Shown here: in pieces, positions 1 to 41,254 of the stretch
Position numbering within the stretch: position 1 is the stretch's first letter
Layout of the letters: every line of letters begins with the position of its first letter
Source: Akkermansiaceae bacterium
GTDB taxonomy: Bacteria; Verrucomicrobiota; Verrucomicrobiia; Verrucomicrobiales; Akkermansiaceae
Assembly: GCA_023263995.1 (NCBI GenBank)
Contig: JALQTQ010000004.1
Coordinates: forward strand, 1 to 41,254
DNA: 41,254 nt
Direction: 5' to 3'
The notes under the pieces: model-generated
What the model saw: the letters and a program-made list of their open reading frames with translations, nothing else
What the model was told of the DNA's origin: nothing
Databases searched by the model: none
Translations under genes and position numbers: made by a program

Positions 1-1
1 T

Positions 2-3000
2 GTGACCCCAGCCAACTCCGAAGGCCCACCCAGCGAAACGACCCGCCTGATCAATCTCGATTCCACCTGGAAATACGATCAAAACACCGCCAACGCCGAC
101 CTCGGTACCACTTGGCGGGAACCAGACTACGACGACAGCCACTGGCCGGCCGGGCCGGGCCTCTTCGGAGTGGACCCAGGCGAGACCTTCGCCACCCCTT
201 GGACCACCGGAGGCCGTGTCACCTACTACCTCCGCCACCATTTTCGGATCGAAGAAGGCTTCTCCGCCGCCAGCATCGACCTCAGGGCACACATCGATGA
301 CGGCGCAGTCGTCTATTTGAACGGACAGGAAATCACCCGCTTCAATCTCCCCGCGGGTGAAATCAATTTCGATACCCTCGCGGTCGACAGCCGGGAGTGG
401 GGTGAATTGGTCGAAATGACTACCGGCACCGACGTCACCAACAGCCTGCGAGTTGGGGACAACGTCCTCGCGGTGGAGGTCCATAACCGAACGGCGGGCA
501 ACAACGACATCGTCTTTGGCACCGAGGTCGATCTGACCTTGGCCGCCCTCCCCTTCGATCCCCCTCCGGGCCTAGTCATCAGTGAATTCCACTTCGACAG
601 CGAAGGCCTCATCGACTGGGTCGAATTGCACGCTCCCGGTGACTCTCCCGTCGCGGTCGATGGCATGACCTTGACCACTACCCGCTCGTTTACCAATTCC
701 GTGCCCATCAGCGGCAGCGTCCCCGCCAGAGGGTATCAAAGTTTCCCGGTGAGCCTCGCGATCGATGAAAACGGGGACGTCGACCTCTTTCTTGTGAAAG
801 GCGAGGCCGTGGTCGCCGCCGCCCGGCTGAACCGGGGATTCAACGAAGAATCCTTCCAGTCCTTGCCGGTCGGCGAGGAATGGTTTGGCAGCCGTGAGAA
901 CACCCGCAATGCCCCTAACAACCCGGCCAGCCGGCAGACTTCTATCGTCATCAATGAAATCATGTACGACGCCCCCTCAGACCATGTCTCGGCGGAATTC
1001 ATCGAACTCTACAACCGGGGCAACGAAACAGTCGACCTCTCGGGCTGGGAATTCACCGATGGCATTCGTTTCGAGTTCCCGCCCGGAACCACGATGGCTC
1101 CCGGTCAGTTCCTCGTGGTGGCTGCTGATGCCGATCATATCCGCAAGACCTACGGTGCCATCCGGGTGCTGGGCAATTGGTCCGGTGGTCTGGCCGACCG
1201 GGGCGAACTTCTCCGCCTCGAAGACCGCTTCGGATACCTCGTCGACGAGGTCGATTACCTTCCCGAAGGTGATTGGCCCAACCGGGCCGACGGAGATGGT
1301 AGCAGCATGGAACTCCGGCATCCTGACATGAACAACAACGTGGCCACTGCGTGGGCCGACAGCGACGAAAGCGAAAAATCAACGATGCAGACCTTCACCT
1401 ACACTTCTGATTTCGTCCGGTCCAACTTCAATCCAGTGTTCTCGGGCCAGGAACTGCACGCTCACCTGGTAGGCGATGCCCATCTCATCCTTGAGAACAT
1501 CTCCGTCGAGCTCGACAACAATGGCAACAACCTTCTTCGTAATCCTGACAACATGTCTCCCACTTCATCGAGTGCCTCCGGTTGGGTCTGCCAGGGAAAC
1601 CATCACCCGAGTTTTTTTGATGGAGCTCAGCTCAACCTGATTTCAACAGGGCACGGCGACAACAAGGCCAACCGAGCTGAGGTCGACTTTGCGATTTCCC
1701 CAGTCATAGGAAACAGCTATACCCTTTCCTTTGATGCTCGTTGGATTTACGGGAAATCACGGCTCATCATCCAGACCCTCGACCACGGTTTCGGCACCTC
1801 TTTCCTCATTCCCATCCCTGAAAACCTCGGCACCCCCGGAGCACCCAACTCCGCCGCCACCGAAAGCCCGGCTCCAACCGTGACCGGCGTGATCCACCAA
1901 CCTGCCGTTCCCAAGTCATCCCAGGGCGTGACGGTGTCGGCTCAGGTGGAATCAACGGCCCCCGGACTGCAAGTCGACTTGGTCTACCGACTCGACACGA
2001 ATACTGGCAATGGTCCCTGGCTGAGAGCCCCCATGGGGCCGACGAGCGGCGGCCTCCACCAAGCCATCGTCAACAACTTCACCAACCAGGGGAACATCGT
2101 GCAGTTCTACGTTGAAGCCACGGTGGATGGAGTCACCACCACCCAGCCCAGATTCGGAGCCGCACGCCCGGCCATGTGGGTCGTCGATGACCGCGAAATG
2201 CCCGACACCCTCCTGCAACACCGATTCATCGTCTCCCAATATGACCTCCAGGCTTTCAACGTTTCGCTCGGGAATGGTCCGGCCTATGACTACAACTTCC
2301 CCCGCATGTCGAATCAATACTTCAATGCCACCTTCATCGCCAACGAGAGTGAGATCTACTACAATGCGGAAATCCGCAAGAGTGGCAGCCCCTTCACCCG
2401 ATCCAGCTCAATCATAGATCAGGGGAAATGGAAGCTCCCGGGAGATCGCCTCTTCCGGGGGCGGGGTCGCAATGTCCTTGACCGCTCCGGCAGCGGAGAA
2501 GGAACCAACCCCACCCCGCGTTTTTACGACGACCGGCTCGGACGCTTCATGCTCTATCAACTCGGCCACCCCACCAACGAGATGGAATTCATCCACAGCG
2601 TGATCAATACCGGGGCCTTCAAACGACACGAAAGTCAGGAACCAATCTCGAATGATTTCCTGCGGCGCAATTTCCCTGATGGGACGAAGGGCACGCTCCT
2701 GCGCATGGACGACCACTGGCGCTTCGACGACAATGGCAACTCGGCCGGCTCGCAAAATGCCGACTGGTCTTACAAGGATACCGAAAATCCCATCGCCTAT
2801 CACAGCCCCTTCCTGATGCGTAGTCAGGAGGCCGAATACAACTATGGGCCTTTTATCGAACTTACCCGACTACTGGATGAAAACCGCCTCGACCCGGAGA
2901 TTCTCGACCGCGTCACCGACAGCAAGATGCTCGCCTTGAATGCGGCGGTTCGCGGATACAACGGGGACTGGGACACCATCACCTTGCGCCGCGGTAAAAA

Positions 3001-5413
3001 CGGATATTTCTATCGCCCCAAAGAAGGCGACGGATGGATGCTCATCCACTGGGATGGCGACCGCGTCTTCGGCAACACCGGCGAACCCTTCCTCGGAAAC
3101 CTTCCCGGAGTAGGGAAATACTTCAGCCAACCCTTTGTGCGACGGCAGTTCAATTACTTCCTCACCAAGCTCCTCGACGAGCACACCAGAAATTCCGCGC
3201 GCACCGTTGCGTGGATGGATGCGGAGATTGAGGCCGTCGAGGGAAGCGGCATCCCGATGCCCAAATCCCACTATCTCAATTGGTTCAACAACAGAGAAAG
3301 TGGTGCGCGCAATTTTATCACTTCGGCAGTCGCCAATACCAGCTTTGCCATCACCACCTCAAACAGCCCCACCAGCGCAAATCTCCTTTCCCTGAACGGG
3401 ACTGCTCCTCCCACCATCTTCTCGGTCCGCTTGGCCGGACAACCCGATGCCACCGTGCGCTGGGTCGACCGCACGAGTTGGGAAATCTCCGGGGTTTTTC
3501 TTCGCGAAGGAATCAATAACCTCACCATTGAGGGCCTTGACCACGATGGCAAATTGGTTGAACAACTTGCCTTCAGCATCAACAAAACCACCAATGCCCC
3601 ACCAGTGGTGCAGTTCAATTCGTTTCCTGACACCCCAGGAATCCCGGTGGGCCAAAGCCTGCTGATCGACGGAATCGGAAGCTTTGACCCCGAAGGCAAC
3701 AACCTCAATTTCGAGTGGTCCGTCCTCCCCGAAACCGAAGCCGAGCTCACCGCTATCGGCAACACTTTGGCCGTCACTTTCGCTCGGCCCGGCTTTTATG
3801 TCGTCACTGCAAACGTCAGTGATGGAAGTCAAAGCTCTACCCGCTCGATGGGTGTCACAGTTTACCAAGCCAGCAGTTTTACCGAGTTCAACTCGATCCA
3901 GCTCGACGAGGCATGGACGCCGATCAATGCCGAGCGGCAAGAAAACTCATCGGACGGTGCCCACTACTCGCTTGAGGAACGGGACGGCCGACTGGTCCTC
4001 TCGATACCTTTCGGACAGCGTTCGATCGGACTGCCGGAGCCCGTTTTACCCGATCCGGTCACCTATCTTGATTTCGGAGCCACTTGGAAATACGATGACT
4101 CCGGTCAGGAACTCACCGGCACCTTTGCCCAGCCCTCGTTCGACGACTCGGCATGGGCTTCCGGACCGGGTTTCCTAGGTTTCAACGAAGCTGGCCTTCC
4201 CGGCCCGGGCATGCAAACCGATAACTTGACCCGTCGTCGCATTGCCTACTACTTCCGCCATGAATTTGAATTCACCGACGACCCTATCGGAGCACAACTG
4301 AGCATCGACCACATTGTGGACGATGGAGTTCGCTACTACCTCAACGGACAGGTTCTCGGTTCCATTCGTCTGCCCGATGGCCCCATCACTTCCACTACCC
4401 CGGCCGAAAGCCTACCCGGTGCCGAAGAAGACATCATCGCAGAAGGGGTCATTTCTCTCGATGCCTCGGCCTATCTTGTCAATGGCACCAATGTGCTCGC
4501 TGCCGAGGTGCACAATGCCAGCGCCGGTAGCAGCGACCTCGTCTTCGGAGCACGGGTCGCAATCGCGGCCAACCCCATCTCGGACGGGCCACCCAATCTC
4601 GATAAAGCCCCCCACCCTTGGATCACAAGAACCCTGCCGGAAGGTGACTGGATTCTCGAAACCGAATTGAAGATGGAGACTTCGCAATTTGCCGATTCCT
4701 ACGCCGGTCTGCTGGTGTCGGCCAATCAAGACGGCATGGCCTTCCGCTACGGAGTGGGATTTGTCAATGGCAGCGAGATCGCGGCCTTCCGGGTCAATCC
4801 ATCGGGAAGCCCGGAAACCCTTGGCAGCGAAGACCACACGGGCCTCAACCAGGCAACGATCCGTCTTGAGCGAAAAGGTAATGTGCTGAACTTCGAACAG
4901 AAAATCGGCGGCCTCTACCAGCTCGTTCATCAACTCACCCTTCCTACAGGAACTACCTTTGGCGTTGGGGGGATCTTCGCTTCAACCGAAAGCGATCAGT
5001 CGCTGGAAGTCAGCTTCGGCCACCTCGCCCTGATTGGAGGCGACAGCGATTTCTCCGACTGGATGGTGAGCAATGGCCTGACCGACCCCAACGCGGAATA
5101 CCTCGATTCCGGAATGAGTAACCTCTTGGCCTACGCCTTGGGCCGCGACCTCAATCCGGCGGTCGCCCCCGCGATGACCTTCGCCAATGGCACCATCGGC
5201 TTCAGTCACCGCCAGCGGATCCAAGGCGGTCAGGTCACCTACCGCGTTGAAAGATCCACTGATCTGATCAACTGGGAAGCCGCCGGGGACCTTAGCCCGG
5301 TCGGAGACCCGGTTGCCAATCCCGATGGCACTTTCACCGTAAACCTCCTGAGCAGCATGACAGCGGCAAGCGGTCAGCAGAACTACTACCGATTGGTGGT
5401 CACGGTATTCTAA
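2..5413 (+). CDS. Giant secreted multidomain protein (jelly-roll, lamin-tail, CotH-like, PKD modules), 5' partial
   Basis: The frame is open to the left edge, so the GTG at base 2 is probably internal and the N-terminus with any signal peptide is missing. Visible modules, by residue of the 1803 aa fragment: a galactose-binding-like jelly roll (about 21-182), two lamin-tail-like domains (about 192-290 and 315-430, the second with VINEIMY and IELYNRG), a CotH-kinase-like region (about 733-1100, with HWDGDRVFG near 1016 resembling the CotH aspartate motif), a PKD/Ig-like domain (about 1199-1287), a second copy of the first jelly roll (about 1355-1523), a lectin-like sandwich (about 1537-1677) and a C-terminal module with SNLLAYALGRDLNP, typical of verrucomicrobial exported proteins. 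There is no PEP-CTERM tail. It is probably an exported surface or spore-coat-like protein. The CotH kinase activity is inferred, not shown. It converges on the exporter gene with only 19 bases between stops and no terminator visible there. Confidence 0.85.
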   Translation: MTPANSEGPPSETTRLINLDSTWKYDQNTANADLGTTWREPDYDDSHWPAGPGLFGVDPGETFATPWTTGGRVTYYLRHHFRIEEGFSAASIDLRAHIDDGAVVYLNGQEITRFNLPAGEINFDTLAVDSREWGELVEMTTGTDVTNSLRVGDNVLAVEVHNRTAGNNDIVFGTEVDLTLAALPFDPPPGLVISEFHFDSEGLIDWVELHAPGDSPVAVDGMTLTTTRSFTNSVPISGSVPARGYQSFPVSLAIDENGDVDLFLVKGEAVVAAARLNRGFNEESFQSLPVGEEWFGSRENTRNAPNNPASRQTSIVINEIMYDAPSDHVSAEFIELYNRGNETVDLSGWEFTDGIRFEFPPGTTMAPGQFLVVAADADHIRKTYGAIRVLGNWSGGLADRGELLRLEDRFGYLVDEVDYLPEGDWPNRADGDGSSMELRHPDMNNNVATAWADSDESEKSTMQTFTYTSDFVRSNFNPVFSGQELHAHLVGDAHLILENISVELDNNGNNLLRNPDNMSPTSSSASGWVCQGNHHPSFFDGAQLNLISTGHGDNKANRAEVDFAISPVIGNSYTLSFDARWIYGKSRLIIQTLDHGFGTSFLIPIPENLGTPGAPNSAATESPAPTVTGVIHQPAVPKSSQGVTVSAQVESTAPGLQVDLVYRLDTNTGNGPWLRAPMGPTSGGLHQAIVNNFTNQGNIVQFYVEATVDGVTTTQPRFGAARPAMWVVDDREMPDTLLQHRFIVSQYDLQAFNVSLGNGPAYDYNFPRMSNQYFNATFIANESEIYYNAEIRKSGSPFTRSSSIIDQGKWKLPGDRLFRGRGRNVLDRSGSGEGTNPTPRFYDDRLGRFMLYQLGHPTNEMEFIHSVINTGAFKRHESQEPISNDFLRRNFPDGTKGTLLRMDDHWRFDDNGNSAGSQNADWSYKDTENPIAYHSPFLMRSQEAEYNYGPFIELTRLLDENRLDPEILDRVTDSKMLALNAAVRGYNGDWDTITLRRGKNGYFYRPKEGDGWMLIHWDGDRVFGNTGEPFLGNLPGVGKYFSQPFVRRQFNYFLTKLLDEHTRNSARTVAWMDAEIEAVEGSGIPMPKSHYLNWFNNRESGARNFITSAVANTSFAITTSNSPTSANLLSLNGTAPPTIFSVRLAGQPDATVRWVDRTSWEISGVFLREGINNLTIEGLDHDGKLVEQLAFSINKTTNAPPVVQFNSFPDTPGIPVGQSLLIDGIGSFDPEGNNLNFEWSVLPETEAELTAIGNTLAVTFARPGFYVVTANVSDGSQSSTRSMGVTVYQASSFTEFNSIQLDEAWTPINAERQENSSDGAHYSLEERDGRLVLSIPFGQRSIGLPEPVLPDPVTYLDFGATWKYDDSGQELTGTFAQPSFDDSAWASGPGFLGFNEAGLPGPGMQTDNLTRRRIAYYFRHEFEFTDDPIGAQLSIDHIVDDGVRYYLNGQVLGSIRLPDGPITSTTPAESLPGAEEDIIAEGVISLDASAYLVNGTNVLAAEVHNASAGSSDLVFGARVAIAANPISDGPPNLDKAPHPWITRTLPEGDWILETELKMETSQFADSYAGLLVSANQDGMAFRYGVGFVNGSEIAAFRVNPSGSPETLGSEDHTGLNQATIRLERKGNVLNFEQKIGGLYQLVHQLTLPTGTTFGVGGIFASTESDQSLEVSFGHLALIGGDSDFSDWMVSNGLTDPNAEYLDSGMSNLLAYALGRDLNPAVAPAMTFANGTIGFSHRQRIQGGQVTYRVERSTDLINWEAAGDLSPVGDPVANPDGTFTVNLLSSMTAASGQQNYYRLVVTVF

Positions 5414-5432
5414 ACCGCTTCCGACCGACGAT

Positions 5433-7751
5433 TCAGGCCGTTTCGATATCGGCTGGTGCCTTCCACAACCATTGCCAGACGACCGGAACCACCAAGACAC
5501 TCAGCGACATCGTCAGAAAAACCCCGACACTACAGAAAATCCCCATCGTCTGAAGCATTTCGTTCGAAGCAAAGGCAAGCGACCCGAAACCCACCACCGT
5601 GGACAGACCACAGAAAAGAATCCCTTTCCCGACCCCGTTCCACACCCTCACGAAGTCGCCCTCATTCCGGCGGAGAGCAAAGATCAGGTGAATGCTGTAA
5701 TCGATTCCGGTCCCGACGATCAACGGGATTGCCATGCTGCTGAGGAAGTTCCAAGGGCGGCCTGAGAGCACTGCAAGGGCATTTACTAAAAGAAGAACGA
5801 CGAGAAGAACCCCCGCGGTGAGGACCGCGTCTTTCCAAGAGCGGAAGACCGCGATCAAGGCTGTGAGAAGAACAGCAGTGGCGGGGATAAAGAGAAAATA
5901 GAGGTCGGCTTTGACCCGATTGAGAAGCAACAGACGCAAAACACCCCACCCTGAAACCGTGACCTGTTCTTGGGTCAGATCTGTGACTAGGTGAACATTC
6001 TCTTCATTGACCCTGTCGGCCAGTTGAATTCGCCCCACAAAATAACCATCGGGATGGTAAAACAAGCGAGTGAAGGAATCGAGTTCGGCTGGCACCTCGC
6101 CGAGACCTCGGAGAATCGCCGCATCCAAGGCCCGTCCTCTCTCACTGAAGCCGGCCTTGTCCATCGCCGCGAGAATCTCTTCTGATTTCGCTGAGACTTC
6201 TTCCCAAAGCACCCTATTCTGCATCCTGGCCTCGGGATTAGGAAGGATCTCCACGGGCCATTCCGACCGGGTAATCACTTCCGCCTTTTTGAGTTCAGCG
6301 ATCCCGTCTTGTGCCGATTCAATCGCCTGCCGGACCGCCGTCAAATCGTCACCCTCTGCTACCAAGGAAAGATTCTTTTTGGACCAATACGGGAACAACT
6401 CCCGTAAAGATTCAAGGGTCGTGGCAGCCTCACTGTCCTTGGGATTCGCCATGCCGACATCGAAGTCCACCATCGGCAACCCGCGCACCAAAAAAGCCCC
6501 TCCCGCACCAAGAACAAGGGCGATCAGGATACCAATGGCGAAATGAAGGGGTGGAAAAGGAGGCTTCAAAAAGTATTTGGGCTGCCGTGAGGGCACTTTC
6601 CGCAGCGCAACCGGCATAAGCCAAAGACACACCACCGCACCAACCACCAATCCAATGAGAACGAGGATTCCAAGTTCCTGCACCCCCTTAAAGGTGCTAA
6701 GGATCAAAATACCGAAAACGACTGCGGTGGTCACGGCCGCCCATAGGATGCCTGGAGCCATTTCCCTCCTCAGGGACGACGATGACTGCCCCAGTTGTGA
6801 CTCTCTCGCAATCACCACGCCATAGTCAATGACCAAGCCCAAGAGGATTGCCGCGAATGCCACACTCACCAAATTCAAAGTGCCAAGAATCCATCCGGCC
6901 AGCCCGAGGGTGATCAAAAACACGACGCCGAGAATCCCGCCCAGCGCAAGTAATTGACCGAAGCTGCGCTGAATCAACAAAAAGAGCAGACCGACGATCA
7001 ATGACGTCAGCGCAATGGTGCCTCCCATATCCTTTTCCATTCCTGCCCCCACCTCCGCACTAAACACCGGCCCTCCCGTCAGCCGATAGTGAAACCCGTC
7101 TTTCATCCATCCATCGGCCGTCTCTCGGATCCGACCAACCCACTCGGTATGGGCGCGGTAATTAATGCCTAAACCAGGATTTGCAATCATGATGAGCCAA
7201 AGAGCCCCGTCCTCACTTTGGTGGTTGATGCTTTCCCCCCGCAGTTGAGCCATTGCCGGATGATCCGCAAAGCCAAGCGGATCATAGGCCGCCAGGGTCG
7301 CCTCCCCCTGATCGAGAGAAAGCGCAATCAACTCCTTACGCTCCTCAAGATATGCCTCCAGCCGTTCCGGATCGAGAAGCATGCCACCGAAATCAGCCGC
7401 CGCTTTCGGATCGGAATCCGCCCACATCCGCGCAAGAGAAGGGGCGATGCTCACTGGGTCATCCTCAAAACGAGGGCGATACTCGATCCTTGCCTCGGGT
7501 AACCTCTCCCGAAGATAAGCGGTGAACTCGGCAGCATCCTCCTCAAACACCTCGTCCTCGTGCCCCAAAAGAAGAAGGACACGATGATCGTCGTCAAAAT
7601 ACTCCCTCAGAACTTGGAAGGCCTCCACTTCGGGAATCCCGTCCGGCAAAACTTCCATGACATCAGTTGCAAAATGAAGTCGCTGAAGTCCAAAAACCGC
7701 AAAAGCAAGAATGAGTCCAAGGGCGAGATAGGACGGCAGGGAGCGCAACAC
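5433..7751 (-). CDS. MMPL/RND-superfamily exporter
   Basis: The 772 aa protein has the RND/MMPL layout. There is one N-terminal membrane helix (about 6-25), a large periplasmic loop (about 26-235), a bundle of about five helices (240-390) and a further helix near 405-425. A second periplasmic loop (about 430-610) and a second bundle (615-765) follow, with the motif GTGIDYSIHLIFALRR in the second bundle and LGLVIDYGVVIARESQ in the first. This is the predicted-exporter group (COG4258-like, related to HpnN) that moves lipids or hydrophobic products outward. The start is GTG, because the hydrophobic helix begins directly after it and no ATG precedes it. The gene is divergent from a LolA-like gene 77 bases away. 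The same pair of families occurs in aryl-polyene and other lipid-export clusters, so a joint role in moving a lipid to the outer membrane is inferred. The substrate is unknown. Confidence 0.88.
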   Translation of the reverse strand: MLRSLPSYLALGLILAFAVFGLQRLHFATDVMEVLPDGIPEVEAFQVLREYFDDDHRVLLLLGHEDEVFEEDAAEFTAYLRERLPEARIEYRPRFEDDPVSIAPSLARMWADSDPKAAADFGGMLLDPERLEAYLEERKELIALSLDQGEATLAAYDPLGFADHPAMAQLRGESINHQSEDGALWLIMIANPGLGINYRAHTEWVGRIRETADGWMKDGFHYRLTGGPVFSAEVGAGMEKDMGGTIALTSLIVGLLFLLIQRSFGQLLALGGILGVVFLITLGLAGWILGTLNLVSVAFAAILLGLVIDYGVVIARESQLGQSSSSLRREMAPGILWAAVTTAVVFGILILSTFKGVQELGILVLIGLVVGAVVCLWLMPVALRKVPSRQPKYFLKPPFPPLHFAIGILIALVLGAGGAFLVRGLPMVDFDVGMANPKDSEAATTLESLRELFPYWSKKNLSLVAEGDDLTAVRQAIESAQDGIAELKKAEVITRSEWPVEILPNPEARMQNRVLWEEVSAKSEEILAAMDKAGFSERGRALDAAILRGLGEVPAELDSFTRLFYHPDGYFVGRIQLADRVNEENVHLVTDLTQEQVTVSGWGVLRLLLLNRVKADLYFLFIPATAVLLTALIAVFRSWKDAVLTAGVLLVVLLLVNALAVLSGRPWNFLSSMAIPLIVGTGIDYSIHLIFALRRNEGDFVRVWNGVGKGILFCGLSTVVGFGSLAFASNEMLQTMGIFCSVGVFLTMSLSVLVVPVVWQWLWKAPADIETA

Positions 7752-7828
7752 GGGGGGAGAGTGACGAAACTTCCAGAAATATCGATCTCCTAGATTGAGA
7801 AAATTCCAAAACGAGTCAGGTTTTGCGC

Positions 7829-8467
7829 ATGTTTCAAATCATTTGGGCCTTTGCCCTTGCCTCAACTTTGGTGGTCGCTGATGAGATCGAGCCACTCAAG
7901 ATGGCCCTTCAAAGGCAGGCCAACCATGAATCAGTGGAAGTTACCTTTCGCCAGACCAAGAAAAGCCCGGCGCTGGCAGACGAAATCAAAACGATGGGCA
8001 AGCTTTGGCTCATTCCCGGCAAGTCATTCCGCTGGGAACTCGGGCAACCAGCCAAGCAGACGGTCGTTTTTAATGGCGGAGACGTTCTCGTGCTGAACGA
8101 AAAAGATCAATCGGCTCAGCGCTTTTCTCCGGACCACAAGACGGTCAAACCCCTCTTTCTGACTCTTGGTATGGGCGAAGACGCGTCATTTGAAGGCCTG
8201 TCAAAGCTCTTTTCGATCCGCGGAACCAATCAGGAAAATGGTCGTTTTGTGGCGACCTTCTCCCCAAAACCCCGCTCGATCCGAAAGGTGATCAAAACCT
8301 TGTTGATGCAAGTGAATCTCGATACCTCCTTCCTGGAGAGAGTCGGTTGGGTTCAGCAGGACGGAACGGAAGCGATGACCGAATTCTTCAAGCCAACATT
8401 CAACGAGGGAATTCCTTCGACAACTTTCGAAGTCGATGAGGCCCGCTACACTTGGAAAAGCGAGTGA
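7829..8467 (+). CDS. LolA-like outer-membrane lipoprotein/lipid carrier
   Basis: This 212 aa protein has an N-terminal signal peptide (MFQIIWAFALASTLVVA, cut before DEIEPL) and a LolA-type half-barrel fold. The fold shows as alternating beta strands such as GKLWLIPGKSFRWEL and VVFNGGDVLVLNEK, then a C-terminal segment ending in PSTTFEVD. LolA-family proteins ferry lipoproteins or lipids across the periplasm. The ORF track begins at a TTG at 7823, but the ATG at 7829 is better placed: AGG lies 8 bases upstream and the signal peptide starts there. It is divergent from the MMPL exporter, and the pair resembles LolA/exporter pairs in lipid-pigment clusters. It could therefore be a dedicated carrier rather than the housekeeping LolA. 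It converges on engB. Confidence 0.85.
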   Translation: MFQIIWAFALASTLVVADEIEPLKMALQRQANHESVEVTFRQTKKSPALADEIKTMGKLWLIPGKSFRWELGQPAKQTVVFNGGDVLVLNEKDQSAQRFSPDHKTVKPLFLTLGMGEDASFEGLSKLFSIRGTNQENGRFVATFSPKPRSIRKVIKTLLMQVNLDTSFLERVGWVQQDGTEAMTEFFKPTFNEGIPSTTFEVDEARYTWKSE

Positions 8468-8616
8468 GGAAGGGGGTGATCAGCAGCTCGCTGGGGCCGC
8501 TTCTCGCAAAAACAGACCGCACCTCGGAGCCGCTTCTGCTCTCAGGTCTTTCCCCGACCCTCCTTACCCGGGTAAAAGGGCTCACAAAGTCAACTCCACG
8601 GGGAAAATGATGGGAA

Positions 8617-9219
8617 TCAGGCTCCTCCCGCCTCAAGGGCTCGACGAACAAAAGTATGGATTTCACCCCGTCCTTGTCCTGTGGTCGAAGAGGTGAGAAA
8701 AGTCACAGGCTCTCCTTCGCTGAAGGCCTTCATTTCTTGCAGGAAAAGAGCCCGGTGTTTCTCAACAACCCTCGCCTTACTCTTGTCGATCTTCGTAAAA
8801 ACCAAGACAAAAGGGAGTTGGCTCTCAACGAGCCAAGCAACGAATTCGAGATCAATATTCTGCGGTGGGTGTCGGGAATCAAGCAAAAGCAAGACACCCC
8901 GTAGGTTGGGGCGGTTCAGGAGATAGTCAGAGACAAATTCATTGAAATTCTCCTGTCGTTTTCGTGAGACTTTCGCAAAACCATATCCGGGGAGATCGAC
9001 GAGGGTCCATTGATCGTTCAGGGAGAAAAAGTTGATCTCCCTCGTTCGACCCGGACTTTTTGAAACCCGGGCCAAGCCTCTTTGGTTGGTCAAGCAGTTG
9101 ATCAAGGAAGACTTTCCAACATTGGAGCGTCCAATGAAAGCGAACTCCGGAAGATCGCTTTTCGGACAATCTTTTAGACTGGTTGCGGATTGAAGAAAAC
9201 TGATTGTTTGGATTTTCAT
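8617..9219 (-). CDS. engB: Ribosome-biogenesis GTP-binding protein EngB/YsxC
   Basis: The protein is about 200 aa, the usual EngB length. It contains the P-loop GRSNVGKSS (G1), the G2 region GRTREINFF, DLPGYG (G3) and TKIDK (G4), followed by FLTSSTTGQG as the G5-like segment. EngB acts in late assembly of the large ribosomal subunit. The ORF extends upstream to 9357, but family members begin like MKIQTISFLQSA, so I chose the ATG at 9219. No clear Shine-Dalgarno precedes it. It faces the LolA gene convergently and lies downstream of the PEP-CTERM gene's terminator, so it needs its own promoter in the 150 bases before 9219. I did not find a convincing one. Confidence 0.95.
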   Translation of the reverse strand: MKIQTISFLQSATSLKDCPKSDLPEFAFIGRSNVGKSSLINCLTNQRGLARVSKSPGRTREINFFSLNDQWTLVDLPGYGFAKVSRKRQENFNEFVSDYLLNRPNLRGVLLLLDSRHPPQNIDLEFVAWLVESQLPFVLVFTKIDKSKARVVEKHRALFLQEMKAFSEGEPVTFLTSSTTGQGRGEIHTFVRRALEAGGA

Positions 9220-9373
9220 CTTTGCGGTTTCACTCTTTCGTGGGAGACAAATGTAACAAGCCCGGCCAAAAGTCTCGAACCTCCGTTTTCTTTGGATTTC
9301 TCCCAGCCAAGAGACAGCGAAACGATCGATCTCGGACTTCCGAGGAGTCCAATTCACATCCTCGTTTGGGTAA

Positions 9374-9408
9374 TAAAAAAACAGCTGCTTTCCGGAGAAA
9401 GCAGCTGT
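9374..9408 (-). terminator. Strong Rho-independent terminator after the PEP-CTERM gene
   Basis: A perfect 12-bp inverted repeat (9381-9392 with 9397-9408) encloses a 4-base loop. On the minus strand the stem is followed directly by seven T residues and TATTA. It sits 52 bases past the PEP-CTERM stop and before engB on the same strand, so it should isolate engB from the surface-protein unit. Confidence 0.93.
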
Positions 9409-9459
9409 GAAAACAAAAAGTAAAACGTTTGTCGTATTGCGCCTGCGCCCGATGATCGC

Positions 9460-10098
9460 CTATCGACGACGGCGAGCAACGAGACCAAGTCCGGCCAGAG
9501 CAGCAAGGAGGCTGGTCGAGGGCTCGGGGATACCAACAGCCGAGAGCTGGAGGCCTTCGGCGAAATTGAAGGCAACCGGTCCGCTCGGCTGAGCGCTAGG
9601 ACTCACGAGGAAACCATACTCAACGGTGGCAGTGGCACCAGTGATGGTGGCGTCAACCGTTCCGAGGTCAGCGTCGTTCTCGTTCTGGAACTGAGTCCCA
9701 AGACGAACAACGCCGAAGAGCGTCGAGCTCGCGAGGGTATCTTGGTCACCGAAAAGGACGAAGACGTCATTTCCAGTGAACGGCGACCCGCCTTCCTTAG
9801 GGATGTTGGCAGAGGTTGAGTTAGGAGCACCGATCAGTCCGTCGAAGACGAAGCTGTTGAGCTCAGAACCGAACTGGGTGATTCCATCACGGACCTGCTC
9901 GCCAGTTGAGCCGACGAAGTCAAAGTCGCTGGCGTAAAAACCAACAGCATAGCTACCGCGGATCGGAGTGCCGGTGTTGTCGAGAATCGGAAGACCAGCG
10001 GTCGGGCTGGTGAAGTTCCGGACGGTAGCGGTGGTCACCGCGCTTGAAAGGGCAACACTTGCGGTAAGCAATGCCGATGCAATTAGGGTTTTTTTCAT
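9460..10098 (-). CDS. PEP-CTERM sorting-domain surface protein
   Basis: The 212 aa protein has a signal peptide (MKKTLIASALLTASVALSSA) and a C-terminal PEP-CTERM anchor: the motif PEPSTS, a hydrophobic helix (LLAALAGLGLVA) and a final RRRR. PEP-CTERM proteins are recognised and cleaved by an exosortase, usually in bacteria that make exopolysaccharide. The mature domain (residues about 21-185) is rich in Thr, Gly, Asp and beta-strand patterns, and I do not recognise a catalytic motif in it. It lies 54 bases downstream of the duplicated secreted protein on the same strand and is followed by a strong terminator, so the two probably form one transcript. The leader before the ATG is A/T-rich with no Shine-Dalgarno. 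No exosortase gene is in this window. Confidence 0.92.
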   Translation of the reverse strand: MKKTLIASALLTASVALSSAVTTATVRNFTSPTAGLPILDNTGTPIRGSYAVGFYASDFDFVGSTGEQVRDGITQFGSELNSFVFDGLIGAPNSTSANIPKEGGSPFTGNDVFVLFGDQDTLASSTLFGVVRLGTQFQNENDADLGTVDATITGATATVEYGFLVSPSAQPSGPVAFNFAEGLQLSAVGIPEPSTSLLAALAGLGLVARRRR

Positions 10099-10152
10099 AA
10101 TAATAATGATCTTTTAGGTTTTAGGTTGAGCATCTTCCTTCAGCCGTGCCGA

Positions 10153-11142
10153 TTAAAGGTCAGCGTAGAAGGAGGGTGCGGAACCGAGGACTGGGTTGTC
10201 GGTCGCGTCGTTCACAATGATGAAACCACTGGGGAGTTCGACGGTGGCCGGATCAACGGCGGCACCACTGTCAAAGTTCGCCCAAGTTGCAAGACCATCG
10301 TCATAGTAGAACTTCTCGAATCCAGCGGCAACCGGAGTCCAGATCTGATCACCACCCGGCGCAAAGAAACCGCCGTTCAGGCCCGACTCATTGGACGCTC
10401 CAAAGAACGATGCCAAGGTGGCGCCGACAGGGTAAATTGAGCTGTAGTAATTGAAGCTACCAGAGCCAGTGAGAGCGAGGGAGGTCGCACCAAGCTTCAC
10501 CGAACCAGAAATCACGAGACTCTCGGTCTCGCCAGTGTCGACAACAATGAAACCATCGGTGTAGACGAGAGGCACGGTGCTTGCATCAACCGCAGCACCT
10601 GTTTCGAAATTGGCCCAAGTAGCGGTTCCGCTATCGTAGTAATACTTAACGAATCCTGCACCTTCGGGGACCCAGATCTGGTCACCACCTGGGGCGAAGA
10701 AACCTTCATCAAGACCAGCGGAATTGGCGGCTCCAAAGACCGAAGCAAGAGTTGCAGAAGGCCGGATTGAGAAAGTGTCCCCTCCAAAGAAATTGTCAGA
10801 GAGATCGTCCGCGAGGGTAACAGTGTCAGAGTTGTCGGCGGGAGTGAAGATCGTCACAGCACCGGCAGCATCGCCCGAGGTCACCTCGAAAATGTGAACA
10901 GCACCCGGAACAAGGCTAGCACCCAATCCGTCGGGAAGGGTCACGGTTGCCCCAACAACGTCAGCCGCTTCGCCGGAGGCAAGAGAGGCTTCGTGGAGGC
11001 GAAGGCCGACATAGTTGAAACCAGAAGTGAGAGCGAGAGTCTCATAACCAACCGGCTTGGACACTGATTCCTGGGCGGCGGCATTCCCGATCACCAGAGC
11101 GGTGAGACCGGCGGCAGCGGCTTTGGTAAGAGTAGTTTTCAT
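10153..11142 (-). CDS. Secreted protein with internal 78-residue duplication, TIGR02597-like
   Basis: The 329 aa protein starts at the ATG at 11142, where the signal peptide MKTTLTKAAAAGLTALVIGNAAA begins. The longer ORF to 11295 adds only non-family sequence. The mature N-terminus (SKPVGYETLALTSGFNYVGLRL) resembles, from memory, the verrucomicrobial secreted family TIGR02597, which has no assigned function. Two 78-residue units follow (about 125-202 and 235-312). Each carries FFAPGGDQIW, a Tyr-rich segment and TWANF(E/D)(T/S)GAAVD, ending in a hydrophobic FI(V/I)V strand. There are no cysteines in the mature protein and no anchor. The leader is A-rich without a Shine-Dalgarno. It is probably co-transcribed with the PEP-CTERM gene downstream. 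The family name is my recollection, while the repeat is read directly. Confidence 0.8.
   Translation of the reverse strand: MKTTLTKAAAAGLTALVIGNAAAQESVSKPVGYETLALTSGFNYVGLRLHEASLASGEAADVVGATVTLPDGLGASLVPGAVHIFEVTSGDAAGAVTIFTPADNSDTVTLADDLSDNFFGGDTFSIRPSATLASVFGAANSAGLDEGFFAPGGDQIWVPEGAGFVKYYYDSGTATWANFETGAAVDASTVPLVYTDGFIVVDTGETESLVISGSVKLGATSLALTGSGSFNYYSSIYPVGATLASFFGASNESGLNGGFFAPGGDQIWTPVAAGFEKFYYDDGLATWANFDSGAAVDPATVELPSGFIIVNDATDNPVLGSAPSFYADL
10207..10770 (-). repeat. Two diverged 234-bp coding repeats inside the TIGR02597-like gene
   Basis: Units at 10537-10770 and 10207-10440 are each exactly 234 bases (78 codons). The proteins align throughout with one single-residue insertion and one deletion. 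They share GFFAPGGDQIW and ATWANF. The DNA has diverged considerably, which points to an old duplication rather than recent slippage. Confidence 0.85.
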
Positions 11143-11172
11143 TTTTGTTTTCGTTTTGTTTGGTGTTGAAGC

Positions 11173-11190
11173 CCCGCACGTGAATGCGGG
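11173..11190 (-). other. Small hairpin in the leader of the TIGR02597-like gene
   Basis: A perfect 6-bp stem (CCCGCA/TGCGGG) with a 6-base loop lies about 30 bases upstream of the ATG at 11142. No T-run follows on either strand, so it is not a standard terminator. It could shape the mRNA leader, but its role is unknown. Confidence 0.35.
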
Positions 11191-11337
11191 TTTCCGCAGG
11201 CAATCCTCTTGCAAGCTACCGATTCTCCCCCATGGCGTCAATGACTTTCTGAGGAGTTTTTGGGGTTTTTCGATTTGTTTCATTTTCCCTAACAAAAACC
11301 GTCCAAAGCCCCTAGATTTCGGCGAATTCGAGACGGC

Positions 11338-12252
11338 TCACCATGAAGAAAGAGTTCGAAAATCCTCGAGGCGTCTCAAAAAACCATCTTTTTTGGCCTT
11401 CTCGAGTGATTTTGTGGAAAAATCTTCGCAGGTGAAGGAAGCGAGGATGGATCCTGCCACAACTGCTTCCTTCAGCTGCCCGAAGTCCGGATTGACCGCC
11501 CGCCGATCTGCCAGAAATCCGGTCAAACCGCCGAGAAAAGTATCGCCCGCTCCGGTGGGGTCGGCGATCTCGCGCAGGGGCCAGGCCCCGCAACGAAAGA
11601 AAGAGCCATCGGGGCCAAAGAGGAGGGCTCCGAATTCCCCGAGTTTGACCACCACATAGCGGGGCCCCTTGGACTGAAGGATCTCACCGCATCGTACGAG
11701 ATTATTAGTATTTGCGAACTCCCGGGCCTCGCCCTCGTTGATGACGAGCAGGTCGATTTTCCGGAGGACCTCGTGGAGTTCCTCATTAGCCACGGTGATC
11801 CAGAGATCCATTGTGTCAGCGACCACGAAGCGTTCGGCGGCGGTGCATTGGGAAAGCATTTGCAGTTGATTCAGGGGTGCCATGTTGGCGAGGACGATGA
11901 AAGGCGCATCGGCGTGTTCTTCGGGCACCGAGACTTGCCAATGCTCAAGAACATTGATCGCGACATTGTGGGTCGTGCGATCATTCATGTTTTCATGGTA
12001 TTCCCCGGTCCAGGTGAACGAGGGTTGGTCGGAGCGCTCCAGGCCGGAAAGTTGCACTCCTTCCCCTTCCAGCATATCGAGGTGCTCGGCGGGGAAATCG
12101 TGACCGATGATCCCAACCAGATGAACCGGGCTGGCGAGTTTGGCAGCGGCCAAGGAGGCGTAGCTGGCCGATCCCCCGAGGAGGCCCTTTCCTTCAGCCG
12201 TCGGGGTTTTGACATTATCAATGGCGACTGAGCCGCCGACGAGTATTTTCAT
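11338..12252 (-). CDS. PfkB-family sugar/nucleoside kinase
   Basis: The 304 aa protein has the ribokinase fold. Its N-terminal GG motif is GLLGGSASYASLAAAKL and its C-terminal PfkB signature is DPTGAGDTFLGGL, which includes the anion hole and catalytic Asp. The small lid (residues about 80-110, WTGEYHENMNDRTTH) does not match a named specificity that I recognise. Family members phosphorylate sugars, nucleosides or hydroxymethylpyrimidine. The start at 12252 gives a four-base ATGA overlap with thiE upstream, which implies translational coupling. Last in accB-accC-thiE-pfkB, it might serve thiamine or nucleoside salvage, but that is inference from position only. Calling it ThiD would be wrong on this evidence. 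Confidence 0.88.
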   Translation of the reverse strand: MKILVGGSVAIDNVKTPTAEGKGLLGGSASYASLAAAKLASPVHLVGIIGHDFPAEHLDMLEGEGVQLSGLERSDQPSFTWTGEYHENMNDRTTHNVAINVLEHWQVSVPEEHADAPFIVLANMAPLNQLQMLSQCTAAERFVVADTMDLWITVANEELHEVLRKIDLLVINEGEAREFANTNNLVRCGEILQSKGPRYVVVKLGEFGALLFGPDGSFFRCGAWPLREIADPTGAGDTFLGGLTGFLADRRAVNPDFGQLKEAVVAGSILASFTCEDFSTKSLEKAKKDGFLRRLEDFRTLSSW

Positions 12253-12881
12253 GGTTGGTATTGGGTGATTTCGAGAGTTGCCTGTTCGGGGTTTTCTGCT
12301 GTCAGGAGATGGGAAACGATCACGAACCGGCGAGCCCCGGCAGCCCACACATGGCCGAGGTTTCCGGGTTTGATGCCCCCGATGCAAAAGGCTGGAATGC
12401 GGGATCCTACTTCTTTTTCCATCGTGGCAATCTCTCCGAGCCCGATGGCGGGACGGCCTTCCTTGGTCGGGGTTGGGTAAAGAGGACCGAACCCAATGTA
12501 GTCCGCCCCCTCGGCGAGAGCTTGGCGGGCTTGGGAGAGGGAATGAGTTGAGCGCCCGATGACCGTCCCGGCAGGCAGGACCCGTCGGGCCTCATCCAGC
12601 GAGCCATCATCCTGCCCCAAATGGAGCCCGTGCGCCCCGGTTTGAAGAGCAAGCTCAAGGTGATCATTGATCACGAAAGGGACCGCAAATTCGTTGCAGA
12701 GAGCTCTGAGTTCCTGTCCCAGTTCGACAAGCGTGGAAGGGGGATGCCCTTTGGCTCGAAGCTGGAGAATGCCGGCTCCTCCCTTCAAGAGCTGACGGGA
12801 AACCCGCAAGGCGTTATCCCCCGAGAGGTATCCAAGATCACAAATGGCGTAGAGCCGGGCCTTTTGAAGTGCCTCCTTCAC
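12249..12881 (-). CDS. thiE: Thiamine-phosphate synthase
   Basis: ThiE joins HMP pyrophosphate and thiazole phosphate to give thiamine phosphate. The TIM-barrel motifs are all present in order: [47 protein letters not shown] and FCIGGI. The ORF opens at an ATG at 12917, overlapping accC by 40 bases. I prefer the GTG at 12881: it overlaps the accC stop as GTGA, has GAGGAA about 12 bases upstream, and gives [15 protein letters not shown], matching where the family begins (about 210 aa). The pfkB-type gene downstream overlaps by ATGA. Other thi genes are not in the window. Confidence 0.92.
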
Positions 12882-14236
12882 CCGAGCTCTTTTTCCTCGA
12901 GAAACTTGGCGACCCATCCGATGTCGTATTTCCCAGCGATGAAATCGGGATGATCGATGATTTCCTGCTGGAAGGGAATTGTGGTTTTAATGCCCCGAAT
13001 GGTGAACTCCGAAAGCGCCCGCTTCATCCGGGCAATCGCAACCTCCCGGCTGGAGGCGGTGACGATGAGCTTGGCGATCATGGAGTCATAATAGGGGGGG
13101 ACGGTGTATCCAGAGTAGACGTGGGTGTCCACCCGGACGCCTTTGCCGCCGGCCGCATACCAAAGATCAATTGTTCCCGGGCTGGGCGCAAAATTTCGAT
13201 AGGGATCTTCGGCATTGATTCGACACTCGATGGAATGCCCGCGCGGCTCGACTCCGACGACATGTTCCGAGACAGGTTCGCCAGCCGCGATACGGATCTG
13301 CTCCTTGATCAGCTCGCAACCCATCACCTCCTCGGTCACCGGGTGCTCCACCTGGATCCGGGTGTTCATTTCCATGAAATAGAAATCGGTGGCATCGGCG
13401 TTGACGAGATACTCGATGGTCCCGGCGTTGCGGTAGCCAATGGCCTTGATCAAGCGGACCGAGGCCTCTCCCATCTTTTCTCGGAGCTCCGCGGAAATGA
13501 GCGGACTGGGGCATTCTTCAATGATTTTCTGGTTGCGACGTTGCATCGAGCAGTCCCGTTCCCCGAGATGGAGGTAGTTCCCGTGGTCGTCGGCGAGGAT
13601 TTGAAATTCAATGTGGTGGGGATTGAGGACAAGCTTTTCGATGTAGCACTCTCCATTGTTGAAGCAGGCTTCGGCTTCTTTAGAGGCGGCCTGAAACTGC
13701 GACTTGAATTCGCCCTCATTCATCGCGGGGCGCATCCCCCGCCCCCCGCCCCCCGCCGTGGCCTTGATCATCACCGGAAACCCGATTTTTCGGGCGATTT
13801 CAAAACCCTCCTCGACGTCAGTCACAAGCCCGTCGGAGCCTGGAGTGACCGGCACCCCGTTAGCGGTGGCGGTAGCCCGGGCCGTGTTCTTGTCCCCCAT
13901 CATTCGGATCACCTCGGCCGAGGGTCCAATGAACTTGATGTTGCAGCTCTCGCAAATCTCGGCAAAACGGGCGTTTTCGGAAAGAAATCCGTAACCAGGG
14001 TGAATGGCATCAGCTCCGGTGATCTCGGCCGCCGCGATAATACGATCGGGCTTAAGATAGCTTTCCTTGCTGGGACCAGGTCCGATGCAAACCGAGTCGT
14101 CGGCCAACTGGACGTGCATTGAGTCGACATCCGCTTCGGAATAGACAGCTACCGATTCGACACCGAGTTCCCGGCAGGCTCGGATGATACGGAGGGCGAT
14201 TTCGCCACGATTGGCGACGAGGACGCGCGAAAACAT
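12878..14236 (-). CDS. accC: Acetyl-CoA carboxylase, biotin carboxylase subunit
   Basis: The 452 aa protein has the full biotin carboxylase/ATP-grasp layout. The N-terminal domain begins [21 protein letters not shown], and the glycine-rich ATP loop is [12 protein letters not shown] (about 160). Metal and bicarbonate-binding residues lie in [18 protein letters not shown] (about 285-300), and the C-terminal domain contains [13 protein letters not shown]. It carboxylates biotin on AccB using ATP and bicarbonate, the first half-reaction of malonyl-CoA synthesis. It begins 15 bases after accB, and its stop overlaps the thiE start. The carboxyltransferase genes accA and accD are not in the window. 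Confidence 0.97.
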
Positions 14237-14251
14237 AATGATTGGAAGGAA

Positions 14252-14728
14252 TTACTTCACCCGGAAAAGGGCATCACCGAATTGCACCGGAGTCCCGTCA
14301 TCGACGCAAATCTGAGTGATTGTTCCCGATTTCTCGGCCTTGATCTCGTTCATGACCTTCATCGCTTCGATGATGCAGAGGGTCTGACCCTCGCTCACCG
14401 TGTCACCCACATTGACGAAATCGGGCTCCTCGGGCGAAGGCTTTCGATAAAAGGTCCCCACCATGGGCGAGGTGATTTCCTCTCCAGCCGCCACCGGAGC
14501 AGTGGACTCGGTTGCCGGGGCAGAGACGACCACTGGTGCCGGAGCAATCGCTGGAGCCGGGGCCGCAACCGCATTGCCCGAAGGCAGCGACCCGAGAATC
14601 CGCTGAAGATCATCAAAGTCGCTTCCTTTTTTGAGCTTCAGTTTGAATTCATCCTTTTCGAATTGGAATTGCGACAAGCCATGCTCGTCCATCAATTTCA
14701 TGATTTTGCGAATTTCAGCGAGGTCCAC
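14252..14728 (-). CDS. accB: Acetyl-CoA carboxylase, biotin carboxyl carrier protein
   Basis: The 158 aa protein has an N-terminal helix (DLAEIRKIMKLMDEHGL), a long Ala/Pro/Val-rich linker (about 60-90) and a C-terminal biotinyl domain. The biotin lysine lies in CIIEAMKVMNEI (about 123). It carries carboxybiotin between AccC and the carboxyltransferase. The ORF extends to 14845, but the family N-terminus corresponds to the GTG at 14728. An ATG further in (MKLMDEHG) is possible but would truncate the conserved helix. It heads the accB-accC-thiE-pfkB unit and is divergent from the ABC transporter across about 220 bases that must contain promoters for both. There is no strong Shine-Dalgarno. Confidence 0.93.
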   Translation of the reverse strand: MDLAEIRKIMKLMDEHGLSQFQFEKDEFKLKLKKGSDFDDLQRILGSLPSGNAVAAPAPAIAPAPVVVSAPATESTAPVAAGEEITSPMVGTFYRKPSPEEPDFVNVGDTVSEGQTLCIIEAMKVMNEIKAEKSGTITQICVDDGTPVQFGDALFRVK

Positions 14729-14948
14729 GGAGGTCGTTTCGAGGTTAATTGAGCGAGGCTCTCGGGCGGAGTATGACGAATTCGCAAGGATGGGCAACCC
14801 CGAAGGTGCGCGGGAATGGCGGACGGGAATCGTCTCCTCCTGCATTCGGACTTTGCAAGAGGCCCATTTTCCGACAGTTTCTTGGGTCCCGATCAGTCAA
14901 AGCTGGGTTCCTCACCCCCTCAAAACCCCAAACCTCCCGCCGCATCAC

Positions 14949-16732
14949 GTGCTCGAACTGAAAGACGTCTGCTTTACCATCCCAAAAGATGGTGAACCCC
15001 TCAATCTCGTCGACCGCGCCAGCTTGAAAATCCCCCGGGGTCATTTCATGGCCATCGTTGGTCCCTCCGGTTGCGGAAAAACCACCCTACTGAAGACCAT
15101 TGCGGGCCTCAATCCGGAGTCCGACGGCTCGCTTTGGTGGAACGGTCGCAATCTTTCGGAAGACGGTGACCTCGAACCCCACGAAATCGGATACGTCCCA
15201 CAGTTTTCAATCGCTTACGATCAACTGACAGTCGATGAGTCGATCGAGGCTGCCACTCGTTTGCGGGTCAAAACGCGGGGGGCCCGGGAGCTCGACGAGC
15301 GCATCGACAAGGTTCTGGAGGAAACCGGCCTTGCCGCCATCGCCGACCGACCGGTCAGCGTGCTCTCGGGCGGTCAGAAACGTCGTCTTGGCCTTGCCAT
15401 GGAACTGGTCTCACATCCCAAACTGCTCCTCTGCGACGAGGTCACCAGCGGACTGGATCCCCGGTCGGAGCGTGAGATCGTCAATCTCTTGCACGACATT
15501 TCCCGCCGGGAGGGTCGCATTGTCCTCTCGGTGACCCACTCGCTGGCCCACCTGGAACTCTACGACTCCATCCTGGTCCTGCATGAAGGGCGAGTGGCTT
15601 ACCACGGCACCCCGGAGCAACTGACCCACTACTTTTCGGTGGATCATATCGAATTGGTCTACCCCCAGCTGGCCAAACAAGCGTCCGAAAAATGGCGTGT
15701 TTCATGGCTGAAACACTGCCAAGACTACTACCAGAAGCTGGAGCGCAATCGCGAGAATCTCATTCAACAAGGACTCCTCGAAGTCCCCCCGCTGGAAGCC
15801 GGGGAAGAGACCGAGCTCGGGGAAAGCGAGACCGGGGAAAAAGACGTCCGCAAACGACGACCTGTCAATGAAGTGTGTGCTCCCGGGCTTTTCAGTCAGT
15901 TCAATACCCTGCTGGGCCGGCGTCTCCGTATTTTTTTCCGCGACCGCGGGCAGGTGTTCCTGCAACTCGCCATCCTGATCTGCTTTCCTATTCTCGTGGT
16001 CCTCTTTTCGCCGAGGGCCAACGAAAACATGCGGAAGTTCACCGACAACGCGGGAGCATCGGCGCAGCAACGATACGAGGAACAAGCCGGAGTCCAAGCT
16101 GACCGGCTCAAGGTTGGCTCGGCCGTCTCAGGCATTATCATGTTTCAGGTGGTTCTTCTCTCCCTGATGGGCTCCAACAACGCGGCCCGGGAAATCGCCG
16201 GCGAGCGACAGATCCTAGAAAAGGAAAAATTCGGAGGCCTCAGTCCGATCGCCTATCTCATGAGCAAGGTGGTCTTTCTCTCAGGTCTCATCCTTGTGCA
16301 GTCCCTTTGGATGGCGGGCTTTGTCGAGCTCTTTTGGTCCTTCAAGGGCCAATTCGCCCAGCACGCCACCTTTCTTGTCTTGGTCAATGCGGCCATGACC
16401 GCGATCTGCCTCGGAATTTCCAGCCTCATGCGACCGCCGAAAAGGCCTCGCTGCTCTCGGTCTACCTCGTTGGTTTCCAACTCCCCCTCTCCGGTGCGGT
16501 ACTTGCCCTGCCGGAAAAAATCGAGCCGCTCACCCGCCCCTTCATCTCAGCCTACTGGGCCTGGTCAGGGAGTGTCGATTCTCTGTCGGGGGACTACCGC
16601 TCAGCCCTCACCAGCATCAGCGAGACCCAGCTTTCCGCGCTCAACATCTGCTTTTTTGTTCTCCTGATTCATATTACCGTCGGTCTCGCGGCGGCTTGGG
16701 TCGGCACCAGCCGCCCACAATGGGAACACTAG
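14949..16732 (+). pseudogene. ABCG-type ABC transporter (ATPase plus permease) with single-base frameshift
   Basis: The N-terminal ATPase has Walker A GPSGCGKTT (about residues 38-46), Q-loop YVPQ, signature LSGGQKRR, Walker B LLLCDEVTSGLD and H-loop SVTHS. An ABC-2-type membrane half follows, with helices such as FLQLAILICFPILVVLF. This is the half-transporter order of the ABCG/White group, exporting lipids or drugs; the substrate is unknown. The frame breaks just after ISSLM at 16428-16430. The original frame continues as unrelated basic sequence to 16667, while the -1 frame resumes family-like sequence TAEKASLLSVYLVGFQLPLSG and runs to the stop at 16732. One base missing in the Arg codon at 16431-16432 explains it. 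It may be a real inactivation or an assembly error. The start chosen is GTG 14949, because upstream codons are not family-like and overlap accB. Confidence 0.85.
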
Positions 16733-16772
16733 TCATTCTTCAGTATCTCAACCCAACTACCTCTCACGCATC

Positions 16773-17168
16773 ATGCCCCGTCGCGCTAGCTCCGGCGTCA
16801 ATCTCCAAGCCATCCTGATCGGGATCGGTATTCTCGCTCTCCTCCTCGGAGGCGGCTACTTTATCCTCAACAGTAAATCCTCGGCTTTCGACGCCCCCGA
16901 TCTCAACATCGAGGAGGCCCTGGCCAACAGCCGGAGCCTTTCGGGCAACCGATACCAAACCACCGGCAAACTCATTGACCGACGCATCGAGCCTCAGGGC
17001 CAGTTGGTCGTCATCCAAATGGGTGAACAGTCGAACCCAAAACACCTCCCGATCATCATTCCGCCTGACTTCAAGGGCGGCAATCTCAACCTCCAAGCCG
17101 AATACACTTTCCTGATTGAGTTCAACACCAAGGGAGTGGCGGTTGCCATGGACGTTAAACAGCTCTAG
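16773..17168 (+). CDS. Small membrane-anchored protein of unknown function
   Basis: The 131 aa protein has a short basic N-terminus, one hydrophobic helix (about 13-32, ILIGIGILALLLGGGYFIL) and a soluble part that should face the periplasm. The soluble part (about 50-131) has alternating strands, for example YQTTGKLIDRRIEPQGQLVV and a closing KGVAVAMDVKQL. The pattern recalls a small OB-fold-like barrel, but I see no diagnostic motif. It lies 40 bases after the ABC transporter and 30 before the helical-repeat protein on the same strand, so the three are probably co-transcribed. I do not recognise the family and assign no function. Confidence 0.75.
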   Translation: MPRRASSGVNLQAILIGIGILALLLGGGYFILNSKSSAFDAPDLNIEEALANSRSLSGNRYQTTGKLIDRRIEPQGQLVVIQMGEQSNPKHLPIIIPPDFKGGNLNLQAEYTFLIEFNTKGVAVAMDVKQL

Positions 17169-17198
17169 CTTACGGGCGTTAGTCCGAATCAAAATGTC

Positions 17199-19076
17199 AT
17201 GAAAAAGTCCTTCCTTTCCCTTTCCTTGGTCCTCCCCTTGGCAGGACAGGTCTACACCCCGCCCGCGCCCAGCAACAATCCTTCGTCCGGGACCCCAACC
17301 GACACCGTGGTGCGCTCGAAGCCCGGCCAACCTGCGGCCGGCAACAACGCCAACGGAGGTCTCCTTGGAAACGAAATCGGATTCTTCGATCCCACCAACG
17401 ACACCATCACTTGGAACGGTAAGACTTGGGCCGCCAGCAACAACCGCCTCGTCCAGGCCCGCTTCGAGAAGTACCTGAACGAACCGGAAAACATGACCGT
17501 CGCAGCTGAGCTTTACCGCGCGACAATCGATGAAATCCTCGAAACCCTCTCGCCCCATCGCGACGAGGGCCCGGACTTTCTCGACGCGGTGGCCATGCTC
17601 CCGAAGGCTGCCGAATACCCGGGAGATGCCAAGCTCTGTGACTCACTCAGCAACGCGATCTACACCGCCATCCTCTCTCGCAAGGCCGACACCCGAGCCA
17701 AGGACCTGATGAAGCGGCTGGAAGAGGAAAAGCAGCGCAACATCCTCGACGCCGACTGGAAGGCCCGGACCGAAACCGACCCCAATGCCGGACGTACCCG
17801 CCAGACAGGCGAGAATGCCGAAGCCGCCAATGAGCCAGCCCGTGAACAGGGGCGTGGGGCCCAATCACTGCGCTATGCCGAACACCTCCGTCGGATCGCC
17901 GAAATCGAGGCCACCAAAAAAGCCTCGGAATTGGAACAAAAGGTGAAGAACGAACTTGCCAAGGTGCAATACCAAGCGCTCATGGTGCAATTCTTTGCCC
18001 AACGCCGATTCAAGCACGTCATCATGGCCTCCCGCTTTTACAACCAGATTTGGAAGGAAGGCGACGGCACCCTGTATATTGACAAGGACTCGGACATCAA
18101 CAAGGTCTTCAGTGAAAGCCTCGGGGTTAGCCCCACCGTCTCCACCCTTGATTCGCTTGCCAATGAGGCCATCCGGGACGTCAACAAGGGCGTCGAGGTT
18201 TTCGAATTCCTGGTTGAACGCGGCGAGCTGGAATCGGCTTCCAAGCGCTTGGCCGAAGCCTACGTCGTCGGTGAATTCATGCCTTCCATCAATACCCTTC
18301 CTCGGGAGAAGAAGCGTAAGGTCCTCGAGTTCGTCCGCGGGTCTAATGTTCTCCTCAATGCGATCGATGCCAAAGACTACGCCAAGGCCATTGAGCAGAT
18401 CGATCAGCTGAAGGGCACCGCCAAGGACTTTGACGCCACCAAGGCCGAAGCAGCCGTGGCCACCTTCACTCGCGCCAGCGACATGCACATCATGTCCGCC
18501 AAAAATGCCCTGATCGGAAAGGACACCGAAAAGGCCCAAGAGGAAATCCGCCTCGCCATGGAAATCTGGCCGCAGAACCCCAAGCTCGCCGAGTTCGACC
18601 GCCTCGTGAATGCCGGCGGCACCATGATCAAGCTCCGCAACGACTTCGACCGTCTCTTTGCCGAACAAAACTATCGCGAGGTCTTTCGCCGCCGCTTCGA
18701 ATTCGGACCCGCGATTGATGGCGACGCCGACCGGACCGCGAAATTCCGCCAGATCATGGAGAATATCGCCGCCATCGAAACCGCAGTCAAAGGAGCCGAA
18801 AAGATGGCCAACATAGGGCAGAATTACGCTGCTTGGGAAGAACTCTCGGTAGTGCACGAGCGCTTTCCAGACGACCCCAACCTGAATCAGTTCATGACCA
18901 CTTTGGCTCCAAAGGTTGCCGACTTCACGATCGCCCTCGAAAAGGGCAAAATGCACGAAGAGCGCGGGAATGTCGGCTCAGCTCTCTCGTGGTATTACAA
19001 AGCCAAACACCTCCATCCGCTCAGCGAAAAAGCAGAGACAGGTATCCAACGGCTGGTGCAGTCTGCCTTGCAATGA
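17199..19076 (+). CDS. Periplasmic helical-repeat (TPR-like) protein, conserved hypothetical
   Basis: The 625 aa protein has a short signal peptide (MKKSFLSLSLVLPLAGQ) and a Pro/Asn/Gly-rich linker (about 20-60). A long alpha-helical body follows. Residues about 165-260 are highly charged and coiled-coil-like (KDLMKRLEEEKQRN, EIEATKKASELEQKVKNEL). Residues about 380-620 contain TPR-like helix pairs (GKDTEKAQEEIRLAMEIWPQNPKLAEF, RGNVGSALSWYYKAKHLHP). There is no catalytic motif and no lipobox. It is likely a periplasmic scaffold. It is last in the transcript after the ABC transporter and the small anchored protein and is followed by a terminator. I do not recognise a named family. Confidence 0.85.
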   Translation: MKKSFLSLSLVLPLAGQVYTPPAPSNNPSSGTPTDTVVRSKPGQPAAGNNANGGLLGNEIGFFDPTNDTITWNGKTWAASNNRLVQARFEKYLNEPENMTVAAELYRATIDEILETLSPHRDEGPDFLDAVAMLPKAAEYPGDAKLCDSLSNAIYTAILSRKADTRAKDLMKRLEEEKQRNILDADWKARTETDPNAGRTRQTGENAEAANEPAREQGRGAQSLRYAEHLRRIAEIEATKKASELEQKVKNELAKVQYQALMVQFFAQRRFKHVIMASRFYNQIWKEGDGTLYIDKDSDINKVFSESLGVSPTVSTLDSLANEAIRDVNKGVEVFEFLVERGELESASKRLAEAYVVGEFMPSINTLPREKKRKVLEFVRGSNVLLNAIDAKDYAKAIEQIDQLKGTAKDFDATKAEAAVATFTRASDMHIMSAKNALIGKDTEKAQEEIRLAMEIWPQNPKLAEFDRLVNAGGTMIKLRNDFDRLFAEQNYREVFRRRFEFGPAIDGDADRTAKFRQIMENIAAIETAVKGAEKMANIGQNYAAWEELSVVHERFPDDPNLNQFMTTLAPKVADFTIALEKGKMHEERGNVGSALSWYYKAKHLHPLSEKAETGIQRLVQSALQ

Positions 19077-19103
19077 CCGGAACAAGCCCCTTGCCGATCT
19101 CCA

Positions 19104-19135
19104 AAGCATCTTTCCTCGGGGAAAGGTGCTTTTTT
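19104..19135 (+). terminator. Rho-independent terminator after the helical-repeat gene
   Basis: A 12-bp stem (19104-19115 with 19120-19131, one G-U pair in RNA) has a TCGG tetraloop and a run of T residues ending at 19135. The stem reaches the end of the convergent DUF971 gene, whose stop codon occupies 19135-19137. On the minus strand the hairpin lacks a T-run, so it is a weaker stop in that direction. Confidence 0.9.
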
Positions 19136-19428
19136 CAAGCCCCAAGACGAAGGAGTAAATCAAAGGAATAAATCCCAGTGCTGTGACCGTCACCCCAAAA
19201 AAAACGCATGGCATAGCCACCCACCACTTCGTGACGGACCAGTTGGAAACTTTTCGGACCATGCGCCACAGAGGGGACAACAACCTTCCCGGTCACGTCC
19301 GGTTCACCCGCGCAAGCGGCACAAGGACAGGCTCGGCGGAGTTGCTCAAAGTTCAGGTAGCTCTCCCGACCATCCGACCAGGCCAAGGCCACCTCGTTTC
19401 CCATCACCGCGAAGTTTGCAAGTTTCAT
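19135..19428 (-). CDS. DUF971 (GBBH-like N-terminal) domain protein
   Basis: The 97 aa single-domain protein matches the DUF971 pattern: an opening strand, WSDGRESYLNFEQLRRACPC with CAAC nearby, and GGYAMRFFWGDGHSTGIYSFDLL at the C-terminus. The CPCAAC cysteines correspond to the zinc-binding site of the N-terminal domain of gamma-butyrobetaine hydroxylase. In bacteria the stand-alone domain is often found near iron-sulfur cluster genes, and its function is unsettled. It overlaps the yggS stop by four bases (ATGA), so translation is probably coupled. Its own stop abuts the terminator stem of the convergent gene. Confidence 0.88.
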   Translation of the reverse strand: MKLANFAVMGNEVALAWSDGRESYLNFEQLRRACPCAACAGEPDVTGKVVVPSVAHGPKSFQLVRHEVVGGYAMRFFWGDGHSTGIYSFDLLLRLGA

Positions 19429-20132
19429 GGCATTTCTTGTTTGAGCCGGGGACCGAAGATGGCCGACCCCACTCGCACGATGGTCGCCCCCTCCTCGATC
19501 GCCACTTCGTAGTCACTGCTCATTCCCATGCTGATTTCCGGAAAAGATTGGCCCGCCCTTCCTTCCAACTCCTCCTGCAATTCGCGCACCCTCGCAAACC
19601 AGGGCCGCGCCTCCTCTGCGCTCTTCACCCGAGGCGGGATGCACATCAAACCCTGCAAATTCAAGCAGCCAGACGACAGAATCTCGTCGAGACCCTCCCG
19701 AAGCTCATCAGGCGCAAAGCCATGTTTGCTCTCCTCTTCGCCGATGTTGACCTCGAGAAAAACTTTGGGTCTTATTCCCAGCTCCCCGGCCACCCGATCC
19801 GCAAAGCGGACCAGCTTGAGCGAGGACAAACTCTGCACCACCTGGAAGAGAGAGAGGACTCGCCGCACCTTGTTGCGCTGCAGGGTCCCGATAAAATGCC
19901 ACTCGAGATCATCGGGAAGGCGTGGGATCTTCTCCTCCCCTTCCTGCAAACGATTCTCACCAAAAAGGAGCTGACCTGCTTGAACCGCTTCCCCGACCAC
20001 ATCGGCGGGCCAGGTTTTGGAAACCACGAGAAGCTGGACCTCCCGGCCAACCCGCGCAGCAGCCTCGGCGACGTTCCTCCGAACAATCGCCAAATTGGCA
20101 GAAACCACGCTCATCGCTCGCGGCTCACTCAT
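19425..20132 (-). CDS. yggS: YggS/PLPBP-family pyridoxal-phosphate homeostasis protein
   Basis: The 235 aa protein has the alanine-racemase-like fold of the PLP-binding protein family. The PLP lysine lies in LLVVSKTWP (about 38), followed by FGENRLQE and WHFIGTLQRNKVR. The C-terminal phosphate-binding region is ISMGMSSDYEVAIEEG...VRVGSAIFG. These proteins have no known enzymatic reaction and buffer cellular PLP. The ATG at 20132 overlaps prc by 8 bases; a second in-frame ATG at 20114 (MSVVSANL) is an equally good family start. DUF971 follows with a four-base overlap. Confidence 0.94.
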   Translation of the reverse strand: MSEPRAMSVVSANLAIVRRNVAEAAARVGREVQLLVVSKTWPADVVGEAVQAGQLLFGENRLQEGEEKIPRLPDDLEWHFIGTLQRNKVRRVLSLFQVVQSLSSLKLVRFADRVAGELGIRPKVFLEVNIGEEESKHGFAPDELREGLDEILSSGCLNLQGLMCIPPRVKSAEEARPWFARVRELQEELEGRAGQSFPEISMGMSSDYEVAIEEGATIVRVGSAIFGPRLKQEMP

Positions 20133-22356
20133 CTCGCTTGAGGACCCCAGCCACTTTCCCAGCCTCCACTGCCTTGATCAGATCACGCAAGATGGCCAAG
20201 CCCTCGCGCTTGGTGGCATCGAGACCGCTGGGCCATTTCGGAGTATCGTCGAGGTCGGCAACGGCATCCTCAGCCTGCCTCATGTGACGTTGTGCGTCGT
20301 CCTCAAGATCCACCTCCGGGAGTGTCTCGAGGTCCACGTCATCGAGAGTGAGGCGGTAACTTTTGAAGGCTTTTTCATCCGCCTCTTTCATCGCCGCAAA
20401 GCGCTTGATTCGCTCAGCATTCCGCTCCTTGCGCCGCCCATCGGCCTCAGCGATCTCCTTTCGGCGGGCCTCGATGTTGAGTGAAGTCTTGTTTGCCTTC
20501 ATTCGTTCCTCGAGCCGCTCGGTGTCCTCAATGACATAGGCAAAGTCTTGGCTAGCTTTGATCCGCTCCGCGCTTTTTTCCTCAAGCATGGCAATAAAGA
20601 GATTCTCCCGCTTGAATGGTTCGAAGTCACGCGCCCGGCGAATTTTATCGTGCGCGAGGGCATGGTCGGCATACTGCTCACCGACTTCAAGGGCATCCCG
20701 CACCGATGGCAACACGATGTCGGGGACCACCCCCTTTTTCTGCGTCGAGCTTCCCGCGACCCGGTAGAACTTTTGGATCGTCAGCTTGACCGCCCCTGCG
20801 CGATCACTGTCAGCAAGCGGAGGCATGAAGCGACCAATTTCCAACGGCTGCTGCACTGTCCCCTTGCCATAAGTCGATGATTCCCCGACGACGACCGCCC
20901 GGTTGTAATCCTGCAAGGCACCCGCCAGAATTTCGCTTGCCGAGGCACTCCCCTTGTCGGTCAGAACAACAATCGGACCATCGTAAAGGGGACGACGAAA
21001 AGGCGATTCCAGGGCCTCGATATGCCCGTTGGTCCGCTTGATTTGGACGACTGGTCCCTCGCCCACAAAAAAACCAGTGATCCGGCGCACCTCCTCCAGC
21101 GACCCTCCTCCATTCCCGCGCAAATCGATCGCGAGACCATCGATTGCCTCCTTTTTGAGCCGATCCAGCAATCGCTCAAGGTCACGCGACACTCGAACAT
21201 CGCGATCCTGAGGATCAAAGTAGAAGGAGGGCATCTTGATCACTCCCAGTTTCATTTGCCCGTCGCCCTGATTGTAATCGATGATCTCGGCGGTGGTGAG
21301 CTCATCTTTCATGGTCACCTCCTCCCGCTTGATGACGATGATGCGCGTTTCCCCGGCCGGGGCACCGGCCGGTTCGACCTTGAGAGCCACCTCAACCCCT
21401 TCTTCCCCACGGATCATTTCGACCACTTTGTCGAGAGGCATGAACATGATGTCGACCCAGTTACCGTCGTTCTTGGAATCCACCCCAACGACCCGGTCCT
21501 TCAACTGCAATTCGCCCTGCCGGTCGGCCGGGCCGTTGTTGACGATGCCCTCGATCTTGGTCGCACCATCATCTTCGGCTCGAAGCAAGGCCCCGATCCC
21601 GACAAGCCGGTTCTGGATGTTCACCTGAAACTGCTGCAACTCGCGGGCACTGAAATATTCGGAGTGTGGATCGTGAGCCCGGGCCACCGCACTCAGGAAG
21701 TAGTTGGCAACGTCCTCTTCATCAGTCCCTTCGATCGTCTTGAAAAAGCGCTCGTAACGCTGGGCAATCTTTTCCTTGGCGTTGGGCTGATCCTTCAGCG
21801 GATCCTCTTTGCCCTGTTCCTTGGCTCGGCGAGCAATTCCTTCGCGACGAAGCGTCTCTGCAAGAAGAGCCTCCTTCAATTGCAAGCGCCAAAGATCCCG
21901 GGCGACCGTGGCATCCTTCGGCCAGGCCGCCTCCTCGCGATCTTGCTCGATGAATTCATCCTTGGTGAAATCAAAGTCATGCTTGTTCAAGAGGTCCTGC
22001 ACCAGTTGGGCACGCTCCTGCACCCGCTTTTGGTAGCGTTTGTAAATCTCAGAAGCAGCATCGATCGACTGCTTGTTCATGAGCAGATCATCGAATTTTT
22101 CGCGATACTTCTCAGCAAATTCATCGACATCGGCCTGCTCGAAGTAAAGGCGAGACGGATCCAGGTCCCCCAAGAAGTCGTCAAAAATCCGCTGACTCAA
22201 ATCATCATCAAGGGGCATGCGGGCGTAGTGCCCATTCTGAAGAATGTAAGACATCTCACGGGCCACCGCATTGAAGTCCGCAGCCAGAGTTGTGCAGCTT
22301 GGTAAGAGCCAAATCGAGAGAACGGGTGCCAAGAAGCGTTTGAGATTTTTCATCAT
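20125..22356 (-). CDS. prc: Tail-specific C-terminal processing protease (S41A, Prc/Tsp)
   Basis: The 743 aa protein has the Prc architecture. Its N-terminus carries a lipobox-like LLPSC, so it may be a lipoprotein. A long helical N-terminal domain (about 30-240) is followed by a PDZ domain (about 245-340). The S41 domain contains LAIDLRGNGGGSLEEV, the Ser in DKGSASASEI (near 470) and the Lys in TYGKGTVQQ (near 496), matching the roughly 25-residue Ser-Lys dyad spacing of E. coli Prc. The helical C-terminus is highly charged. It trims or degrades periplasmic proteins at their C-termini. A PDZ protein gene lies 57 bases upstream on the same strand and yggS overlaps downstream. Confidence 0.95.
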   Translation of the reverse strand: MMKNLKRFLAPVLSIWLLPSCTTLAADFNAVAREMSYILQNGHYARMPLDDDLSQRIFDDFLGDLDPSRLYFEQADVDEFAEKYREKFDDLLMNKQSIDAASEIYKRYQKRVQERAQLVQDLLNKHDFDFTKDEFIEQDREEAAWPKDATVARDLWRLQLKEALLAETLRREGIARRAKEQGKEDPLKDQPNAKEKIAQRYERFFKTIEGTDEEDVANYFLSAVARAHDPHSEYFSARELQQFQVNIQNRLVGIGALLRAEDDGATKIEGIVNNGPADRQGELQLKDRVVGVDSKNDGNWVDIMFMPLDKVVEMIRGEEGVEVALKVEPAGAPAGETRIIVIKREEVTMKDELTTAEIIDYNQGDGQMKLGVIKMPSFYFDPQDRDVRVSRDLERLLDRLKKEAIDGLAIDLRGNGGGSLEEVRRITGFFVGEGPVVQIKRTNGHIEALESPFRRPLYDGPIVVLTDKGSASASEILAGALQDYNRAVVVGESSTYGKGTVQQPLEIGRFMPPLADSDRAGAVKLTIQKFYRVAGSSTQKKGVVPDIVLPSVRDALEVGEQYADHALAHDKIRRARDFEPFKRENLFIAMLEEKSAERIKASQDFAYVIEDTERLEERMKANKTSLNIEARRKEIAEADGRRKERNAERIKRFAAMKEADEKAFKSYRLTLDDVDLETLPEVDLEDDAQRHMRQAEDAVADLDDTPKWPSGLDATKREGLAILRDLIKAVEAGKVAGVLKRDE

Positions 22357-22413
22357 GAGAAGCCTGAATTGTAGCGGGGATTTGTGAACCCTGCATGGAA
22401 TTAACGTAACCTA

Positions 22414-23133
22414 CTAGCGACGATCAGCGATGAGATTTTTTCTTTCCCTCTCGATTTCGGCCATTAACCAGCGCCGAAATTCCGCGAGTTGCTCCAAGAT
22501 CTCCGTGGACACCATTCCTCCCCCGTCCACCAAGGCGGCTCGTTGAATCCTCGCGCGCTCGCTTGGAACCGGAAGGATTCCCAACTTGAGCGGAATGTCC
22601 AGCAGCATGCCTTCACGCTTGACCGTGAGGGCTACCGAAGTGTTCGGCGCTTGCCTCTGGATTTCTTTCGCGGCCTCATTGACGCGATCGTCACTTTGGA
22701 ATGGGTGGTTATTGATCTTTAGGATGATATCGCCGGCTTTGAGGCCACTCGCTGCCGCCGGGGTCTGCGGGGCCACTCGAACCACCACGACTCCGGGCCC
22801 CTGTTCAGCAAGCGGTCGCAATCGGCCCAACTGATCATAGCGCGCCGACATCATTTGAACACCAAGATACCCTTTCGGGGGGAAATAAGCGTGCTCAAGG
22901 GCGGGAATGAGGCGGCGGCGAAACTCCGGGTCGGAACTCGTGACGTAGAGTTTGAGGAGCTCCTCCCGGGCCCGGCCACGATTCCTTGACGCCCAATTCG
23001 TGATGATCTCTTGCGCCCGTTCCCTTCGCTCCTCCTCTTCGTGGGACAAGTCAGCGAGAGGCAAAGCTTCCCCAGCCCGAAGCGGGTTGAAATGACCCAA
23101 AAGCGTCAGGAATGTCAGGATCACAACACGCAT
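22414..23133 (-). CDS. Exported PDZ-domain protein
   Basis: The 239 aa protein has a signal peptide (MRVVILTFLTLLGHFNPLRA), a charged helical segment (about 25-85) and a single PDZ domain (about 90-190). The PDZ contains GYLGVQMM, then VVRVAPQTPAAASGLKAGDIILKINNHPF, the carboxylate-binding and groove motif. The basic C-terminal helix is RRWLMAEIERERKN. No protease triad is present, so it is an adaptor-like protein rather than an enzyme. It is immediately upstream of prc on the same strand. This suggests it presents substrates to, or regulates, the protease, comparable in principle to the Prc/NlpI pairing though NlpI is a TPR protein. That role is inference. Confidence 0.85.
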   Translation of the reverse strand: MRVVILTFLTLLGHFNPLRAGEALPLADLSHEEEERRERAQEIITNWASRNRGRAREELLKLYVTSSDPEFRRRLIPALEHAYFPPKGYLGVQMMSARYDQLGRLRPLAEQGPGVVVVRVAPQTPAAASGLKAGDIILKINNHPFQSDDRVNEAAKEIQRQAPNTSVALTVKREGMLLDIPLKLGILPVPSERARIQRAALVDGGGMVSTEILEQLAEFRRWLMAEIERERKNLIADRR

Positions 23134-23178
23134 CTTGGCGATATTCTACAAGACCAAGGGCACGAATCAATCCTCCAC

Positions 23179-23211
23179 AAAAAAACCGGACCTTCAGCGA
23201 AGAAGGCCCGG
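23179..23211 (-). terminator. Rho-independent terminator of the polysaccharide-export operon
   Basis: A 10-bp stem with one mismatch (23186-23195 with 23202-23211) has a 6-base loop and, on the minus strand, seven T residues. It lies 20 bases past the OPX gene stop and before the PDZ gene, so it separates the export operon from the protease unit. Confidence 0.9.
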
Positions 23212-23230
23212 CTCGGACGAAAAACAAACT

Positions 23231-23794
23231 TTAGCGATTGAGGATATTGGTCTGAGGCACCTCAATGGTATCATTGGGGTAGACAAGAATGGCCTTACTC
23301 TTCAGCTCCCTCATGTCATACACGTAAGGCTGACCACGACGATACAGCTTGACCCGATTCATCGCAGCATAAGCAGTTTCTCCACCGGCCGCTTGGATCG
23401 CGCCATACAAGGTCATCCCTTCAGTCCATTGCCGCTGGCCCGGCTGACGCACCTGCCCCCCAATGGTCAGCAGCTGGTTGTCGATCGATTTCCGGTCCTC
23501 CTCACTATAGATTTGAAAGACAGGGTCGGTGTAAATTTCAGCCGCCTTGTATTTTTCGGCGATGTTTTGAGCGAGCTCTGATTTGGTCAAACCGGCTGCC
23601 CGGACTGATCCGATCTGCCACATCGTGATCGTTCCCGAGGCAGACACCGAATAGACGTTGTCCAGTCGCCCTTTCTCAGACACCGGCACTCCGGTGATAG
23701 AAATCTGAAGGGTTTGTCCTGAACGAACAGTCTGAGCGTGGGCTGCGACAAACAATCCGAGAAGGGTCAACGTGATGATTGCAATTTTTCTCAT
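23231..23794 (-). CDS. Short Wza-like polysaccharide export (OPX) protein
   Basis: The 187 aa protein has a Sec signal peptide (MRKIAIITLTLLGLFVAAHA) with no lipobox Cys. A polysaccharide-export domain follows (about 24-100; RSGQTLQISITGVP and VSASGTITMWQIGSV). One SLBB-type domain comes next (about 108-180; LLTIGGQVRQPGQRQW, TLYGAIQAAGGETAYA, NDTIEVPQ). E. coli Wza is about twice as long and ends in an amphipathic helix that spans the outer membrane; that helix is absent here. Short OPX proteins of this kind need a separate outer-membrane barrel, and such a gene lies in the same operon. It should be the periplasmic collar of the export channel. It is last in the operon and followed by a terminator. 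Confidence 0.9.
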   Translation of the reverse strand: MRKIAIITLTLLGLFVAAHAQTVRSGQTLQISITGVPVSEKGRLDNVYSVSASGTITMWQIGSVRAAGLTKSELAQNIAEKYKAAEIYTDPVFQIYSEEDRKSIDNQLLTIGGQVRQPGQRQWTEGMTLYGAIQAAGGETAYAAMNRVKLYRRGQPYVYDMRELKSKAILVYPNDTIEVPQTNILNR

Positions 23795-23848
23795 GGTCTT
23801 TGGTTTTGGCGTTCGCGGAGTGCGGTTTTCTTTCGGGTGTCAAGAAGG

Positions 23849-26026
23849 TTAGTAGAGGTCCTCGGCCTTGGTGGAGCGGGATTCCGAAGCCGAATCTTCA
23901 ACTCGGATAGGCTTCGAGGTCGCTGGGGTGTCCATTCCAGCGGTGGCTTCGTCGGTCGCCGTCGGGGCGTAGTAGGTGTAGTAACTGGTGTAGTATTGAT
24001 ACTGACTGTCGCTACGAACATCCACGTTGTTGAGAACAACCCCGATGACCTGGCCACCGACGTTTTCAACGGCCTGCTTGACGCGCATGAGCATGTTACG
24101 GGGAAGCTTGCGATGCTGGACAACCACCATCGTGAGATCGACCTCACTGGCCAGCACCGCAGCGTCACTCACACCAAGGATGGGTGGAGAGTCCACCAGC
24201 ACGAGGTCGAAGCGCTGTTTGACATCCTGCAGCAACTCGGACATGCGACGCGAATTCAGAATCCCGGCCGCATCAGCCGGTAAAATACCGGAAGGCAAGA
24301 AGTAGAGATTGTCGACCGGGCTTTGAAGAATGACATCCTCAAGCGCGAGGTCGGTCGTCAGATAGTTGGTCAAACCAACCGAATTATTAATATCGAAGAA
24401 AGCGTGAAGGCGCGGGCGACGAAGGTCGGCATCAATCATGAGCGTGGTGTATCCGCCTTGCGCACAAACGTAAGCCAAGTTTACCAAGGTCGTTGATTTG
24501 CCCTCGCCGGCACCACCGGAAACCACCGTGATCGAGTTATCTTCCGGGTTCTTGCGGTTGAATTCGATATTGGTCCGCAAGATGCGGTAGGCTTCGGCAT
24601 CGGGGCTCATGCCACTCTGCTTGTGCAGAATTCCCACGTCCTTCGGAATGACCGCAAGCACGGGAACCTGCAGGTAACGTTCCACGTCCTCAAGGCTCTT
24701 GACTGAGGTATCAAGATGCTCAAGCAGGAAGGCAATCCCAACCCCGAAAATGAGCCCGACACCGGCACCAAGGAGCAAATTGAGAGTGAAGTTCGGAAAG
24801 ACGGGCGATTTGCCAATCTTGGGTTTCTCGTGGAGGGTAATCGGGTCACGAGGCATCTTCAGAAGCACGCGTGCTTCCTGCTGACGAATCTTCATTTCCC
24901 GCAACATCGCTCGAGACTGCTCGTAGGCTTCCTTGGCTTGGTTGTAGCGACTCTGCTTGAGCGAGAGTTCGATGGTGTCAAAGGTTTTACCCTCAACCAT
25001 CGTTTCCATACGCTCGACTTGACGATTGATCAGTTCGCGTTTGGTTTGCAAGTTGGCCTTGAGCGATACGACCTCTTTGTGGGCCTCCTCCATCAAACTC
25101 TTGGCCCGCTCATCCATGGCTAGGATGTCTGGGTGCTTCCGCCCCAATCCTTGCGCCATCATGCTGAGGCGCTCCTGCTTGGCCTCACGCGCTTGGGTGT
25201 AGTAATAAGTCACCTGGTTTTCCGGCAAATCGAGGCCAGCAGCAAAGCTGATCAAATCATCGTTATCGAGCTCAACCAACTTTTTGATCTGAATCTCAAT
25301 CTGATCCACCTGCACCTTGAAGTCATCAAGCTTCTGTCGCGCAATCTCAAGCATCTTGCTTTCCGTCATTCCCAAGGGATTAGACTGTCCCTCCTCAAAA
25401 TAAGGGATCCCATATTGCTGGATCAGAACGGTCAGTTCCTTCCTGTTATCCTGTACGATGTCACTTTGGGCCACCAGCTCGTCATCCAAGGCTTTCAGCG
25501 CCTTTTGTGCCCGGCTGACTTCATTTTGACGACGGCGCTCCATGTAAGCCGTCGAAACAGCATCCGCGATGGCCTTGGCATCGGCCGAATTAGCATGGCG
25601 AACGGAAATCTCAATAAAGTCGGTCCCACGGCGGGGAGAAGCAGAGACAATTTCCTTGAGAGTGCTAACCACTTCTTCGAGGGACTGCCCCCAGCGTGTC
25701 GGCAGCTCAATGTCCTCGGCCGCTTTCTTCAAGGTCTCCGGGGCAATGATGGTTTCAAACTCATTCTCCATGTAGTTCCGGGTCATGAGGCTTCCCGGGT
25801 TGGTCCCTCCGCCTCCGTTACCAATTGGGTTAATCGACAACATTGATGGGTGAACCTGAACTACCGAGGAACTCTCATATTTCTCCGGCATCACCGAAGT
25901 AATGACGGCCGCGGTCATGAAAACTAAGAGGAAGGTCAGGAGAATGACCCCGTAACGGTTCTTGATCACCTGCCAGTAATCAATAGAGCCGGTCGATTCG
26001 GTGATAGGCTGAGACTTCCCTTGCAT
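23849..26026 (-). CDS. Wzc-like polysaccharide co-polymerase with bacterial tyrosine kinase domain
   Basis: The 725 aa inner-membrane protein has a first helix near 30-50 (ILLTFLLVFMTAAVITS), a periplasmic Wzz domain with long coiled coils (about 60-400) and a second helix near 420-445 (LLLGAGVGLIFGVGIAFLLEHL). The cytoplasmic BY-kinase has Walker A GGAGEGKST, A' LMIDADLRRP and B LVLVDSPP. The tail has a tyrosine cluster (YQYYTSYYTYY), a usual autophosphorylation site, and ends in Tyr. It controls chain length and export through phosphorylation cycles. I chose the ATG at 26026 over the TTG at 26041. No tyrosine phosphatase or glycosyltransferase gene is nearby. Confidence 0.94.
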   Translation of the reverse strand: MQGKSQPITESTGSIDYWQVIKNRYGVILLTFLLVFMTAAVITSVMPEKYESSSVVQVHPSMLSINPIGNGGGGTNPGSLMTRNYMENEFETIIAPETLKKAAEDIELPTRWGQSLEEVVSTLKEIVSASPRRGTDFIEISVRHANSADAKAIADAVSTAYMERRRQNEVSRAQKALKALDDELVAQSDIVQDNRKELTVLIQQYGIPYFEEGQSNPLGMTESKMLEIARQKLDDFKVQVDQIEIQIKKLVELDNDDLISFAAGLDLPENQVTYYYTQAREAKQERLSMMAQGLGRKHPDILAMDERAKSLMEEAHKEVVSLKANLQTKRELINRQVERMETMVEGKTFDTIELSLKQSRYNQAKEAYEQSRAMLREMKIRQQEARVLLKMPRDPITLHEKPKIGKSPVFPNFTLNLLLGAGVGLIFGVGIAFLLEHLDTSVKSLEDVERYLQVPVLAVIPKDVGILHKQSGMSPDAEAYRILRTNIEFNRKNPEDNSITVVSGGAGEGKSTTLVNLAYVCAQGGYTTLMIDADLRRPRLHAFFDINNSVGLTNYLTTDLALEDVILQSPVDNLYFLPSGILPADAAGILNSRRMSELLQDVKQRFDLVLVDSPPILGVSDAAVLASEVDLTMVVVQHRKLPRNMLMRVKQAVENVGGQVIGVVLNNVDVRSDSQYQYYTSYYTYYAPTATDEATAGMDTPATSKPIRVEDSASESRSTKAEDLY

Positions 26027-26074
26027 GGCGTATGTTTTCAAAAGTGATGTGGTTGGGATGGGTAGGCATAAATT

Positions 26075-26106
26075 AGCCTTCGCAATGAAAAGACACCGCG
26101 AAGGCC
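26075..26106 (-). other. Intergenic hairpin between barrel and kinase genes
   Basis: A 9-bp stem (26075-26083 with 26098-26106, including one G-U pair in the minus transcript) has a 14-base loop and lies in the 109-base gap of the export operon. It is followed by TAATTTATG rather than a true T-run. It may act as a weak attenuator, an RNA-processing site or an mRNA-stabilising element between the barrel and the kinase. Confidence 0.45.
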
Positions 26107-26135
26107 AAATTGTTCAAAGATAAACCTGAAGCTCT

Positions 26136-27365
26136 TTAGAAAGTGGTGGTAGCACCAATGCTGATCCGATTCCGATCGTAGTCGCGGCCCGCATCCGAGC
26201 TAAGGTCCTCAAAGTTATACCTTGCGTTCAGGTTGAGTGCGTCGGTAACTTGGAGGTTCACCCCAACGTAAGCATTCAGCAACTCCTCCTCGATAGCCGC
26301 AGGACCAATCAAGCCGCGACGCTCGGTGAAATCAAGGAAAACGTAGTTGATTCCCCCGGTGAAAACCAATTGCTCGGAGAGCTGGTAGTCTCCGCTCACG
26401 CCGATGCGGAGAGTGTCAGTATTGTCGTAAAGGACCCCACCAACAGCTGGAATATTCAAGAAGCGCTGCCAGTCCTCCACGCCGTAACGGGCATAGCTAC
26501 GAACTGCGAAACTCTCGTTCACTTGAGTTCTCACGGAGGCCTCTAAATACGGGCTGCTACTATCCTTACCCCCATCGACGTCGCGGACTTGGACACCACC
26601 TCGGACCACCCCGTATGATTGTGGGGTGAAGCGATGCTCAATACCTGCAAGGATGAATTGGTTAGTGGCGTCACTGACTTGAGCATCGGCGCTCACGTCT
26701 TGGTAACGATACGAAAACGTAGTTACGGTGCGCTCACTCACCTGGTAACGGAAGTCGTTGTAAAGCGTAACCAAGGAGCGATCACCACCAGGGATATCAT
26801 CGAAAGTGATCCCCTCGAAGCGAATACCAGAGTAGGTCGCCAAGCGCTCGGTCCAACGATAACCGACAGCACTGTCGCTCGACCAGCGGAGATAGTTACC
26901 GACTTGGCGCTGTGCTTGGAAGCCGATGGAATAATCCGGCTCGAGTTCGTAAGTGATGTTGTTCCGGCTAACAAAACGAAGGCGCTCGCTTACCCTGCGG
27001 GTCCAATTCAGATTGAGAGATGCAGTGAAAGCAGTATCGTCGACACTCCGACCAGGCACATCCAAGTTGTCGAAGTAGTGAATCACTCCGATTTGGGCCC
27101 CGAAGTCCAAATCAGTCTGTGGGCTAGTGCTCAGGAACGCCGCACGAACGTAACCCTGCCCATAAAGAGCCGAATCCCCCCCGATGAGCGGGGTAGGATT
27201 GTCATCGTATCCGAAATTGACGCCAGCGGTGTAGGTGAGAGGAAGCGACTCGCTGCTACCATCTTCTGGTGCCAGATCATAAAGAGACTTGGCGCTCGGA
27301 GTGCCGGCTGCCGAGAGAGCGGCAGAGGCAACAAGAGCCGTGAGGCCTACGGAATATTTTTTCAT
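26136..27365 (-). CDS. Outer-membrane beta-barrel protein of the polysaccharide-export operon
   Basis: The 409 aa protein has a signal peptide (MKKYSVGLTALVASAALSAAG) and many amphipathic strands with alternating hydrophobic residues separated by short turns. Examples are TYTAGVNFGYDDNP, TVTTFSYRYQDVSA and FAVRSYARYGVEDW. It ends in Phe (ISIGATTTF), the outer-membrane barrel insertion signal. The first strands (GVNFGYDDNP) recall the BBP2_2 barrel group. It lies between an unknown secreted protein and the Wzc-like kinase. Together with the short OPX protein it would form the outer-membrane pore for the polymer. I chose the ATG at 27365 because the ORF's earlier start adds only nine residues before the signal peptide. 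Confidence 0.87.
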   Translation of the reverse strand: MKKYSVGLTALVASAALSAAGTPSAKSLYDLAPEDGSSESLPLTYTAGVNFGYDDNPTPLIGGDSALYGQGYVRAAFLSTSPQTDLDFGAQIGVIHYFDNLDVPGRSVDDTAFTASLNLNWTRRVSERLRFVSRNNITYELEPDYSIGFQAQRQVGNYLRWSSDSAVGYRWTERLATYSGIRFEGITFDDIPGGDRSLVTLYNDFRYQVSERTVTTFSYRYQDVSADAQVSDATNQFILAGIEHRFTPQSYGVVRGGVQVRDVDGGKDSSSPYLEASVRTQVNESFAVRSYARYGVEDWQRFLNIPAVGGVLYDNTDTLRIGVSGDYQLSEQLVFTGGINYVFLDFTERRGLIGPAAIEEELLNAYVGVNLQVTDALNLNARYNFEDLSSDAGRDYDRNRISIGATTTF

Positions 27366-27412
27366 CGTTGAATTATTTAAGGTTTTAACCATCCCAAATC
27401 GTTGGAGAATGT

Positions 27413-28066
27413 TCAGTCGTTGATCGAACTGTCAGGGACAGGGGTCGTTACGCCCGGATCATCCTCAACCGGCTCAATGAAAAACTCGGGAGCAGTCCGC
27501 ACATCAGCTCCCTTGCTGATCGGACTGATCATCGTGCTCTGGAAGGGCGAATTAAGAGGGTTGTAGGAGACACTACTGAACGCTGCCTCACCCCCACCAG
27601 CCGAGGAACCGCCTGTTGAAGAGCCCCCTTCGGATGAAGACCCAGTTTCGGACGAGACACCCTCGGGCGCGGGCCCAGCTTCGGAAGAAGAATCAGCCTC
27701 CGAAGAAGAATCATCTTCAGTGGTCACAGCGAGAACAACTGCGATGGCGTCCGGAGCGGTCGCAATCGCACACTGGGTAATCATTCGCGCTTCAGAAGGC
27801 GCCTCAAGAATGGCAGTGCTAACGATCTTACCAACAAGAGCCTCGTCGGCGTCTGCCGCGATGATGGCCGCCTTGACGATTTCACACGCACAGGACTCGT
27901 TAGCAGCCACATTGCTTGCGACGATCCGAAGAACCTGACTGGAGTCGGCGACAACAGCAGCCTTGACCGTCTCGCTGAGCTTGGCGCAATCCTTGGCGCC
28001 TGCCGCCGCGATCGGAGCAGCCGAGAGAAGCGCCGCTGAAAGAGCAAATTTGAGGGTATTTTTCAT
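27413..28066 (-). CDS. Secreted Ser/Gly/Glu-rich protein of unknown function in the export operon
   Basis: The 217 aa protein has a signal peptide (MKNTLKFALSAALLSAAPIAAAG). A compact helical domain (about 24-115) contains four cysteines (CAKLS, CAC, QCA) and repeated Val/Ala-rich helices (VKAAVVADSSQVLRIVASN, VGKIVSTAILEAP). A low-complexity acidic Ser/Gly stretch follows (about 117-160, with SSSEA, SSSEG and GGSS units), then a Pro/Asp-rich C-terminus. It is the first gene of the export operon, 47 bases before the barrel gene. The helical part looks like tandem units of about 35 residues. I do not recognise the family, and a role as a periplasmic or surface accessory of polymer export is only inferred from position. 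Confidence 0.78.
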   Translation of the reverse strand: MKNTLKFALSAALLSAAPIAAAGAKDCAKLSETVKAAVVADSSQVLRIVASNVAANESCACEIVKAAIIAADADEALVGKIVSTAILEAPSEARMITQCAIATAPDAIAVVLAVTTEDDSSSEADSSSEAGPAPEGVSSETGSSSEGGSSTGGSSAGGGEAAFSSVSYNPLNSPFQSTMISPISKGADVRTAPEFFIEPVEDDPGVTTPVPDSSIND

Positions 28067-28124
28067 GATGTATTGGAGGTTAACGCTCGGGATTGCCAGT
28101 TGCCAAGAGCAAACTGGGAAAATC

Positions 28125-28198
28125 TGGAGCGGGTAGAGGGAATCGAACCCTCATGATCAGCTTGGAAGGCTGGAGCTTTACCATTAAGCTATACCCGC
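28125..28198 (-). tRNA. tRNA-Gly (anticodon TCC)
   Basis: The 74-base cloverleaf includes an encoded CCA. The acceptor pair is GCGGGTA/TACCCGC with discriminator T, the D stem is GCTT/AAGC, the anticodon loop is CTTCCAA (TCC, glycine) and the T arm is GAGGG-TTCGATT-CCCTC. The outermost anticodon-stem pair (27-43) is a C-A mismatch, where many bacterial tRNA-Gly(TCC) have C-G. It lies 58 bases upstream of the export operon on the same strand, with no terminator seen between them. Confidence 0.97.
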
Positions 28199-28210
28199 TT
28201 GACCGGAGCG

Positions 28211-28239
28211 AAACTAAACTTCTCTTTCCTGCTCTGCAA
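28211..28239 (-). promoter_or_regulatory. Possible sigma70-type promoter for tRNA-Gly
   Basis: On the minus strand TTGCAG (28234-28239) is followed after 17 bases by TAGTTT (28211-28216), 12 bases before the tRNA 5' end. Spacing and position suit a promoter, but each hexamer matches consensus at only about three positions. Confidence 0.28.
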
Positions 28240-28361
28240 GCTTTTTTCCACAGTCAGGCGAAGATCTCTCTCGGAGACTCCCCATTTGCCTCAACTCCGG
28301 GCGTTGCTGGTTCTTGCAACACTCACCACATCCTTTAAGAAAGATGAAATATAGGGGATTT

Positions 28362-29117
28362 TCACAGCCCGGTCGGGTGATCGAGGAAGACCCCTGGGAG
28401 GCCAAAGGTCGATTCAAGGAGGGTGGTTAGGGCCCTCACCCCGAAGGTCTCGGTGGCGTAGTGCCCCCCGTAGAGCACGGTCAGCCCCAATTCTTCAGCT
28501 AAGGGGTAGCTCCAGTGTGGACCTTCGCCTGTGATAAAAGTGTCGATGCCCTCTTTTGCCACCGCTTCCACCTCGCTTCCGGCGCCACCAGTAATGACCC
28601 CGACGGTGCCAGCCGACGCTTCGGGGTGTCCTCTCAACAAGACTGGGCCACCCAAGACCTTTTGAAGCGTCTTTTGCAAATTCCCCACGGTGTCTTCAGA
28701 AATCATCCGACGCCCGAGCTGAACCCCTTTCCAGTCAAAAAATGCCTCACCCTCTCCCAGGCCTGTGGCCCGCGCTAATTTTACGTTATTTCCCAGTTCG
28801 GGGTGAAGATCGAGGGGGAGATGCGAGCTGTAGATGGCCAAGTTATTTTCCAGCGCGAGACGAAACTTTCGGTAGACTGGTCCTGTCAACGGTCTCACTC
28901 CTTGCCAAAAAAGTCCGTGATGCACAAGGAGGAGATCAGCTCCGGCGTCAACCGCTTTCTCGATGACTGGAAGACTGGCGTCGACCGCGCAGGCCACCCG
29001 GCTCACTTTCCCAACGTTCTCAACTTGGAGTCCGTTGTGGGCCCCCGGGTAGTCTGGAATTTCGGTGGTACGCAATTCGGCGTCGAGAAACTTCACCACT
29101 TTCGTCAACTCGATCAT
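28362..29117 (-). CDS. Nif3-like dinuclear metal center protein
   Basis: The 251 aa protein has the Nif3/YbgI pattern. The N-terminus contains DYPGAHNGLQVEN. The metal-binding pair is HH in LLLVHHGLFWQGVRP (about 65), and the aspartate is in IYSSHLPLDLHPELG (about 100). The C-terminal His and Glu are in YGGHYATETFGV (about 220). These proteins form toroidal hexamers with two metals per subunit, and their physiological reaction is unsettled, with GTP cyclohydrolase-like activity proposed for some. The start overlaps the rluA-family stop by four bases (ATGA), indicating coupling. tRNA-Gly follows downstream on the same strand. Confidence 0.93.
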   Translation of the reverse strand: MIELTKVVKFLDAELRTTEIPDYPGAHNGLQVENVGKVSRVACAVDASLPVIEKAVDAGADLLLVHHGLFWQGVRPLTGPVYRKFRLALENNLAIYSSHLPLDLHPELGNNVKLARATGLGEGEAFFDWKGVQLGRRMISEDTVGNLQKTLQKVLGGPVLLRGHPEASAGTVGVITGGAGSEVEAVAKEGIDTFITGEGPHWSYPLAEELGLTVLYGGHYATETFGVRALTTLLESTFGLPGVFLDHPTGL

Positions 29118-29884
29118 GCCTTCTTGAACGTCACAACGCTCATTGGAGCAACCTCAAAGCACCGAAGATCATCGGGAACGTCGCAACTCACGTCTGTCAG
29201 TTCCCCGTTCCAGGGGAACAGAAGGCGAGCCGCATGCAGAGCCTGTCGGGGAAGGAGCAACTCTTCCGCCAGAGAGTCCGACCAGCCATCTGCGAGAAAG
29301 CGAAGGTAAGCGGAATCATCGCGCCCATAGATTTTGTCGCCCACGATCCCATGGCCCACCGACTCGAGATGAACCCGGATTTGATGAGTCCGGCCAGTTT
29401 CCGGCAAGCACCTGACCTGCGAGAAGCGACCGAATCTGTTTTCCCAACGTTGCAGGACCTCGAAGCGGGTGTTGCTGGGCTTTCCTTCCGGATGGATTGC
29501 CTGCCTCACCCAAATTTCACTCGCGATGAATTCCCCCTTCCGGCGCAGGCCGGTCTCAACGCGACGATTGTCCCACTCCGGCCAGCCATGAACAATGGCA
29601 AGGTATTCCTTGACGACCTCTCCTCGGGCCAGGCTTTTCCCTAGGGTCCGGGCAGACCTACCGGACTTGGCCACGAGAAGACAGCCACTGGTCTCCCGAT
29701 CCAGCCTGTTGACCAAAAAAACTTCCTCGTTCGGCCGGGATTCTCGCAACAGTTCCCATAAGGTCACTTCCGTGCTCCCGCTGGAGGGATGGACCACGAG
29801 GGGAGCGGGCTTTGCCACGACCAGCCAGTCGCAACTTTCCTTCAGGATTTCGAAATCGGTCCGGGAGGGGATCCGCAAGCTCAC
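29114..29884 (-). CDS. RluA-family RNA pseudouridine synthase
   Basis: The 256 aa enzyme isomerises uridine to pseudouridine in rRNA or tRNA. It has the RluA catalytic motif LVNRLDRETSGCLLVAKS with the nucleophilic Asp (about 70) and the later family segment GRTHQIRVHLESVGHGIVGDKIYG (split here by the loop CLPET). There is no N-terminal S4 domain, so it resembles RluA/TruC-like single-domain members; the target base cannot be told. The ORF extends far upstream antisense to lpxC-fabZ, so I chose the GTG at 29884, giving MSLRIPSRTDFEILKE, a normal family start. It overlaps the Nif3-like gene. Confidence 0.91.
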   Translation of the reverse strand: MSLRIPSRTDFEILKESCDWLVVAKPAPLVVHPSSGSTEVTLWELLRESRPNEEVFLVNRLDRETSGCLLVAKSGRSARTLGKSLARGEVVKEYLAIVHGWPEWDNRRVETGLRRKGEFIASEIWVRQAIHPEGKPSNTRFEVLQRWENRFGRFSQVRCLPETGRTHQIRVHLESVGHGIVGDKIYGRDDSAYLRFLADGWSDSLAEELLLPRQALHAARLLFPWNGELTDVSCDVPDDLRCFEVAPMSVVTFKKA

Positions 29885-29889
29885 GCTGC

Positions 29890-29898
29890 AATATAAAT
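29890..29898. promoter_or_regulatory. Possible shared bidirectional -10 element between rluA-family gene and lpxC-fabZ
   Basis: The 51-base gap between the divergent starts contains CAATATAAA. It reads TATAAA (29893-29898) on the plus strand and TATATT (29891-29896) on the minus strand. The plus element would start transcription about 30 bases before lpxC-fabZ. The minus element would start at or next to the GTG, implying a leaderless mRNA. No clear -35 box is seen for either. Confidence 0.3.
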
Positions 29899-29935
29899 CC
29901 CTTTTCAAAATCCGCCTCCAGTCTAAAACCCGCTC

Positions 29936-31246
29936 ATGTCGCAGATGGAGCACACCCTCGCCAGCGAGGCCACCCTCGAAGGAACCTCTCTCCACACCGG
30001 AGAAAAAGTCACCTTGACCCTGAAGCCGGCCCCCGAGGGCTACGGATTCAAGTTCCGTCGAGTGGACCTTCCGGACAAACCGCTCATCGACGCCTGCGTC
30101 TCCAAAGTGCAGACGGTGGAGCGGGCCACCACCCTTGCCGAGGGCTCGGTCCGGGTGCACACCGTGGAGCATGTTCTCTCCGCGCTCGTGGGCATGGGAG
30201 TGGACAATGCGGTGATCGAAATGGACTCCAACGAACCCCCGATCGGTGACGGATCCTCGCGGCCCTACGTCGAGCTCATCAAAAAGGCCGGGCTTCAGGA
30301 GCAGAAAACCCCACGCAAGATCTGGGAAATCCGGGAGCCCATCCACCTCGAAATCGGCGACGGGTCCCTCATCACGATCGTTCCCGACAAGCAATTTCGT
30401 GTCTCGGTCACCAACGTCGGCAAAGACGGGCGCTTCGTGCAATATTTCTCCTCCGTGGTGACACCCGAACTCTACGAAAAAGAGATCGCCCCCGCCCGGA
30501 CTTTCACTTTCTACGAGGACATCAAGCCTCTCCTCGACAAAGGACTCATCAAAGGCGGTTCACTCGAAAACGCGGTCGTGGTGCGCGGCGACGAGATCAT
30601 GTCGAAGGAACCCATGCGCTACGACAACGAATTCGCCCGCCACAAAGCGCTTGATGTCATCGGTGACCTCATGCTTTCAGGGCGAAAATTCATCGGTCAC
30701 GTCATCGCGGTAAAACCCGGTCACGGGCCCAACACCGAAGCGGCCAAAGCCCTGCGCAAGAACTATGCTGCGATGCGCTCGATGGTCCCCCCGGTCAAAC
30801 TTCCCGAGGCAGAGGCCGTCCTCGACATCAAGGACATCCTCAAGATCCTGCCCCATCGCTACCCCTTCCTTCTCATCGATCGCGTGACCGGCTTCTCTTC
30901 GGAGATGAAGTGCACCGCGATCAAGAATCTCACCATGAACGAGGAGTTCTTTCAGGGCCACTTCCCGGACCACCCGGTCATGCCAGGGGTCCTGCAGCTC
31001 GAGGCAATGGCCCAAACCGCCTCCGTCCTCATCATGCGCATGCCCGATAACCAAGGCAAAATTGGCTATTTCCTGAGCGCCGACAAAGTCAAATTCCGGA
31101 AGCCGGTTGTTCCTGGCGATACCCTCTTCATCGATGCCGAAATCCTCTCATTCCGTCGCAACATCGGGACCGCGGTGGCCTCCTGCTCGGTCAACGGCGA
31201 GGTGGTCTCAAGCGCCGAGCTGAAATTCGCGGTGGTGGATTCCTGA
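29936..31246 (+). CDS. lpxC/fabZ: Bifunctional LpxC deacetylase / FabZ dehydratase fusion
   Basis: The 436 aa protein joins two enzymes. Residues about 1-285 are LpxC, which deacetylates UDP-3-acyl-GlcNAc in the committed step of lipid A synthesis. Its zinc ligands are in VHTVEHVLSAL and in FARHKALDVIGDL, and its substrate-loop motif is PIGDGSS. Residues about 292-436 are FabZ, the 3-hydroxyacyl-ACP dehydratase, with HRYPFLLIDRV and the catalytic His and Glu in GHFPDHPVMPGVLQLEAMAQ. Both active sites look intact. Fusion of these genes is known in Bacteroidota and Verrucomicrobiota and ties the shared hydroxyacyl-ACP pool of the two pathways together. It is divergent from the rluA-family gene. 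Other lpx genes (lpxD, lpxA) are not in the window. Confidence 0.97.
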   Translation: MSQMEHTLASEATLEGTSLHTGEKVTLTLKPAPEGYGFKFRRVDLPDKPLIDACVSKVQTVERATTLAEGSVRVHTVEHVLSALVGMGVDNAVIEMDSNEPPIGDGSSRPYVELIKKAGLQEQKTPRKIWEIREPIHLEIGDGSLITIVPDKQFRVSVTNVGKDGRFVQYFSSVVTPELYEKEIAPARTFTFYEDIKPLLDKGLIKGGSLENAVVVRGDEIMSKEPMRYDNEFARHKALDVIGDLMLSGRKFIGHVIAVKPGHGPNTEAAKALRKNYAAMRSMVPPVKLPEAEAVLDIKDILKILPHRYPFLLIDRVTGFSSEMKCTAIKNLTMNEEFFQGHFPDHPVMPGVLQLEAMAQTASVLIMRMPDNQGKIGYFLSADKVKFRKPVVPGDTLFIDAEILSFRRNIGTAVASCSVNGEVVSSAELKFAVVDS

Positions 31247-31448
31247 AATCCGTCCGCCCCAGAATAACCGTTCCCCCTCCCTTGCGCCCCGTGGATCTCT
31301 CGCAGCGCCTTCGCGCTGCCAACCCAGCCGATGATCAAAATGAAGACGTCGACCAACAAGCCGACAAGGTGTGCCCCTTTTGCCTTTTCCCATGCACGCT
31401 TTGTTCCCAAGTCGACTCTGGCATGCTTTCTGTTAGGAGACACCCACC

Positions 31449-33032
<1,584 letters not shown>

Positions 33033-33054
33033 CCACTTCCACTGAGAAGACAGT

Positions 33055-33091
33055 GAAAGGCCGGGAGGAAGAACACTCACACCGGCCTTTC
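33055..33091 (+). terminator. Hairpin after pckA, probable terminator
   Basis: A perfect 10-bp stem (GAAAGGCCGG at 33055-33064 with CCGGCCTTTC at 33082-33091) encloses a 17-base loop. It is followed by a pyrimidine-rich tract (TCCTTCCCTC) rather than a clean T-run, so termination strength is uncertain. Confidence 0.65.
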
Positions 33092-33132
33092 TCCTTCCCT
33101 CGCCCATCCTGATCCGATAGACCCTCGGCAGC

Positions 33133-34005
33133 ATGATTCTCAAATTTCTTACGTCGCTCGTCGCTTTGTCCCTCCTCATCCCCGCGCTCGCGCAGGAGGT
33201 GCCGGCACCGTCCGATGGGCCGGAAAGCGCGGATCCCCTTGCTAAATACAACTGGCAAACCAGCGGAACCGGCAAATTGGGGGAGCATGGCAAAATCGAA
33301 ATCCCCGAGGGATTCATCTTCCTCAATGGGGTGGAAACCGGCGAGATCATGACCAAGGAATTTGGCAACCTGCCCTCGGAATACGAGGGAATGATCGGCC
33401 CCGAGTCCTTGGAATGGTTTGTGGTCTTCGAGTTTGATGGCGTCGGCTACGTCAACGATGACGAGAAAGATGATCTCGACTCCGAGGAAATTTTGGAAGC
33501 CATTCAGGAGGGACAAAAGGCCGCCAACGAAGAGCGGAAACGACGTGGCCTTGACACCCTGACCACCACAGGCTGGATCGTGGAACCAAACTACAACCCG
33601 ACGACCAACAACCTGGAATATGGCTTCGTGCTCGAAAGCTCAGACGGTTCGACCAACATTAACTTCCTGACCAAACTTCTGGGACGCCACGGGGTCATGG
33701 TGTCGACCTTGCTTTGCGGGCCGGCCGAACTTGAGGCCATTCTGCCGGACTACCAAAAGACCCTTACCGGTTTTGACTTCAATTCCGGTCAAACCTATGC
33801 GGAATACCAAGAGGGTGATAAGGTCGCCGAATACGGCCTCAAGGGCCTCATTGCCGGCGGCGCGGTCTTTGCCGCGGCCAAGCTGGGCCTTTTCGGAACC
33901 ATCGCCCTCTGGTTCAAGAAGGCCTTCAAACTGGTGATTGCCGGGGTCATCGCCGTTGGCCTCTTCCTCAAACGCCTGATCGGCGGAAAAAAGGCTGACG
34001 CTTAA
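33133..34005 (+). CDS. DUF2167 family membrane protein
   Basis: The 290 aa protein has a signal peptide (MILKFLTSLVALSLLIPALA) and a conserved DUF2167-type ectodomain. Elements visible are IEIPEGFIFLNGVETGEIM, SLEWFVVFEFDGVGYVNDDEKD, TTTGWIVEPNYNPTTNNLEYGF and TYAEYQEGDKVAEYGLKGLIAGG. One or two C-terminal membrane helices follow (about 232-280), ending with a basic LKRLIGGKKADA. The family is widespread in Gram-negative bacteria and has no established function. It is 26 bases upstream of another membrane protein gene on the same strand, so the two may be co-transcribed. Confidence 0.88.
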   Translation: MILKFLTSLVALSLLIPALAQEVPAPSDGPESADPLAKYNWQTSGTGKLGEHGKIEIPEGFIFLNGVETGEIMTKEFGNLPSEYEGMIGPESLEWFVVFEFDGVGYVNDDEKDDLDSEEILEAIQEGQKAANEERKRRGLDTLTTTGWIVEPNYNPTTNNLEYGFVLESSDGSTNINFLTKLLGRHGVMVSTLLCGPAELEAILPDYQKTLTGFDFNSGQTYAEYQEGDKVAEYGLKGLIAGGAVFAAAKLGLFGTIALWFKKAFKLVIAGVIAVGLFLKRLIGGKKADA

Positions 34006-34031
34006 AGAGAAATTCCCGCCATCATCCGGGA

Positions 34032-34883
34032 ATGAGTGACGCGCAGTCCTTTTACCTGCTCCTTGCCGCCTTCTACCTTTACGAATGCTTGATCTTCGCC
34101 CCGCGGGGAGCTTGGGCCTTCGTGGGGCAAGGCGGAACGAAATGGCGGTGGCGAATCCCCGTCTTCCACCTGAGCGGTCTCCACCAGGAAGCCTTCTGCG
34201 CCCCCATCCTCCCCTACCCGGGCTTTCAGGTCGTCTTTCCCGCCCCCCCAGACGCGTTACCAGCCCCGACAGCACTGCACAGCTTCCGCCGGGACTCCCT
34301 CCGGATCGACAAGGCCACCCGACACCTGCGCTTCTGCAGCCTCCTCATCTTCCTCCATTATTTCCTCCTCCTTCCCATCACCTATCACCACTGGGTGGGA
34401 ACCCCAATTATGATCGCGGTCATCATCCAAGGGGAACTCCTCGCCTTCTACACCGCCTTCTCCTTCCACCGCCTTCACAAACGCCTCCATCCGGACGACA
34501 AATGGGAGCGCCGTCTCGAAACCCTCTACAATGCCTTCCTTCCGTGGCATGCGATGAGAGCAAGCGACCTCATCATCAAGAAAGGGTGCGCCACCTGGCA
34601 CCCGTTGGCCGCACTCGTGAGTCACCCCAACTCTCCGGCCAACCAAAAACAACTTGCCCTGCTCTGGCGGAGGGCCCTTTACGAAGGCCAATCCGACAGC
34701 CTACAGACCTTTTTGGAAAAGGCCGGAATTGATCCCACGCCGTGGTCCCTTCCTCCCCCACTCGATGAGCCCAGCAACAAATACTGTCCTGTTTGCCAGG
34801 CCGTTTACGAAAAGGAAGCAAGCACTTGTGCCGACTGCACTGGAGTCGCCCTGAAAAGAGGGACAGACCAGTCGGTCTCCTGA
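34032..34883 (+). CDS. Membrane protein with C-terminal zinc-ribbon motif, unknown function
   Basis: The 283 aa protein has a first hydrophobic segment (about 5-27) and two membrane helices (about 100-150, LLIFLHYFLLLPITYHHW and MIAVIIQGELLAFYTAF). A cytoplasmic-looking helical region rich in His, Arg and Leu follows (FHRLHKRLHP, LYNAFLPWHAMRASDLI). The C-terminal zinc ribbon is CPVC-x10-CADC (about 255-272). There is no catalytic motif that I recognise. The CxxC pairs would bind zinc and may mediate protein or nucleic-acid contact. It follows the DUF2167 gene by 26 bases and converges on the dehydrogenase gene across 27 bases. Confidence 0.78.
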   Translation: MSDAQSFYLLLAAFYLYECLIFAPRGAWAFVGQGGTKWRWRIPVFHLSGLHQEAFCAPILPYPGFQVVFPAPPDALPAPTALHSFRRDSLRIDKATRHLRFCSLLIFLHYFLLLPITYHHWVGTPIMIAVIIQGELLAFYTAFSFHRLHKRLHPDDKWERRLETLYNAFLPWHAMRASDLIIKKGCATWHPLAALVSHPNSPANQKQLALLWRRALYEGQSDSLQTFLEKAGIDPTPWSLPPPLDEPSNKYCPVCQAVYEKEASTCADCTGVALKRGTDQSVS

Positions 34884-34910
34884 GAAAGAAGGAATCCTAC
34901 TTCCGGACTC

Positions 34911-36371
34911 CTACTTCCCCGGAACTTCATTGGCAGTGTAATAAAAGAGCACGTTCTGAATGTTCGTCCCGTCCTTCGACTTGATCTTGGCGAGGTCGAG
35001 TTGATAGACCCGCCCCGCTTCGAGCGAATCGAGGGTCACTTCGACCGATTTGCTTCCGGTCATTTTCACTGCGGTCACCTGGTGGTCCTTCTTGTTTTCC
35101 TGCGGGGATCCATAGGTCCATCTCGACTGGTAGGTGAACGACTTGAACTTGAGATCCGACTCCGTGAGGCTGCCGGCCAGCTCCCGGGTGAAGGTCAGCT
35201 CGAATCCTTTCGGGGTGATCTTGAAGGAAGTGATGTCAAAGGGCTCCGCCTTTTCGGTCGGGGTGATCCGCTGCAGCCCCTCAGCTTCCCGTCCCCAGCC
35301 ACGCACGGTCTGGCCAACGTAGAGCTGCTGACCGTCCGGGCTGAAGCGCACCCGATGGTTTCCGCTACGCAGCCCTCCCTCATTCAGGAAATGGGTGCAG
35401 GCCCCTTGGAACTTCCCGTTGACCTTCTCCAGCATGATGCGGGTGATCCGCCTGCTGTTATTGTCGGGCAAGAGCATCTGGCCGGGGAAATGAGGGAAAT
35501 GAGCCGGGATCTCATAGGGCTCCCCGGCCGAGCGATTCATTTCTTGATGGGGAATCTGGACTGCCGGCATGGTGCGATGCTTGTTGTAGGCATCGAGATC
35601 CTCTCGGTAAGTCGCAAGCGGGTCCTTGTCGCTGGGCCAACGCTCATCCCAAACGAGCGAACTGGGGTGACCGTAAAAATTTCCCTTCTCCAGATGATAC
35701 AAAGGGGTGGTGGCCCGCCAATCGCCTTGGTTGTCGCCACACCAGAGAATCCCGGAGGAATCGAGGTGAATCCCGTTGTGCATGCGGAACCCGAAACAAA
35801 AGGGGGTGAGATTGCCCTCGGCATCGCAATGCAGAGTGGTCCCCTTCCATTTCACCGAGGCGAAGTTGCGACCCCGGCGACCGAACTTGGAATACTCACC
35901 CAAGGTATATTCGCCAGTCGGACCATTGTGGGAGGCTGTTCCCACCGCAAGGTAATACCCACCCTTGCCATCTTCGGTCAGGGCATTCGTTTCGTGGTAA
36001 TTTCCCGACAAGCCCCAGCCGGAAGCAAAAACCCGGTAACGATCGGCCGTTCCATCGCCATTGGTGTCAGTGGCCTCCGTCATGTCCGCCATCTGAGTCA
36101 CCCGCACCTGATCCCGTGAAATGACATCGATCCCACAACCATTGTGAAAGCCGGTCGCAAAGAGCTCCCAAGTCCACGATCCGGGGTCTTTTTTCGGGGT
36201 CGCCCGCATGACGTCACCACGACGAAGAACGACAAACAAGGTTCCGTCGGGTGCAAAATCAATCGCCCCCACCTCGGGGGGAACACCCGGAGGGAACTTG
36301 ATATCCTCGACAAGATAAGGTGCCGCCGACAGCGGCCCAGCACAAAGGAGACAAAAGAGGGCAAGTTTCAT
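34911..36371 (-). CDS. Exported beta-propeller dehydrogenase-like protein
   Basis: The 486 aa protein has a signal peptide (MKLALFCLLCAGPLSA) and a six-bladed-propeller pattern like soluble PQQ/glucose dehydrogenase-type proteins. Repeated blades contain APDGTLFVVLRRGDV, GNYHETNALTEDGKGGYYLAVG, FGFRMHNGIHLDSSGILWCGDNQGDW and NHRVRFSPDGQQLYVGQT. A C-terminal Ig-like domain follows (about 390-480). Such proteins are common in Verrucomicrobiota and Planctomycetota next to cytochromes and are thought to oxidise sugars or related compounds in the periplasm. Cofactor and substrate are not visible here. The start overlaps the cytochrome gene by four bases (ATGA). Confidence 0.82.
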   Translation of the reverse strand: MKLALFCLLCAGPLSAAPYLVEDIKFPPGVPPEVGAIDFAPDGTLFVVLRRGDVMRATPKKDPGSWTWELFATGFHNGCGIDVISRDQVRVTQMADMTEATDTNGDGTADRYRVFASGWGLSGNYHETNALTEDGKGGYYLAVGTASHNGPTGEYTLGEYSKFGRRGRNFASVKWKGTTLHCDAEGNLTPFCFGFRMHNGIHLDSSGILWCGDNQGDWRATTPLYHLEKGNFYGHPSSLVWDERWPSDKDPLATYREDLDAYNKHRTMPAVQIPHQEMNRSAGEPYEIPAHFPHFPGQMLLPDNNSRRITRIMLEKVNGKFQGACTHFLNEGGLRSGNHRVRFSPDGQQLYVGQTVRGWGREAEGLQRITPTEKAEPFDITSFKITPKGFELTFTRELAGSLTESDLKFKSFTYQSRWTYGSPQENKKDHQVTAVKMTGSKSVEVTLDSLEAGRVYQLDLAKIKSKDGTNIQNVLFYYTANEVPGK

Positions 36372-37318
36372 TTCGAAAGGGACTGGATGTAAAGCACGAG
36401 CGAATCAACTTCCTGTGCACTGAGTTGGTAGGGAGGCATGTATCCCGGAGGAAAGCCCTTTGCGGTCTTGGCGTTGGGCGAAAGGATGGACTCCCTGAGA
36501 TAGGCCGCATCGGCTTTTACCGGATCACCACCTTCGACCGGCCGGGTCGAGCCAGCCAGACCTTGTAAACTGGGACCGTGGCCCTGGGAACCATCGATGG
36601 AATGACAGGCCACACAACCGTAGGCCCCAAAAACCTGCTCACCAGCCTCGGCGGTCGCCGACTTGATCTTGAGGTTTCGCTCAAATCCTTGGTGCTCCGA
36701 AAGCAACTCCCCCTTGAGGGTCGTCGCTTTCCCGTTCACGGTTCGCTGGAAGGAATAAAGTCCGTCCACCGGCAGAATGGTCTCGGCGTATTCCTGATCA
36801 CCCAGCCGATACCGGAAGGTCGGGACGCCCATCTCAGAAAGATCATATCCCAAAAACTTCGGGGTCTCCGTCTTCATCGGCTTCGCCAGATAAAAGAGAT
36901 TACCAACCAGACGGGCTCCGTAGTCGAACGAGCGACGCCCCCCGCTTCCCTCAATCCCCCAATACGGATAGAGGTCGAGAAAGCCGCCCTGCCAAGCATA
37001 GAGCAATCGGCATTCGGTGGTATCCCAAACATAAGAAAGTGCGGGCCCGTGATTCACCGCGATCGCAGCGGGAATCACCCTCATCATACCATACTCCCCC
37101 TTGGTGTCGCGCCCCGTCTTCGGGCTATACTTGGGGGACTTCGATGCCTTGCCATGATGGGCAAAAACAGCCGGATCAAGGCCAGGATCCGGCACATACG
37201 TCCTCAATATCAAGGGGCGATCCACCTCTCCCAATGGATTGGTATCGTAGGTCAACGGATCGGCCACGACCCGGGACAACCCCAGGAAAAGCAGCGGCAG
37301 AAGAAGGCGCGATTTCAT
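36368..37318 (-). CDS. Exported cytochrome c with N-terminal unknown domain
   Basis: The 316 aa protein has a signal peptide (MKSRLLLPLLFLGLSRVVA). A large N-terminal domain of unknown type (about 20-225) has Tyr- and Trp-rich segments such as YVWDTTECRLLYAWQGGFLDLYPYWG. A class I cytochrome c domain (about 226-316) carries the heme motif CVACHSIDG (about 235) and the distal Met in PGYMPPYQLS (about 293). It should accept electrons in the periplasm, probably from the propeller dehydrogenase encoded directly downstream with a four-base overlap. The ORF's earlier start adds no signal sequence, so I use the ATG at 37318. It follows the epimerase gene by seven bases. Confidence 0.9.
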   Translation of the reverse strand: MKSRLLLPLLFLGLSRVVADPLTYDTNPLGEVDRPLILRTYVPDPGLDPAVFAHHGKASKSPKYSPKTGRDTKGEYGMMRVIPAAIAVNHGPALSYVWDTTECRLLYAWQGGFLDLYPYWGIEGSGGRRSFDYGARLVGNLFYLAKPMKTETPKFLGYDLSEMGVPTFRYRLGDQEYAETILPVDGLYSFQRTVNGKATTLKGELLSEHQGFERNLKIKSATAEAGEQVFGAYGCVACHSIDGSQGHGPSLQGLAGSTRPVEGGDPVKADAAYLRESILSPNAKTAKGFPPGYMPPYQLSAQEVDSLVLYIQSLSK

Positions 37319-37325
37319 TGTCAAT

Positions 37326-38150
37326 TTACTTTCCGGAGCGAACAATATTTTCAAAGAATTGACCAGCCTCGGCACATTCTTGTGCGAGGTCTGCGGTCAC
37401 GGTCGCCTCGACCGATATCCCACCGCGGTAACCGATTCCGACCAATTCTTCGAAAAAGGCCTTGATCCCCGGAATTTCCACCTCTGGCTTCGGAAAACAA
37501 CGCCCGTCGGGATTGGCCAACTGCACCGCACAAACCAGATCGGCCGCTTCCCTCATGACTTGGGGCGACTCCCCTTCCATCGCAAAATGGTAAAAGTCCG
37601 CCGCCAGGCCGATCTCCTTTCGGTCAATTTCCCGCACGATCGCGAGGGCTTCCGCAAAGGTATTCAAAAAGTTGGTCTCGGTATGATTGACGTGCTCGAC
37701 CGCGATCCGCAGGCCCAATCGCTTTTCACGAATAACCTCGGCGGCGAGACGGCAGAACCGCATCATCTGCTCGCGGGCCCGAAGCTCGGACCACCCGGTC
37801 GGAATGGACCGCGACCCCGGGCTCCCAAAGACCACCGCGCGGGCCCCGAGCCGCGCGGCCCGTCCCAAGGCCAGCTCAAGAAACGCCCGGGAATCCTTCT
37901 CGTTCTCTTCCGGCCCCACTACTTTGAGCGAAGGTGGCAGAAACCAGTTGGCCGAAAGCACCGGCACCCCGGCTCCCTGCAAAGCCTTCGCTGCCGCCTC
38001 GAATTCCTCTTCGGTCAGCGCTGCCGCCTTGGCCAAACCGGGCTCGACAAAATCCAGCCCGCTCTCTTTGATTAACCGACCATTACGTAATGGCTCAGTC
38101 GTCGAAAAATCGGAAACTCCAAACTGCCAGGAAGAGGTGGTTGAGGCCAT
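37326..38150 (-). CDS. Sugar phosphate isomerase/epimerase (AP endonuclease 2-type TIM barrel)
   Basis: The 274 aa protein has the xylose-isomerase-like TIM barrel. Likely metal ligands are the Glu in IAVEHVNHTETNF (about 152), Asp and His in GLAADFYHFAMEG (about 187), and the late Glu in GGISVEATV (about 250). It could isomerise or epimerise a sugar or keto-sugar, but the substrate cannot be told from sequence. No Tat or Sec signal is visible. The ATG at 38150 begins MASTTSSWQFGVSDF; the upstream ORF extension lacks family character. It heads a three-gene unit with cytochrome c and propeller dehydrogenase, suggesting sugar oxidation followed by rearrangement. Confidence 0.87.
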   Translation of the reverse strand: MASTTSSWQFGVSDFSTTEPLRNGRLIKESGLDFVEPGLAKAAALTEEEFEAAAKALQGAGVPVLSANWFLPPSLKVVGPEENEKDSRAFLELALGRAARLGARAVVFGSPGSRSIPTGWSELRAREQMMRFCRLAAEVIREKRLGLRIAVEHVNHTETNFLNTFAEALAIVREIDRKEIGLAADFYHFAMEGESPQVMREAADLVCAVQLANPDGRCFPKPEVEIPGIKAFFEELVGIGYRGGISVEATVTADLAQECAEAGQFFENIVRSGK

Positions 38151-38243
38151 GCGTCGGACCCTAGGACCTTCCGACCGCGAGTCCAAGCTAAGTGAGCAGG
38201 AAAGTCCCTTCTCTTTTCACAGATCGCCGCTTAACTCCTCGTC

Positions 38244-38975
38244 GTGTTTGGCAATCTCTTGCGTTGGGCCGTTCTCAAGCCCATTCTGAAACCACTCACC
38301 CGTCTCCTTGTCGGGCTCATTGCCATTCCGATCTTCCGCCTCGTCATCCGCCGCGGCATGCGCATGGCCAAGGTCGAAGAAGAGCTGGAGGCCGACCTAG
38401 AACAGTGGTTTCGCGCCGCCCTCATCCTCCTCGTCGCCACCGCCAACATGGAACACCTCCTCTTCGGGTGGGTGCCGCTCGACCTCGAGGGAGACCAGAG
38501 CTGGATCGGGGTCTTCTTCCGCCTTCTCTTGGTCATTGGGGTGATTGAACTCATGCCAGACCAAGCCCTCTTTGCCGTCCTCCATTCCGGTCCCCTCCAG
38601 CTGCCGATCGGCCGGCGAATCCTGATCGAGCTCTGGCAAGACCGCACCCAATGGCTCCAAAAAATGGGTTGTATCCACCTCAACCGCTCCAGCCCGGTCT
38701 TCGCCATGATGTCGGCCATCTTCGGCGGCGACCCCGAGAGCCCAGCGGCCGCCACCGGTTGGACCTGCTACTTCGTCGCCATTGTCCAATACCTCATCAT
38801 CGCCCTGATCACCTCAGCCGACAAAGCCGGCGACCTCCTTTCCACCTTCGACCGCACCATCGCCGAACGACGCCATGACCTCGTCGAGGAATTTGTCGAC
38901 GAAGAGGAGTTGGCTGGCGAAGACAACGACACTGGCACCCCCCCCGAAGAAGGCGAACGCTTGGAGCGGGACTAA
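38244..38975 (+). CDS. Multi-pass membrane protein with acidic C-terminal tail, unknown function
   Basis: The 243 aa protein starts at GTG 38244; no ATG precedes it. There are about four hydrophobic segments: near 18-36 (LTRLLVGLIAIPIFRLVI), 55-75 (WFRAALILLVATANMEHLLFGW), 87-105 (IGVFFRLLLVIGVIELM) and 170-190 (GWTCYFVAIVQYLIIALI). A basic loop holds RRGMRMAKVEEELEADLEQW. The cytoplasmic-type tail is strongly acidic (VEEFVDEEELAGEDNDTG). I recognise no family. It starts 93 bases from the divergent epimerase gene and is followed after 54 bases by a nucleoid-associated protein gene on the same strand. Confidence 0.78.
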   Translation: MFGNLLRWAVLKPILKPLTRLLVGLIAIPIFRLVIRRGMRMAKVEEELEADLEQWFRAALILLVATANMEHLLFGWVPLDLEGDQSWIGVFFRLLLVIGVIELMPDQALFAVLHSGPLQLPIGRRILIELWQDRTQWLQKMGCIHLNRSSPVFAMMSAIFGGDPESPAAATGWTCYFVAIVQYLIIALITSADKAGDLLSTFDRTIAERRHDLVEEFVDEEELAGEDNDTGTPPEEGERLERD

Positions 38976-39029
38976 AAAAGATCTCCATTTGCATTTCCCC
39001 AAGCGGTCAGCAATCCCTATTCAGCCCCG

Positions 39030-40091
39030 GTGATCCTCAAATTGAATTTCGAATCAGTGCGCATCGACGGCCTGGTCCTCGCCAAGGTCGGCAATCCCTC
39101 GCGCGATGAACCTCTGCAAACTTCCAAGACCCTGTTTCAAGTCGAAAACGACGATCAGGCTACCCTCTGCCCGCTCTTCCTGAAACCTTTCCGCAATCTC
39201 ACCGGCCAACGCTTCACCCACCATAGCTCACTCGACAAAAACGAGGTCAATACCAGTGCCGCCAGTATCTTTCAAGATCCCACGACCCTCCTCGCGCAGG
39301 GTTGCGACATCGCCCAACGCCTCTACTCGAAATCTTCCCATCCCAACATCAAATCGGGCGACCTCTGTCTCTCCCTCCTCAGTGGGGTGGAGATCGAGGG
39401 CGAAACCAAACGGGCCTTGTGCATCCTGAAATCCGAGAGCATGACGCCCTTCCTCAGCATCTCGACCCGGGATGGTGATCTCCAGCTGGAAACCGAGCAA
39501 GGCATCAACCCGGAAAAAATCGACAAGGGCTGCCTCATCATGGAGCATTTCGAAAAAAAGGGCTTTTACGTTCTCACCTTTGACCGCGGCGGTTCGGAAT
39601 CGCGCTTCTGGGTTCGTGATTTCTTGGGCGTCCGCCCCATCCCCGACTCTGCCCTGATGAGCAAAAGAGTGGCCGAGATGGCCGTCACCGCAGTCTCCCC
39701 GGACCACGCGGAAGCAGACTCCCCGCCCTGGGAGGTCAACGAACCAGCCCGCGAGGCCCTTTCCTTTCTCCAAGACCGAAAGCAGTTCAGCCTCCAAGAA
39801 TTCGAGGAAAACGCCCTCCGGACCGAAGCCGCCAAAGCCCGCTTCGCCGAGGAACGCAAACGGCTTGCCGAAGAGGAAGGACTAGAACTCCAAGACCAAT
39901 TCGAACTCTCCAAACGCGACATCACCAAAGCCAAAAAGCTCATGAAATCCGTGATGAAACTCGACTCCGGCGTCGAGATCCGCCTCAAACCCAAGGCCCT
40001 CGACCACCCCGGCGAGATCCTCGAAAAAGGCTTCGACGAAAAACGTCGGATGAATTTCATCAAGATCTACTTCAATGAGGACCTCGCCTGA
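39030..40091 (+). CDS. YejK/NdpA-type nucleoid-associated protein
   Basis: The 353 aa protein matches the 37-kDa nucleoid-associated (NA37) family. The N-terminal domain begins MILKLNFESVRIDGLVLAKVGNP and contains DKNEVNTSAASIFQDPTTLLAQG. A middle beta-rich domain (FLSISTRDGDLQLETEQGIN, GFYVLTFDRGGSESRFWVRDFLGVRP) leads to a C-terminal helical region (about 225-320) with LSFLQDRKQFSLQEFEENAL and a closing FDEKRRMNFIKIYF. E. coli YejK binds nucleoid DNA, but its role is poorly defined and the family also occurs in accessory contexts. The GTG at 39030 gives the family-like N-terminus. Its 3' end overlaps the convergent small membrane protein by 20 bases. Confidence 0.87.
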   Translation: MILKLNFESVRIDGLVLAKVGNPSRDEPLQTSKTLFQVENDDQATLCPLFLKPFRNLTGQRFTHHSSLDKNEVNTSAASIFQDPTTLLAQGCDIAQRLYSKSSHPNIKSGDLCLSLLSGVEIEGETKRALCILKSESMTPFLSISTRDGDLQLETEQGINPEKIDKGCLIMEHFEKKGFYVLTFDRGGSESRFWVRDFLGVRPIPDSALMSKRVAEMAVTAVSPDHAEADSPPWEVNEPAREALSFLQDRKQFSLQEFEENALRTEAAKARFAEERKRLAEEEGLELQDQFELSKRDITKAKKLMKSVMKLDSGVEIRLKPKALDHPGEILEKGFDEKRRMNFIKIYFNEDLA

Positions 40092-40443
40092 TCCACGGGC
40101 GGCGCAAAGCCACCACGATCGCTGCCAGCACCAGCGGGAGAAAAGCGGAACTCACGGAATGGGCAATCCAACCTGCACCCAACTCCCTGCGAACCGCAAC
40201 GCTGAAGGAACCCGCCCCAAAGGCCTCCACGACCGCTCCGTAGGCCAAGACCGCTGAAAAACCCCCGGCCAAGCAAATCACCACCAAACTCCCGGCCTTC
40301 CCCTTGACCCGAAATGCTCCGAGCAAAAAGGGCAAACTCCAGAACACCTGAACCAGCCAGAGCTGGAAAACGCCCGCCATCTTGTCTGCTATTTCCGCTA
40401 CGATCCATTTCACTCTGCCAAGCTCCGACCCCGGACCCCACAT
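40072..40443 (-). CDS. Small three-helix membrane protein, hypothetical
   Basis: The 123 aa ORF from the ATG at 40443 encodes three hydrophobic segments: VFQLWLVQVFWSLPFLLGAF (about 26-45), LVVICLAGGFSAVLAYGAVV (about 55-75) and SSAFLPLVLAAIVVAL (about 97-113). It ends in basic RRPWIRRGPH. The longer ORF to 40668 is antisense to the SRAP gene and is not hydrophobic, so I excluded it. A GTG or ATG further in (MAGVFQLW at 40380) could be the true start. It is an orphan on this strand between two plus-strand genes and overlaps the NdpA-type gene end by 20 bases. I assign no function. Confidence 0.62.
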   Translation of the reverse strand: MWGPGSELGRVKWIVAEIADKMAGVFQLWLVQVFWSLPFLLGAFRVKGKAGSLVVICLAGGFSAVLAYGAVVEAFGAGSFSVAVRRELGAGWIAHSVSSAFLPLVLAAIVVALRRPWIRRGPH

Positions 40444-40521
40444 CTCAAGACCAAAGCCCCGCCGCCCTCGCAAGCCTTCCCTCTTCTCGTCGGTTTCTTG
40501 GCTGATCACTCCCACTTCTGA

Positions 40522-41097
40522 ATGTGCAACGCCTTTAACACCGCCCGTCAACCGGCAGACATCCACCCCGAACGGATCCCCATGGAAACCCGTTTGATCC
40601 GCCGCACCGACCTCGCGCCTGTGATCCTCCACACCGGCAAAATCGTCATGATGCGATGGGGCTTCCAACGCCGCGGACTAGGACCGGTCAACAATACCCG
40701 GAGCGATCACCTGGCCAGCCCGATGTGGCGCGAGGCCATCGCACAACGACGCTGCCTCATTCCACTCGTCTCCTACTATGAATGGACCGGACCAGTGGGA
40801 CAAAAGACCACCCACCTGTTCCGTCACCCGGAGGACAGGTGGCTCAAGGTGGCCGGACTCTGGGAGGACTCCAAGGAACACGGCCCCTGCTTTTCGATGC
40901 TCACCACCGCTGCCAACACCGTCGCCGCCCCCATCCATCATCGCATGCCTGCAATCCTCGGATCGACCGACCAAGCGCGGTATCTCGACGATGGACTACC
41001 CGAATTCCAACCTTCCGAAGAACCGCTGATCTCCAAAACGACAAGCAACCCTCTCCTCAAAAATCCACCCAACCCCATTCAGGACGAACTCTTTTAG
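40522..41097 (+). CDS. SRAP family protein (YedK/HMCES-type abasic-site protein)
   Basis: The 191 aa protein has all SRAP landmarks: the catalytic Cys2 after Met removal (MCNAF), the Asn/Arg segment VNNTRSDHL, RRCLIPLVSYYEW with its Glu, and the late His in HHRMPAIL. SRAP proteins form a covalent crosslink with abasic sites in single-stranded DNA and shield them from cleavage. It is somewhat shorter than E. coli YedK (222 aa) and reads MCN in place of MCG, as some other family members do. The ATG at 40522 is fixed by the need for Cys2. It is divergent from the small membrane protein across 78 bases, and its stop overlaps a minus-strand stop. Confidence 0.93.
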   Translation: MCNAFNTARQPADIHPERIPMETRLIRRTDLAPVILHTGKIVMMRWGFQRRGLGPVNNTRSDHLASPMWREAIAQRRCLIPLVSYYEWTGPVGQKTTHLFRHPEDRWLKVAGLWEDSKEHGPCFSMLTTAANTVAAPIHHRMPAILGSTDQARYLDDGLPEFQPSEEPLISKTTSNPLLKNPPNPIQDELF

Positions 41098-41254
41098 CCA
41101 TCGCCACGAGGGAGCGGCGTATTGGCCTTCACCGCCCCCGCCGGATAAGGATTTCCGGGCCCGAAAACCAACATCTTCTCCCTAGTCTCAACGGTCACAA
41201 AGGACTCGTCAACCTTCCCGTCAGCCCCGCAGACCCGATCAAGGTCGAGCTTCA
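41094..41254 (-). CDS. C-terminal fragment of a minus-strand gene cut by the window edge
   Basis: The minus strand is open from the right edge to a TAA at 41094-41096, giving about 53 residues (KLDLDRVCGADGKVDESF, then VETREKMLVFGPGNPYPAG). It is missing from the ORF track because it has no start inside the window. The other two minus-strand frames contain stops here, and codon third positions are G/C-rich as in neighbouring genes, which supports coding. It converges on the SRAP gene with stops overlapping. I do not recognise the product. Confidence 0.55.
   Translation of the reverse strand, partial: KLDLDRVCGADGKVDESFVTVETREKMLVFGPGNPYPAGAVKANTPLPRGDG

Follow-up and report, generated by a model that had tools for sequence, protein, structure and literature searches.

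The composite OPX/beta-barrel translocon EpsX/EpsY was described in Myxococcus xanthus in 2022 (PMC9601211) and represents a class 3 OPX system (PMC9603273), in which a short D1D2-type OPX without an outer-membrane helix is encoded adjacent to the gene for an 18-stranded barrel and is linked to a PCP. Such translocons are recognised by an OPX of ≤280 aa with a PES motif and no C-terminal helix, by an 18-stranded barrel encoded within five genes of the OPX and by mutual binding and stabilisation of the two proteins; a lipoprotein signal on the OPX is usual in myxobacteria and not required elsewhere. In the group 1 capsule system of E. coli, Wza-Wzc, an OPX is likewise paired with a BY-kinase bearing a C-terminal Tyr cluster, but Wza has a D3 domain and a C-terminal helix and forms its own pore, with no barrel translocon. 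The XrtA/XrtB PEP-CTERM systems (TIGR03027, TIGR03016, EpsL; Haft 2006, PMC1569441) combine an exosortase, EpsI and an initiating glycosylphosphotransferase (PGT) with OPX, kinase and outer-membrane protein families similar to those described here.

We have analysed a window of 41,254 nucleotides from a genome of 3.85 Mb (81% complete), which an earlier note, made from the sequence, had correctly taken to be verrucomicrobial and which belongs to the same family as Akkermansia. Other members of this family include a genus with genomes of 2.2-3.5 Mb in which the kinase is 100% identical to that of a named A. muciniphila record. The ORF listing of the window contains four minus-strand reading frames, in 5' to 3' order a secreted protein (D1), an outer-membrane barrel (D2), a kinase (D3) and a short OPX (D4). 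Combined, the results make it probable that this locus supplies the export functions of an exopolysaccharide system of the Wzx/Wzy type associated with an exosortase, in the full form of the model proposed below.

Components of the export operon

Table 1. Features of the export locus, in order of transcription, with positions in the window.
Feature	Position	Strand	Basis and details
Probable promoter	28211..28239	-	TTGCAG (28239-28234), 17-nt spacer, TAGTTT (28216-28211); A-tract before
tRNA-Gly, anticodon UCC	28125..28198	-	ARAGORN; first gene of the putative transcript
D1, secreted protein, 217 aa	27413..28066	-	Predicted six-helix domain 24-120, four Cys, disordered Ser/Gly/Pro tail with NPL
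D2, outer-membrane beta-barrel, 409 aa	26136..27365	-	AF2, 18 predicted strands; Foldseek
D3, Wzc-like PCP/BY-kinase, 725 aa	23849..26026	-	TIGR01007 above cut-off, alignment, motifs
D4, short OPX, 187 aa	23231..23794	-	Pfam, PES and SLBB above cut-off
Intrinsic terminator-like hairpin	23183..23214	-	3' of the OPX gene; 13 pairs, then T-run

D4 matches Poly_export (PF02563) at 46.3 bits against a cut-off of 28, with SLBB also above its cut-off, and its relatives in the PDB include PslD, Wza and other short OPX chains. The signal sequence, Sec/SPI-type as judged by eye, ends AHA/Q with no Cys at the cleavage site, and only ~19 residues remain after the SLBB match, so that by sequence D4 has no C-terminal outer-membrane helix. 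The 78 OPX orthologues span 179-204 aa, a lipobox-like match being observed in one. A Wza-type translocon formed by D4 itself was considered and rejected, as the pore-forming C-terminal amphipathic helix is absent and the protein ends shortly after SLBB. A second OPX was not found in the host genome at its 81% completeness, and six congeners at 92-96% completeness each encode a single OPX, the short one; a second, full-length Wza pairing with the kinase, which the earlier note had named as refuting its reading, was thus not observed. D3 scores 174.6 bits with TIGR01007 (cut-off 108.05) and contains Walker A (GGAGEGKST), Walker A' (IDADLRRP) and Walker B (LVDSPP) motifs, a Tyr cluster (YQYYTSYYTYY) and a conserved C-terminal DLY/DLF, features by which it is classed as a Wzc-family BY-kinase/PCP-2a. 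An alternative start at 26041, instead of 26026, would give a kinase of 730 aa.

For D2, the ATG giving 409 aa was taken for its good signal sequence, an upstream ATG giving 418 aa. The AlphaFold2 model of D2 has 18 strands, with a mean pLDDT of 87 and values above 90 over most of the barrel. Foldseek ranks the 18-stranded OpdK/OccK channels first and the alginate exporter AlgE ninth but, because the TM-scores are modest (~0.5), the matches indicate a shared fold class for the model and are no evidence of close kinship. D2 also shows weak similarity to TIGR03016 and EpsL, outer-membrane proteins associated with PEP-CTERM, and among 63 barrel homologues this weak similarity recurs in 40 and 14, respectively. 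That the barrel is an ordinary solute porin, merely co-transcribed, with the OPX exporting alone or with an unlinked pore, could be argued from the nutrient channels OpdK/OccK among the nearest solved folds and from the annotation of the Akkermansia counterpart, Amuc_1412, as a putative porin, a strain with Gln134Pro alone having bound mucin normally (PMC13055324). We consider this quite improbable, given that the OPX has no membrane-spanning part, that the fold matches include an exporter, AlgE, that similarity to TIGR03016 and EpsL is recurrent although weak, and that in the 80 kinase-selected loci, wherever the contig permits, the barrel gene is flanked by D1 (or the tRNA) on one side and by the kinase gene on the other.

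D4 thus falls within the 280 aa limit and carries the PES motif, the barrel gene lies two genes away with conserved linkage, and 18 strands are predicted for its product; the lipoprotein signal is absent. The earlier note had described an OPX of 187 aa without lipobox or C-terminal helix, which is borne out by Pfam and the sequence, and had placed a 409-aa barrel and a Wzc-like kinase in the same minus-strand operon, with which the coordinates, the TIGR01007 match and the 18-strand model agree. Its proposal of a composite export route as in Myxococcus is supported, by analogy, by the short OPX, the predicted barrel and their linkage.

Conservation of gene order and the D1 protein

Gene order was examined in 80 named verrucomicrobial loci selected with the D3 kinase alignment. 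The named relatives of the operon are exclusively from Verrucomicrobiota and include Roseibacillus, Luteolibacter, Haloferula and Prosthecobacter. The exact order D1-D2-D3-D4, whose conservation the composite reading had been expected to entail, is observed in 61 of the 80 loci, and a further 14 contain D2-D3-D4, five of these being from Akkermansia and several being cut by contig ends. Of 142 genomes sampled across the order, 105 contain a match to the barrel model and 89 a match to the D1 model; 81 have both, and in 73 of these D1 directly precedes the barrel. The recurring D1-barrel-kinase-OPX order is therefore more than chance. Distant relatives of the barrel are found across the phylum. 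Of 58 relatives, close or order-level, 45 have D1, as do 10 of 241 phylum-wide genomes, all 10 from Verrucomicrobiales; it is absent from the operons of one family (f3) and from several of another (f2); in the genomes sampled, the D1 family is confined to one order. The conserved linkage and phylum-wide distribution thus indicate that the set of four genes is genuine and ancient, with D1 restricted to one lineage.

D1 has no relatives in Pfam, NCBIfam or the PDB, and a fold search with D1 gave no significant match. The six-helix domain is predicted by AF2 with a pLDDT of ~97 and in the alignment retains invariant residues and conserved Cys. The tail, predicted to be disordered, contains NPL, mostly as NPLDFPG, in 43 of 48 homologues in comparison with at most 7 in shuffled tails, and the element is likely to be a short binding motif. 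A different reading, which we hold to be a real possibility while leaning somewhat against it, is that D1 is a secreted matrix or surface protein exported beside the polymer and not a part of the translocon. The tail is otherwise variable, one homologue of 1396 aa carrying a long tail of many Ig-like repeats and others carrying Ala-rich helical repeats, stand-alone D1 paralogues exist outside the operon, and the protein in the corresponding slot in Akkermansia differs from D1 in sequence. A matrix protein would, however, not readily account for the invariant residues and Cys of the helical domain, for retention of the NPL motif in an otherwise disordered tail, or for the fixed position of the D1 gene directly before that of the barrel.

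The tRNA-Gly(UCC) gene and the Akkermansia counterpart

A tRNA-Gly(UCC) gene, single-copy in the host and most congener genomes, is located 58 nt upstream of D1 in the window. All 70 named loci with sufficient upstream sequence, among them that of A. muciniphila, have the same tRNA before the barrel gene on the same strand; flanking protein genes are less retained (NIF3 in 48/66, Prc in 50/63). Between the tRNA and D1 there are 26-60 nt in the 54 loci measured, and neither a conserved element nor a separate promoter was seen in these gaps. Upstream of the tRNA, CTTG is found ~43 nt before the gene in 72 of 78 loci, compared with a mean of 3.2 and a maximum of 9 in shuffled sequence, and an A-tract recurs along with it. 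The invariant adjacency, the short gap without a promoter and the conserved promoter before the tRNA suggest co-transcription, the simplest reading of the sequences being one primary transcript of tRNA and mRNA from which the mRNA would be freed by tRNA 3' processing. The 5' end of the operon appears to be the tRNA-Gly(UCC) gene and not D1; the earlier claim that the operon starts with a lineage-specific secreted protein therefore stands with respect to lineage restriction but not with respect to the start. Alternatively, the tRNA could be a mere long-standing neighbour or old integration site of an operon with its own promoter and without co-transcription, as tRNA genes often serve as integration sites and as some other families, including f3, lack the tRNA or have it at a greater distance from the first gene of the operon. 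This appears unlikely, since the adjacency outlives the flanking protein genes, the gap is both too short and too variable to hold a conserved promoter plus leader, and the conserved promoter-like element stands before the tRNA. In the literature searched, in which coverage of subscription papers was limited, nothing relevant was found on co-transcription of a tRNA with polysaccharide genes, and a search for Akkermansia transcription starts returned no report.

The locus in A. muciniphila L062 likewise opens with tRNA-Gly(UCC), behind which lie genes for a secreted helical protein of 224 aa, a barrel of 404 aa, a kinase of 735 aa and an OPX of 201 aa. This fits amuc_1411-1414, the tags being matched by order, lengths and published description and not by accession, which has been termed a separate predicted exopolysaccharide locus (PMC13343947). 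This match also fits the 'porin' Amuc_1412 being the barrel of the export operon. A poly-G frameshift in Amuc_1413 (735 aa), a phase-variable kinase, abolishes mucin binding, and Amuc_1412 point mutants had no mucin-binding phenotype of their own (PMC13055324). Constant, high expression has been reported for Amuc_1412 and Amuc_1413 (PMC13055324), which tRNA-led co-transcription would fit. The Akkermansia slot protein was considered as a D1 homologue; this is unsupported, with a profile comparison probability of 2.4%. Its tail also carries an NPL motif.

Synthesis genes, proposed pathway and relation to known systems

In domain searches, none of the main ORFs in the window was recognised as encoding a glycosyltransferase, flippase or polymerase, in line with what the earlier note had stated for the neighbourhood of the operon. 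Genus-wide there is usually one PGT, beside a Wzy-like gene, and in five congeners this pair shares the strand of the export operon and lies ~23 kb upstream of it. The separation from the synthesis genes noted earlier is thus real, but the distance is short. Exosortase-associated exopolysaccharide loci are defined by an exosortase, EpsI, PGT and polymerase in one locus, and one congener (G016) contains these as a tight exosortase-EpsI-PGT-Wzy operon, with scores of 133.7 for the exosortase (TIGR02602, cut-off 105.55) and 349.9 for the PGT (TIGR03025, cut-off 295.55) and with matches to DUF3485 and Wzy_C. In the host, an exosortase cut by the contig end, EpsI, PGT and Wzy are present on a contig separate from the window. 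Since the six congeners with a single OPX also contain one PGT each, we infer that the two operons are natural partners. The order-wide tally is 100 genomes with both barrel and exosortase, 5 with the barrel only, 21 with an exosortase only and 16 with neither; within Akkermansia the corresponding values are 16, 1, 0 and 6, the statistics counting any exosortase and ignoring shared ancestry. Thus, within Akkermansia, barrel and exosortase are kept or lost together. The search for wzx and wzy elsewhere in the genome, proposed earlier, placed Wzy with the PGT but gave no consistent Wzx, as PF01943, the single model used, matches in 11 of 27 congeners and in none of several good genomes.

In the proposed model, polymer would be made by the single PGT and Wzy of the separate exosortase-EpsI-PGT-Wzy operon, and the inner-membrane BY-kinase/co-polymerase would hand the growing chain to a ring formed by the short OPX in the periplasm. 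Having no outer-membrane helix of the Wza kind, this ring would dock beneath the 18-stranded barrel, which would be the actual pore. The tRNA-Gly(UCC) promoter would drive the export genes, tRNA 3'-end processing leaving the mRNA and tying expression to growth. D1 may serve as an exported accessory protein, with its helical domain and NPLDFPG tail either attached to the barrel or the OPX or reaching the surface with the polymer. If the model is true, a defined mechanism is gained for the exopolysaccharide locus of the widely used gut commensal Akkermansia, with Amuc_1412 as the pore for the polymer and Amuc_1413 as the phase-variable, mucin-binding kinase that it serves; the predicted rule for the whole order would be that surface-polymer export uses a tRNA promoter, and D1 would be a candidate new subunit of the third polysaccharide translocon class. 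A bolder version, in which an order-wide exporter is expressed from the trailing part of the transcript of an essential tRNA-Gly(UCC), D1 is a dedicated fourth subunit that uses its NPLDFPG tail to plug or gate the barrel and a diverged Akkermansia version controls mucin binding, is speculative and rather doubtful.

The amuc_1411-1414 locus resembles the window in its order of tRNA, slot protein, barrel, kinase and OPX, but a poly-G tract for phase variation is present in the kinase gene of Akkermansia and absent from that of the window, and the slot protein is not demonstrably homologous to D1. With respect to XrtA/PEP-CTERM systems, all three export proteins of the window fall well short of the curated cut-offs (TIGR03027, 54.3 vs 180; TIGR03018, 126.7 vs 230.65; TIGR03016, 26.8 vs 90.85 bits) and the genes are split in two operons. 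In comparison with EpsX/EpsY, the OPX here is not a lipoprotein, the operon is tRNA-led and includes the extra secreted D1, and the synthesis genes are in another locus, with an exosortase. By its anatomy, the locus is a variant of the known and reportedly widespread composite translocon class, in which D1, the tRNA-led arrangement and the pairing with an exosortase operon appear to be previously undescribed.

Kinase C-terminus and operon composition

The Wzc-like kinase of the export operon terminates in EDLY, and alignment indicated that DLY or DLF is retained at the extreme C-terminus throughout the lineage while the preceding linker is variable. This terminus may possibly act as a binding tail. 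A tandem pair of OPX genes is observed in the operon at two loci (L094 and L057), the former of which carries an additional, second kinase-like ORF.

Glycine tRNA genes ahead of the operon

In many loci (L062–L070 and others), a divergent tRNA-Gly(CCC) gene is positioned head-to-head with tRNA-Gly(UCC), about 140–180 nt before it; the window lacks this tRNA-Gly(CCC) gene. In the congener genome G016, the tRNA-Gly(UCC) gene ahead of the operon is split, with gene bases 18–74 and 1–41 separated by ∼303 bp and a 24-bp part repeated. The split represents an insertion or partial duplication within an otherwise single-copy tRNA.

D1 homologues and other window genes

Homologues of the secreted protein D1 in two further relatives (L104 and L126) possess long, Ala-rich tails of helical repeats. 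In the window, a lamin-tail is the sole domain recognised in the 1803-aa ORF, and the divergent neighbour of the LpxC-FabZ fusion gene, as read from its sequence, has a pseudouridine-synthase-like C-terminus.

Coordinates of the features described
Feature	Location	Remark
Kinase C-terminal end, EDLY	window 23849-23860	
Split tRNA-Gly(UCC)	G016:C228:10574-10974	inside locus L029
D1 homologue, 1396 aa	L109:1361-5551	many Ig-like repeats C-terminal to D1 domain
LpxC-FabZ fusion gene	window 29936-31246	from sequence reading
1803-aa ORF	window 2-5413	begins at contig edge
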